Positions 1 to 64,000 of a stretch of 64,000 bases of DNA are shown in pieces. Under the pieces are notes generated by a model that was not told where the DNA came from, did no database searches, and was given only the letters and a program-made list of their open reading frames with translations. Source of the DNA: Phanerochaete sordida (Eukaryota > Basidiomycota > Agaricomycetes > Polyporales > Phanerochaetaceae); contig BPQB01000037.1 of the NCBI GenBank assembly GCA_019973155.2, positions 124,001-188,000 of the forward strand, read 5' to 3'. The position numbers were made by a program, and so were the translations under genes. Numbering within the stretch: position 1 is the first letter of the stretch; the number at the start of each line of letters is the position of its first letter.

Positions 1-120
1 CGGGTCGGCGATGTCGAGCCGCGCCAAGAATGACACGAGCTCGGCAGCTCTTTCGTTTGGGTCGGACAAACTGCTGAGGGCCGCATCTAGCTGGCGGAGG
101 CTGTTGTCTGTGCGTGGCAT
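1..120 (-). CDS. N-terminal fragment of a MYND-family protein, cut by window edge
   Basis: Only the first 40 codons are present; the gene continues beyond the left edge. The translation begins MPRTDNSLRQLDAALSSL and is followed by an acidic helical stretch. It aligns by eye with the N-termini of the two complete MYND genes at 5028-7610 and 8407-10965 (shared pattern: L..L...LS.LS, then a Lys/Glu-rich helix and a Trp or Leu core). An AT-rich TATTTAAT-like box lies about 80 bp upstream on the minus strand near 197-205. The zinc finger itself is outside the window, so the family assignment rests on this N-terminal similarity alone. Confidence 0.55.
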   Translation of the reverse strand, partial: MPRTDNSLRQLDAALSSLSDPNERAAELVSFLARLDIADP

Positions 121-1317
121 CGTCGAAAGTGTGTGTGGGTGGGCAGTGAAGGCACCAGATGCTGGGAGATGGTAGCGCACACGAGGACCGCCAGGATTAA
201 ATAGCCGTGTCGTAGGCATGGCAGCGAGGAGCAGACCGTCTTGGTGAGAATCGGACTGGGAAGGGACTGTGGAGCGAAGATCAGCGTGGATTCGGGTGTC
301 GTTGTCGGTATATAACCTACTAAAACGTCCGGCGAATGAGGCTTGGCTCAAATTTAGTGACAGACCTGCCTTGTAGCAGGGTAGAAGACCAGCCGTTACT
401 GCGCATGCGTTCTTACCACCCTACCGTCCTCTGATTCCTGAATGACTCGTAGACGTCACTCCTGGTCCGTTGAATGATTGCCCAGTCTGCATGTTATAAA
501 TGAGAGCAATGCGTGTCTCAGTCGTGTTCGCGACATCAGTAGACGAATGTGCTCACCAAGACTTTCCATGTCATATTTTGGTGCAAGAATGGAGGTCTGT
601 CGCTGCTCGGATGGACGTGCGAAGATGAACGAGCAAAGAACTCGGACCATGCGAGCCAGCTGCGCTTCGAGCTGCGGATCAGCGGTGGATGCGCTTCGCG
701 GTAGTTGTTGTACTATATCACCGTGTTACAAGCTCCTGGCTCGGCTGAGTTTGGGAAAACCGACGACCACTTCGTGTAACCCCGTGCTAATGTATTGGAG
801 GCTGGCCTTCGCTGTTGATGGAGACTCTGGGGAGACGTGCAATCAGCAGAGGTCGAGACTCGAGACGACACGCAAACATTACATAGAAAGGTACGACCGA
901 CCTATGAGCCGCGGTCGCGTGCAAGCAGCGGTAGGCGCATCATCCCGCCTTTGATGCGCTCTGCAAGGACGTCGTGCTACAAGTCTACGCTCGCGAGTAC
1001 GTGATGTATGCTTGGACATTCATCGAGCCGTTGGACTATATGTGGATGAAGCGAGGATGAGGGCAAGACGACGGATTTCACAGATAACTTCGCTTGGACG
1101 TGCGGTGGGCGCCTCACCAGAGTCCTGATTAGGTATGCGTAGTTCGAATGCGCACTGCGCAGCAAAAGAAAAGACAGCAGCGCAGTGCAGCCTTCGCGAA
1201 AAGCTAAGACCATAAAAGCAGGACCAGAATGTGTTGATATCGCGTATGGCTGGTATTCGCGACCCAAGGCCTTGTCGTGCGTTGTCGAGGGGTCCAAACG
1301 AGCGGTCAACGACGCCG
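121..1317. other. Intergenic stretch, no supported gene
   Basis: Reading frames here are short and lack the GC-rich third positions and motif content of the neighbouring genes. It includes the promoter side of the edge MYND gene and, from about 1318 on, the start of the duplicated block around the 151-residue gene. I see no RNA gene or mobile-element end in it. Confidence 0.5.
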
Positions 1318-2165
1318 CAGCACGCACACCCGAGTCGTCGCGCACAGCTTACACTCTTCGCGCAGGACAGTGCTAGCTCTGACGTAATTCCACATCGTAC
1401 AACATAGAGTACATATACATACATGCTGACCTCTCGCCGACCACGATCTTCCCTCAGCAGTCTGACTTTCGCTTGACGATCCACCCGTACACGTTCGCCG
1501 CGCACTTCGATTGGGACAGCGATGAGCCTCATACTAAAGGAAAGAGCGCATGTCAAGATAGTCCGAAAGCGTGACGAGGCGCATAAACTCGCCTTAATGT
1601 AGCGCTCTCACGCGCCGCCCTTCGGCCAGAAGTCCTCGGGGACGTCGTACCAATCGGGTTCTACGTCCGGCGGGATGTTCAGGAACTCGCGAATGAATTG
1701 GAGATCTTCGGGACTTGTGTTGACCTCCAAGTTGGCTCGAGAGGCGTTGTCGCGTAGGACTAGCAGCCAGCCCAAGGACCCATCCGCCTGTTCTACCACG
1801 ACTACTTCCCTCCGCACGGCGGGAATTGATCTTCTTGCGTCGACGAGGTAGGTGGGAATGAGTTCGCATGCAGAGAGTGCGATCCCCTCCATCACGGAGC
1901 TGAGTCGGTCGGGCTTGGGATTCAGGGAGCGTTTCTTGAAGAAGTAGTGCGCGAAATGCTCCATGTTGGCGTCTTCGATGAGAAAGCCGTAGGCTAGCGA
2001 GGGGATGCGACCACTCATGAACTCGACGCGAGGGTGTCCTCTGAGCATCATGAGAGCGGCCATGATGAGCGTGATGAGAGTTGTTGTTTTGGCCGCGCTA
2101 CCGGAAACCGAACTAAATACGAACATCTGGCACAGGCGCTCACCCTCCTAGTGCCACAAAAGGCA
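1318..2165. repeat. Segmental duplication, copy A
   Basis: This block and 3995-4836 are similar along their whole length and in the same orientation, including sequence well outside the coding region on both sides. Shared blocks include CTACCGGAAACCGAAC upstream of the gene and CCTCAGCAGTCTGACTTTCGC beyond its 3' end (only about 20 bases quoted). The two copies are about 2.7 kb apart and enclose the divergent 411-residue gene. By eye most positions match, with small indels. Confidence 0.85.
1608..2063 (-). CDS. Conserved 151-residue protein of unknown function, copy A
   Basis: The start is set at the ATG giving MAALMMLRGHPRVEF because this yields 151 residues, matching copy B (4290-4745) and the 152-residue copy C (30688-31146). 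Similarity to those copies continues a little upstream (TTLITLIM), so an earlier start is possible. Conserved features are a YGF(L/I)..D motif, a central (I/V)P..VRREVV strand, LLVL(R/C)DNAS, and a C-terminal PEDL.FIREFLNIP..V.P.WYDVPED.WPKG block. No signal peptide or membrane segment is evident and I do not recognise a named domain. Given three intact copies and one relict in 30 kb, it belongs to an expanded family. The stop codon lies in a GTGAG donor-like sequence. Confidence 0.75.
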   Translation of the reverse strand: MAALMMLRGHPRVEFMSGRIPSLAYGFLIEDANMEHFAHYFFKKRSLNPKPDRLSSVMEGIALSACELIPTYLVDARRSIPAVRREVVVVEQADGSLGWLLVLRDNASRANLEVNTSPEDLQFIREFLNIPPDVEPDWYDVPEDFWPKGGA

Positions 2166-2378
2166 ATGGTTGTCGTTCGCCGGCGTCATCATGCTCTTGT
2201 ACTGAGCATCGCGTTGCCATTGTTCTGCCATTCTACTCTACAGCCATTGTACATTGTACTTTTTTCCCACAACCTTCTTCGCCGCGGGGTCTGCGCATTC
2301 CATTGTTCCTTTTATCTATAAGAGTTGCTCCACCAGAGCACGACCTCTATCTTCCCCTCGTAAATCGTCAGCGCCACA

Positions 2379-3614
2379 ATGCCACCTCGAACCAACACAC
2401 AATACATCACCAGCTTAGCTACCCGACAAGCAGCGTCGCATGCTGCCTCATATCTTCTCAACCCACGCAACAGAGAAGACCTATGGTACCCTGTGTATCA
2501 AGGGGTCTTCAGTGACTTAGTCGCCTTCGACACTACAGGTAGCCTGCACCTTGGTGAGAATTGCGCCATATCGTTATCCTCCGCCGAGCTCGATGTCCTC
2601 GCCGGCATCAGACCTCCTCCGGAGTCGATTATCATAGCTCCGGTCGCCCCCGCGGGGCCCTCCCGGGCCACCGAAGGCAGCGCCGCCCAGACAAGCTCGC
2701 GCAGCAGCAAGCCCGGTCAGAACGACGCCACCGTTTCTTCGACCCCGGAGTCTCTACGTCGCTCCAAGCGCAAACCCGCCATTCCGGCTATCTCAGCGCA
2801 TGAGGCTCAGGCTATAGAAGCCGAGCGCCAGCGGCATGCCCGTCTCCTACGAGAACGATACGACGAACATCAGAGACGCATAGAACAAGCGGCAAGGGCG
2901 GGGGGTCTGTTCCTCATACACACTATACATAACTTGACACTCATGCACACTCTAGATGCAACTGAAGCAGACGGCGATACTTCGATGATCACGCTGCCAG
3001 ACCAAAACGCCCAAAACCGTGTCCCGGACTTCGCCGTGTCTCATGTGCACAGCGTGCCACTCGAAAGACCTGGGGACGATGAAGCGGAAGAACTCATCGC
3101 ATGGCAGATGTGCATGGGCCTTCACACGCGCCATCAATGCTATCCGCTTGTGGGCGAGATCAAGCCCCTGCCGTCGCGCCACGTTGACAGCACGCAGCGC
3201 ACGGCCGACATTCTCAAGAACCTTCGACACGCCGAAAGAGACCTCTACGGTTATTGTATATGTACCCTCGGGCGCGACCTCAGTGCCCAGTCGCTCATCG
3301 CTGTCTCCGCTGCCGGCATTTTCTGGCGATGGCGCGTTGTCACCAGGTCAGAAATACCACTGTCGGACGAAGACGCCTCGTTCCTAGACCTCCGAACAGA
3401 TTTCATCAAAAGGTTTGCAAAGAGGAGCTGGTATACTCTCGGCACCGAGGAATCGGACGATGAGCTGAACAAGCTCTGGACCACAACCCTTCATCCCTAT
3501 CTCTCGCAGCACAAGAAGTATCCTCCCACCATGCTGATTGACCAGGAGAAGCTGAAAAGGCTGAAGGAGGCGGAGAGGAAGAAGGTGAAGAAACAGGCGG
3601 CGGACGCTGATTGA
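2379..3614 (+). CDS. 411-residue protein with PD-(D/E)xK-like motif
   Basis: The frame is open from the ATG (MPPRTNTQYI) to TGA. Residues 90-135 are low-complexity Ser/Pro/Arg, and 145-175 form a charged helix. Near 214-262 the order VPDFAV ... YPLVGEIKP places D217 and E260-x-K262 as in PD-(D/E)xK nuclease-fold proteins, followed by a helical region; the tail 380-411 is very basic. Nuclease activity is only an inference from this motif. A 51-nt stretch ending in CACTCTAG near 2908-2958 has GT/AG ends and a branch-like CTTGAC; it is in frame, so it may be a real intron, giving 394 residues. The gene diverges from copy A of the 151-residue family. A fragment of it persists at 13,228-13,330. 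Confidence 0.7.
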   Translation: MPPRTNTQYITSLATRQAASHAASYLLNPRNREDLWYPVYQGVFSDLVAFDTTGSLHLGENCAISLSSAELDVLAGIRPPPESIIIAPVAPAGPSRATEGSAAQTSSRSSKPGQNDATVSSTPESLRRSKRKPAIPAISAHEAQAIEAERQRHARLLRERYDEHQRRIEQAARAGGLFLIHTIHNLTLMHTLDATEADGDTSMITLPDQNAQNRVPDFAVSHVHSVPLERPGDDEAEELIAWQMCMGLHTRHQCYPLVGEIKPLPSRHVDSTQRTADILKNLRHAERDLYGYCICTLGRDLSAQSLIAVSAAGIFWRWRVVTRSEIPLSDEDASFLDLRTDFIKRFAKRSWYTLGTEESDDELNKLWTTTLHPYLSQHKKYPPTMLIDQEKLKRLKEAERKKVKKQAADAD

Positions 3615-3994
3615 TGTACGGTACCTTAGCCTAAATGAGCTTCGTCATTTCCATGTAACATTTCTGCCAAACTGGGCCGCCTACTTGCGAATGCAATTGT
3701 GCTATCACCCACCGTCAGACGCACTCGATTCTGCCGACTCTGGCTCCGCGCCCTACCGCTCCTTCGCAGCGATCACAATGTTGCCAATCTCCGGATTTCC
3801 TGGATGTCCAGGCGCAGTAGGCTGTCCGTCTCCATCGCGGAGCTAACACGACGACGGCGGCGTCGTCTGGGTTGCGTCTGAGGTGTAGCTTGTCACTGGT
3901 CAGCCGCGTCGTGCTCGGCTCCTTGCCATCGTAGTCCTGTATGGCGCGGCGCACGGTCGCAGCTAGGCGCAGCCGCCATCGCCTTGTCGACTCG
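3615..3994. other. Spacer between the 411-residue gene and duplication copy B
   Basis: Contains the 3' end region of the plus-strand gene. Sequence near 3955-3990 (CGCAGCCGCC then CTTGTC) recurs at about 13,338-13,365 next to the gene relict, showing that the relict includes flanking DNA. No gene is supported here. Confidence 0.5.
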
Positions 3995-4836
3995 CGGCAC
4001 ACACATCCGAGTCGTTGCCGCGCGCACAGCTCACAATCCTCGCGCAGCACGCTACTGGCTCTGAAGTAATTTCCAATCTAACAAAATAGAGTACACGTAC
4101 AGACACGCCGACCTCTCGCAGAGCACAATCATCCCTCAGCAGTCTGACTTTCGCTTGATGATCAACACATTGGCATTCGCCGTGCACTTCGCTTGGGACA
4201 ACGACGAGCCTCATACTAAAGAAAAGAGCGCATGTCAAGATAGTCCGAAAGTGTGACGAGGCGCAGAAACTCGCCTGATTGTAGCGCTCTCACGCGCCCC
4301 ACTTTGGCCAGAAGCTCTCGGGGACGTCGTACCATTCGGGTTCCACGTCGTGGGGGATGTTCAGGAACTCGCGAATGAATTGAAGATCTTCGGGACTTGT
4401 GTCGACCTCCAAGTTGGCGCGAGAGGCGTTGTCGCGTAGGACTAGCAGCCTGCTCAAAGATCCATCCGCCTTCTCCACCACTACTGCTTCCCTCCGCACG
4501 GCGGGGATTGATCTTCTGGCGTCAACAAGGTAGGTGGGAATGAGTTCGCATGCAGAGAGTGCGATCCCCTTCATCACGGATTTGAGACGGTCGGGCTTGG
4601 TAGTCATAGCGCGTTTCTTGAAGTAGTAGTGGGCGAAATGCTCCATGTTGGCGTCTCCGATGAGAAAGCCGTAGGCTAGCGAGGGGATGCGACCGCTCAT
4701 GAACTCGACGCGAGGATGTCCTCTGAGCATCATGAGTGCGGCCATGATGAGCGTGATGAGAGTTGTTGTTTTGTACGCGCTACCGGAAACCGAACATCGG
4801 GCACGGGCGCTCACCTCTCCGGTGCCACAAAAGGCC
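3995..4836. repeat. Segmental duplication, copy B
   Basis: Second copy of the block at 1318-2165, same orientation. Differences are scattered substitutions and a few short indels; the coding part stays open in both. Confidence 0.85.
4290..4745 (-). CDS. Conserved 151-residue protein, copy B
   Basis: Tandem paralogue of the gene at 1608-2063, with the same length and the same start context (LIM-AALMMLRGHP). It differs at scattered sites, for instance YYFKKRAMTTKP against YFFKKRSLNPKP and SRLLVL against GWLLVL. The C-terminal block PEDLQFIREFLNIP...WYDVPESFWPK is kept. The open frame extends further upstream to 4877, but that part is not conserved in copy C. Function unknown. The stop codon again overlaps a GTGAG donor-like site, with an acceptor-like CTTTAG 78 bp downstream at 4216. 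Confidence 0.75.
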   Translation of the reverse strand: MAALMMLRGHPRVEFMSGRIPSLAYGFLIGDANMEHFAHYYFKKRAMTTKPDRLKSVMKGIALSACELIPTYLVDARRSIPAVRREAVVVEKADGSLSRLLVLRDNASRANLEVDTSPEDLQFIREFLNIPHDVEPEWYDVPESFWPKWGA

Positions 4837-5027
4837 GCAATTAATATGGCGGTCGCTGGAAGGCGAAATGTAATCACGCAGACAATATTTCATATGCATG
4901 TCAAGAAATACGAAGGCAACATAAGGCGAGAGGCAAGGCGGCCGCACGGCGCACGACCAAGCACTACGGCCGGGTCATGCGCCGAGAAGTCCCTTGCCTG
5001 CGCACAGCCAGTGCGACATACGAGATT

Positions 5028-7610
5028 CTACGCGGGGACGATCTCGATGTAGCGCTCGGTCCACATTGGCGCGCCGACGCTGGACTGCGTAACTACGTCA
5101 GGACGCGCACGTATTGTAGACACGGGGTGTACGCACCTGAAGGTACCAGCTCTCGCTGTCTTTGAATTCTGGGAGGTCGGACGGCGCGCCGTTGAGCGGT
5201 GCGCAGAGGCGCTGCGAACCCGGGATCAGCAACGATCATGCAAAGAGTAGACTGACTGAGACTATGGAGATAGTAAAAGGCGTACGTGGGGAACAATCTT
5301 GTGCGCCGGCCTGCGCTTGAGGCCGGCTTTATTCAGCGCCACGGCCAGGCCTTGCTTCGAGAGGTGCGTATCGAACGCCATCGAGTGGTCATGCACAGCC
5401 GAAAATGCGCTGGTGTTGGCCATGAGACCGCCCATATAAGCTAGAATCATTATGAGTGGGCCGCTAGGCGAGGCGCGCGAACTGTGAGACGTACCGTCGA
5501 CGTCACTGGCGGTGTGTTGCTTGGTGCGGTCTAACAGGGCAACCTAAACGTCGTGCGCAGGATCAGCCGCTGGCGAATAGCTGGATCGAGGAGAACCTTG
5601 CGGCCGTGTGAGCGTACCTTTCCAGTTGCGATCAGTCTGTCGACAATATCGTCCACATCCTTCTGCCCCGGCTCAGCAGTCGGCTCACGCAGCGGCCAGT
5701 TCATTAAGTGGCCGATGATAGCAGCACCATCGTCGCGCTTGAGGAACTCGCCCCAGGCTTCAAGGATGGGCGGGACGCCGATATAGTCTTGGTCGACGAT
5801 GTTTGAGACGTCGATGCGGTCGAAGCGCGTGGACGCGGGCAGGCCGATGGAGACAAAGTCGCCGCGGCGAAGACTGGTCGCGAGGTCGAGCGCGTGCTTA
5901 TCCGTGATCTTGATGTTGATGTCCATGCGCTCGAGGCGCTCCGCAAACGTCTCCAGCTGTGAGACGACATGGTAGTAGAGGCAGCCGTACAGGTCTTCGC
6001 GTGATGCGCCGTGAGCCCTTCCCGACGCGACGACCTCCTCAATGCTGTCGAGAGCTAATTAGCGAGTACCTTTACAGGAGCCAGGATGTGACGCACTCCC
6101 AAGAGTGCAGGGGGTTTACTCCATCAGACTGTAACCATTCGCCCTCTGGGGAGAAGAGGAAGCGGTTGGGCATGTTGAAGTGCGCATTGTGCGCGCCAAA
6201 CGGCAGGACAAGACCGAAGCGGTGATACTCGAGCAGCGCAAGGCGATGTGAGCCCTCGCACTTTGCCCATTGCCGGTGGCGCAAGTCGACGCGGCCAGGG
6301 TCGAACCTTTGTGCGTGAGTGAGCGGGATAGTGGCACCAGTCCGTTAGCACTTACCGGACACTGCTCAGATCGTTTGCCGCATCTGCCATGCTGTATTTC
6401 ATGGAAGAAACGAGCAGCGCAGCGCAGAGGATGCGAATGTCCTGGCCGACGCAGACGTCGAGAACGGCTTGCGAACCCAGCTGCGTGCGGATGCTACCGG
6501 TTTCAATGGCGACTTCCTTGGCGACGAATGCGATCTCAGTGTGATACATCGCTGGGATGAAGGCAGTGTACCACAGATGGAGCACTATATCTGCAGCCAT
6601 ACGCTTGTTCTTGATCTTGGCCATGATGCGTAGCATGAGGATATTCCGAAGGGTCACATAGTCCGAAAGGTCGTTCATGAGTACGGTGACCTGGCCTGCG
6701 TAACCCTCCGGGAGGCCGTTGATCGTCTTGAGCACGTTCCGCAAATCGCCAGAAGCTGGTGTCGAGTTAACTTGAGCATCATGCTACGACAGATAGAGAC
6801 AGTGATTATGACACACCGAGGAAGGCCACTCTTATATCAGCCCGAGATTTGGCATCGTCAGACGCCAGCTTCAGGATATCGATTGCTGGCATTGTTCCCC
6901 ACCTAAAACCAATGAGCGACCGAGGAGCGACAGAGGATACAGCTTACAGGGCGTTCCTGCGACTGAGAGGATGCAATCGCGGTATACTGCTAGCAAAAAG
7001 GGGAGGGCGTCCTTCTGCAATCCAGGCGGGCTGCCACTGATCAGACCGAAAATAATCCCTACAATCTTTGCGAGATAAGCAAAGAAATTGAGGAAGGATG
7101 CACATTCACATACCCTGCGAATGTAATTTCCAATGTTTACGCTGGCAGACCTACAGTACGCATATTAGCCAATATATTATGCGCATATATGCGGCAGACA
7201 CACACCTTCGAGCAATATTTGACGAGGCGACATCCGCTACAAGCCTGTTGTCCAGCATAGGGACACTCAAGACCTGCGGCAGGATCAGCGTACGCGCACG
7301 GCGGCGTGAGAGGAATGAAAGCAGGCAGCTCGTCCGACACCTCGCGGAACAGAGCGTCGGCCACGTCCCGCTCCGACAGACCATGGCGTGCAAGGAGTGC
7401 CTTCATCTGCGCTGCTCCGCCAACGTCGTGGGCGGGGTTACGACCCAGATTGTGCGCGTTCCTGCCTGCTGGATTGTGCGCTGAGAGTGTCGGAGGCTGC
7501 GAGTCCTGCTGGTTTATCCAAGCGGTCACTTTCGCCAGCTTATCGTCTTTCAGCGACAGGCTAGACAGCGCGCTGCTGAGCTCTTGCAGGGCGTCGTTGA
7601 AGTTGAGCAT
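5028..7610 (-). CDS. MYND-type zinc-finger protein, paralogue 1
   Basis: About nine exons separated by 45-90 bp introns encode a protein of roughly 600 residues. Exon 1 starts MLNFNDALQELSSALSSL and ends in the first half of a MYND finger, CPYAGQQACSGCRLVKYCSK. The next exon supplies CQRKHWKLHSQDC, completing a Cys/His cluster that in this family binds zinc and mediates protein contacts. The rest is mostly helical: MPAIDILKLA, then LRNVLKTINGLPEGYAG, HRQWAKCEGSHRLALLEY, a SIEEVVASG...DLYGCLYYHV block and a final WTERYIEIVP-stop exon. Its paralogue at 8407-10965 has matching exons in the same order, which helped place the splice sites. Specific function is unknown. Confidence 0.75.
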
Positions 7611-8406
7611 GGTACGTAGTTGACGGGGTTAGGGAAAGAGAGGCGGTAAGGACTCGGGCTCTACTTTAGGGGGTGTACGCTCTTCCTCAGCGAGTATGAA
7701 CGCGACCAGAAGCATCTTGCGCCGAGCCAGATGGACGCGTGTGGGAAATGGCTCTGGTCAAAATGGAAAACATCCTAACTTGACAAGTTGGGGACGTCTC
7801 TGTCTCGCGGCTGATGAGCGACATTCGTCAGTTGGCAGTGAGCGACATTCTTGCTGCCGAGTAGACCTGATGCAGATGATGCTCCTCTCTGAGGATCCCA
7901 TCGCGAATCCTGGGGCAAAGTCATCTTTTCTTCGTAGTCAGAAGCATCAAGCGGGCGAATACTTCAAGGCAGCTTACATGGGACGTACGGTTTCCGAAAT
8001 AGCCCTTTGCGCTAACACGCCTTAGATGGCCCCTGTGGTTCCCAGAAAATGATTGCGTAAGGAGCTAAACTAAGGGTGACTCACCGCGGCATGGCCGCGG
8101 AGCAGCCTGCGTGAGTTACCTTGGCTGCTTCGTCCGAGGTATCCGCCAGACCAAAGGTGAGACCCACTGTGTATATGGTGCAGGACTTCTTTGGGACCTC
8201 GAACGTCGCTATGGGGTGATAACGGTCACGGTTTTTCATGGATAACTATGGACACCGTTAGAAGGGAAGCGATATAAGGCCCTTGAGCGCAGACCGACGC
8301 TTCAACGCTTGCATAACAAGAAATGTAACGATGACATGACACGAAGACAAGGTCCGCAGGGCACATGAATTGAGCTCGCCAATTAATGCACCCTGGGGAT
8401 CCCCGC
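7611..8406. other. Intergenic region between MYND paralogues
   Basis: No supported gene. It contains a perfect short palindrome near 8087-8103 (CCGCGGC-ATG-GCCGCGG) that could form a hairpin. A plus-strand open frame at 7696-8025 has no recognisable content and I do not call it. Confidence 0.5.
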
Positions 8407-10965
8407 CTACGTCGGAACAATCTCCAAATAACGCTCTGTCCACATCGGCGATGCGACATGGACCTGCATATCACAAGACCGTCAGTTGTTTCGGGGCGGA
8501 AACGCAGTAGCAGGCGCGGACGCACCCGCAGGTACCACGCTTCGTCGTTCTCGAGATCAGGAAGGGCAGCGGGTGCGGCGCTGAGCGGTGCGCAAAGACG
8601 CTAGGAGATGCGTCAGCGACAGCATCGGAGAAGACGAAAATTGAGGGCGTACGTGCGGAACAATCTCGTGCACAGCTCTACGTTTCAGCTCCGCGCGCAG
8701 CAGCGCATGGGAAATGCGCTGCTTCGAGAGGTGAACCTCGAACGCCTTAGAATGATCTTGTGCGGTAGCAACACCGTGCGCCATTGCGACTAACATGCCC
8801 TGAAGGACTGGCGCATAACGCATGCGATTATTAAACCAGAAGTATGCGGGAGCTGAGGGCGGACGGCCTACCACGGATCTCATCCACGCTCGGATTCTTT
8901 CGCATCTTGGGGAGGGGAAGCTGCGATAGCTGTGAGGCGAGTGGAGATGAAGGCGAATGTAGACGCACCCTGCGAAGGAGCTTTTCGAACAATCGATCGT
9001 TGACATCCGTAGTACGCGCGCTCGGTTCGCGTCCGATCCAGTTTATCATATGCCCTACAATGACCCCGCCACCAGTGCCGCGCCTGATGAACCCTCCCCA
9101 TGCGTCGAGCACACGCGCGACGCCGAGATAGTCTTCGTCGAAGAGGTTCGAGACGTCGATCCGGTCGAAGCGGATTTTCGCAGGAATGCCGATGTCCGCG
9201 AGGTCGTTGCGCCACATGCTCTTCGCCAGTTCCAGCGCATCGAGGTTCGTGATATTGAACGAGATGCGCATGCGTGCGAGGCGGGAGGCAAACTTCTGCA
9301 GCTGGCCTGCGACATGGTAGTATAAGCAGCCGTACAAGTCATCGCGCGTCGCGCCGTGGGCCATGCCCGAGGCGACGACCTCTTCGATGCTGCGACACGG
9401 GTTGAGCAGGTGCGCAGCGCGAAAAAGCGGGACACTTACTCCCAGGAGTCCAGCGGGTTCACGCCGTCGGACTGAAGCCATACGCCATTGGGCGAGAACA
9501 GAAAGCGGTTTGGATTTTTGAAGTGCGCCTTGTGAGCGCCGAATGGGAGCACGAGACCGTACTTGGTGTACTCTAGCAACGCAAGTCGATGAGACGGTTC
9601 GCACCGCAACCACTGGCGATGACGAAAATCAACTCGGTCGGAGTTGAAGCTGTTGCAGTCCGTCAGTACTGCGGACTGGCAGCAAGTACGGAGGGCCCTC
9701 ACCGAACGCGAGTTAATTCCTGCATAGCGTGGTCTGCGCCATAACCTCTGGAAAACACCAGGAGCAAGCTGCATAGTGCACGCAACTCGTCGCTGATGTC
9801 AGCATCAAGTGCTGCATTGGAACCCAGCTCGACGTGTAGAGCTCCGGTAGCTGTAGCAAGATCCATGCCGATAGCTGTTATCTCCACGTCGTACTCGTCA
9901 GGCAGGAATGCGGAGTACCACAGATGAAGCACGATGTCGGCGGCCCGACGCTTGTTCGGAGTTCTCGCCAAGATCTCGAGCATGATTATGTTGCGAAGGG
10001 TGACGTAGACATCTCGGTCGTTCATGACGACCTTGAGCGTGCCCGCAAAGTCCTGCGGCAGCCCGTTGACTGTCTCCATGACGTTGCGTAGATCTCCCGA
10101 GGCTGTGCGCGTGTCAAGGATTAGATTCAGACGATAGAGCATACACGCACCTATGAACGCAAGATTCATTTCAGCCTCCGACTTTGATTTCGACGGCGCG
10201 AGTTTCAGGATGTCTATGGCGGGCATGGTACCCCACCTAAATAACCAGGGTACTTAGTCAGTGGTCGTGCCAGGAGTATCAGAATGGAGAGTTCCCACAA
10301 TTGAAGCCCTAGGCCTAGATGATGCTCACGGATCACACCCTCCCCTACAAATATCGGGGTCCGTCCTTCGCGCACCCACACAGGCTGCCATTTTTTCGAG
10401 CGAATTTCATTCTTGCAATCTGCAAGCCATTAGGCCTCAGGCGATGGACCACGTTACGCGAGAGACATACCTTGCGAATGCGCTCGGGAGTGTTTTTGTC
10501 TGCACGTCTGTCGTATACAAGTTGGCCACGCGTGAAATTCGGAAATGAGAAACTCGCCTTCGAGCAATACTTCACCAAACGGCACTGGCCACACAATTGC
10601 GTCCCTGCCGATCTGCACTCTTCTCCCTTTGACAGGTCGACGTAGGCACAGGGCACGGTACGGGGAACGAACCGCGGAAGCTCATTCGACGCCTTGAGCA
10701 ACGTGGCTTCGATGACCTCTTCTTGAGACAAGCAGTGACGTGCAAGCAAGGCGTCCCATTGCGGAGTGCCATAGAATTCGGTGTCGGGAACGGTGCTGCG
10801 TGGCCTAACTGTGGATCTGGTGGCATGGTCGTACAGCGTCGCAGACGAGGCCAGCGAATACTCGCGATGCATCCACGTGGCGACCGCCTTTCTCTTGTCG
10901 TTTTGGCATGACATATGACAGAGGGTGTCGTCAAGCTCTTCCAACGTTGCGCGGGTTGGAGGCAT
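8407..10965 (-). CDS. MYND-type zinc-finger protein, paralogue 2
   Basis: Tandem paralogue of the gene at 5028-7610 with the same exon order. The start is placed at MPPTRATLEELDDTL (10,965) to match paralogue 1, although the frame is open back to 11,166. The MYND cluster reads CRSAGTQLCGQCRLVKYCSK then TCRQKHSRAHSQDC. The join needs a GC-AG intron (donor GCGAGT), and the Trp of KHW in paralogue 1 is Ser here. Downstream blocks include MPAIDILKLAPSKSKSEAE, LRNVMETVNGLPQDFAG, SIEEVVASGMAHGATRDDLYG, KRRAVHEIVPH and the last exon WTERYLEIVPT. One internal donor (after exon 3, near 10,330) could not be fixed by eye. Function unknown. Confidence 0.72.
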
Positions 10966-12047
10966 GGCGAGGGGAAGACGAGGGCTGGACGTCGACTCGT
11001 CGACTGCGAATAGGTTGGGGTTGGGGAAAATCCAGCTTGTTGACCTTATACCCTCCCAGCGCTGTGGTGATGCGAATAGAAGGAGCTGGTGATCTGCTTC
11101 AATGCTTCGATCTAATTCTGCATCATCAATTGCCTTTATAAGATCCATACCGAGTAGCAAAGCCAAGTCATGAACGGCGAGGTTTCTTGCCTCGTACTAA
11201 GAGACTGGACCTGACATCAGCCTACGCCGGAACGATGTCGGCGGCCACCGATTTCTATAGGCATGCCTACGGTGTACTACACAAGCCAGTTAGCAAGGAA
11301 AGGCAATAATTGGCGTGGAACGGTCGCACCTCAGAAAGGCTTCAGCCCTTGCTTCCTTTCGAGTTCGAAAGAGAAGACGAGGCGCAGATCAGCCGTACAC
11401 GGGGACGCATCAGAGCCCACAGAATCGGTGATGTTTCAATCCGCAGACAGATGTTGGCCAAACGGGGACGCAGGGGGCGTCCGTGAAGGACAATGTCGCG
11501 CTTCAAGTTCAAGCTACGCTTGAGGATGACGTCCTTCAACCTTACGAAGAGGCCCTGCTGAGACTCAAGCGATATTATTATAGCAGTGCGGAATCATCCA
11601 AACCTTCGCCATTGACAACGCTGGTCACGACAGATTGTAGCGAATCTCAAAGCGAGAGTGAGCGAGATGGACGAAACGGATAATCGACAGCACTTACCAG
11701 ACATGGTTGAAGCCGTCCGCGGTGCCCTGCATTCTGCACTAGGCCGAATGCATCCGCGCACAGCGCACTAAGGTGCTGCGAGTCAGCCGAGCGACAGAAT
11801 TAGAGGTGCGTAGAAAATCGCGTACGACGCAGACCTCGACAACGAACCGAAACGAGGCGCAGGATCAGCTAGACATCAGTAGACCGTGCCAAGTGAGCGG
11901 TGCGTGGCGAGCAGAGGTGCGTGCGGATATGTTACCGTCCGCCGTAGAGGCGTCTGAAGCACTGCAAGTCCTCGAACGGCGAAGCTTCGCTGAGCAAGTC
12001 GTGGGAAAGCCGTCTATAGTCGCCTCCCGGTTGCGTTCCTAGCTTGT
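10966..12047. other. Intergenic region
   Basis: No supported gene. The frame of the MYND paralogue stays open through to 11,166 without family similarity. Small frames at 11,342-11,683 and 11,773-12,042 have no recognisable content. Confidence 0.45.
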
Positions 12048-12833
12048 CTAATTCCTTTTTGCAATCGCGCTGGCATCCTCATACAGCTTGAAGACGTCCT
12101 CTAGCGTGAGAGTCCCGTTCACGACGTCCCGTACGAGCTCATCCCAGCCATGAACGGCCGGTTCCGCGCTGACAGGCCCAGGCAGGCCGTAGCGCTCAGC
12201 GCGCTGATAGGTCATGTCGAAGCGGAAGATCACCTCGGCGACGCCGACGTCGCCTTCTTGAGCCCACATGCTGAGGTCGCTGTTTCCCATTTTGAGACCC
12301 CCGAGATGCGCTGTCTCCGTGTTTGGGAATGTGCGCGGCTGCATTATGTAGAAGGGCGACGGCGCAGCGCCTCCGATGCGCCCTGCGCTGATGACATCGA
12401 CGAGCAGATGGTGGGTGCCCGTGCGGTTCACGCCATCGCGTAACAGCGCTTCGGAACAGACCCATTCGAAGATTGGTCTGTACTCCTATGCGGAGCGTCA
12501 GTCCGGGACGGGATTGCGGGAGGATGTGCGTACGTATAACCATGCGCTTATATCGACCAATTGCGGGTCGCGGCATATTTTCTTGTGCTTCTGCCAGTCA
12601 GCGGACTGACATTCTTTCGACTAGGTGGTAGAAACATACGTTTAAACGACGAGGAAATGAGCTGAGACAACACAGGGGCTTACGCAATATCGCACAAACT
12701 TGCATTTTGCGCAGGCTTTCATCTTCAGGCCCTTATATTCCGGATGGTTCGGGCAGTCGCGTGCCTGGCAGCCTAGCTTGAAAGCCTTTGGATCCTGCAC
12801 GGCGAAGCCTGTGGTGCTGTCATAGATTGGCAT
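12048..12833 (-). CDS. Small MYND-finger protein
   Basis: Three exons. Exon 1 begins MPIYDSTTGFAVQDPK and carries CQARDCPNHPEYKGLK then ACAKCKFVRYC. After an intron (GTAAGC...GTCAG), exon 2 gives SADWQKHKKICRD, completing a canonical MYND pattern (CxxC...YCSxxxWxxHKxxC). Exon 3 encodes about 140 residues, ending in DVFKLYEDASAIAKRN. The protein is about 215 residues and differs from the two larger MYND genes: the finger is near the N-terminus and the long helical domain is absent. No enzymatic domain is visible. Its promoter side faces the gene relicts at 13.1-13.4 kb. Confidence 0.75.
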
Positions 12834-13079
12834 CGCTGGTGGCCAGCTCGTTGCCTATAACACTCAGGCAAGTCGTTGGTGGTTCGGAAGCAAAATGATT
12901 TGAGGTCTCAGTTAGGTAGCGCCTGCTTATGTAAGATAGCGACAGCTTCTTGCAATTGCGAGCAGTGAACGAAGCTAGCCGTGGATGACGGGCTATAGAG
13001 GCAAGTACATGTCAGAAAGCCTGGATCTGGAGCGGAGCAGAAGCTTACTCTGAAGTGCACGCTCATGCGCCCGACTTTG

Positions 13080-13215
13080 GCGTATACCAATCGGAATATT
13101 CAAAAATTCCCGAATGAAGTTGGGATCCTCCTGGGTAATTTGGACGTCCGCGAGGCGTTGTCGCAGAGGACCAGCAGCCAGCCCCAAGATCCGCCCTCCT
13201 TTCGACCACCGCCAC
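13080..13215 (-). pseudogene. Relict of the 151-residue family
   Basis: On the minus strand, recognisable pieces are LLVLCDNAS, a DVQIT.EDPNFIREFLNIP block and a truncated IGY. They match copy C at 30,688 more closely than copies A and B (CAAATAACCC and GGGAATTTCTGAACATTCCG in copy C, diverged here). About 19 bp are missing between LNIP and WY, and the reading frame shifts between blocks, so it cannot encode the full protein. Confidence 0.7.
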
Positions 13216-13227
13216 TCACATTGTGTG

Positions 13228-13330
13228 AACTCTGAACAGATATCAACGACAATTTCCTGGAGAAGAGCTGTTTTGCGCTGGGCACCGAAGAGTCTGACGA
13301 TGAGGTGACCGGGCTTTAGACCACAACAAG
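13228..13330 (+). pseudogene. Relict of the 411-residue D...ExK gene
   Basis: This stretch aligns with 3388-3485 of the intact gene, covering the segment that reads roughly LRTDFIKRFAKRSWYTLGTEESDDELNKLWTTT. Here the key piece is LGTEESDDEVTGL followed by an in-frame TAG. Only about 100 bp remain, followed by 25-30 bp resembling the intact gene's downstream flank at 3955-3990. It is a decayed fragment next to the relict of the 151-residue gene. Confidence 0.7.
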
Positions 13331-13413
13331 CAGTCGCAGGCGCAGCCGCCGCCACCTTGTCAAGCCTTGTCAATATACTCCCCAGAAGGCCGGTCCTCCG
13401 CTAGCGATGTGGG

Positions 13414-13545
13414 ACACAGTGTAGTCTCGTCCCCAGCCATTCCTGGCATTGACCGGCTAAGGCCGGGCGGGACCACGTCGGACTTCGAAAAACCGAAGTC
13501 GGGTCCCATGCCAGAATGTCTGGTGAAAGTCGGCCAGACGGGTGT
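13414..13545 (+). repeat. Left inverted end of the 7-kb element (outer part)
   Basis: Matches the reverse complement of about 20,283-20,418. Similarity resumes after the 420-bp insertion at 13,966-13,992. The core CGTCGGACTTCGAAAAA is nearly unchanged between ends, with more divergence on either side, and the whole is roughly two-thirds identical by eye. Confidence 0.7.
13537..13545. repeat. Target-site duplication, left copy
   Basis: GACGGGTGT immediately outside the left terminal inverted repeat, identical to 13,966-13,974. Confidence 0.8.
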
Positions 13546-13596
13546 GGATGGTAAGCCCGCACAAGCTCCTGCCTTATTTGGACATCACGTGACAAA

Positions 13597-13615
13597 CGCG
13601 GCCCGGAGGGCCGCG
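13597..13615. other. Perfect hairpin, 8-bp stem
   Basis: CGCGGCCC-GGA-GGGCCGCG, a perfect 8-bp stem with a 3-nt loop, just inside the left terminal inverted repeat and upstream of the telomere-like tract. Confidence 0.7.
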
Positions 13616-13630
13616 AGAACATATACTTAG

Positions 13631-13727
13631 ATAACCCGAAAGCCCTAATCCCTAAGCCCTAAAACCCTAAAACTAATCCCTAAAACTAAAGCCCTAAAGC
13701 CTTAAAACCCTAAAGCCCTAAACCCGG
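13631..13727. repeat. Degenerate telomere-like tract
   Basis: Eight CCCTAA units in about 97 bp, in variants CCCTAA, CCCTAAA and CCCTAAAA joined by short AG or AACTAAT spacers. Fungal telomeres are usually CCCTAA/TTAGGG, so this resembles a decayed interstitial telomeric sequence. It lies entirely inside the 420-bp TIR element. Confidence 0.75.
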
Positions 13728-13734
13728 ACCTAAA

Positions 13735-13756
13735 GCGGCGCGCTGACGCGCGCCGC
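13735..13756. other. Perfect hairpin, 9-bp stem
   Basis: GCGGCGCGC-TGAC-GCGCGCCGC, a perfect 9-bp stem with a 4-nt loop directly after the telomere-like tract. With the hairpin at 13,597-13,615 it brackets the tract. Confidence 0.7.
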
Positions 13757-13965
13757 GGCGAGAACCAAAAAGTAAAACCCTGCCGGGGATCGAGACCCCG
13801 CGCCGCTGACAGCGCTCACGCTTAGCCGATAGTCTACGGCGTCGCATAAACCGAAACGCCCACGGTCGGCTATATCCCATCTCGGCGCTTACGCGCGTGG
13901 AAAGCTCTCGACGCGCCTTCACGTGATGTCCATATAAGGCAGGAGCTTGTTTGGGCTTACCCACC

Positions 13966-13974
13966 GACGGGTGT
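13966..13974. repeat. Target-site duplication, right copy
   Basis: GACGGGTGT immediately outside the right terminal inverted repeat, followed by AGCTCG as in the unsplit right end of the 7-kb element. Confidence 0.8.
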
Positions 13975-14096
13975 AGCTCGAGCGCACGTGACTGGCGCTT
14001 GTGCGCTCTCAGGCCCCGCGAGCCAAGTCCAACGCTTGCGCTCCGCCTTGACCTTTGTCTGTACCTACCGCAAATACACATCTCCTGGTACCTCTC

Positions 14097-16956
14097 ATGC
14101 CTTTCGAAGACTCTGACGAGCCTGTGGAGAGCCCCATTGAAGACGATTTGGAGCCAGGAGACGATGAGTACTTCGACGACGAGGATGAGCGCGACTACGC
14201 TCCTCGTCAACCTCCGGTTGCCTGCCAGACCACGGAGGCCTTCAAGCAGTTCCACCGTGCGCAAGGGACGACTGGCGAGCAGTTCTGTGAGAAGGTCCGC
14301 GACATCATTGAGTACATGGAGAAGCAGCAGATGAATACTGCGCTCTTCCTCCACCATCTCCTCTGGAACACGGCAGAGGTCATCTCGGACACCAAATGCC
14401 AGTACGAGCGCACCTCCCTTACCCACAGCGCAGAACTACCCGGAGTTCTACGCAACTTATACCGCCCTCCGCGCAAGCACGGTCGCGGGTACCGTGCCAA
14501 GGGCGCGGCTCACGCGATGACCGAAGTCGCGAAGGAGATCATTGCGCGAGAGGTCAACAACGAGATGCGCGCCCTTCGGCCCATCATGGAGGCCCAGCCA
14601 GAGGACTTTAACGAGGAATCTCTCCTCAAGATCACCCTGGACGAGATGATTCCGCAGGTGAAAGCTGCTGCACCGACCTGGTGGTCCATTTGCAACACCG
14701 CGGCCTTCACTCCGAAGCAAGCTGCTAGGAACACCAAGAAGTCAAGCCCGGACACGGTGAGTACTCTCCCATGTGCACGGGATGTTTTCTTATGCATCAG
14801 CGTGCCCTAGGCTATCCTTATGGTGACTGCAATCGTCTGCTTCAGTCGCTCTGTGCACCGCTGCAAGCTGCAGCAGCTGTGCAGTGCGTATCTCAAGGCT
14901 TGCGGTCTCAAATCACGGGCATTCGACACCCTTCACGCGCTCTATTTTTGCATGAGCCAGAAGACCGTCTACAACGCGCTCGACAGGATCGCGGAGAGCG
15001 CGCAGGCACAGATGCGCGAAGATGTCAAACAATACCCTGTCCGAGGAACACATGACAACATCAACATTCGCTTCCAGTCCTACGAGCAGCGCACCGACAA
15101 TAAGACCCATTTCGACAGTGGAACGGCGGCGACCGTTTATCCAGTCAAGGATCCCAACGCCGTCGCCCCGAGCCCCACCGCATATCAAGCAAAGCGCGCT
15201 GCTGGCGCAAAGGACCCCATCAGCCCCTTCACTGTCATCGATCTCGAGGACAAGGCCAGCCCGCAGATACACTCCCGCGCCGTTCATCAGATCCTGCGCT
15301 TCCTCATCGACTCAGAGCCATTCGACCTCCGGACTTACAAGTTCAAGGACTCTGGGCTCTTCGAGCCGCCACCTCCCGTTCTCCAGCTGCCGACCGGCCC
15401 TGAACACGCACTTGTCCAGTACATGTGCGGGACAATTCACCAGGAGGAGGCCTCGTACGAGGGCAACGAGAAATGCATCCGCGAGTGGATGCGACAGCTC
15501 GGGCTCAGTGCCCCTGAAGACATGCAGAAGATGTCCGAGGAGCAGCTCATTGTATGGATCGGCGACCAGCTCACTGCCTCTCGCATGCGCGGAATCAAGC
15601 GCTTTCGCGCACAGGATCTCAACTCGGTGCAACGCTTCGACTGGCTCATCGAGCAACCCGGATTTTTCCATTACATGATCAATCTCGGGTTCTCGTTCCA
15701 CCACCAGTACTATGGCGTCCCCGGGAGCATGGGGCTCAAGCATGCGATCGACGTTCTTGATCGCAAGAACCTGGCCAAGCCCTCTGTACAAGGCACCTTC
15801 CATCATAATCTCGACGAGCTTCTCCATCATGTCGCAGAAGCTCACTTCCGCGACGCTGCATGCGCCTTAGCAGGCGTCGATTCTCTGCAGGATCTGCGCG
15901 AGCGTTCTCCAGAAGCGCTCACCGAGCTTGCGAACGAGATCTGGACAAAGCTGGCATCCACCCAAGCTCTGGAGGAGCTGCGCAGTAAGAAGGCTCGCGA
16001 CGAGGTCCACGAGCAGTCAGTAATGTTCAACCGCGACATCCTTGACTATCTGGACCTCGACGATGCTATCCGACATGGCGACGTCGGCCGTGTTCGGAAT
16101 CTGCTCCCCCGCCTACTGTTCCGCTTCATTGGAGGTGGTCACTCTAATTACGTGACCGAAACACTAGAGCTGATTCAGGCCCTCGAATGCGAATGGCCTG
16201 ATGACCTCAAGTAAGTCTTTCCGCGTATTTCTATGCGCTTGACATCTGATTTATTTCGCATCAGAGTTTGGATACTTCAGTACTGCTGGCTTGGAAACAC
16301 TACCGGCCGCGCCGGATGCTTCGCGCCATTCGATCTTATTCAAGAGCATAACATACGTGATATCAAAGTGTGTCTACCTCTCGGAACGCACAAATATACA
16401 CATGCTAACATTCTGGAAGCATATATTCGCCGTCTTTGGGCCGTATGCGACATGGAAGTATATCAAGAAGATCTCCGCCGCTATTCCTACCATGCGCAAG
16501 ATCAAGGACCATGTGGAGGCCGATATCAATCACTTCCGGCGCGGAAAGTCGCACACAAAGCCTGCAAAGGAAGCTGACGTTGCGAAGCTCCAGCGTGTGT
16601 ACGCCACGGGCAAGATCCACATCTATGACCAGAAGCGAACCCCTCTGAGCAAAGAGGGCAAGGCGAAGGACTACATGGAGAACGGCTCTAACTTCGACAC
16701 GCTGCAGACGACTATGAAGAAGTGGCTCGCGCGTCACGTATCAACGAGGGCGGAGACGCAAGATTGGACCGACTACGCCATGCTCGCGGCTATGAGCAAT
16801 GTTGCAGGCGGTACTGGTCGTGCAGACGATCAGCATCTCTCGTCTCCATCATCCTCACCTACTACGGGATCTAACATGAACGACGACACAGGGGACATAG
16901 CCGACCTTGAGATGGCGAGTGTCTCCTCCGATAGCTCGAGTCTTTCTTATGAGTAG
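14097..16956 (+). CDS. DUF6589 protein
   Basis: Four exons, 14097-14756, 14811-16210, 16265-16367 and 16420-16956, give about 899 residues in a consistent frame. The N-terminus is acidic (DDLEPGDDEYFDDEDERD). Exon 2 holds the recognisable DUF6589 core: KTVYNALDRIAESA, THDNINIRFQSYEQRTDN, FDWLIEQPGFFHYMINLGF and FIGGGHSNYVTETLELIQALECEWP. The core continues with APFDLIQEHNIRDIK and WKYIKKISAAIPTMRKIKDHVE after the introns, and the Ser-rich tail is probably disordered. The family is basidiomycete-rich and uncharacterised. Scattered conserved Asp, Asn and Glu residues (HDN, TDN, QEHN) are compatible with a nuclease or transposase but prove nothing. The upstream region is one inverted end of the 7-kb element, so the gene is probably cargo or the mobility gene of that unit. 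Confidence 0.8.
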
Positions 16957-17018
16957 TACCGCCTCCGAAATATAATCTATTCATGTGTCGGCTACTTCCG
17001 ATACCCTATGAGCGGCAC

Positions 17019-20000
17019 CTATTGCAGAGGCTCCATGAATGGCTGCGAAGGCTTGGGGCGAGGTCGAGGCCGGGGCCGAGGCCGAGGTTTAGGCAGGTTT
17101 TGCTCTGAAGGTGTAACTGGCGTCTGGACGACTTGCTGCTGCGTATGCGCGTAGTATGCAGCGTATGCCTGTTGCTCATACGTTTGCTGGTTGTAGGCAT
17201 ATGCGTACGATGCCCTCGGATCGAGGTGCGGGGCATGGAGGGGCTGAGACGGCGGCATCTGCATATAATAGTATTGGTCAGTATGAGCAGCAGAAGACGT
17301 CCGCATCGACGCCGAATGTGCAGGCACATCGGATGGAAGTCCCGAAGGCACGGGTCCAGAGAGAGCAGCTCCAGACATAGATCCAGGCCAAGATTCCGAA
17401 GCGATAGGCTGAGGCAAGGGTTCGGGGCCAAGAGCAACAGCCTGGGACGGAGACATCGGGGGTATATTGCACGGTGCAGAGTTTGATGACGTTCGGTTTC
17501 TCTTGTTCTGCGTCTTCAGAAGTCCTTCTAGTCGTCGTTTCTCCTTACGTAGTTGATCTTTGCGTATACTTTCGACTTTCTTCAGCGCAGCTTTTTCGGC
17601 GGCAGCGGCAGCTCGCTCTTCTTTCCACTGGTCGTCGAAGGGCTTCAGAACAGCCAGAACCTCGAGACCATAGCCGTTCTTTTCGGCGTTGAGCCAGCCA
17701 GCTTTAGCCTTCAAGTCGTCGACAGTGAGCAGGTCCGCACGCTTTGCGATAGTTTCTAGGATGCGATCAGGAAGTATTGCACGATACCCAAGAGAGGACA
17801 GCGCATGGTTCTCCTTCCAGGTCCTCAAGCGCCAGCTTATCAGAGCGTTCTTGCAGTCAGTAAGGCGGGTTATGCCCTTCTTCTTCTCGTCTTTACGGGC
17901 CCCCAGTCCGGGGGGAAGCCTGGGTTTCTGAACCTTGGGCTTCGGTTCGAAGCGTTGGTTGAAGTAGTCGATAGCGTCCTGAAGTTCTTGTGCAAACTCG
18001 CCAGGCTCGAGCGTGGTCGCGTCTTGCGCCTGCATACAGTTGTCGCAGCACGGAACGGTCAATGCTACATGGAACGAATCAGTAGCGGCTTCAATACAGG
18101 CACGGCAAACGAGACCGCGGTGCCGTCCATGGACGCTTCGAGGGTTCACACAAAATTCACGTACGTTCCCGGATAGGAGGGTTATCAAAATACTTATCGA
18201 CTATTGCACGGCGACAGCCTGTGGTCGTTGCATACTCGCGCATGGCGGGCTCGATGACCCGCTTCTTTCTGTCCTTGGCGGACTTTGCAGGTGCCGGCTC
18301 TTCGTCATCCAGGGCGGCGCCTTCCGCAGCGTTGCACTCGGAGACATTGCTATACAAGTCTTCATCGTCACCGTCGAGATCTTGGTCTTCAGGCTCATCC
18401 TCTGCGCCTTGAACTGATTCAACGTCGCTGGTGGGATCGCCAACGATCGCTTGAGAAGCGGTATCGGGTGCAGGTAACATGTCTTTCTCTATGACAGAGT
18501 CGGACGCCGGGGCATCTGCACAGAAGTAAATCAGCAGTTATAGCATAACGAAGACGGGATGCGCAGGCGAGAACGATTTATTGAGAGCATACGGCTTACC
18601 CTGAGATATGTCCGCGCTGGGGGTCGACGTACCGACGTCTATGCCTTGCGGACATGAGGAGCCTTCAGTGGTGTCTTTATCTAGCGTGGCTTCGTCGCTC
18701 TTCTGCGCGTCGAGCGCGGCTTTTATTGCGGCCTTGAGATATGCTCGTGGAACAAGCTGTATCGCATAGGCTGGCTTTCCATCTCGTCCTATACGCCCCT
18801 TGTGCTGCAGGGACTCGGACAAAGATGCCGTGAGGTTGACCTGTAGCATGCGATACACGTTCCAAAGGTCTAGTCCCTATAAAGTAAATGTGATGAATAA
18901 CGACGAGGCGTCTGAAAACGCAAATGTGTGCACCATGCCGGCAATTTCTGTAGTAAGGAGCACGTTGATTATTCTCTTACGGAAGTCCATGAGGACCTTG
19001 ATGCGCGCAGAAACATCTCGTCCAGCGTTGAGAAAGTCAATTTGTGCCCGCAGGGACGAGCCCTCGGGAAGGCACTCGCGCAGGCGCAGGCAAAACGTCT
19101 GCGCGTCGTCGCGGTTCAGGACATAGATGAGCGTCCGCTTTAGCGGCTGCCCTTCGACCGCGTCATGGATAACGAACTTGAGAGCCTCCCAGTCGGTGCC
19201 GGCCTTGATTGGGCACACGAGAGGCGTGATATTGGGGCGATTGTTGCCTAGATTGAGCTGAAGCGTCCGGTTAGAGCGAAGATGGAGGATCGTCTTGACA
19301 CTCTGAATAGTGTCAGGTGTCATTGTAGCGGAGGTAGCGAGTATGGGGATGTTAAGGTCGACCAGCGAACGCAAAGACCCGAGCTTCGCGAAGAGCGGCC
19401 GGAAAGCGTTCCCGGACCACTGAGTAATGGTATGGGCTTCATCTGCAATGATGCACACGACGTCGCGCATGACTTCTGGCGTATGCGCAACTTCATGGAA
19501 CTCTGTCTTCTCGAAGAGCTGCTCTGGCGAGGTGAGGAGCACTCTGAACTCTCGGGCAAGGATTTTCTACAAATATCGTCAGAATGTCGGTGTATATTGG
19601 GAGAGCATCTGCGCACCTCTTTCAGCTCCTTATTCCATGTCGTACCGTTCACTGCAGCTGCACTAATCCCTGCATCTCTAAACCGTTGAGCCTGGGGTTC
19701 GAATTCGAACATATAAGCTGGGTATATGCGCCGGGGAAGCACAAGGCATACCTGATCTCGCTGGAGCTCGTTGAGTGGAGACACAATGAGAACCATCTTC
19801 TCCGCGTTCTCTGGAAGCAGTACTGGCATGACAAAAGGTAGCGTCTTTCCTGCGCCTGTGCCCGCAACGAGCACAATGTCGAGTCCGAGCGCGAGGGCCT
19901 CTCCAATGTCCAGCTGCCATTCCCGTGGCGGCCAGCCAAAGGCAGCTTTGATTCGCTCTGTCAGCCACGCACGGACGGCTGTGGAGTCGTAGCCTTTCGA

Positions 20001-20090
20001 CTTCGTAGCCTTCTTGCGTGCTGCCTCGAGGAGCTGGTAGAAAAGCTCTTGGTTCTGCGGGGAACTGCTCGGGGACGTGTTACTGGACAT
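17019..20090 (-). CDS. RecQ-like DNA helicase
   Basis: Starts MSSNTSPSSSPQNQELF; an upstream in-frame ATG at 20,108 is possible. Seven or so exons. Helicase motifs in order: WPPREWQLDIGEAL (motif 0), VAGTGAGKT (Walker A), VSPLNELQRDQ, ADEAH (motif II), ATSATM (III), LIYVLNRDDAQTF (IV), TEIAGMGLDLWNV (V, across an intron) and HKGRIGRDG (VI). A RecQ-type zinc module follows: GCRRAIVDKYF then CCDNCMQ, joined if the 93-nt stretch near 18,075-18,165 is spliced out. The C-terminal third is Lys/Glu coiled, then Gln/Tyr/Pro-rich and ends in Pro-Arg repeats. ATP-dependent DNA unwinding is expected. It converges on the DUF6589 gene, with which it shares an inverted upstream region. Confidence 0.85.
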
Positions 20091-20264
20091 TCCGCGCAAT
20101 TTGACCAAGGCTCTCGATGGATTAAATTAGGTAGAATAGTGCGGACGCATATTAGACACGTCTAAGTGGAATATGGTGGGGGTGGAGAGCGTAGAGGGAG
20201 AGTGAGGCGAGGGAGAGGTGAGCGGCAGCCCGTCCTTAATGAGCTCGAAGCCTTGCGCGACGAG

Positions 20265-20418
20265 GTCACGTGCGCGCGAGCTACACCCGTCGCATCGAAA
20301 GTGACCAGCTGACATTCTAAGCAGAGACCGCACTTCGCTTTTTCGAAGTCCGACGCGGTCCCCACGGCTTCTCCCGGTGGCTGCTTAGGATGTCTGGGAA
20401 CGAGACTAGACACAGTGG
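20265..20418 (-). repeat. Right inverted end of the 7-kb element
   Basis: The reverse complement aligns with the left end in two parts, 13,414-13,545 and 13,966-13,992, with no 420-bp insert between them. It contains a single ACACCCGTC (20,283-20,291), equivalent to the target of the TIR element. Confidence 0.7.
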
Positions 20419-20892
20419 AACAGACTGACACGCGCCTTCGCTGGTCGAGACGAAGTCAGCGAATGGGACAATGATGTCATGGACTTGCTGGCCTGCCGCT
20501 CTACACGGCCTGGCTGAACGTAAGACGAGACGCCCGCTCGGGACCAGGGCCGCGCGCTCTTGGAGAAGTCGATGTCTGAAGAAGGTCGCAGGCCCGGCAT
20601 GTCAGTACACCACTGTCGATGTAAGCCTCTGACAGAGCTTGTCGGCACGTATGTCCACAAGCGACACCGAAAGCAGCTGAGAAAGATGGGAAGTGATTAT
20701 TGAAGCAATCCCAGAATATTGTACACGTGAACACGAAGGAGCGAAAGATGTAGCGTAGAAATGACGTGACGCACACAGAGCCACCAGAGGAAAGCAGGCG
20801 TCTAGAGAGATTCGACGGCAACCGGAAAGACGATATGCATGAAGCAGGAGTTTGACGCGAACATTTGAGACCGAGACGGGGGCGACATACAC
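20419..20892. other. Spacer between 7-kb element and zinc-protein gene
   Basis: No gene supported; minus-strand frames here have no recognisable motifs. Includes the 3' flank of the Cys-rich gene. Confidence 0.45.
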
Positions 20893-21680
20893 TCAACACG
20901 TGGCCTGGCGGTCAATACAATCAAGGCAGGCGGTCGAGTGGCTATGTTTTCAATAAGCCGGTGCCGCAGATGCGAAGACTGCATGTACACACCTCAAAGG
21001 ATCCTCCACAACACAACTCTTACAAAACACCTCCTCGCATCCGGCGATATTTGACAGTCCTTGATGAGCATTCATGGGGTCGTCTACGTCCTGACGAGCT
21101 TTCGGTGGCGGTGTATCCTCGACAGATGCAGATGACAGTCTTCGTTTATGATAACGTGGTGAAGGTGCCTGTGCGTGCACGGGTGGGTGCGCTACAAGCG
21201 TGCCAGAGTTGCATGCGTTCAAGGGTGGCCTTCCAGGAGAGGCAGAGTGCAATCGCGTGCTTGATGGTAGGGAGCCGCCTTCACAGGTACGAGAACATAT
21301 CGCGCAGGTCGTTGACTTGCATCTAGAGCATGGTAGGAGAAAAATTAGTCCAAGCTCTGCGTGCATGGCGCCAGTACGCACCTCGGACAGACAAGCATCG
21401 GCGCAACCCCACGCGTCGCGAGCGCTCTCCTCCCACACGACTTGCACGCAGCGCGTGCTGGCGAGTTTAGACCACCCGTACATTGGAGCTTCGTCATGTC
21501 GATGACGGCTGTTGCTGCCCCGAGCGGCGCAGACTCCTGCCACCCGCATGCTGGGTCCAGCACGCGAACCGGCAGCTCGCCGCAGGGCACGCCATCCTGG
21601 AAGATCGTCTTCGAGAGCGAGGGTGCGTCGAGCTTACGACGCTTGTGTATATGCGCAGGAGCGCGGTGAGAGGGCGACAT
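20893..21680 (-). CDS. Cys-rich zinc-ribbon/PHD-like protein
   Basis: Three exons. Exon 1 begins MSPSHRAPAHIHKRRKLD and contains DGVPCGELPVRVLDPACGW, VIDMTKLQCTGG, ACKSCGR and MLVCPR. Exon 2 gives CKSTTCAICSRTC, a low-complexity spacer (HKRRLSSASVEDTPPPKAR) and GCEEVFCKSCVVED. Exon 3 is a short HSTACLDCIDRQATC with stop. The spaced Cys pairs (CxxC...CxxC...CxxC) suggest two or three zinc sites resembling a degenerate zinc ribbon or PHD-type finger. The basic N-terminal KRRKLD could be a nuclear signal. About 220 residues; the specific role is unknown. Confidence 0.75.
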
Positions 21681-22513
21681 GGGAGGGAGGGAAGGAGTGT
21701 GGTGAAGTTGGTCGAAGGGAACGAACGAGGGCGCCCAAGCGCATTTGCCGCGCCTAAAGGCTGTCCAAACTCCGATGCCTTCGTGGCGCGGTAATATCCG
21801 GAATCCGATAAGTCCCGTTTACTTACCGAGATAAGTAGCGAACACTTAAGTACCCGCTGCTAAGGCAGCCTCAAGGCCCCATGCTTGATATCCTGCCAGC
21901 ATTCACTTCAAACTCGTGAAACATATTCTATGCGCTTCTAATGCGCAAGATATGTAGGCAATTATGCGGCCCATATGATGACGTATGTGCTCGTTCAAGT
22001 CACTTAGCCCGGTGCATAACTGATGCACAGTAAGGTCCGCGAGGTGTTTCCATCATCAGAGTGGCAATGGGCGAGGACTCAAACGAATCGAATATATAGC
22101 CACCGCAGCCAGCCAAGTAGATGAGAAGATCCGGGTATGGAGACGGAGGGAGGGGTATATATTCGTTCTGACTGGCATCACTACACCATCTGTAAATACT
22201 ATCCGAGCGAAGGGCGTGACCTGATATTCTCGTAGCAAGGGCGTTACAGAAGGTCAGGAAGCGAGTATAAGGCTGGTGAGATTCAGAAACTAAGACCAGA
22301 ACGCGGAAAGTCAAGACTACGTAACGTAAGAGGGGATTGGTACACGAGAAGGCGGATCCATTACTGAGGATAGACATGCGATAAAGGAGCGTGGGTGGCG
22401 CGAAGATTCGCGGCGTGGGCGACCTGGATAAGAATAGCGTGGAGATACTTAAACAGGGGCACGTAAACAAGAAGAAAGAAAACATGTCCGAAGAGAGGGA
22501 GAATAAACGCAGC
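21681..22513. other. Intergenic region
   Basis: Promoter side of the Cys-rich gene and 3' flank of the epsin gene. Composition is less GC-rich than coding sequence. A long minus-strand frame at 22,000-22,965 is Arg/Ser-rich shadow sequence of the epsin coding strand and its flank. Confidence 0.5.
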
Positions 22514-24283
22514 TCAGATCGAGAAGAACGGCTGCTCAGCGCTCTGCCCGTACTGCTGCTGCTGCTGTTGCTGCTGCTGGTAGAACGGATTGTGGTTCGC
22601 GCCAGTCGGTTGCCCAACGAGCTTCTGCGCCTGCCCACCGTAACGAAGCTGGCCCACGTTACCGAACGAGTCGACACCGTCGTCCGTGCGCTGCGCGAAG
22701 AGACTCGCGAGCTGCGAGTGCTGCTCGTCGGCGCGAGTCGGGCCCTGCGACCCCGGTCTGGGCGCAGCGGACGGCGGCGCGGACAGGCTCTGCTGTGGGT
22801 GTGGCGGCTGCGGCGAGACTGAGGAGGAGTACGACGGCTGTGTCCCGTTCGAATACGTTCCGCCGAGGTTGAACTGCACAGACGGCTGTGGTGCGGAGAG
22901 CGGCGGCGATGCGGGCGACATGGGTGATGGGGAGGTCGCCGGCGCGAAAGGGTTGTTAGACGCAAAGCCAGTGACAGCGGGCACTAGTGGTTGCTGCTGC
23001 TGCTGTTGTTGCTGGAACTGGAGCAACTGCTGCTGGCGGAACCACTCTTCTTGTTGTTGCTGTTGCTGCTGCTGCGCGAGGAGTTGTTGTTGCTGCTGCT
23101 GCTGGAGCATCCACTCCTGCTGCTGACGCTGATACTCCGCCTGTTGGAAGCGTCAGCGGTGATTTGGCACACGTAAACACACTGCCTTACCTGCAGAGCT
23201 TCCTGCTGCGCTTGTTGTGCGTACGGGTTGAAAGAGGTGAACTGCGTGGGTACTGCGGTGAATTGTGGTTGGATGAACGCAGAGGTGTTTTGAGGTTGCA
23301 GCCCGGTGTCGATGAGGGGGAAAGGGTTTGTTGTCGAAGTCGTGTTAGGGATCCTGGAAGGACATTTTGTCAGCGAGGATCACGCATGATCGGCACACAT
23401 CAACGCACAGTTGGTTGTTCTCGTCAAATAGCGCACGCTCGTTGGCCTTATCAACCGCTTCGTTCCGCCTACGCTCCTCCTCCTCGCTAAGCTTGATGGC
23501 CTGCAGGAGATCCCGCTCCTCCGCAGTAAGAGTACCTGATTTGGACTGTTCTTCCGCGAGACTGCGCTTGCTCTCCTCAATCGCTCGCCGCAGGTCGTCG
23601 TCCTCGCGGCCGTTGCCCCGCCGTGGGGGCGCGCTCCGGCTCCGGCGGCGAACATTCTCGTTCTCCTCTTCACCCTCGATGTCCGCGCTGCGACGGGACC
23701 CGCCGACCATGCGATCGCGCATGTGCGCACGGCTGCGGCGCTCCTGGCGCAGACGCGCTTCGTCCGTGAGCAGGTTCGTGATATCCTTCGCCTTCTGGCG
23801 AACGTTCGCGCCCTGGTCCTTGCCGTACTCGTCGACGAACTGGAACTCCTTCAGTGTCTTGACCAGATAGAGGTTGTCGCGGAAGTAGATCACGACGTTC
23901 TCCGAGCCCGCGTGCAGTAGGTAGTCCAGCACAGTGAGCGACTGCGAGACAACGGGGTAAGATGGCGGCGCAGACTAGCGGCGAGAGACTTGCCTTGAAG
24001 ACGTGACGCCAGTTCTTGCCCTTGTCGTTCAGCCGTTTATCCAACATCTCCATGATCTCAACGAAGTCGTTCCTATAGGGCGTGTCAGTATCGGCCTCGA
24101 GATGTGCGGTACGACGCACTGGTTGTAGGTTAGCTGCGCAAGCTCGTTCATTTGCGTGCCACTAGGGCCCCATGGATCGTTCGAAGTTGCGTCGCGGACT
24201 TTGGCCTGTACATCCGAGTATCCTTTGGTGTAGTTTTTGGCTACGCGTACCACGCCCTTGCCGAAGTGCTGTAGGGTCGACAT
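22514..24283 (-). CDS. ent1: Epsin (ENTH-domain endocytic adaptor)
   Basis: Starts MSTLQHFGKGVVRVAKNY, giving the amphipathic helix 0 and first helices of an ENTH domain (YSDVQAKVRDATSNDPWGPSG). It continues over introns with DFVEIMEMLDKRL, NWRHVFKSLTVLDYLLHAGSE and IYLVKTL-type helices to about residue 150. Two ubiquitin-interacting motifs follow, DLRRAIEESKRSL and DLLQAIKLSEEE. The C-terminal half is Gln-rich with several long Q runs and has NPF motifs (NPFPL, NNPFAP, HNPFY) that bind EH-domain proteins. It binds phosphoinositides and ubiquitinated cargo at clathrin sites. The domain order is complete and typical of fungal Ent1/Ent2. Confidence 0.92.
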
Positions 24284-24537
24284 GGCGGAGAATCTGGATC
24301 GCTACGAGCGAGCTTTGCGATACCGCCTCCACGCTCAGTATACAGAGATGCTAGGGAGATAAAGAAAAGAAAGGGAGCGTGGGGAAAGGAGATGGAGGAA
24401 GGGATGAGAATGCGATGACGAACGAGTAACAAGGTCTCGACCGTTATGCTTACCATGGTAAGGACCTCGCAATCGCGCTTTGTTACCAAGGGGGTGCTGT
24501 CGTAGGGTGATATTATATAGCAGTGCCATTTGGTAGC

Positions 24538-24609
24538 ACACCGATGGTGAAGTGGTTATCATGCTTGCCTTCCAAGCAAGCGGCACGGGTTCGATTCCCG
24601 TTCGGTGTA
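24538..24609 (+). tRNA. tRNA-Gly (anticodon TCC)
   Basis: Cloverleaf read directly: acceptor stem ACACCGA/TCGGTGT (7 bp, perfect), D-arm around GTGAAGTGGTTATC, anticodon stem CTTGC/GCAAG with loop CTTCCAA (anticodon TCC), and T-arm CGGGTTCGATTCCCG. A-box-like TGGTGAAGTGG and B-box GGTTCGATTCC are present. No intron. A T-run follows 19 bp downstream. Confidence 0.93.
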
Positions 24610-24627
24610 TCTTCGCACTCCGAGATC

Positions 24628-24637
24628 TTTTTTTTTT
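24628..24637 (+). terminator. RNA polymerase III T-run after tRNA-Gly
   Basis: Ten consecutive T residues starting 19 bp after the tRNA 3' end. Confidence 0.7.
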
Positions 24638-25256
24638 CTTTAAGTTGTCAACTTGTCATGAAACCTCAAAAATCACAATCCATAAATCCTCACTGCTCAG
24701 ATAGTTCATCTGCTTGAATTCTTCGAGTCGAACGCCCCGTGCTACCCAATTTCTTTCTTCAAGCCTCAAGGGCATATCAACGTTGCTGCGCCAGGTCCAC
24801 TCCTACTGTGGGATGGATGACCTTTGCTTCGTCCCCTCCGGTCTAGATCTTGCGGAGAAGGTGACTTGGATTGGGTACACGAAATTCAAATATTCAAGGC
24901 TCACCCCAGGCGAAGAAAAGTGAAGAGTGAAGGTGCTTGCCATAATATGAGTCCCGCGCCATCTCCAAATGTAGCATGCGGCGGGATTTTGAGCGCGAGA
25001 CCAGGCCGGCGCCCCGCCGTCAACCAGGTTCCATTTCCCACCTCTTGTATCTTTTGCCTGCTCCGCTCTTTCGCTCCTTGATTCGTTCAACCATCTCCCT
25101 GCTGGCTCTGGGTCTCTCTCCTCGGGCGTGTCGGATTCGGGACGGTCGACATCTGACCGTCGCAACCACCGGTAGCGCGGAAAGCGACCATTCTTCAAGG
25201 ATACCATAATCTATACCCGCACCGTTGCGCCTTACGAAGTTACCCACGACCAGCAA
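24638..25256. other. Intergenic region before the Ser/Pro-rich gene
   Basis: No supported gene; presumably the promoter and 5' leader of the gene starting at 25,257. Confidence 0.5.
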
Positions 25257-28200
25257 ATGTTTTCTAGCTCTCGGTCGAAGCCTGTCGCACACGGAGCAGG
25301 CCCAAGCCCGACAGCACGCAATGTCGTCGCGAACGGCGCCGCCAGAGCTGCCCAGCCTGGCGCATACCCCAGCTCGGGCACATATACCCCAGCGACGGTT
25401 GTCTCGCCATCTCCTGGTCTGCCGGCGTCCCCACAATTAGCACGACTGCGTCCGGCAGCGCGACCCCCGCTAGAGCAGCGGGACAGCGTCCTACGCGCCT
25501 CGATCCTCGACACTGCGATGGAACTTGGCGTGGGCAGCAGCAGCGCCGTGGAGAAATGGATGTTCGGAGCTATCGGCGAAGTAGACGAGGACGCGGAAGA
25601 GGTGCGCATGGCTCCGAGTCGGCATGTGCTGGATGCTTACTTTGTCCTCGCATTTTGGTTCCGCGAACGTAGAACCTCTCTCCGAGCCTCACGTATGCGT
25701 CCACCGCCACGTCCGACGAATCTTGGCTGCATTCGTCCGTCTCGTCAACCTCGCAGCAGAGCAACAGGCAGCATCTTGGTGTTGCCCACGCGCCTGGACA
25801 GCGCGCCGTCCAGTTCCTTCCGCCCCAGTCTCCGCTCATCCATGTACGCGACGCCAGTCTTGACTCAACCGAGGTCCCGGCGCGCATCGAAACTCAAGCG
25901 GAGAAGAAGCAGAGTAAGAAGCTCAAGAAATCGCGCCCTTCCGCCGACGGCTATGTCAGTGACGGCGGGGACGGATACACCAGCGACGGTGGGACCAAAG
26001 CGAAGGCGAAGAAGAACAAGAAGGAGAAGAAGGAGAAGGGCGAGGAGAGCGATGGAGGGTATCTGTCTGACGTCCTTCGGCGACGGCGAGGGAAGGACAA
26101 GGCGAAGAAAGCCAAGGGCGTGCCACAAGTAGGTACCGACGTTGAGGGCGACGCTGAGGAAACAGACGGAGGCTACATGTCCAATGTCGCGTCTTTCGTC
26201 CGGTCAAGGAAATCGTCGACTTCGAAGGTCAAACAGAAGGGCAAGTCAAAGACTGGTTCGAACGACCCAAATACACTTCAGAGCGGAGCAGAAGACTCTG
26301 ACGGCGGATATTTGTCCTCGTCTTCCGTGTCCAAGAAGCGGCGTTTCTTCCGCCTGAAACGAGGCGACGGAGACGACGCACCGCGGTCTTCGAAGGAGAG
26401 CATACCGCCAGTGCCTGCACTCCCGAAGATGGCGCTGTCCTCTGGGTCCCCTGGCGCAAGCTCGCCACAAGCTCGCTCGCTCACGCCGCTCCCTATCGCA
26501 GAACGCTTCGCATCGCGGAGCAACACTCCTCTCCCGCGCGGCGAGACCGCGACACCAACATCGAGCCTGAGCCTGGACATCCCCGGCGGCTACTACTCGA
26601 TGAGCTCGCGCGCGACAACGCCCGTGTCGCCCGCAACGCGCGCGTCTGAGTCCTCGGACGACCGCCCGCAGGAACGCGACCGGCTAGCGCTGCCGCCGCC
26701 GTCGCCCGCGCTGTCGACGATGTCACTTGAGTCGCCGGGCCTGACGCACGCGTTCAAGGACGCGGAGAGCGTGCGCACGCCGAGCATCGACGTCCTGCGC
26801 GCGTTCGGGCGCCAGGCTGGCATGAACATGCGCGACGAGGACGTTCAGGCGTATCTGTCGAACCGTGGCGGCGCGAGAGACGAGAGCTCGCTGGCGAGCA
26901 CGAGCTACGGTAGCCTGCGCGACGCGGCTCGGGCCGACGCAGCCCGGGATGAGCGCACCTCCAGCGAAGGACGGCCATCACAGGCGTCCGAGCAGGAGGT
27001 ACGTCCCAATGTCCCGACGCTGAACCTACCCAATCCGGGTCCCAAGATCAAGCGGACGTTGTCCAAGAAGCAGACGCCCGCGCCATTGGTGGGTGTCGGG
27101 TCTACCAGAAGCAAGCGAATGGATGTGCGTTCCTATGAAGTTCTGAAAGGCCACATTGGAGACGGCCAAACCTTTCCCTCCGCCGGCAGCGTAGATGACG
27201 ATGGAAGCGAGTACGAGGCGGAACTCATGGTTGATGTTACTCCTGCCACACCAAGCTCCGGTAAATCGAAAGCGAGCGGGTCGCCAGGTATGACCGTTAA
27301 ACTCATCATGACAGTGTAACTGACATGTATGGTCGCTGTAGCCCTGCCGTCTCCCAGGTCGCGTTCACCGTCGCCATCATCAAGTGTTTCCCGACCGAAT
27401 GCGCTGGGAAAGTATGACCTTCCGCCGCCGAGTCCGCCGCCGATGGGTCCTCTTCCACAAGTACCTCCACCGCTGTCGACATCATCCTCTTCTAGCCCGC
27501 CCAGGTCATCTCCCGCGGCTTTATCTCCGCATCCCAGGTCTCCAGTACCCTCCCCACTTTCCCTCGACTCGCCCCACAGCAAACGCACTGGGCCTGCCCC
27601 ACCCTCGCCCTTATCGAAGAGCAGCTTCACTCAGGACGACCTCGCATCCCCAAAGCCCACGCCGAGCCCGACGCGGCAGAACTTCATTTCTCGCAAATTG
27701 AGTAAGCGGCCCGGGACCGCGCCTGCGTCGCCAGGGCCGACTAGCGGGTTCCTCGAATCTCGCAAACCGGAGCCTCCGCAGCCCGAGACGGCTCCGTCTT
27801 CACCTCCGTCATCGACCTCAAGGCTTTTCAGCTTCGGTCGCAACAGGACAAACTCGCGGCCGAGCCCTTCACCGATTGCACCTAGTCCCAATGCGCCACC
27901 GACGTCGTTCAACCCCGCTGTCGCTGCCGCAGGCAATACGGCCCCGCTGGCATTGAAGCGGGTTACCTCCAACTCCAGCGTCGCGTCGATGGCGAGCACA
28001 ATACAGAGGGGTCGCGAATCGCCCTTCCCTTCGAAGCCCGTTCTCCCTGCCACACCGTTGGGTAATCGCCCGCCAAGCCGGTCAGCATCGCCAATTCAGC
28101 CCGTCATAGACAGGCATCTTGCATCAGGTGGTGTTCAGCGAACTGGCAGCAAAATTCCTGCAGACCAAGGGGCCGAACAGACTCTTGGTGTGAAGTGGCA

Positions 28201-28846
28201 GCCTCGCGCGACCTCTCCGCTCGTCAGTGGACACACCAACGGCAGACAGTCGCCATATGCTCAGCCTGCCGCCAAAGTCGATGACCCGTATGACGACCGC
28301 TCGTCTTGGGTCGATTTCGACGACTCTCCTTCACCGTCCGAGGGCGGCCACGACAGCGGCTACTCCCGCGACTCGAGGCGCTTTTCTGCAGACGCGAGCA
28401 AGCGGCAGTCCGTCGCGTCCTACGAAAGCCAGCCCGACATCGAGTCGGTGCTGGAGACACTGAACGGGCCCGGCGACGAGGACGCAGGCTACGACCGCCA
28501 GTCGCGCTACAGCTACCGCGACGACGAGCGCTCGATGTACCCCGACGACGACGCGCCCGACCGCGACACGTACTACACGTCCACGTCCGCGTTCGCGAGC
28601 GACGCGGAGGACGCGGCGGCGCCCCCGATCCCGCGCCGCTCGAGCATGCTCCTCGGCAAGCTGCCCGCGATGCGGGGGAGCTCGTCGCCGTCGCCGTGCC
28701 CGTCCGAGTTCGACGACGACACGGACGAGAACCGCAAGAGCCGCGTGAGCATCCTCGACGGGAAGCGCAGCGGGAACGTGCGCCAAAAGCTCGTGAAGCG
28801 CGTCGAGCGCATGCGCAAGGAGAGCGAGAGCCGCACGCGCATATGA
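25257..28846 (+). CDS. Long Ser/Pro-rich protein with DGGYxS repeats
   Basis: Three exons: 25,257 to about 25,600; about 25,673-27,288; and about 27,342-28,846. The second and third join at the GTATGACCG intron. The protein is about 1,150 residues and almost entirely low complexity. Residues roughly 200-330 contain spaced repeats DGYVSDGG, DGYTSDGG, SDGGYLSD, TDGGYMSN and SDGGYLSS, separated by Lys-rich stretches (KAKKNKKEKKEK). Later parts are rich in SP and TP dipeptides, as in heavily phosphorylated, disordered proteins, and the C-terminus ends in a basic helix (RQKLVKRVERMRKE). I recognise no catalytic domain. Codon use is uniformly GC-rich, so it is a real gene. A signalling or cell-polarity scaffold is possible but unproven. 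Confidence 0.8.
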
Positions 28847-29455
28847 TTCTTGCACTTTTCTTGGTGGATCATGTTCTGGACTTGTGCGTCTGTGCTGCGG
28901 GCTGGTCCCCGATTGTGTAGCTTGTGTTTCTGGTCTGTCTTTTCGTCGTCCCGTTTTCTTCCCTAGTTCGCTATGAGCATCGTGCTGTACTGCAGTTATC
29001 TGGAACCCTAGACCACTCCTTCCCTGCATATAATCCGTAGTTAAGTACTATATTCTGTCTCAATGGAGCCTCACGACCCATTGCACACCTTCTTTGTGTG
29101 AAACCACTGTGCCTTCCGCTCTGCGGCACAAGGCAGACTGCAGACTTGAGGCGAGTAGGTATTGGACGCCTCGTTGTCTAATGGACTCTTCACAGAGTAC
29201 AACCGCGCGCTGCACTCTCCAGTAGAGAGCAGGTGGTAGATTCGTTCAGACGTGTATATGAGGCGATGAGGAATATGCAACAATAAGAATACAACATTTG
29301 AATGAGACTATCCCCGTGGCCCGCCCCATCCCCCATTATTTCCGGTGTTGATATAGTACAGTTGTCTTCACCACACTTTCCGCCGCAGCCCGTGCTCGCA
29401 ATATGCGACAATGGCGTCGCACGGCGAGTAGATGTGTTCTGTGTATGCTAGGTCT
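28847..29455. other. Intergenic region, 3' ends of two convergent genes
   Basis: Contains the 3' untranslated regions of the Ser/Pro-rich gene (plus) and cox8 (minus). AT-richer than coding DNA, no gene seen. Confidence 0.5.
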
Positions 29456-29806
29456 TCATGACGCGGCAGAGGCCTTGCGCCTGTGGAAGAACTGCGCGTT
29501 AGATCAGATGTGGTCTCGCGGCGCACGACCGTCGCGCCCGTGGAGTGACAGACACTCACAGCTGCCAGTAAGCCGCGACGAAGGGGAGCGCGAAGCCGAA
29601 GCCCACGAAGGTGAGGTACTTGGCGCGGAAGGCGGCCTTGTTGCCGAAGCCGAAAGGCATGTGCTGGCGTGCGCAGTGAGCCAACGGTGTCGCATTTACA
29701 AAACAGGAGCACGTACCGCGGGGTGCGCATGATCGAAGTGCTGAGCCCGCGTAAAGCGTGGGACGACGCGGAGGGTGTTTGCGGCTTGCTTGGCGAGCAG
29801 AGACAT
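29456..29806 (-). CDS. cox8: Cytochrome c oxidase subunit VIII (VIIc family)
   Basis: Three short exons give about 76 residues: MSLLAKQAANTLRVVPRFTR (mitochondrial targeting segment, Arg-rich without acids), then HMPFGFGNKAAFRAKYLTF, then the membrane helix VGFGFALPFVAAYWQL and FFHRRKASAAS. The block PFGFxNKxAFxxK followed by a GFxxPFxAxxxQ membrane segment is the signature of the fungal Cox8/animal COX7C family. It acts in complex IV of the inner mitochondrial membrane. Two introns of about 53 and 68 bp have good GT/AG ends. The gene is short, so general gene finders may miss it. Confidence 0.85.
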
Positions 29807-30417
29807 TTTCTAAGGAGTCGCGAAACTAGAGTTGGAGTGGCGGTGGTAGTGCGAGTGGTGGTTTGAGGAGTGGAGGGCTCAGGCTGAGTAGTGGATGAGC
29901 CCCTCGGCACCGTGGCTCCTGCTTAAGTACCCTCACATCCCCAAGAGTGCGACAGAAGACTTGACCGCGGAAGACCAAGTGGCGCCACACCAAATGTCGT
30001 GCCTCCTAGAGGCCCCCGCCAGGCCGAGCGGAGGCCTTAGCCAGGCGGGTCCGGACGGTCGAGAAAGGTCCTCCGAGCGGCAACTCTACACTGGGAAAGC
30101 TGGTCGCTCCGTCATGCCTTACTGGCGATAGGAGCGAATTTGTAGTAGGCCCGATGTCCGAGAACGAGCCTGCCACGAGCGCAGCGTTTTGAGCTTGGTC
30201 CAGACGGTCCAGAGGAGCCGCTACGGAAGCGTACCATTGTTGACACATCTGCAACATTAGATGTGGGCTATGTTGGACGCTACGGTTTCGTACGGATATG
30301 GTTCCGCAGGTGGTCGATGGTTAAGTCCAGCCTGGCGGAGAATGCGGTCGAGAGCGTTCGCGCCGCCAGTGTTTGCAGCACGGACTGATGGACGCTCACC
30401 AGGAACGCTGAGTTGCA
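29807..30417. other. Intergenic region upstream of cox8 and tRNA-Thr
   Basis: Promoter side of cox8. Minus-strand frames at 30,006-30,257 lack recognisable content. No other RNA gene seen. Confidence 0.45.
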
Positions 30418-30489
30418 GCCGCCTTGGCGTAGTGGTAGCGCGTCGCACTTGTAATGCGAAGGTCATTCGTTCAAATCGGGTAGGTGGCA
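30418..30489 (+). tRNA. tRNA-Thr (anticodon TGT)
   Basis: Acceptor stem GCCGCCT/AGGTGGC (one G-T pair), D-arm GCGTAGTGGTAGCGC, anticodon stem TCGCA/TGCGA with loop CTTGTAA (anticodon TGT), and T-arm ATTCG-TTCAAAT-CGGGT with two wobble pairs. The B-box is GTTCAAATC, slightly off consensus. TTTT follows at 30,493-30,496 as a terminator. No intron. Confidence 0.85.
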
Positions 30490-30687
30490 TTGTTTTGCTT
30501 TTGGTCCTCGTATCCGCCGCATGTCCAAGCCAGGTTCGTTCCTTTGCTCCTTAGAAAGCGCGACTGCGATACTGAGGGTCATGCTGCCATGAAACCGGCA
30601 ACAGCATCCTAACTTCTGTGCGGATGTGTAGCCGCGCCCGCGTCGCGTGGCTTGGTACTTTGGCCAATCTCTTCCACGACGCTCATC

Positions 30688-31146
30688 ATGACCATCCTCC
30701 GCCTTCTCAGGAGACACCCCCTCGTCAAGTTCATAAGCGGCCCTATCCCCTCGCGGGCTTACGGCTTTATTCTGGAAGACGAGAATTTCGACCATTTCGC
30801 CCGATACTACCTCGATAAATTCTCCTTACATCCCGACAAACCGGAGCAGCTCGAGAACAGGCTGGCCGGAATTGCTGACCTCGGATACATCCTCATTCCC
30901 ACGTGTCTTGCCAACGTAAGGATAGGGATGCCCGCGGTGCGTAGGGAGGTAGTATGGGTCATAAAGGAGAATGGGATGTACGGCCAGTTGCTGGTCCTCT
31001 GCGACAACGCCTCGCCCGCCACTATGGACGTCCAAATAACCCCGGAGGATCTCCACTTTATTCGGGAATTTCTGAACATTCCGCCCGATGTGGCGCCCAA
31101 TTGGTACGACGTCCCGGAGGATGACTGGCCAAAGGGTGGCGCGTGA
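30688..31146 (+). CDS. Conserved 152-residue protein, copy C
   Basis: Third intact member of the family seen at 1608 and 4290, on the opposite strand and 26 kb away. The start MTILRLLRRHPLVKF aligns with MAALMMLRGHPRVEF. Conserved blocks are SRAYGFILEDENFDHFARYY, IPAV-type MPAVRREVVW, LLVLCDNASPA and the C-terminal PEDLHFIREFLNIPPDV..NWYDVPEDDWPKGGA. It is clearly diverged from copies A and B (which resemble each other more) and is the closest relative of the relict at 13,080-13,215. Downstream, AAG-GTAAGC at 31,161 and TGTAG at 31,230 look like an intron just after the stop codon. Function unknown. Confidence 0.78.
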   Translation: MTILRLLRRHPLVKFISGPIPSRAYGFILEDENFDHFARYYLDKFSLHPDKPEQLENRLAGIADLGYILIPTCLANVRIGMPAVRREVVWVIKENGMYGQLLVLCDNASPATMDVQITPEDLHFIREFLNIPPDVAPNWYDVPEDDWPKGGA

Positions 31147-31230
31147 GCGTGCAGTTCCAAGGTAAGCTCATGCCCCCGCTTCATGTGTTGAGGCATTCAG
31201 CTGACGTGCACTTTCTTTTGTGATGTGTAG

Positions 31231-31857
31231 ACTTCGTCTCGTCGTCCACGGGATCGATACCGACTGGTCAGTCGCAAGTCTTGGGAGTTCGTCTCGGATT
31301 CAGACCTATTCGATACCTCAGCAGCGCAAAATATCGAAACTGGGTGTCGTGCATGGCGGGCGCCCCAGACGTCAACACAGGCTGCTCGTCTTCGCATGGT
31401 CTCGGTCTTCCGCGTTTGCCGCACAGAGCTGCGGCCCTCCCTCGTGCTGCGCATTCGAAGTATGCGTACACGGCTGGAACTCGAATTGGACAGGCACCCA
31501 CCTCGCACGGCGACCTGTTATCGACGTGCATCTCGCCATTTTGCTATTGCGCTCGCCCACTTCATCAGCAAGGACTACACGCGAATAACCAGAACGCATA
31601 CAATACGCTCGCGCGCGTGTATCTTATTACGGCTAAGATCCAATGTTTATCAGAGTGTCGTTGAATATTCCGCACACTCAAGTTCAGTGGGAATCGCACG
31701 ACAGAGCCTGTGCATGACACAGCCTCCGAGCAGTACAAATATTCTCCGCGTCGTAGTAAATTGCATGGTGGTATTCGTCTAGTTGACTGGCATGCTCATG
31801 ATCTAATGTGGGTCCCGTCATGAGTGCCATTCAACTTCCCGTGCGAGTTATTCGCCA
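31231..31857. other. Spacer between copy C and the kinase gene
   Basis: Possibly a downstream exon or 3' untranslated region of copy C (see the downstream intron). Open frames exist on both strands but none shows family similarity. Contains the 3' flank of the kinase. Confidence 0.4.
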
Positions 31858-33525
31858 TCACCTTGCATTGCGCTCCGCCTCTTCCTCTCTCATCACCTCG
31901 ATGATCTCCCCAAGCGTGTCGTGCAGCCAGGGGTGCCCCACGAGCTCGATTCCGCTCCAGCGCTCCTCGGGATCGAGGCGGACCATCAGGTGCAGGAAAT
32001 CCATGAACAGCGCGAGCTCGTGGTCGTTGAAGCTGCTTGGAAGCGGCGGCCTGTAGTCGTCTGCGCCCATCAGGCCGTAGAAGATCAATGTCTCCAGGCC
32101 GAGACCGACGTGTTTAGGTGGAGACATGAGGCTACCTGTGGTACGAGTAACACGTCGGCTGCAGCCCCATAATCGAGCAGAAATAAAATGCAGACCATCG
32201 CTGTTGAACCACTTGTGCGCATGCCGCCCCTGCGCGATCAGCGCAGGTGGGAAGTTCCCCAGGGTGTGGACCATGCCACGGAGTATCGCCTGCGGGTCGC
32301 CCGTTTCGGTGTCGTGTTCGAAGAGCAACCTGCTTGTTGCCCATTCGAAAATCTGGCAACGGATGCATCAGTTTCTCCGTTGCAGATGCATGGATCTGCG
32401 CACGTACGAGGCAGCCCAGGTTCCAGATGTCTGCTTTAGGGCCCCAGGGTGCTCCGAGGATGACTTCTGGAGCGCGCAAGTGATGTGGCTGGATCAGGAA
32501 GTCGTGCTTGCTGTCGTTCGCCACAAGGTGCGCTGCCCGTCACTGTGTAAGCGGCACCGTCTCTGTTAGGCCAACACGAGCTCACCGTTCTCCAGATCCG
32601 TCAACGCAACAGACAGCTCTCGTCTCTCGACCTTCGGGAAAGGCACAGGACCGACGTGATCCTTCGTAGGATCGAGACCTGCAAGAAAGGCCTCGACGAC
32701 CGCGGTCTCGTTTCTCGCCTTTGGCTGTATTAAAATATTATCGGGGTGTATATCTGCAGAGACAACTTCTCAGCAGCGCCGCGCCACATCCGCCCTCGTC
32801 GGCGCACCTGTGTGCACAACGCCCTTCACATGCAGGAAATCCACCGCGAAGCACAGCGAGATGCAGACCTGCTTGAGGACGTCCCACGGCAGCGCGCGCG
32901 CGCCGGGGTGGTACAGCGTGCGGATGCTCTCGCCGAAGAGCGGCATGACGAGGCATTCGACGGCGCGGCCGTCCGGCCCCTCGGGTGACGGCAAGGCGAA
33001 GGCGTCGAGGAGGATCGGGAGCGCGCCGGCGCCGGAATGATCATCCTTCTCGTAGTCGGCCATCGTGATGAGGTGCTGCGCGCCGCTGCAGCCGCATGGC
33101 GGTAAGGGCTTGTGTGGCGACTGCACCTTCATGGCGAGGTACTGCCCGAACCTGCGGGTCTTCTAGACCAGAGAAGTACAGAGCGGCGCAGAGAACTCAC
33201 TGTGCATCGGCATCTTTGACGAGCCAGATCGTCGAGTGCTTCTGTCGCGCGAGGCAGTGCAGGACTTCGTATCGGTCGCGGACGGTGCTGCCCACTTTGA
33301 TTGGGGGCGTCCTGGCGGGGCTCGAGGGCCAGCTGCTTGAGTATCGCGGCCGGCACTGAGCCCAGCGGAGCGTCCAGCGCGCGAGTGTCGCGTTTGAAGA
33401 TGTTCGGCGTGCCTGCTGTGCAGCCGCGGGTGAGATGTCTGGACGGACGAGCGTGTGCAACTTACGCCACGGAAGATAGCAGTTGACGGGAAGCGCAGCG
33501 CGACATTGAAAATCTGCGACGGCAT
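31858..33525 (-). CDS. SRPK-like serine/threonine protein kinase
   Basis: Exons read MPSQIFNVALRFPSTAIFRG; ...KVGSTVRDRYEVLHCLARQKHSTIWLVKDADAQ; RFGQYLAMKV (catalytic Lys); FLHVKGVVHT-DIHPDNILIQ (catalytic loop); and ALTDLENA (DFG position, Asp kept). They continue with FLIQPHHLRAPEVILGAPWGPKADIWNLGCL (APE and F-helix) and a final exon ending LDPEERWSGIELVGHPWLHD. The pattern LTDLxNA...LRAPEVILG...DIWxLGCL resembles SR-protein kinases and their many agaricomycete relatives. Between exon 1 and the G-loop the most protein-like frame (NIFKRDTRALDAPLGSVPAAILKQL) does not join cleanly to KVGSTVRDRY: a C5 run near 33,302 looks like one base too many. Confidence 0.75.
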
Positions 33526-33860
33526 CGGGAAGTCCGCAAAACTAGGGATGCTTCCGTCAAGTATACGCTCAGGCAGTGGTCGCTGAGCAGGACGAGAGAA
33601 AACGTAGATATTAATCCAACCGTGAGAACTAGGATGATGCTGATCACATGGGATGCGACGCGAGCGCTGCTATGAGATGACAACTCCACGAAGCCATGAA
33701 AACTGCAAGAAGAAAAATGAACATCGGACATGTACAGCAACAAAATAACGCACCTCAACATATCTCGACCAAAAGCGTCGCGCTCACACTGTACATACAC
33801 TTGAGCAGACCATAAGAGTCACCAAGAAACTCATAGATCCCAACGCTAAAACAAGCACAT

Positions 33861-36192
33861 CTACCGCTCGATCCCATGCTCGACCGGTATACCGAGCTCC
33901 TCGAGCGCACGCCGGCCGCGCTCCGCCCAGTAGCGCAGCGCCGCGGGGTCCTCGAACCATAGCGGTGCACCGTTGCCCTCCTCCTGCGCCTTCGTCCGAT
34001 CCACGGCCTTCCACTGCGGCGTCTCCTTCTTCTCTGCGCCAGGCTCGTCCCCGAGCGGCGCGACACTCGACGCGTCGTCGTTCCCCGCAGGCGCGGCGCT
34101 TGCGCCGCGGTAGCGCACACGCTTGCGGCTGTCCGCGCTCCTGCCGTCCTCCTCGAGGGCCGCGCCCTCCGCCTCCTGCACCGCTTCCTTCTCGACCTCC
34201 CCGGCACCACCCTCGCCGTCCTTCTCCACTGGCACGTCGCTCTCGACAGCACCAGCAGCATCGCCGGACCCGCTGCCCCCAGCGTCCGCAGTGTCGCCCT
34301 CGGCAGCACCACCTGACGGCGGCGCACCACGCGGGCCCCAAAGCCCGCCCGCGCGCACCCACGCCGCGACGTTGCGCTCGCGCTTCACGGCGTCGAGCAC
34401 GCCGACGACCGCGAGCAGCGTCGGGTCGTACTCGTCGTCGTCAGCCTGGGTCGCCTCTGGTGCCGCAGCGGCCTTGGCGAGCTTCTCCTGCCGCTTGCGC
34501 GCCTTCTTCTCCTGGCGTTTGCGTTTGCGCGTCGCATCCTTGTCGTCGTCCGCGTTCGCATCAGCGACATCAGCAGCGTCAACCTCTCCTGAGGCCTCCG
34601 CGGGTGCCGCTGCTGCGTCCGTTTCGCCTGTCGCGGCGTCTACAGCGCCACCAGCCCCAGGATCGACGTCCCCAGAACATTCGCCCTCAGCCAGCTCGCG
34701 TCGCGCCTCCGCAAGCTCTTGCGCCTCCTTCTCCCGCGTGAAGACCGCGAGGTCGCGCGCACGCGCACGCGCGTCGTACTCGGGCAGGCAGACGTGGTTG
34801 TACGGCTGCCGCGCGGCCTTGGCGGGGCTGTCGTCGAGGAGCAGCGTGCTGAGTGCGCTGTGGACATGCAAACGCGGGTTGCGTGGTGGGCAGGGCGAGA
34901 GGAGTGGAGACGACCGCGTATGGGTAGGCGCGGGCGAAGAGCGTGGCGAGGAGCTCGGTGGCGGGGACGTGCGCGCCGGCGACTCGCCGCGCGTGAGCTT
35001 GGGCAATCGTGACCACACGATGTTCAGGTCTTTGATGGTCTGAACCTTTTGGCCTGTGTGTCGCACATGGTCGACGTGAGTGTATGCGGCACGACCATGC
35101 GGATAAGCACGCACGATAATGAGACTCGCTCAGCCCGAGCGTGTCCCGTGCCCATATCGCGAGGAGGCGCGGTCGTTCGCCTCCGCGCACTTCGCCGGTA
35201 GCCTCCGCGTACACGTCCTCGCCGAACACGCGCTCGACCATGCCGCGCACGCTGTGCGGCTGCGCGCTGCTCCAGACCATGACGTCGAGCCATTCGCGTG
35301 TGGCCGGCGCGAAGAGGTACGCACGGAATGCTGGCGCGTACGGTCGCGGGTGTGCGCTGCGCAGGCGCGGCGTCGCCTCGTGCGCGTTGTTGGCATGGTT
35401 TTCCCGGCTGTCCGCGGGTTCGTCGCCGGGCTTGTCGTCGCGCGTGCGCGCCCACTTGCCCTTGGGTCGGTACGCGGAGCGGAAGACGAGCGTGCCGTTG
35501 AGGTCGAGGATGAGCAGTTTCCGCGCATCACTTGGAGAGTCGAGGGGCGAAGGTTTCTGTTCGGAGAGGTCGATATATGCTGGTGACGGTGCGCGGGGAG
35601 GTGGTGGTGGCGGTGGAGGTGGCGAGCGCGCTCGTTCGCGTGACCGTGGACGTTTTTGGTCGGTATTGGAGTAATTTCGCGCGTCGTCGTAGCGAGAGTC
35701 GTGTCTTGAGTTGTGAGAGTGATAGCCTCTCGTCTGCCCGTAGTATGGCCCTGGTGCAGTCGAGCTGTGAGGATGTTCAGGCGCATATATCGATGATTCC
35801 TGGTAGGGTTCTGAGCCTTGCGCTTCGTCGCCAGCCCAGTGCGATGGGCCATCGTCTCCTCTTGAGGACGACGCAGCATGGCGATGGTACTCACCATACG
35901 CCTGTCTGCCCCCATTCGCGCCATCTCGTGAGCCATACCCATCGGTATACGATTGGTACGGGTACGGCTGGGGATAGCTGTTGTACCCGTCGGCAGAAGC
36001 GTGCCCGTGGTTCTGGTACGGCTCGCGGTAGTCCGTAGGATGCGAGTAGTACTGGCGTCCGTAGGCGTAGTCTTGGTCATTGTAGTAGCGATACTGGTCT
36101 TGCCACGGCCCTGGCCGCCTGTTGTACCGCGAGTAGCTAGCATTGTAGTCGGCGCCGTAGCGTGTGTAATCGGGGCGGTTTTTGTAGGCCAT
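33861..36192 (-). CDS. FCP1/NIF-domain phosphatase-like protein
   Basis: Start at MAYKNRPDYTRYGADY; an ATG at 36,240 is also in frame. Residues 1-200 are Tyr/Arg/Gly/Pro-rich and disordered, with RARSPPPPPPPPP. The FCP1 homology domain begins LLILDLNGTLVFRS, then MVWSSAQPHSVRGMVERVFG, then after an intron QTIKDLNIVWSRLPKL and TLLLDDSPAKAARQPYNHVCLPEY. The signature Asp-x-Asp is Asp-Leu-Asn here, as in one fungal subfamily, so activity is uncertain. A 40-residue Ser/Pro insertion sits between VWSRLPKL and TLLLDD. The C-terminal half is Glu/Ala-rich with a basic KRKRQEKKARKRQEKL stretch and ends LGIPVEHGIER. Probably nuclear. A DDE transposon starts about 90 bp upstream of the ATG. Confidence 0.8.
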
Positions 36193-36283
36193 GGAGAGCC
36201 GGCCGAGAAGTGTGCGCTTCAGGTTGGCGGCGTGTATCACAACGAGAACGTGCGAATGGTCAAGACGAAAGGAGGGCGGAGAG

Positions 36284-36385
36284 GTGACTGTGGCGGAAGA
36301 AAATGCCGGCTGGTGTAACTTACCTCTGTAAGTAAATAGTGACCGTATGCCTGTAGGTAAGGGGTGTAAGTTACAGTTTCTTACC
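36284..36385 (+). repeat. Left outer inverted repeat of the DDE transposon
   Basis: Begins GTGACTGTGGCGGAAGAAAA and contains several TTAC/GTAAG words. Inverted partner at 39,761-39,840. Confidence 0.7.
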
Positions 36386-36449
36386 TAGGCGTCTAACTGG
36401 TAAGCTACCGTAAGTAAACGTATGTAACTGGTACAAGTTACAGTACTGT

Positions 36450-36475
36450 TAAGATAGACCCAGCTCATTCTCGCC
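36450..36475 (+). repeat. Inner inverted repeat, left
   Basis: 26 bp, perfect inverted match to 39,409-39,434, starting TAAGATAGACCCAGCTC. Better conserved than the outer ends, as expected of a transposase-binding site (inference). Confidence 0.8.
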
Positions 36476-36668
36476 CACTATGGTCACACTGTGACTATCA
36501 CGCGCGCTTGAGAATTTGGTCTGTTAACGTCCAAGTATGTACATTGGAATAATTAGCCGGACAATGGTGCTGGACGCGGTGTAAACCGCGTCTTCGTGCG
36601 AGAGTGATGCCGGAACCGCCATAGAAATCGCGACCACGGCTTGAGAGAACGACGCGCACGTATACATC

Positions 36669-39115
36669 TCATTCCCCCACCATCTCCAGCTGCCCCTCGA
36701 GCTCTAGCTCCTCCAACACGTCAATCCCGGGAAGTACTCGATGGCCGGAATACTTCCTCTCCGCGTACGCAGCAGCCTTTCCGGTAAGGCCGTAGCGGTA
36801 CCCATCCATGAAGCGACGCGTGCGTGTGAAGAAACGTCGAATGGTGCAGATATCGACGACCGCGAGTGCCTGAGCGACGTTCGTTTCGAGGACCGCCTCG
36901 AGCGACGAGTCGGGATACATGCGGTAGGCCCGTTTGGCTGTCCCCCAGCACTGCTCGATTGGATTGAGTTCGCAGTGGAATTTAGGGAGGAAAAGAACCT
37001 GGAAGCCGCGCTCTTTGCAGTGTATCTCGAGCAGAGACACGGCTTCTTGGAAATCGGGCTGATTGTACATGACGCGCCGACAGCAGCAGTCGAGCGCAGG
37101 TGGTGCGCACTTGAAGTTCCCGCACTGCGCTGGGAGTTTGCTGACGTCTATGCCGCGCTCTGCCAGGACGATCTCCATCCCTTTGAAGACGTGAGCCTGA
37201 GGGTGGCCCTCGGGGAAGTAGAGGGACTGGGAGGATCCGTCGGGCAACCTAGCCCCTGTCATAGGTATCTTCGTCTTCTCGAGCTTCCCATCAGGCTTAT
37301 AGAGGGGTTTCTTTGTCTTTGCGTCCCTGACGGGCACCTCGACGCCGAAGTAGAAGTCCTGCTTCTTGGTCGGCCCCATGGACATGTGAAGAGCCGAAGG
37401 ACAATCGGCAGAACGCTTCTTATGAGTCGGTGCGTTATCATAGATCAAGATGTGGTCGTCATGAGGGTAATGACGCTGTAGGATGTCCATCGCGATCGTT
37501 GCCTGCGCGAGGACGTCTTCACTTTCGAAGTAGCCCTGCCGGTTCTTCCCCGCCTTGAAGAAGACTTGTGCGGTCTCCTTTCCATCTGGAGAAGCCAGCC
37601 AGCCATAGTCCGCGGAGACGAAGTCAGCGACCATGAGTGAGGCACCTTCCCCTTTCGGTCTTGGCTGTTTACTGCCTCCGCCCTTCTGCCAGTAGACGAG
37701 TCGACGGTCGTGCGCGTAGAACGTCGACTCGTCGTGGTACCACAGGACCACTCGCCGCTGTGGCGGCCCCGTCGCCAGGGCATCCGGAACTACGATCTCA
37801 GTTCCCTCCTTGGACCATAGGCGGAGCCTGGAGTCGATGGCCTCCAGGGCAGGAAGAAAGATCTTGTTCCGGTAAGCGACCACATCGCCCCTCTCGTGGC
37901 CGTCGACGAACTGCCCCTTGGCAGCCCGAGTCCAGCGATAGTCCAGCTTATGCATCCAGACCTGTGCCGTGGATAGGGAAATTCCTCCACCTAGGCCGTG
38001 CTCGAGCTGCACGAGAGGATCGGCAAGAAATTCAACGATGTCCATGGCGCGGACATATTTCCCAACGCTCAGAAGGTGCGAGTTGATAGCTTCTTTCAGC
38101 TCTGGCTTCTTCTCGATAAGAGCTTCGTTCCAGGTGCCCATCTGGGATACCGGAAGTGCGTGACGATCGGCGATGAAGCTGCGCGTCCACTGGCGCAACT
38201 GCTTCGCGTGGTATTCACCTGTCTCCCCTTCCTCCCACAGCCGCGCGATCTCCAAGGAGCCTGCGATCCATGTAGAGGTGCCCTTGATATACCGGTTGAG
38301 GAACATACGCATCTGCTCGAGTTTGCGCTGCAAGTCGTCGCCTTTCTCAAAGTGTAAGTGGCCAATTCCGTTCCGCCTTCGAGGGCGTAGAAGGTTGCTG
38401 ATGTCGCTATGTGCAGCTGTTGCTTCTCTGATAGATGGCGCAGGCTGAAACCGAGGCTTAGGGCTGCTACTCGAGGAATGGCTCTGGCCTTCATCGGCTC
38501 CAGAAGCAGCAGGTGCGTGATATGAACGTTTCTCGTGCTTCTGTTGCGCTACCTTCGCCCGCAGCGCCTCCAGACGACTTTCAGGTGCGTCTGGCGCGTC
38601 CGTGCTCCGAAGAACCCACCCATGCGGTATCTTCTGCCGCACTGGGTCGTTCTGCCGAGCAAGAGCAGCCTGCGCATCTTCATCCGGTAGTTCTTCTACT
38701 GTCACAAAGCGGCGGAACAGGGTAGGCAAAGGGCTCCTTGGCATAGATTGGTGCGAGATGTGTGTATTGATTATGGGAGTGTGTACAGGTGGTGCGAAGG
38801 ATACCGCTGGGGCTGCGGAATGGGAGACAGGACGACTTGCGGCTAGATAGGCCATGGTTCGCTCCTGTGCGACTTGGTCACTCCAAGTGGGCTGAGAAAT
38901 GTGGGCCAGGGTCTCTGAGCGATGCTTCATGACCTGCTCAACTGTCATCGGGACCATGTCCTGCAGTCATCACACTCACGGTCAATATTTCCCTGATAAA
39001 TCTCGATTATGCTCACATTTACCCTCTCCTCAGGTTCATCCACCTTTTTCCGCTTCGACCAGGCCTTCTGCAGGTTCTCTAATGCAGCCTGAGCCTTCCG
39101 TTTGCGTGGAGACAT
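36669..39115 (-). CDS. DDE superfamily transposase (Tc1/IS630-like)
   Basis: Two exons, 39,023-39,115 and 36,669-38,960, give about 794 residues. Exon 1 is MSPRKRKAQAALENLQKAW with KRKKVDEPEE. The N-terminal half contains helical segments around FLNRYIKGTSTWIAGSLEIARL and GGGISLSTAQVWMHKLDYRW (DNA-binding HTH-like). The catalytic core has WYHDESTFYAHDRR (first Asp), HILIYDNAPTHKKR (second Asp) and FHCELNPIEQCWGTAKR (acidic third residue), the DDE layout of Tc1/IS630-type transposases. A Cys-rich insertion CGNFKCAPPALDCCCRR lies between the second and third catalytic residues. The frame is intact, so the element may be recently active. Confidence 0.9.
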
Positions 39116-39408
39116 AGCAAGCGTGTGTTATCATCCCGGACGCCGCTCCCGCTATTCCCCTCATTACTTTTGGTGATTGACCCGCCGAGTCTTAGTGCTT
39201 ATGTAACTTTGGCCTCCTTGACCTCCGGGAGCGTGTCATCTTATTATGTTTTCACTGCACGCATAAATTGAAAACGACCAGATGTAGGTACAATGTGTAT
39301 GTATGGCATATCGCCGCCGAAACTCGCCTCCGGATGCTGTAGAGAAAGTTGATCGATTTCTCGATGTTTGCCCCAGCGAAGCGTGACGGCGCTTGAGCAC
39401 GTGATGTA

Positions 39409-39434
39409 GGCGAGAATGAGCTGGGTCTATCTTA
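39409..39434 (-). repeat. Inner inverted repeat, right
   Basis: Perfect reverse complement of 36,450-36,475. Confidence 0.8.
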
Positions 39435-39760
39435 GGGCCAACACACCGATCATGATCATGAAAGCGTGCTCGACGGCGTGTGGCGTCAGGCAACTAATTA
39501 ATTCTCGATGATCTGGATGTAACTTGTAATCAGTGCTGGAAGACGCACCATCATTCAGTGACGTCCGGTACCCCGTCTGGTAGGAAGAATCAACCGTGGA
39601 GACGCGAAGCCTGAGTCTGGCAGGGGTCTGTCGCCTTCGGGTAGCTACACCTTGAGCTACACTCACTTGCCAATCACCAGATACTTTCTGACTACTCACA
39701 GGGCACAAACATCTTTATACTAGTGAGCCGTACTGATTACACCCGAATTTAGTGGTCGCT

Positions 39761-39840
39761 GTAAGAAATGTAGCTTACCGGCAACGTACCGACTTATTTA
39801 CGGATGGTAAGTTATATCTGACTTTCTTCCGCAACGTCAC
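39761..39840 (-). repeat. Right outer inverted repeat of the DDE transposon
   Basis: On the reverse strand it starts GTGACGTTGCGGAAGAAAG and continues to TTTCTTAC. Partner of 36,284-36,385. Confidence 0.7.
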
Positions 39841-40127
39841 TAAGTGGGCCCACTCGGTTCTGAAAATCAGGCGGGTCCCGACGTTTTAATGCGCCCTCTA
39901 AGCGCGCGAGATCGATGCGCCACTACTGGCGCGCATTCGGCGGTTATGGCTTGGCCACTGCTTGGTCGCCTACCATCATGTTGTACGAAGCAGACTGTAA
40001 GTCAAGCATCGATCTCCTGAGAAAAGACATATGACTGACTGCGTATGATCACTCACATAGATAACGGTAACGCAGCCAAATGCATCGAAAACCAGTCATG
40101 TCTCATTAACTTTGGCACATCTTGCAG

Positions 40128-42486
40128 CGACGGTGGCGTCATGGAATCGACCCTACGTCGGCGAGGATCATCGCATCCTTGTCGATGCGATCTGCAGCAT
40201 GAAGAGAGATGCAGGGGGAGAGTCCTACAAGAACATTCTGCCCATAATTCAGAGCTCAGGAATGGGGAAGTCAAGGCTCGCCCATGAGGCCAGCAGGATT
40301 CTCGTCACCATACCGCTGAATATACGCCGAAAGGAGGCCTTAGGTAGGACCAGCACTACTTACTGAGCGATCTGATCTAATATCATTACAGCATGGCCTA
40401 TGCCCGACGACTGTGCTCGGGACTTCCTCGAAGCTTCACGCAGCATAGACGCAGCGTACGCGGACCAGCTTGCTTTCTTCGCTGCGATGCTGCGATGTGC
40501 TTCATCCCGCATCAGTAGCCTATTACCTGGAAGGTCGTATGCTGATGAAGAGGATCTAGCCGGAGACTGGATCGAGTTTCTTGAGGCTGACAACCGCCGC
40601 GCAAGAAACGATTTTTACAAAGAGGTCGTGCAGGTAAGCTACTTTTTGTCACCCCGCTGTCGATACTTAATGTCCTTTTGTTTACGCGGAAAAGGAGACC
40701 CGCGCGATTCTCACCGACGCCGGCCTCCCTGCGCTGCATCTGGAGGTAAAGCAGTGGGATCCGATAGCACGCAAAGTGCAGGCCCGTGCGACGGAGTATT
40801 TACAACAGCTGGTCCACGACATAGAGGCCCGACTGACCGGCCAGCGCAAGCACGCCGAGGTTGCGCTGCTCATCTATATCGACGAGGTTTACGATCTTTC
40901 CAGAATACGAAGAGGCGGTTCCGAATCGTTTTACGACACGCTCTTTCGCGCCTTCACCGCCCTGGGTCCTGAGAACCCTCTCTTCCTACTCACAATCACC
41001 ACACATCCTGCCGTTGCACTGCATGCGAACCTGCCGATGCGCCACCAGCCACCATACTCGGAACTGCCCTTTGACGTTCTTCTGGATCACCGGCCGTTAT
41101 TCTCGCCGAACTCCATGACACTTTGGGACGTCGCGCAACCGAGTTTCATGGCCAACTTCGGCCGGCCGATGTGAGTTGCGCGTCCCGCCCGCAATATTTG
41201 TGCCATACTCACGAGAACTCAGGTTCGGGACGAGGCAAGCAGCAATGAAGGCAACCCAATTCGACGTGCGGCGCTTCGCGTTGCAGAAACTCATTTGCTC
41301 CTCCTTCCTCCAGTTCCGGCCTCAGAAAAGCCCACCTGGGCCAGGAAAACGCCCTTCCCTGGAGATAATCTTTGCTATACTTTCTACGCGGCTCGAAGTT
41401 GACTTCGATCTCGCGTCTGAAGAGGCCCGTCTGCTCACAGAGGAGATGGTGTACAAGCACATGCGGATCGCCTTCATATTCCCGGCCCACGGCGACTACA
41501 TCATTACGGGTACGCCATCGGAGCCGCTCCTTGCAGAGGCAGCCGCGGAGTTCATGTGCCTCTGCACGGACGTCAGCTGGCTGCGCGAGCTCGCGAACGC
41601 CGCGTCCCGCGCCCTCATCAAGATCACCTGGAGGGGCGACCTCCTCGCGCGGCTGCTCCTGACCCTGTCGTTCGACCGCGCCGGCGACCCACATCGCCGC
41701 GCGAGTGCCTGGGACGGCGAGCGCATGTACAGCCCTGCGGTGCCGCTCGTGGACTTTCTGCAGGCCCTCTTCGCGGACCAGTGGCACGACGCGGTCCTCG
41801 ACGCGAAGGCCATTGGCTCGGCTCCCGATTCAGTGCCGCTGCGCGAGGCGTTCGAGCACGCCTTCGTGCGCTTCTCGCACTTCATTGAGTTCAACGGGGA
41901 CCACACCCTCGATGCCCACGTCGCCCTCGCGGCCGTCGCCCGCGGCTTCGCCATCCGGCTCGTGCCCACGCAGAGCGCGATCAGCATCGCGATTCCGGTA
42001 GTCATGAAGGACGAGAAGCTCTGCGTGGATCTGATGTCGTTCATCTTCATCCAGCTCAAGACGAAGCCCGAACCCGCGCGGCGGCCGGCGCCCGACTACC
42101 TCGACCGCGTCTTCCAGGGACTCGCGCACACCCATCCGGTCATACACATCGTCATGCAGCTGCACCCGGACAAGGCTGTGCCGGAGGCCAGTATCCCGCA
42201 CGAAGATGACGCTCGGACGGAACACCCGTGCTATGGGCTCACGGCCTATGGGGCCTCGTCTGTTGTATACAAGGTCCTCGACGGAGCGGACCCAAAGCAC
42301 CCCGCGACTCTCCTAGACTCGGAGCCGCTCTCCGACTCATACCTGGGGCAAGACTCAAGACGTCTGTTCCACCAGCAGCGGCTGAAGTTCGAGTGGAGCA
42401 GCGGCCCCGCTACTTTCGATTGGATGGGAGATGAGGACGCGAGGCCGCAGGTAGAGGAGACCGTGGAAGGAGTATTTGCAGACTAA
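40128..42486 (+). CDS. Agaricomycete P-loop NTPase of unknown function
   Basis: Four clear exons. The first reads ATVASWNRPYVGEDHRILVDAICSMK and has a Walker A motif IIQSSGMGKSRLAHEAS. The second is WPMPDDCARDFLEASRS to NDFYKEVVQ. The third has the Walker B motif ALLIYIDEVYDLSR and LLTITTHPAV. The last runs from FGTRQAAMKATQFDVRRF to VEETVEGVFAD. The total here is about 720 residues. The start is unresolved: a possible first exon begins at ATG 39,946 (MAWPLLGRLPSCC), but its join is unclear, and relatives as I recall them have more sequence before this point. The DDE transposon ends only 106-288 bp upstream, so the 5' end may have been lost or altered. ATP binding is expected; function unknown. 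Confidence 0.75.
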
Positions 42487-43507
42487 TGAGGTCCCCTGCC
42501 GTCCTTGTCCTTGTACGTTTGATTGCGGATGTTGTATGTAACACTAGTGTACTTATTGTCTATGGTCTGGAGCATACCGCCGTCAATATTCGATCTCGTT
42601 GATCTGGGCGAGAACTCATGGAGGTGACTGTCCGTCGTTCCGGATGTAGGGTGCACGGAGGGAGGGCAGGCCTCATGCAGGTGCGCGCTCATATAGAATC
42701 GTCATAAACACGTCGAGGCATACGTAGGCCGGGCGCGCTCTCCGATAGTTCCGTTGCCGCAGCGGGAGCATGCTCGCGGCTGCGCTTGAGGGCGAGTGCA
42801 GCTGCGTCGGACTGTTCAACGGACCGCACGAGAAGGTACGTCTCCTTGGAGCAAGTGGCGTCTTTTTCTATGGGCTGCCGGCGCGGTCAGAGCTCACGTC
42901 GAGACCCAAGACGGGCGGAGACGACTCACCATGCGTGGATCGCCGTTGAAAAGCGTGGACGCTGTAAGGCTTCCCGTGACGCACCGCGACTAGTCGCTGA
43001 GCTGCCTTCGGACTTGGTAGGGCACGCCGCAGGCCTCCAAGACCATGGCCGTCGTGCTGCCAAGGACGTCTATACGCGTGCGCGGTGACGCTCTGCCCGC
43101 AAGTCACGCAGACGTTGAGGACTGTTCAGAAACATGGAGTTCGATCTATCGTAGCGCACGTACTTATATTCTGCATAAAGGATTAGTGTGTTGAAGAAGC
43201 TCGGGCAATGGGGCGCGCAGGCCTCATCGTACACGTCCTCAAAGTTCTGCACATCCACAGCCGTTCCCAAGCTGACGCAGACCATGAAATAAACATCATA
43301 GTGGACATGCCACAGTGCCTCTGCCAGAGAGCAGGATAGAAGGAATCGCCAGTCGCGTGAATGTAAGGTTCGGCCTTGTCGAGAAGCGCGTCCTATATAT
43401 GCCGACGGCGTTCATGAGCAAATAGATGTGTTGCGGGACTAGCGAGACATATAGTGCGTCTTTTATGTTGTGAGAGCCAAAACAATCAAGGTGACGACCC
43501 AGAAAAT
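42487..43507. other. Region with unresolved minus-strand exons
   Basis: Two stretches look coding by composition on the minus strand but I could not assemble them. The one near 43,150-43,350 reads LLSCSLAEALWHVHYDVYF then VDVQNFEDVYDEACAPHC. The one near 42,700-42,850 reads VRSVEQSDAAALALKRSRE and ends MPRRVYDDSI-stop. Frames between them are interrupted. It could be a small multi-exon gene or a decayed one; no family recognised. Confidence 0.3.
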
Positions 43508-44346
<839 letters not shown>

Positions 44347-46314
44347 CGTGCAGTATTTTGGAGTTTTGGGAGGACGTCGAGGAGAGAGGTGAGATGGGGA
44401 AGAAAGCCAGGCGCGAAAGCAAGCGAAAGCTCAACGCACGTGATGACGTAAATGCTGCTTACGCGTCTCGCGTCTCGTGTCCAAATGTGGTTGCAGCGCG
44501 AGGACAGGCGGACGACTGGGACAGGTGTGACAGAGTCTGGGGGAGGACCTGTCCTTACGGGGTAGGAGCTGTGGGTTCGCCCTATGCAGGGTCAGGTCAT
44601 TTTCTACATGTTCTTATACCTTGTGCTCATCTGCGCTTGGGATGATCTCATAACGGCAGCAGTTCCGGGCTGCAGTCACGACGGCTTTCACGAGCACGTA
44701 GCCAGGAACGCGGTCCAGAGCTGAAACAGCTAGAAGCCATTCGGTGAGTACGGAGTATGCTGCCTATAATTCCTAGAGCAGAATCCCATGTTTTGATTCG
44801 TCCGGCATAAACTGATGTTCATCGGCCGGAATGCAGTGTGCAGCGCTGTGTGACACGGCGCATGCTCTCTGCCATTGTTCTAGACACGGTCGATCCCCGT
44901 TTAGACCTCGTCGTCGTCGTCTCGCAGGCTCGATCGATGAGAAGATCGTCCACGAGAACGGCATGCAGGTCACCAGCGTTCGGAGGCCGAGAAAGATAGA
45001 GTGGGGAAATGAATAGGTCATTTCTATCGACAGCTGCCGCCTGGCGGGAGAAGCCAGTCGCCACCGTCTCGGTCGCAGTGCTAATATTCAATAGCGCACG
45101 CTATCTCTCCTCCATGGCATACACGCTATGAACGCGATACCAAACGGCACCACGAAGGACATCCCAAAAGCCCTCGAGGCTCCAGATGCCGCCTGGCCGC
45201 GGATCCTGTAGAACCTATATCCGCGGCACTGCCTCAGCCGTCGCGTCGAAATCGCGCCCGAAAGCCTCTTCTGCACCGCCCAGCCAATCCGGGCAGGCAG
45301 ACGGCACGCCCACTGGCCAGAGTGCGCAGGCGGCAGGCCCGGAGCCTCGGCAAGCCACGGGCGCGCCGCACAGATGGCAGCGATAACCCGCGGAGGACCT
45401 AGAGCATAAGCAGCATCACGGCGAATTGTGGCGGAGAAGGGCCTGCGGGCAGCAGAGGGCCTGCGGCACGACGCACGGCAGCAGGGCATAGGCTACCGCA
45501 ATCAGCAAGCGGATCCCACCTCGCCCGCCGCACCACGCGATTTCGACCTATCAGACAAGCTTCTCCTCTCTTCTGCCGCACGCTGGCGACAAAGGCGTCC
45601 ACGCGACGTCCCAGAACACACCACAAAAGCTGCCGCGGGACAGCACACAGGTAAGCATTATGTTTGCTGTGCTGTTGTTAACGTTAGAGTCCGCGTAACT
45701 TCGATGGTCTAGACATCGCACCGTATCGCTGCATCTTTCCATCAGGCCGAGGCCGACATCCTGCGGGTCTTCGAAAAGCACGCAGAGCTGGTGGCCTTGT
45801 CATGTCGACCCCGGTTCCCATATCGCCCGCAAGCTGCGGGCGTACTCTCGATCTGCGACACGCAGTTCAAGAGAAGAGGTGTTCGCCTGTGCAAAGACGA
45901 GAGTAAGAGCAAACATGTGTAAGTATTGAGAGACAACATAGAGTATTGAACATGCGAGCTGTATAGGGTAAGTACGTGGAAACAAGGATCGAGGAAAGGA
46001 ATGGGTGAGCAATTCGGTATGAAACGCCGAAAAGCAGTGGTATCTTGAAATAACGAGAAGTGTCTTCTTTCGAAGACGTCGTGAATGTGGAAGCATGGGC
46101 GTCTGAGGAGAACCGCCAGCGAGGCATGTGTATAGGCAGCTGAGGAAAGCACGGGAAGAGCAGTTTGCAAGATTCACAGAGAAAGTCCATAACAGAAATG
46201 ATAAATATCGCAGTCCAGAGAAAGGGAAGAAAGGCCAGATCCATCCTGGAGCGAAAGGCCCAGCAGCGTCTCGCGGCGGAGAAGGGGATAATCAAGAAGG
46301 GGCGGGCCGCGCCC
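44347..46314. other. Intergenic or unresolved region
   Basis: Two hints of coding sequence were left unassembled. On plus near 44,932-45,015, after a CTCGCAG acceptor, a codon-like stretch reads SIDEKIVHENGMQVTSV and ends KIEWGNE-stop. On minus near 45,100-45,480 there is a presequence-like RRPFSATIRRDAAYAL and, further on, several competing frames. Neither can be built into a full gene. The rest shows nothing. Confidence 0.3.
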
Positions 46315-49300
46315 TTACTCTTCCTCCTCTTCCTCCTCTTCTTCCAGGACGTTATGCAACGGCGCACCGTGGATGTACGGGATCGTACGAGCCGCGCCGC
46401 TGATGAGACCGACATCGGCGTGGCCCATGCCCGCGAGATGTTGTGGCAACGGCTGCGAGAGTGCTTCGTCGACACTGTCCACGGACACCGCCGATGGCGA
46501 CGGCGAGCGCGAGCGCGCTGCACCTGCGGGCGTGGGCGCGGAAGCGTCGAGCTGGCGGCCGCGGCCCGCAAGGCCGAGACCGAGAGTCGCGCCGGCCTGC
46601 AGCGAGGCGCCGGTGCGCACCGGGAGCTTGGAGGGCGGCGCGGCGGGGCCTGCCTGCGTGTCGCGCTCGCGCGCTCGGTACATCTCGATGAGCGACGCGG
46701 TCTTGCTCGGCTGTGGCGCCGCCGGGACGGGCTCGGCTGGGCCCTTCGGCAGCGACGGCGCTGGCGAGCCGCGCGAGCCGTTCGCAGGGGAGACGCTTCG
46801 GGGCTCGGGGCTGGGCCGCCGCAGCGATTGCGCAGGCGGGTTCTCGGATGGCACGGGTTCGTCGTACTTTGACGCCTCGCTCTCGTATGACGGGCGCGGG
46901 GCTTCGTCCACGCCCGCGGCCTCGTCGACGCGGAGCTCGGGGACGGATGCGCTCGGGGAAGGCTGCAGGGCTTCCAGAGATGCACCGCGACCCAGAGGTC
47001 GGCGTTCAGGGTGAAGGTCGAAGTAACCGAGTCGTTTCGACCTGACAGGTATAGATGTTGGTTCGTCATCGTCATCGCCTCGCTGTGACAAATCGCCGAC
47101 TGAGGAGTTGTCGAACATAGATCCGCCGGGGGTAAGAGAGCGGTCGCGCTCGGATGTCGTACCAACGGTGATATTGTCTTGGTGATTGTCATCGTAGGAA
47201 AGCACGGGCTCCATCACGCTGTCCTCGTCGTCAGAGAACACGCGTCCGCTACGAACGGCAGCGAGCACTTCCGAGACTTCCTGGCTGGCGAGGTCGGGGT
47301 CCGAGCGGCCGCCGCGAAGACTGTTACCAGGGCGGAGTTCAGCGGATTGTGTGTCAAGGCGTCGGCCATTGGAAGCCACAAGGATGTCCACCCACGCGTC
47401 TTCGCCAGATCGTCCACGACCATGCCCGCTCGGCTCGTCCCCATATATCGTCTTCGCCTCGAAGTCCACCGGGTCGTGTTCGGCAGGAGGGAGACCCATC
47501 GTACGACTCATCGTCGGGCTCAGCGGTAGCCGAAAAACAGACCTGCGGTTTCCGTTGTTTCCGTTCTGCACGGGAGTGCCTGAGCGACTGTTGGTCGAGC
47601 CGCTGTCGCTCGTCCGGCTGGATGTCCTCTTCATGGCAGTGTCCGCGGTGGCTATAGGACTGAGGAAGGCGCTGGGCTTGGTTAACACCGGCGACGTCAC
47701 GGTACTTTGCGGCGGAGAGAGCATCGTCTTCAGGGACTCTGCCCTTGCTGGCGGCTTCAGAGACAGTACCTTTGTTGAGCTTTCGTTGGAACGCAGGAGA
47801 CCTTCAAATTCCGCCTCGCGATAGGATGGGCTGTGTGGGACATGGCCAATGACATACGGCCTACCATTCAGGGTCGGTGCAGGCTTCCACTGCTTGCGCG
47901 AGGAGGTACCGAAAAGCGAGGGCAGACGCCGTCGCCGGGTGGACCCGTTCGAGTAGAGCTGCTGCCTGTACTCCAGCGGGACAAATTCCTCAAACAAAAT
48001 CAGCGTCGTCGAGGTTCGAGGGTCCGAGGTCCCTGAGACGGTGTTGGTCTTCGCTACCGGCAGAGACTTGAACTCGATCTACAAGCGCGTCAATATGATT
48101 TAGATAATTTCGTAGGAGAGAACGGCCAACCAGAGCCCAGTTGCACTCTCGGTCCGCCTCCTCACTGCGTTCGACGTCCATCCAGCCACCTCCGTAGATA
48201 AGATCACAGAACACATCGATGAAAGCTTCCTCGATGACTTCTTCCGCGCCCATTACGGGCTCGGTGTCCCAGCCAAACGAGGGCAGCGCCTTCTGTGCCT
48301 TCTTCAGCTTCCTATGTATCTCCTGTGACTGCTGCGGCCATGTGTCTATTGTCTTCGCTACCGGCGTGCTGAACTGGAGCGTCGTGCTCAGCGGGGCGTC
48401 CGTCCGGGTGAAGCCTGTGGAGGAGAAGTCTTGCCAAGTGAGCGTAGCACGCTTCGCGGCGCGGGCCTGTACGACGCGTGTCGATGGAGCGTATCAAGGC
48501 CATGATCAATATAAAGGTTGGACAATGAAAGCGGTGTACTCACAGCTCTTGCGCCCTCAGTCAAGTCGAACTCGAGCTTCTGCTTGTCGGACAAGTCTCC
48601 AAATCCCATTGCCTCGAATTCTCCCCATTTCAGGTCGGTCAAACTACGGAACCTGTCCTCTGGTGATCTAGAGCCTAACATGAGACCGATTTCTTTGTCT
48701 TCAAGAAACGAAGACGTAGTAGACGACGTTGAGGTAGAAGAGGAGAGTGACGGTGCGCTACTGAGGGTAGACGACGACGAATTGATGCCCATGTCAGGAT
48801 GGAAGCTCGCTGGTAGGTCCATTCGTTTCCTAAAGGAGTCTGCGTAGCGCGGGGCAAGCTTCAGCGTCGGAGGAGATATCCTCTCCCATTCTCTAGAAGA
48901 GGCAAAGGAGCGGTCAGACGGAGTTGTTGGGACGCCTCTCGGCCGTTGGCCCCAGCTGGCAGCCGTTTTGACAAGGTCGGTACTGTACATGCGCACGTTG
49001 CGGCGCACGCTGACAACACGGGTTGTGCGAGCGCCACGCCGCGGCTGCGGCCGCTCGAGCGGGTTTGTTGTTGGGAGCATGGCGGGGTAGCCCTTGATCC
49101 AGGCCTTGAGGCGCGACGGAACACCGAGTGCCGCCGAACTCGAGCCCTCGGCACTAGGCGCGTCTTGCCAGCGGATGAAGGCGAGGATGAGATGTTCCGT
49201 CGCTGAAACTGCGCGGAGATAGTGCAAGTACACATGATGGAATGCAAGTGTCGAAGGCCCCAGGCCGAAGAGAAGAGGTCCAAAGAGGGGTGAAAGCGTC

Positions 49301-50140
49301 GGCGGCGTGTGCCCTGAAGAAGACGAATGTGCCGTAAAGCGTGTGAGCAGCTCGAGCAGCCCGACAAGGAGCGACTGCAGGATGGGTTCAAGCTGGGCAA
49401 GGAAGGTTTCGAAATAGGTCGGCGGGTACTTGTACGCTGGGATGGCGTCAGAGCGGCGCCGCGTGAGACGGACGGAGGGACGCACCAGCCTCAGCCTGAC
49501 ACCATTCCGCGTAGTGCTCGTACGAGAGCAGGCCGCGCACCTCCTGGCCGCCGACGATCCGCACGATGCGCGCCAAGCCCCAGCGCAGGCACATGCCGAG
49601 CTCATGCGGGCCCGCGAGCCTCGCCTCCTCGCGCCAGACCTCGTATGCGTCTCCCGCGCGGCGTGCGTCACATGTCTTGAGGAAGGCGTCGATGAGCCGC
49701 TTGACGGCGGACGCGGAGACGTCGAGGGCGAGGGACGAGAAGATGAAGGGCGTGGTGAGACCGCGGGTGCCGAGCTCGTTGCCGACGACGTCCACGAGGC
49801 GGGCGACATCCTCGAGGCCGAGGACGACGTGTCTCTGGTAGGAGAGGTAGCCATAGTCGAGCAGCTGTCGGCGCTCCTGGGCAGGCTCTTCGCCAGGCTC
49901 GTAGCGTTGCGGGTTGAGGTTCAAGGGCAGGAAGCTGCCATCGGGTATGGCGTACTCGGGGGATTCTGGCTCGGCTGGCGAGTGTTTGGAGCGACTTTTG
50001 TCCTTGGACTTCTTGTCCTTCTTCGAGGTCGCGGGGCTGGAGCCCCTGCTCGTTATGCGACCGAATTCGTCGTAGGCGGCGTCGGCGGACGGTTTCTTGG
50101 GTGTTGAATTGGTACGAGAACGAGAGAAAAGGCTAGGCAT
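46315..50140 (-). CDS. MSB1/Mug8-domain protein (Rho signalling, cell polarity)
   Basis: Start chosen at MPSLFSRSRTNSTPKK. Exons then read DVVGNELGTRGLTTPFIF, YEVWREEARLAGPHELGMCLRWGLARIVR, YKYPPTYFETFLAQLEPIL, TAHSSSSGHTPPTLSPLFGPLLFGLG and LAFHHVYLHYLRAVSATEHLILAFIRW. They continue with WALIEFKSLPVAKTN and DPRTSTTLILFEEFVPLEYRQQL, the last two joined over a 59-bp intron. This is the Msb1/Mug8 domain (formerly DUF1708), fungal proteins acting with Rho GTPases in polarised growth. The C-terminal 500 residues are Ser/Pro/Arg-rich and disordered, ending in a run of glutamates. About 1,200 residues; no catalytic site expected. Confidence 0.85.
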
Positions 50141-50364
50141 GAAGAGAAAGAACGATAGAGAATGGTGGACGGTCTGTACAACGACAGAGTGAGGGGTAGA
50201 GATGACCACGTGCGAAACGCCGGACGAACGCTGGTGATGATTTCCGGTGGAATTATTCGCGATAATACTGAGATTATTTCATTGGGCAATTACAGAGCTT
50301 GTACACGGGTACAGGGGTATGGATACATGACAATCCAGGCACGGTATATGAAGTGTACGGAGCA

Positions 50365-51045
50365 TCAGACGCGGTCCTCTTTGCCGTTCATTGGTGGAGA
50401 GCCCTGCGGAGGGGCGTAGTAACCAGGCGGCGGACCCTGAGGCTGTGAAGATAGGCCCATCAGCAGACGCTCGGACAAAGTAGCGGCATGACATGACGTA
50501 CAGGTGCGAAACCTGCCTGTGGATTGTAGCCGTTCTGGTATGCCTGCGGCGGATATTGAGGAGGGGTCGCGTACTGTTGCTGTTGCGCTCCGTTATAGGG
50601 AGAGGCGTAGCCGTTCGGCTGGTAATTTACATTCTGAGCGTTCGCATAACCGTTTGCGTTGACGTTGAATGCTTGCATGCGGCGGCGGCGATAGGTGAGG
50701 GCAGATGCACATGCCAAAACGGCCAAGATGACTTCATCCCCGGTCAACAAGCACGATTGGGCGCATATATAGAAGCGTACTCACTAAGAGCGATAGCAAT
50801 ACCGACGCGCGCCCCTGTGCTAAGCGAGCAGTGTTCAAAGCCCGCGCTATAGTTGACTCGAATTAGCGGCCATGTATGAACCTTCACAGACTAGCTACGC
50901 ACTTGTCAATGAAACAGTCTGCTCGGGCAGTTGGTAGCAAAGAGAACGCAAGCACGAAAGCTGTCGGTAACAGAAGAATCCTGGCCAAAGCTGCCTGTGG
51001 AGTAAGCAGTGGGCCTCAATTTCAAGCAAAAGGGCACGCACGCAT
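50365..51045 (-). CDS. RCR-like small membrane protein with PY motif
   Basis: Exon 1 is only ATG-C at 51,042-51,045; a 52-bp intron then leads to the rest of the signal sequence MPLARILLLPTAFVLAFS. After ARADCFID, further exons give NAGFEHCSLSTGARVGIAIAL and IILAVLACASALTYRRRR, a single membrane helix with a basic cytosolic stop. The cytosolic tail is Asn/Gln/Tyr/Pro-rich (YQPNGYASPYNG, QQQQYATPPQYPP) and ends PPPGYYAPPQGSPPMNGKEDRV. PPGY is a PPxY motif recognised by WW domains of Rsp5-type ubiquitin ligases. Layout and motif resemble the Rcr1/Rcr2 family linked to chitin deposition and membrane-protein sorting. About 150 residues in five exons. Confidence 0.75.
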
Positions 51046-52193
51046 TGCAGAGTAGGTTGCACTAAATTCAGGGCGTGCAGGGTAGTATGTGAGAGGTATC
51101 GCGAGGCCTGCTCTGAGAGGTATCGTCGTGGTAGGGGAACAAAATGTGCGGGGAAGCTCCGTCGCTGCGCGCCGCCAAGAGACAAGAGCCACGGGGTTAC
51201 ATAAGCAGCCGCCCTCGAACTTTCGGCGGCGAGGCTGCGCTCGCTGGCGCCATGGCGAGCACTGCACGGGTGCGGACGTCGGCAACTGTGAGAGGAATGC
51301 AGGCGAAGATGGTGGATGTACACGTTCCGCAGCAAACCTGGGTAGTGCGCGGTGCGCAGAGGCTGGGAGAGGCGGACCGCGCAGCAAGATCTTCCCATGC
51401 CTGGCCTGGCAGCAGTCGTTCGCGTGATCGCAGAGCGACAGGATCGGGATGTCCGGCGCACATAAGCGATGAGCACAAGATACAAGCGAAGCCAAGAGGT
51501 CGCCAGCGTTCAAGAACAAGACGCGGTGAGTCCGAAACACATACTAGATAATGCAAGTACGTTTGTTGTGGTACTCGTAGACTCCTAGTCTGCTCTTACA
51601 GTACGTAGGAGCCCTAATTTGGCCTCGCACAAATGCTCTGAGGTCGGATCTGTAGCAGAAGCCTCGAACTCCGCTAGCTCATCTCGAGACTGGCACGGGA
51701 GCTGGGTTCAAGGAGCTGGGCGTTGTGGCGTTCGGCGCCAGCCGGCTGGCCTGGAACTATGACGCAGTGCGCATCAAGCGCATCAATGACCAGATTTGGG
51801 CTTGGTGTCGGCCAAGCCTCCGTCTCTGCTCTTGCCTTGTATTTTCCACGCGTATCCCAAATCTTCGTTGTATCTGAGCAGAGAGACCATTCTGCTGCGT
51901 CTTCCAGTCCCTTTTCGCGGCGAATTTACATCACATGCTCGGGTAAGCGGGCCAAGGAACGCTCACAATCCCGTCTCCGTCCCGCAGATCCTTATCCTAG
52001 CTTCGACTTGACTCACTTCGCAAGTTGCTCAAAAGACTTCCACAGTGGCAAGATTCAACCGGGCACCTTGCATACATCGCCCCTTTCGGATAATTCTAGG
52101 CGCAGGCAAGTCCCCTACTTCTAGCTATCTCGCGGCCCTCATACGCGCTGCTCACGTTCGCGTTGTCGCGTCTCGGGTTATCAGCCCACCACC
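51046..52193. other. Intergenic region
   Basis: Divergent promoter space between the RCR-like gene (minus) and the 5-oxoprolinase-like gene (plus). Several GC-rich frames at 51,090-51,556 overlap on both strands and none carries a recognisable motif. Confidence 0.4.
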
Positions 52194-54895
52194 ATGCCTG
52201 TAGCGCCAGCAGATAGATCTATCCGTATATGCGCGGACAGAGGCGGCACCTTCTGTGATGTCCACGCGTCGTACCCAGACCCAGAGCACCCAGGACAGAT
52301 CAAGGAGATCGTCGTGAAACTCCGTTAGTAGCCCTAGCCTCTATCGCCGCCATGAGCTAACATCACATCCATAGTGTCTCAGGACGCAGCGAACTACAAG
52401 GATGCGCCAACAGAAGGCATCAGGCGGGTGCTGGAGATTGCGACAGGACAGGAATACCCGAAAGGCTCTGTGCTGAACACGGACAAGATCGGTGCGCTAG
52501 CAGTCCCTCTATGCGCTCCCTGAGCTCATATAAGACCTGCAGATTACATCCGTCTCTCCACCACAGTTGCGACCAACGCCCTTCTGGAACGCAAAGGCGA
52601 GAAGCATGCCCTGCTGATCACGAAGGGCTTCCGCGACCTCCTGCTTATCGGCAACCAGTCTCGCCCAAAGATCTTCGACCTGAACATCCGCCGCCCGCCG
52701 CCGCTTTACTCCACCGTCGTTGAGGTCGACGAGCGCGTCACGCTGGTGGGCTACACCAGCGACCCGAAGGCCGAGGAGCACGCTGTGCAGTTTGACGAAG
52801 ACGGCAGGGTCACGCGCGGGTACAGAGGCAAGGGCTGGGATGGCGAGGGCTTGGCCGAGGGCCCTGGCGAAATCGTGCGAGGTCTGAGTGGTGAGGCGGT
52901 CAGGATAATGCAGAAGCCAGGTGCGTTTCGCGCTGTCCGGGAGCGGCTCGCGCTGATCCACCTCCCCAGACCTCGAGACCATAAAGCAGGACCTGCAGAA
53001 GCTCTACGACGACGGCTACCGCTCGCTCGCGGTCGTGCTCTGCCACTCGTACACGTACCCGGACCACGAGCTCGCGGTCGGCGCCGTCGCGCAGCGCCTC
53101 GGCTTCCGGCAGATCTCGCTCTCGTCGCAGCTGCTGCCCATGATCAAGATGGTCCCGCGCGGCGTCTCGTCGACCGCGGACGCGTACCTCACGCCGATCC
53201 TGCGCAGCTACCTCGACGGCTTCTTCAGCGGCTTCGACGCGCAGCTCAAGGACGGCCGCCTCCGCAGCCCGCGCGTCGAGTTTATGGGCAGCGACGGCGG
53301 CCTGGTGGACCTCAACAACTTCTCGGGCCTGAAGAGCATCCTCAGCGGGCCAGCGGGTGGTGTCGTCGGATACGCGCTGACGAGCTGGGACCCAGAGCGC
53401 AAGCACCCTATCATCGGGTACGTCCCTGCGCTCTGAACGCGTCTCGCGTGCTGAGCTGTCATAGGCTGGACGTCGGCGGCACCTCGACTGACGTTTCGCG
53501 CTTCGAAGGCCGGTACGAGGTCGTGTACGAGACGACCACAGCCGGCGTCACGATCCAGTCACCGCAGCTAGACATCAACACCGTCGCGGCGGGCGGCGGG
53601 TCCTGCCTGACGTTCCAGAACGGCCTCTTCCGCGCAGGCCCGCACAGTGCTGGCGCTGAGCCAGGACCTGCGTGCTACCGGTAGGTTTTATCTTGTGTAT
53701 CTCGTTGTGGAGGCTTGATGCGCGTACAGGAAGGGCGGACCGCTTGCCGTCACCGACGCGAACCTCGTCCTGGGTCGCCTCGTGCCGCAGTACTTCCCCA
53801 AGATCTTTGGCAAAAACGCGGACGAGCCCCTCGATATTCAGGCGTCGCTGACGAAGTTTGAGGAGCTCGCGAAAGAGATCAACGCGACGTACGACAAGAA
53901 GCTTGACCTGGACGAGGTCGTATATGGGTGAGCAGAACCAAGGTATGCGCTGGATAACAGCTAACATTGTTGTTCAGCTTCATCAAGGTCGCGAATGAGA
54001 CGATGTGCCGCCCTATACGCGCTTTGACTGAAGCGCGAGGGTATGCTCTGCAGAGACACGTGTAGGTTTCCACTTGTCTGAGATGTTTTACCTCTTCTGA
54101 CTGAAGCTTCTACAGCCTTGCTAGCTTTGGTGGAGCAGGAGGACAGCACGCCTGCGAAATTGCCAAGCTGCTTGGCATCAAGACCATCCTCATCCACCGA
54201 TACAGCTCGATCCTTTCTGCCTACGGGCTCGCTCTTGCTGACCGGTAAGTCGCTCATAAGCACTTCAGCCGCATATACTCACGTTATACAGCGCATTCGA
54301 GCTACAGGAGCCGTCGTCGACGTTCTATACCGCTCAGAACAAGGCAGCGCTGAAGACGCGGCTCGACAAGCTCGACGCGGACGTGCGCGCAGAGCTGAAG
54401 CGGCAGGGCTTCGAGGGCGAGCACGTGCACACCGAGCGCATGCTGAACATGCGCTTCGAGGGCACCGACACGGCGCTCATGGTGCTGCCCGCGCCCGGCG
54501 ACGGCGACGGGCAGGAGGACTTCGAGGCCGCGTTCCGGCGCGTGTACAAGGCCGAGTTCGGGTTCCTGCTTGAGACGAAGACAATCATCGTCGACGACGT
54601 CAAGGTGCGCGGCATCGGCAAGACGTTCGACAAGCTCGGCGAGTCCGTGTACGCCGAGCTCGCGAAGCTGCAGACGCGCGCGGTCGACCGCGCGGAGGCG
54701 GATACGACGCATAGCACCTATTTCGACGGCGTCGGACGCGTCGAGGACACGCCGGTGTTCCGCCTCCCGGCGCTGCGGACGGGCGACACTCTTGAGGGCC
54801 CTGCGATGATAATTGACGACACCCAGACGATTGTTCTGATACCCGGAGCGAAGGCGACTTTGACCAGCAAGCACCTGTACATCACTTTGGAGTAG
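52194..54895 (+). CDS. 5-oxoprolinase-like protein, HyuA half only
   Basis: About nine exons. It starts [25 protein letters not shown] (the RGGTFTD-type ATPase motif). Then come [63 protein letters not shown] and [44 protein letters not shown] and a C-terminal [23 protein letters not shown] follow, ending at HLYITLE-stop. This is the complete hydantoinase A (ATP-using) half of eukaryotic 5-oxoprolinase, which cleaves 5-oxoproline to glutamate in the glutathione cycle. Fungal enzymes are usually near 1,280 residues with a hydantoinase B half fused at the C-terminus. Here translation stops after about 740 and no HyuB-like sequence follows. Confidence 0.85.
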
Positions 54896-55130
54896 ACTGG
54901 ATGTGTTGGACGGACAGAAATGAACAACGAATGTATCGATATATGTCGCAGAATTTGAAGCAATAGGACGTTGAATTGTTGCCTGGCGTGCGATTCCGAG
55001 GGAGGGAGTCCGGGTTTCCGAGGCCTTCACTGCGAAAGACACCAGAGTACACACACCGTAAATCGAGGCATTTCCTTCCAGCATTGAGCACAAGTCTATT
55101 GCATTCCGACGGTAACATCATCCCAGCTTC
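54896..55130. other. 3' spacer
   Basis: Short convergent spacer. I looked for hydantoinase B sequence after the stop of the previous gene and found none. Confidence 0.5.
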
Positions 55131-55479
55131 TACTCGTCGTCATAGCCAGACACTGGTACTCTTGCGCGGTTCGGGACTAATAGGGAGGTGAGTTCAGCAC
55201 GGTGTACCGCGACAAAACGGAATCCGCCACGCACGCGGATAGGTAGTTGGCGGTCTCTCGGGAGACACATAGCCGTACTTCCTGCGGATTGGGGGGATGG
55301 TCATGACCATAGCGGGGCCAATGAGTCCGAGGACGCAGGAGTAGAAGATGACGGGCTGCTCATGAGCTTGCCGTTGCTGTAACAAGTGGGAAAGGTCAGA
55401 TTGTGCACAATGAGTGCAGCAATAGGCAGCATACGAGGTAGCGGTACCCATAGCGGAAGGATGAGAAGACCGACGCCAT
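55131..55479 (-). CDS. Complex I 9.5 kDa subunit
   Basis: Three exons give about 77 residues: MASVFSSFRYGYRYL, then QRQAHEQPVIFYSCVLGLIGP and AMVMTIPPIRRKYGYVSPERPPTTYP, then LPNRARVPVSGYDDE. The pattern HExPxIFxSxxxGxxGPxxxxTVPPIRR then YPxPNRxRxPxxGYDD is the fungal NADH-ubiquinone oxidoreductase 9.5 kDa subunit. It has one membrane helix and sits in the membrane arm of mitochondrial complex I. Reading through the last intron gives a false ending (RAWRIPFCRGTPC); splicing at C-GTGCGT restores the conserved GYDD end. Confidence 0.85.
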
Positions 55480-55746
55480 GGTCGTGGAAGGTGAGGAAGT
55501 GCGTGCCGACTTCAACGCGTGCTGTTGAGCCAATAGAAACAGATTAGAAAGTCATTGAAGCCGGAATAGTATAAGCCACTGAGTACAATAAGGATAGTTG
55601 AAGCAAAGCTATATTCCCACGATCAGCATCCGTCGCTACGCTTTGTCGCGCTCATTGCGGTCCCGTTCTCGACTCTCGCTTGCACCACGACGACTAGCCG
55701 GCTGGGAGTCCTCACTTTCCTCCGTCTCTGCAACTAGCAGTACAAT
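55480..55746. other. Divergent promoter region
   Basis: About 270 bp between the complex I subunit (minus) and the PfkB kinase (plus); a shared regulatory region is possible. Confidence 0.4.
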
Positions 55747-57984
55747 ATGGCGTTTGCGATGGGCAAGCCGCGCCGCGACACCCAGGACGCCTTGCAGGCT
55801 GGACAGCGCCCCGTGCGCGTCGTCGCCTGCGGCACGCTCTTCATGACGCACACGCTCTCGCTGGCGAGCCACCCGGAGCCCTCGGCGATCGTTCGCGCGC
55901 ACTCCGTCGCGCACGCCCGCGGCGGCTCGGCGAGCACCTGCCTGGCCATCCTCGCGCAGTTCCCCGGCGCGGACGCGATGCTCGTCGCCCCGCTCGGCGG
56001 GAACGAGGAGGGCCGGATGATCATCGCGGACCTCGAGCGTGAGGGCGTGAGCACGAAGTTCTGCAAGGTCTGGGAGCAGAGCGGCGTGCCTAGTGCGTGG
56101 GTTTTGCATGCTGGTGAGCGTCCATCCTTGTCTTGTGCTTTTCAGCAGGGGTACCGTCACGCTTCGCATGGCAGTGATGTTTGAGTCGCGATTGCGACTC
56201 TCCTTAGATCTTCCGCAAACTACCACTTCTTCAAATTTATTCATCCTTAAGAACGCGCTTTCCTATCACGCATCCTTAGTCGCTGGACGCTGCAGGCTCG
56301 CGAAAGCTGCCTGCGAGCCATTCATGTTCCTTCGCGCATGAGCGCATACCTCTTCGAGCCTTGGAGAGCCCATGAACAAACAGACTTTGTGTGAGATGTT
56401 ACAGTGCGTTCACGGTCTGATGACCTGGCTTGGGACGGTCCTTCGTTCATTCCGACTATCTTAGCTATGCGAGCATGGAGCTGCCCTGCTTCTCACCCGC
56501 ATATGCCCTGATTTTATTGGCTCCGTGGGTCAATACACTCGTTCCTGCCTTCCATTGTCGCGCTTGTATTGCCTGTTCTAACCGTCACGACTTGCAGCGA
56601 ATGGTTGACGCGCCTACCCCCAGATGACACCGATAGTAGGACCGTTATCAACAACAACCCTCTTCCCGACATCACACACGATGAATTCATCTCGCTGTTA
56701 GGCCCTGTTCTCGTCCCGGAGAACTATACCTATCTGAATGCGACTCCGCACTCGCCTCCGGCGGCAACCACGTCTGTACCTGGGACTGTCGGTGCTACAA
56801 GTCTTCCGCGACCCTCGGTATCAAGCGTACCACCATCAGCGGTTCGCATGCCGTCGAATAGTCCCGCGCCGCTCGACTGGATCCATTTTGAAGGCCGGTC
56901 CGTCAAAACAACATTGAGCAACATAGTCGGTCTTGACGGCTTGGCGCGTGAACGCAAATGGAGAAGTCATTGCGTTTTCAGCATCGATGTTGGCCGGCGT
57001 GCACGGCAGGGAATAGAGGCGGTGTGAATCCATGCCCTGATCTATACATCGGACCTTCGTACTGACCCGTATTTCCAGCTGATACCTCATGCCGACGTTA
57101 TCTTTCTGAACAAACACTACGCTCGCGCTCATTCGCCGCATTATGCGTCTTCTCCTCGTGCATTCCTGCTGTCGCTTACGACCATCGCCCCGCCACACGC
57201 CCTGCTCGTGGCACATTGGGGTGCCGACGGCGCTGCGGTCTTGTCGGTTCCTACCCGGGAGTACTTCCAGAGTTCCGGCTGGGTCGATACGTCGGCTCCG
57301 CCCTCCGCGCCTACACCTACGCCTATGCCGTCGGCCACAACGATAGCCGCATCAACTTCGCCGACCCCAGCACGGCAGACTGGCGAGGTGCAGAGCGTCC
57401 GGAGCGGGAGCGACTTCTGGGCACGGGGCCATCACACCGAATCCTCGAGCGAGTACACTGCGAACCTGCTCTCATCGTCTTCCGACGCCGCGTCGCCGGT
57501 GCTCATGCGTGGCACCGCTCTGCCCTCGCGGCGCCGACGCCCACGCGCCAACTCGGACTCGGACGACTCGGACGACTCCGCCGGCACCGAGGTCGGGCGC
57601 CCGCCCGCGAACGCCGCGCCGAGCCCCGGCAGCGCGCCGCCGAAGGAGGCTGTCGACGAGGTCGGCGCGCAGGACGCGTTCGTCGCGGGCATGGTGTACG
57701 CGCTCAGCCGCCGCCTGCTGCCGGGCGAGCCGTACACGCCGTCGGCGGTCGTGCGCGACGCGGGCGGCGTCGCAGGCGTCCGCGGCGCGGAGCCAGATCG
57801 CGACCGCGACCGTGGCCGGTGGCGCCTCGAGGAATGCTTGAGGTGCGTCGCTACATTTGCCGGCTTGGCATGTCTGCTGACGGCGTGCAGGTTCGCGACG
57901 GAGCTCGCGGGGCGCAAGGCCCGGATGAAGGGCTGGGAAGGCCTCGCGGAGGAGATGGCCCAGGCGGGCTGGTTCGACGGGTGA
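55747..57984 (+). CDS. PfkB-family sugar kinase (ketohexokinase-like)
   Basis: Exon 1 starts MAFAMGKPRRDTQDALQAG and has HARGGSASTCLAILAQFPGADAMLVAPLGG (PfkB motif 1) and GVPSAWVLHA. Exon 2 joins as D-DTDSRTVINNNPLPDITHDEF, then DWIHFEGRSVKTTLSNI. The next gives LIPHADVIFLNKHYAR and LVAHWGADGAAVLSV. A long acidic/Ser-rich insertion follows, then EVGAQDAFVAGMVYALSRR (motif 2, with GAQD where GAGD is usual; catalytic Asp kept). The last exon ends AQAGWFDG. It probably phosphorylates a sugar or nucleoside using ATP in the cytosol. The intron at 56,114-56,623 is 510 bp, about ten times the local norm. Confidence 0.82.
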
Positions 57985-60900
57985 CCACCGTCTCCGCGCT
58001 GGATCTCAGGCCTTAGGGCCTTCGATGCTGTTGCTCATACCTCCGCCCGCCGCCTTTCGTTCATCTACAACCTTCTACCTGCGCCTGCGCCGCAGCACGG
58101 CGCACGCACCGCCCGCTTCCTTCTGCCCCGCGGCGCACGCACCCGCTGCCCTGCGCGGTCCTTTGCCCTGCAGTATGTTACAGCCTATACCCCAATTGCA
58201 TCACCATTCCAGATTACACGCGCATTGCTTGTTGTCGCGCGAGGGCCCGGGCCGTGTGCGCGGCGGGCTGCGCGCGCCGGCGGCAGCGCGGGCGCGAGAA
58301 GCACCTGCCAGGGTTACGTAAGCGCGTGGTCTCGCATGGCCCCACAGCCGTCCACACGCGGAAGCCGACGCCGTTGCGAGGAATGCTGTGCGCGGATGGC
58401 GCGGGGTGCAGTGTAGACTGGATGTGGAAGGTGTCCTCCACGGCGGGTGGGCGGTGAGGTCCGTGTGGCGGTAGCGCCGGACGGTGGGTGACCGCCGGTG
58501 TACTGGGAAACGCGATGTCCGAGCAGCTCGTAGCCGGAAGTACTGGCTTGTGAGGGACCGGTGCGACATGGCAGGCAGAATGAAACTGAAACAGGCCGCC
58601 TCGGGTCATAAAACTGCGTCCAAACACGGGTGAAATCCCGTCCCGGGCCAGTTTATTTTTTCAACGGCTTTTCTCGTACATGCCACAGCCGACGTCAGTG
58701 TCGGAGGATCCAGTCTTGACGCTGCACACGTCCTCAATGCGAATCCTCTAGTCAACTGAGTCGCAGGTATACACGCTGAGTTGTTGGACATGGGACGCCA
58801 TTGGGTAGGCCGGCGTAGCACGGATGATGTTTACTGATAGTCTACAGATGTCCGCGCATATAGATGCTCATGTGTATCTTCTATTCGACAAACTACGGTA
58901 TAGGTGAGGGTGAGGCGTGCCGACAGAGATAGCCTTCAAGACCGAGAAATATGAGGCAAGGTCACGGTAGCGGGGATAATGGTGGGCGGGACGACAGGCG
59001 AAATGCGCATACACCCTGGGACTTCCACTAAAAGGTCTAACTTGTAGGGTGTACCGGTAACGTCAGCATTTCTGGGTGCACCCGGGGCATCTCCTGTGCG
59101 TCCAGATGTGGTGGACCATCGGGAAGTGTCCATCTGTCCGGAGCACGGGCAAGCCATCCTGAACAGCGTTCGGGGCATCCAGCGGGCAACAGCCAAGGCG
59201 CGGCAGCCGTGCCTCGTCGCAGGGCCTCTACGCCCCGCAAAAGCTTGCTGTATGCGGACGCGGTGCACCGGGCGGTACGAAGCACGACGGGGCCCGCGGC
59301 TTGCGGTCGTTCATCTCCGTCGCCATGCGGCGGATGCTGCAGCGAGCTGTGCAGGGCCTACACGCGCCGGTGAGTCCACAGACCGAGCGATCACGGCGGG
59401 CAGAGCACGCACCTACGCACTCGCCAAACTCTCAGCCTGCAAGAATGAACGTGCGCGGCGCGACGGCCCCGAAGGCGGGGGCGGGCGCGGCGAGTGGCGC
59501 GCGGGCGCGAGCATGAAGCAGTGGGCGCACGCCGGGGACGCGAGGCGCGCCTGGAGCTGGACGACTGCAGCGCGCGGGGTCAGAGTCGGGGTCAGGCGGC
59601 GCGGCGCGCGGGGCGGGGGCGCGACGCACCGATGCGGCCCGTGACGAGGAAGAGGAGGAGGAGCACGAGTGCTCTGCCGCGGCGCATCGTGCGGGTGTGC
59701 TGGCGGACGTGGGCGGGTGGTGTCGTCGTGGGCAGCGGGCGGTATATGTGTGGGTGGGGGCGTAGGCGCAGCGCGACCGGCTGCGAGGGGTGGCCGACGA
59801 GGCGAGCAGCGGGTGTAGGTGGAAGATGTATGCGAGTCTCGCTGAGGTGAGATTGCTGGTTCGCGTCTGCGACGAGATGGCGCCGCGCGATAGCCGAGAT
59901 GCACCGATGGCGCGTCGTCTTTTCGCGGAGCTGCGCGCACGGGCAGGGACCTCTGCGTGGCGGCGCGGGTGCCTAGGGTGTAGGAGTGTAGGGATATCGT
60001 AGGGCGCAGGCAAGCGTGTCCACCCCGGCGCAGGGTGTACCCTGATTCCTTTGGACACGCCGCAGCGGTTCTGCCGCTGGACGTGCGCGACGGCAGGCAG
60101 AGGTTGCAGAGCTGGACGCTGCGCGCTGCCGCGTATGGGACGCCGCCCCTGCGGGCCATGGCGCGAACGTGATATCGGCCGGGTTCTGAGACAGATCTTA
60201 GGTTCAGACGCGTCGGCAGAGATCTGCGACCGACGCAGCGACGTAATCCTGAGGATGTTAGGGCAGAACCCCACTGCACGATAATAGATCGTGTCTACCA
60301 GAGATGGAGCTGCGACGGCGCTTAGACGTCTTCCGCGGAACCATGGCGCTGGGCTCTGTGCACGCCGTTGCTGGTACCACTGCATCTGTCAGAACCCAAA
60401 GTACGGTCGTATCGGCCAACGGCAAACGTGCTGGTGAATAAGCCTCACAGTTTAGCTCGAGATCATGTCACGAGCTGCGAACGCGGATAGATGTCCAGAT
60501 CTGCGCGTTCTGTAGACACCATCCGATGTTCTCGTGTTCGCAGCACGGTCGGTACGAGTGAACGGCCGACAACAAGACGTAAGCATGTGTAGGAGGTCTG
60601 GACATGATCAGCGGGTGGAGATGAGCCAGAGTGTCATGAGAGTGCGAATATCATGGGATAGGGCGGAAAGGGCCCTGAGAGAGAAGGATCTCGTGGATTA
60701 GTGCGTGTGCAAAGCCAGTCAGGGGAACGTCGCTTACCCAACAAGTTTGCATCGCCAATTTCCACCCTGCGCATGGCGACAGCAGCGCACAGGCCGAACC
60801 TTTTTGCGTCCCCACGACTGAACGTCATTTCCGTAGCGAGACGGATTGGGTGCAGCAGCGTCTGCACCATCCAAATTAGGCACACGCAGGTCGGTGTTTG

Positions 60901-63855
60901 CGTTCGACCGACGCACCCGCGGGCGTGAGGAGATCCAGCGGCGCGCGCGGATTGGATGGAAGGCTGATAAGGCCCAGGGCGCGGGCCGCGGCTGGCGTGC
61001 GCCAACTGCAAGAGCAGCCTGGGGCAGAAATGTTGGTGATGCTCGCCGCCGCGATCGCTGCGCAGGGCCAGCGCCGCCGCACGCGCCAATGGTGCATCCC
61101 CCAGGGCCCGCACACCACCAACCGCGCTCGCACGCGCGCAGCCAGGCGTGTCGCACGCGACCCGCTTCGCCACAGAATATTCGAACAGCTCGAACAGGGC
61201 GCAGGGCCCGTCGCGAAGTGATGGCGGCGTCGGGCCCTCGCAAGCCCCGACGTGGCGCCCACGCGCGCCGCGCGCAGCCCGCCGCACGGCGCGGCCCCCC
61301 CCCGCTGCTGCACCGCCCCGCGCGCGACACGCGGCGTGTTCTCGCCCCAGCCGCACGGCGCGCGTGCGCGCGCATCGAGGCGCGGCGCGATCGTAGGACG
61401 CGTCGCGCGCAGGCCAATCTGCCGGGGCGGCAGCCCGCACGCGCGCCCTGGCATGGCGATGGCGTCAGTCCCCGCGTTCTGTTCCTATTTGTCATGGTGC
61501 GGCGTACCGTAGGCGAACAGTCTCGTGCCCCTGGCGGCGGCGGCAGGCGTCGAAGACTGCGTCGGCCGCCGCAGACACGAGGACGATTCTTGCAGAGAGA
61601 ATTATTTGGTGACATACGTCACGCCGCGCTCGCGCGCAGGTTGCTCGCGGCCGGCTGCTGCGAACGCGGGGGCCAGAACCTACGGAACAACTTTCCGTCA
61701 GGCGTGGGCTGCCAAGCGGGAAGAAGAGGACGGACCGACGGCGCGCTGGGCTCGTTCCTGGCTCTGTGGAGTCGCGCATGTGCTGCGTGGATTTTTCTCC
61801 CGCTGGAAAGGGTCCTGCGGATTCTGCTGTGACGGTGGCAAGAACAGAAGAGGACATCGGTACAAGGTTAAGGTTGCGAAACCCTTGTCAGGGTCCTCCG
61901 GCGCGGTAACCACGCACCGGTGCCAGGGGTCCTAGTATATTGCATCCGAGCCCAACATTCGAGGAGCGGATTCAGTTTGGTCCGTGCGGACGCTCTTCCC
62001 GCCACACAACGACTTGAAATGTGGCGTAGGAGATCTTTCAAGTCACCGATACGACCTTCGGCATTTTGGGTCAATTTTCAAACGCCTCGAGCGATACGTC
62101 TGACTGTAAAATAATCTGTCCATGCTAACTTCCCCATGCATAGCGCGAATGTCGGCATGCCAGCGCATACATCGTGTGAAATGCGCCCCCCAAAACAGAG
62201 GTGATGCTCGGCAGTTATGATAGACCGTCATCCGTTCACTACGGATATTTTTGCTCATTAGTACTTGCTGGAATCCGATAAAAGCACACTCACGTACACA
62301 GCATATATTCAGTTAGCTCAATAATTACACAGTCAGCGCGATATAGAGAGATGTCAGCACATAGAGAAAGGCCTTTGCTATTTTTTCCCAGGAGATCTGA
62401 GGTTCTTGACTGCGTATCGATCATGCTGTCGGCCAGGTGCTGCTAAGCGCCTACAGCAGGCCAGGGGGCGGCAACTTGCCTCTCTTCACTCCCATCTCGT
62501 CCATCAGCTCTCCGAACTCTTCAAACACGAAATCGCTTCACGACGAACACAAGCGTTACGACGAGGCTACGCCATGCTCACAGCTCGTCCGTTCAGGGTC
62601 TTAGCATCGGACCAAATTGTTCGTGGGAGTGCTTTGGTGCTGGGCGAGACGCTGTGGCGCTGGGTGCGCGCAGAGACATCTCTGTCGGTGCGCCATGACG
62701 CTGAACTGGGGCTGAAAAGCTGACGTATTGGAGGGCTTATAGGCTGGAGCTCACCTTTCTGCTGCCGGCTCTCCATGCGAAGCGGGCATGCGCTTTTACG
62801 CGCGCATATAGTCTGTCGCACAAACTTCGACTCCTTGCAGCAGGCGCCCTATGTCGCTCCTGCCGACGATCAGTCTGCAACAAGTTTCATGCAGCATTCT
62901 GCTGCCGGACGGGCGCATATACCCACCGTTACCGGGAGACTACCCTCCTGAAAGCCCTTCTCCTGCTGTAGAACGGCGTCGGGCTCGTGCCGACGGCTGC
63001 CCACGCGCCGCGCAGCCACTGCGCTGCACCCGACAAACCGCTCGAATGCTCTATCTGGCGCACGGAACATATCACACGACATATGTGCGACCCGAAGTCA
63101 GTCCGTTAGGCTTCACCTAGCGCGTAGCAAAGCTTGCCGCCACCTGCGACCCGAGGACGAAAGCTGGTCTTCGGGGTCCCCCTCGGGCGCTCACGTCGCA
63201 ACGACGCAGACGCCGTGCGCCGGGGGGCGTGACCCGGGGGGCTCCGCTTGAAAGTCAGGCACATCCGCCACAGCACGCCCACGACGAACAGCCTTGTTCA
63301 ACGACTTGTTTTTTGAACAATCAAGCAACGGCGTAGGTCGCAACAGTCTGCCTCGCGATCCCATCGTCTGACGTAGCCCCGGGCGACGCTGCACAGGACC
63401 GCGGACGGCGGGCTTGGCGGGCGCTGAGTTCCCTCGCCGGGCGGTCGGCCTGCGAAAGGAGGCGTGCACCCGCCGTGCATGGCGGCCTGCGTCGTGACCC
63501 GTCGGGGGACGCTGTGACCGCGAAAAGGAGCAGCGCGAGGCCGCGAGCAGGTGGTGTGCAGGAGCTTTCTGGGCCGGACGGTGATCAGCCGCACGCGTAT
63601 GGCACATCGCAGGCCAATCCGGGCGCCTCGAAGGCACGGCCCTTGTCTGCGACCGATGATGCCTGATGGAAACGCTCCCCAGCTCTGCCTGCACACACGC
63701 CCGCCGCACCGTGATCGCCCTCTGAATCAGCCTGGCATCGTCGCGTTGCCCTGGCCGGCGCAGGCGTGACAGCCGGCTTCTGAATCTCTGGCAACCTTTT
63801 TCTCGCCCGAGCCCAGCCCGGCGCACTCTCTCCCGCCGCACCTGTAAGTGCTGCT
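57985..63855. other. Long GC-rich region without a supported gene
   Basis: Nearly 6 kb. From about 58.0 to 61.9 kb GC content is high and long open frames overlap in all six frames with Arg, Ala, Pro and Gly-dominated translations, as expected from composition alone. From 61.9 to 62.4 kb it is AT-richer. A codon-like stretch on plus at 62,480-62,615 (LPLFTPISSISSPNSS then HDEHKRYDEATPCSQL) may be an isolated exon. No RNA gene, repeat array or transposase seen. Confidence 0.4.
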
Positions 63856-63861
63856 TATAAG
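63856..63861 (+). promoter_or_regulatory. TATA-like box
   Basis: TATAAG about 55 bp upstream of the ATG at 63,916; a reasonable spacing for a short leader. Confidence 0.35.
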
Positions 63862-63915
63862 CGCGTCCTCCGTCTGTGCTCATTATTCGACCAGCCGCCT
63901 CCTCTCTGACCTCAG

Positions 63916-64000
63916 ATGCCCCACCCGTTCAGTCGCTACCGCCTCCGGCTCTTCGGGGACTTCGTCCGCATCGTCCTTGCGCCGACCCTGGTTTTCGGGA
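63916..64000 (+). CDS. Start of a gene running off the right edge
   Basis: ATG in good context (CTCAG-ATG-CCC) opens MPHPFSRYRLRLFGDFVRI then VLAPTLVF, 28 codons to the edge. The segment is basic then hydrophobic, so a signal or membrane segment is possible. Too short to identify. Confidence 0.4.
   Translation, partial: MPHPFSRYRLRLFGDFVRIVLAPTLVFG

Follow-up and report, generated by a model that had tools for sequence, protein, structure and literature searches.

A low-copy DNA transposon of probable AcademH type in Phanerochaete sordida, pairing a DUF6589 gene with a convergent RecQ-family helicase gene

Results

The window under study, a 64-kb stretch of the genome of the white-rot fungus Phanerochaete sordida (C37:124,001-188,000), contains two convergent genes enclosed by inverted ends. 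The first, on the plus strand at 14,097-16,956, encodes a DUF6589 protein of 899 aa, the proposed transposase. It consists of four exons (14,097-14,756, 14,811-16,210, 16,265-16,367 and 16,420-16,956) separated by GT-AG introns of 52-54 bp, with no internal stop. The deduced protein was 100% identical over 899 aa to the public P. sordida protein PsYK624_102570, and the main exon matched Pfam PF20231 (8.2e-95). The second gene, on the minus strand at 17,019-20,090, encodes a RecQ-family helicase of 906 aa in six exons (20,090-19,752, 19,691-19,617, 19,566-18,934, 18,876-18,600, 18,515-18,165 and 18,064-17,019), also with no internal stop; the public model, of 895 aa, agrees with it at 99% identity. 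Pfam analysis of the 906-aa protein returned DEAD (1.1e-20) and Helicase_C (3.5e-11), and RecQ_Zn_bind (3.5e-5) was slightly below the cut-off (24.9 vs 25 bits). A PDB sequence search with the main exon gave 28 matches, every one a WRN, RECQ5, BLM or RecQ-type helicase. A sequence-only reading of this DNA had placed exactly two convergent genes, DUF6589 and RecQ-like, between the ends, and both proved to be open.

The inverted ends claimed in that reading were recovered independently, as two arm pairs, by a general repeat scan of positions 12,000-22,000. The outer arms (13,469-13,525 and 20,306-20,362) are 57 nt long and 79% complementary, and the inner arms (13,965-13,992 and 20,265-20,292) are 28 nt long and 96% complementary. 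Reading outward from these arms, both ends start TAGTCTCGTYCCCAG. The ends of the element, which start TAGTCTCGT, are flanked by an exact 9-bp duplication, GACACAGTG, abutting the left end at 13,413-13,421 and the right end at 20,409-20,417. In the 64-kb window, searched on both strands, this 9-mer is present only at these two places, directly next to the element ends. Defined by its ends and the duplication, the complete transposon spans 13,422-20,408 (6,987 bp); the limits given earlier, 13,414-20,418, agree with the element plus duplication to within a base or two.

The left terminal inverted repeat comprises an outer part at 13,422-13,545 (plus strand, starting TAGTCTCGTCCCCAG) and an inner part at 13,966-13,992, on the same strand, shifted by a nested MITE. 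The right repeat lies at 20,263-20,408, its minus strand starting TAGTCTCGTTCCCAG. Single-strand hairpins were predicted for the outer left part (z -5.2) and the right repeat (z -3.7). Seven end sequences, two of them near-identical, were folded as single strands: six outperformed every one of 200 shuffles (z -3.7 to -7.1), and the remaining one folded less well (z -2.6, 2 of 200 shuffles equally good). The two genes start approximately 0.25 kb (not counting the MITE and one copy of the duplication) and 0.32 kb inside the element, so that the ends could act as their putative promoters.

The left arm is split, and a telomere-like run is present at 13,632-13,716, because a separate MITE of 420 bp (13,546-13,965) has inserted in the left end. 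It has its own 9-bp duplication, GACGGGTGT, at 13,537-13,545 and 13,966-13,974, inverted arms of 43 nt in the repeat scan, and the ends GGATGGTAAGCCC/GGTGGGTAAGCCC. The five closest MITE copies, including that of the window, share 97-100% identity and all have 9-bp duplications. Degenerate CCCTAA-type repeats are carried inside it, and this telomere-like part is also similar to the beginnings of contigs, among them C97, C121, C120, C56 and C91, which are presumably telomeres.

These repeats bear on an explanation without any transposon: either a TLH/Y'-like helicase unit of the subtelomere, or two host genes that share a duplicated promoter. Some fungal telomeres carry RecQ helicases, and telomere-linked RecQ units are subtelomeric; the run at 13,632-13,716 would fit such a unit. 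However, the repeats sit inside a separately mobile MITE, which removes the main hint of subtelomeric origin. The element is also internal, at C37:137,422-144,408 of 312,387, approximately 137 kb from the nearer end of the 312-kb contig, and so is the pair on C2, approximately 650 kb along 1.57 Mb. The label 'subtelomere-derived' was therefore not supported. Exact target duplications at 16 places, described below, speak against both the subtelomeric unit and the host pair; in our view the duplications have already refuted them, and their probability is close to nil.

A search of the genome (40.8 Mb, 222 contigs) with the right end gave 16 matches at 10 places. Both ends were found at nine of these places, all nine with an exact 9-bp duplication, and the match on C156 had one end only. 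In this end family, C37 alone gave a PF20231 match. Starting from the C20 locus of DUF6589, a search for a second end family led to C20:460k, C1, C110 and C20:84k, in all cases with 9-bp duplications, and to a single-ended match on C75. Three further DUF6589 loci showed ends, with duplications of 10 bp (C2:650k), 8 bp (C26) and 9 bp (C189, weaker). Over the 16 two-ended elements, the duplications were of 9 bp in 14 and of 10 and 8 bp in one each, and varied in sequence; these elements were collected by their findable ends and do not represent old copies without ends. Ten are shorter than 2 kb (341-1,926 bp).

As a control, ends were misplaced by up to 30 bases, and a 9-bp match resulted in 5 of 58,560 placements; hence the 9-bp duplications are not due to chance. 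The ends at C26, where the duplication is of 8 bp only, had a score of 3, reached in none of 100 shuffles. Those at C189 were weaker (score 5, reached by 1 of 100 shuffles) and lie inside a longer direct repeat. At C9:426k the ends came from a scan restricted to the gene pair, with no control of its own, and were kept outside the 16. Ends were searched for and not found at C12, C30, C152 and C213.

Inverted ends lacking the two genes had been named beforehand as a finding that would refute the proposal if they proved to be an unrelated dispersed repeat. Such copies do exist, but, being short derivatives that carry these ends and 9-bp duplications, they are no unrelated repeat. The short element on C9 was considered as an internal deletion of the window element, and this was rejected, similarity being confined to the end regions. 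The C3 and C36 elements are related to the short C9 element over their full length (75-81%). With inverted ends, an exact 9-bp target duplication and further copies having duplications, the earlier proposal of a mobile element holds.

Structure prediction of the DUF6589 protein, suggested in the sequence-only reading as a comparison with RNase H-fold transposases, indeed returned transposases of that fold. The best matches of the predicted fold were hAT (Hermes) and the P element, with RAG1/Transib also similar, and a large insertion precedes the last acidic residue. D302, D472 and E714 are proposed as the triad, together with a conserved H507. PF20231 was the sole Pfam match in the DUF6589 proteins scanned, and no Academ name appeared among the Pfam matches. 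The RNase-H-like predicted fold and the putative triad make the suggested role as a mobility protein likely, and strongly suggest that the protein is the DDE transposase of the element. A connection between DUF6589 and DDE transposases was not found in the literature searched by the names DUF6589 and PF20231, where the sole PF20231 match was an unrelated optics paper.

A genome search gave 18 DUF6589 matches at 10 loci. A convergent RecQ-like gene was present at seven of them (C37, C2, C26, C189, C12, C9 and C152), which bears out the helicase as a recurrent partner, and the pairing holds at DUF6589 identities down to 15% (15-23%). The support expected for a transposon, namely convergent gene pairs enclosed by inverted ends at loci that are not homologous, was encountered in this genome at C2 and C26 and, less firmly, at C189 and C9. 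The partners at C12, C9 and C152 came to light only with a profile that represents the C-terminal region of four helicases (those of the window, C26, C189 and Hermanssonia), with E values of 7e-15, 1e-6 and 4e-6 in a small database. At C12 the C-terminal part alone is visible. The C9 and C152 partners, L061:2-2203 (-) and L059:3549-5471 (-), gave no Pfam helicase match; that of C9 matches a solved RecQ weakly (E 0.0017) and has DDVH in place of the expected DEAH. They are perhaps degenerate or repurposed helicases.

The three other loci differ. The 3.7-kb element at C20:460k (L054:3241-6951) carries DUF6589, and the C-terminal profile gave no significant helicase match in it. A helicase remnant suspected there by eye was rejected, as its E value of 0.13 was comparable to that of an antisense chance match in the same search (0.16). 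The two ends of this element differ at one of their first 100 positions; it is perhaps a rather recent insertion, with three shorter relatives on C1, C110 and C20:84k. At C30, where DUF6589 begins at the contig start, no helicase was found in approximately 8 kb downstream. On the 11.7-kb contig C213, a partial DUF6589 and a RecQ-like gene lie about 2.5 kb apart in divergent order (L053:6163-9756), a layout that may stem from the assembly or from a rearrangement.

Partial combinations were also found. The C1 element, which has the ends of C20:460k, encloses a helicase fragment, and there is no DUF6589 match on C1. The C27 element (L051:4144-8720) retains the helicase with just a fragment of DUF6589, and approximately 1.9 kb of additional sequence separates its left end from the region upstream of the helicase. 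Hermanssonia centrifuga has a DUF6589 protein of 50% identity whose locus number is consecutive with that of the best non-Phanerochaete helicase among the matches listed; both are recorded on a contig of equal length, and the pair is probably present in another genus as well. Close relatives of the helicase are rarer than those of DUF6589: at least 33 public proteins matched the former, and 94 the latter.

These observations allow the contribution of the helicase to be weighed. It might be a passenger with a use of its own and no part in transposition, as the C20 element, keeping DUF6589 with no significant helicase match, the C30 gene with none found beside it, and the degenerate look of the C9 and C152 partners (DDVH for DEAH, no Pfam match) would suggest. 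On the other hand, the convergent pairing is maintained among DUF6589 proteins that are 15-23% identical, and probably also outside Phanerochaete, which points to a retained function; the C20 element could have arisen by deletion and been moved in trans. A mere passenger is thus considered unlikely, though a serious alternative.

Discussion

Inverted repeats, the 9-bp duplication, two open convergent genes and short copies with the same ends lead us to read the element, with high confidence, as a class II (DDE) transposon of AcademH type that is present in few copies and is probably autonomous. In the mechanism that we propose, the DUF6589 protein, as putative transposase, would bind the inverted ends, cut the element out and join it to the target via staggered cuts of 9-10 bp, whose repair by the host would generate the target duplication; these steps are strongly suggested. 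The RecQ helicase, encoded from the other end of the element, may be a cofactor that works on the palindromic ends or on gapped junctions. Movement of the short copies (0.3-1.9 kb) and of deletion derivatives would take place in trans.

Several known systems resemble the element in part. Helitrons are also mobile elements with a helicase, but they are rolling-circle elements and are not known to have inverted ends or a target duplication, both of which are present here. hAT (Hermes), P element and RAG1/Transib transposases share the predicted fold, with the large insertion before the last acidic residue. However, hAT and P have Pfam domains of their own families and duplications of 8 bp, and Transib duplications are of 5 bp; here PF20231 was the only Pfam match in the DUF6589 proteins scanned, and the duplications are mostly of 9 bp. 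Kolobok elements duplicate TTAA, and none of the 16 duplications was TTAA, being of 8-10 bp and varied sequence. KolobokH, as described in PMC9587614, is likewise a DNA transposon of fungi that carries a RecQ helicase, but its helicase coding sequence lies downstream of the transposase domain, whereas the window element has a separate convergent gene. Identity with KolobokH was ruled out by duplication and gene layout.

The closest agreement was found with AcademH. This kind of the Academ superfamily was reportedly founded in a 2020 paper by Kojima (Mob DNA 11:15). The AcademH helicase is of superfamily II. The 906-aa protein likewise has DEAD, Helicase_C and a near-threshold RecQ_Zn_bind, with RecQ-type PDB matches. 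In the part of PMC10045372 that deals with it, AcademH has 9 or 10 bp duplications, vs 3 or 4 bp for AcademX, a difference linked there to helicase and nuclease; here 14 of 16 duplications are of 9 bp, one is of 10 bp and one of 8 bp. A joint search for Academ and XPG gave no match in the literature searched. Academ is counted among the DDD/E superfamilies in an excerpt of PMC9587614, consistent with the inverted repeats observed and the fold and triad predicted. AcademH is given as low-copy in Basidiomycota, Ascomycota and Mucoromycota in an excerpt of PMC10799480, and 10 DUF6589 loci were found in 40.8 Mb of this basidiomycete genome. The AcademH features compared (duplication length, helicase, inverted ends with a predicted DDD/E transposase, and low copy number) were all present, and the window element very probably belongs to AcademH. 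As this fungal lineage of helicase-encoding DNA transposons with 9/10-bp duplications is already in the literature, judging from the relevant portions of PMC10045372 and PMC10799480, the earlier description of the element as undescribed does not stand.

A separate helicase-bearing DDE superfamily, AcademH-like in helicase and duplication length only, would be a different outcome. The likeness to AcademH was judged from duplication length, helicase, ends and copy number, and the best fold matches were hAT and the P element. Animal members would be expected if DUF6589 is AcademH, which is cited as occurring in animals; no animal name appeared among 120 listed of at least 211 DUF6589 relatives. 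Nevertheless, the element resembles AcademH, as portrayed in those portions of PMC10045372 and PMC10799480, in its 9/10-bp duplications, its helicase, its low copy number and its presence in Basidiomycota, and a separate superfamily appears improbable.

A broader picture can be put forward with some preference: DUF6589 may be a Hermes/P/RAG-like DDE transposase family, with a convergent RecQ-like helicase kept across very deep divergence and recognisable ATPase motifs lost in some lineages, and may be either AcademH itself, unrecognised as such in Pfam, or a superfamily that is sister to it. The window element itself would be a further AcademH-type member and not a new kind. As far as the literature searched reaches, the useful new part is the link between DUF6589 and DDE transposases, which assigns a likely role to a Pfam family hitherto uncharacterised in function, so that hypothetical proteins in many mushroom genomes may be treated as transposon genes. 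Moreover, a transposase-helicase pair that appears intact, and whose element ends are mapped, makes the role of a RecQ helicase in cut-and-paste transposition directly testable.
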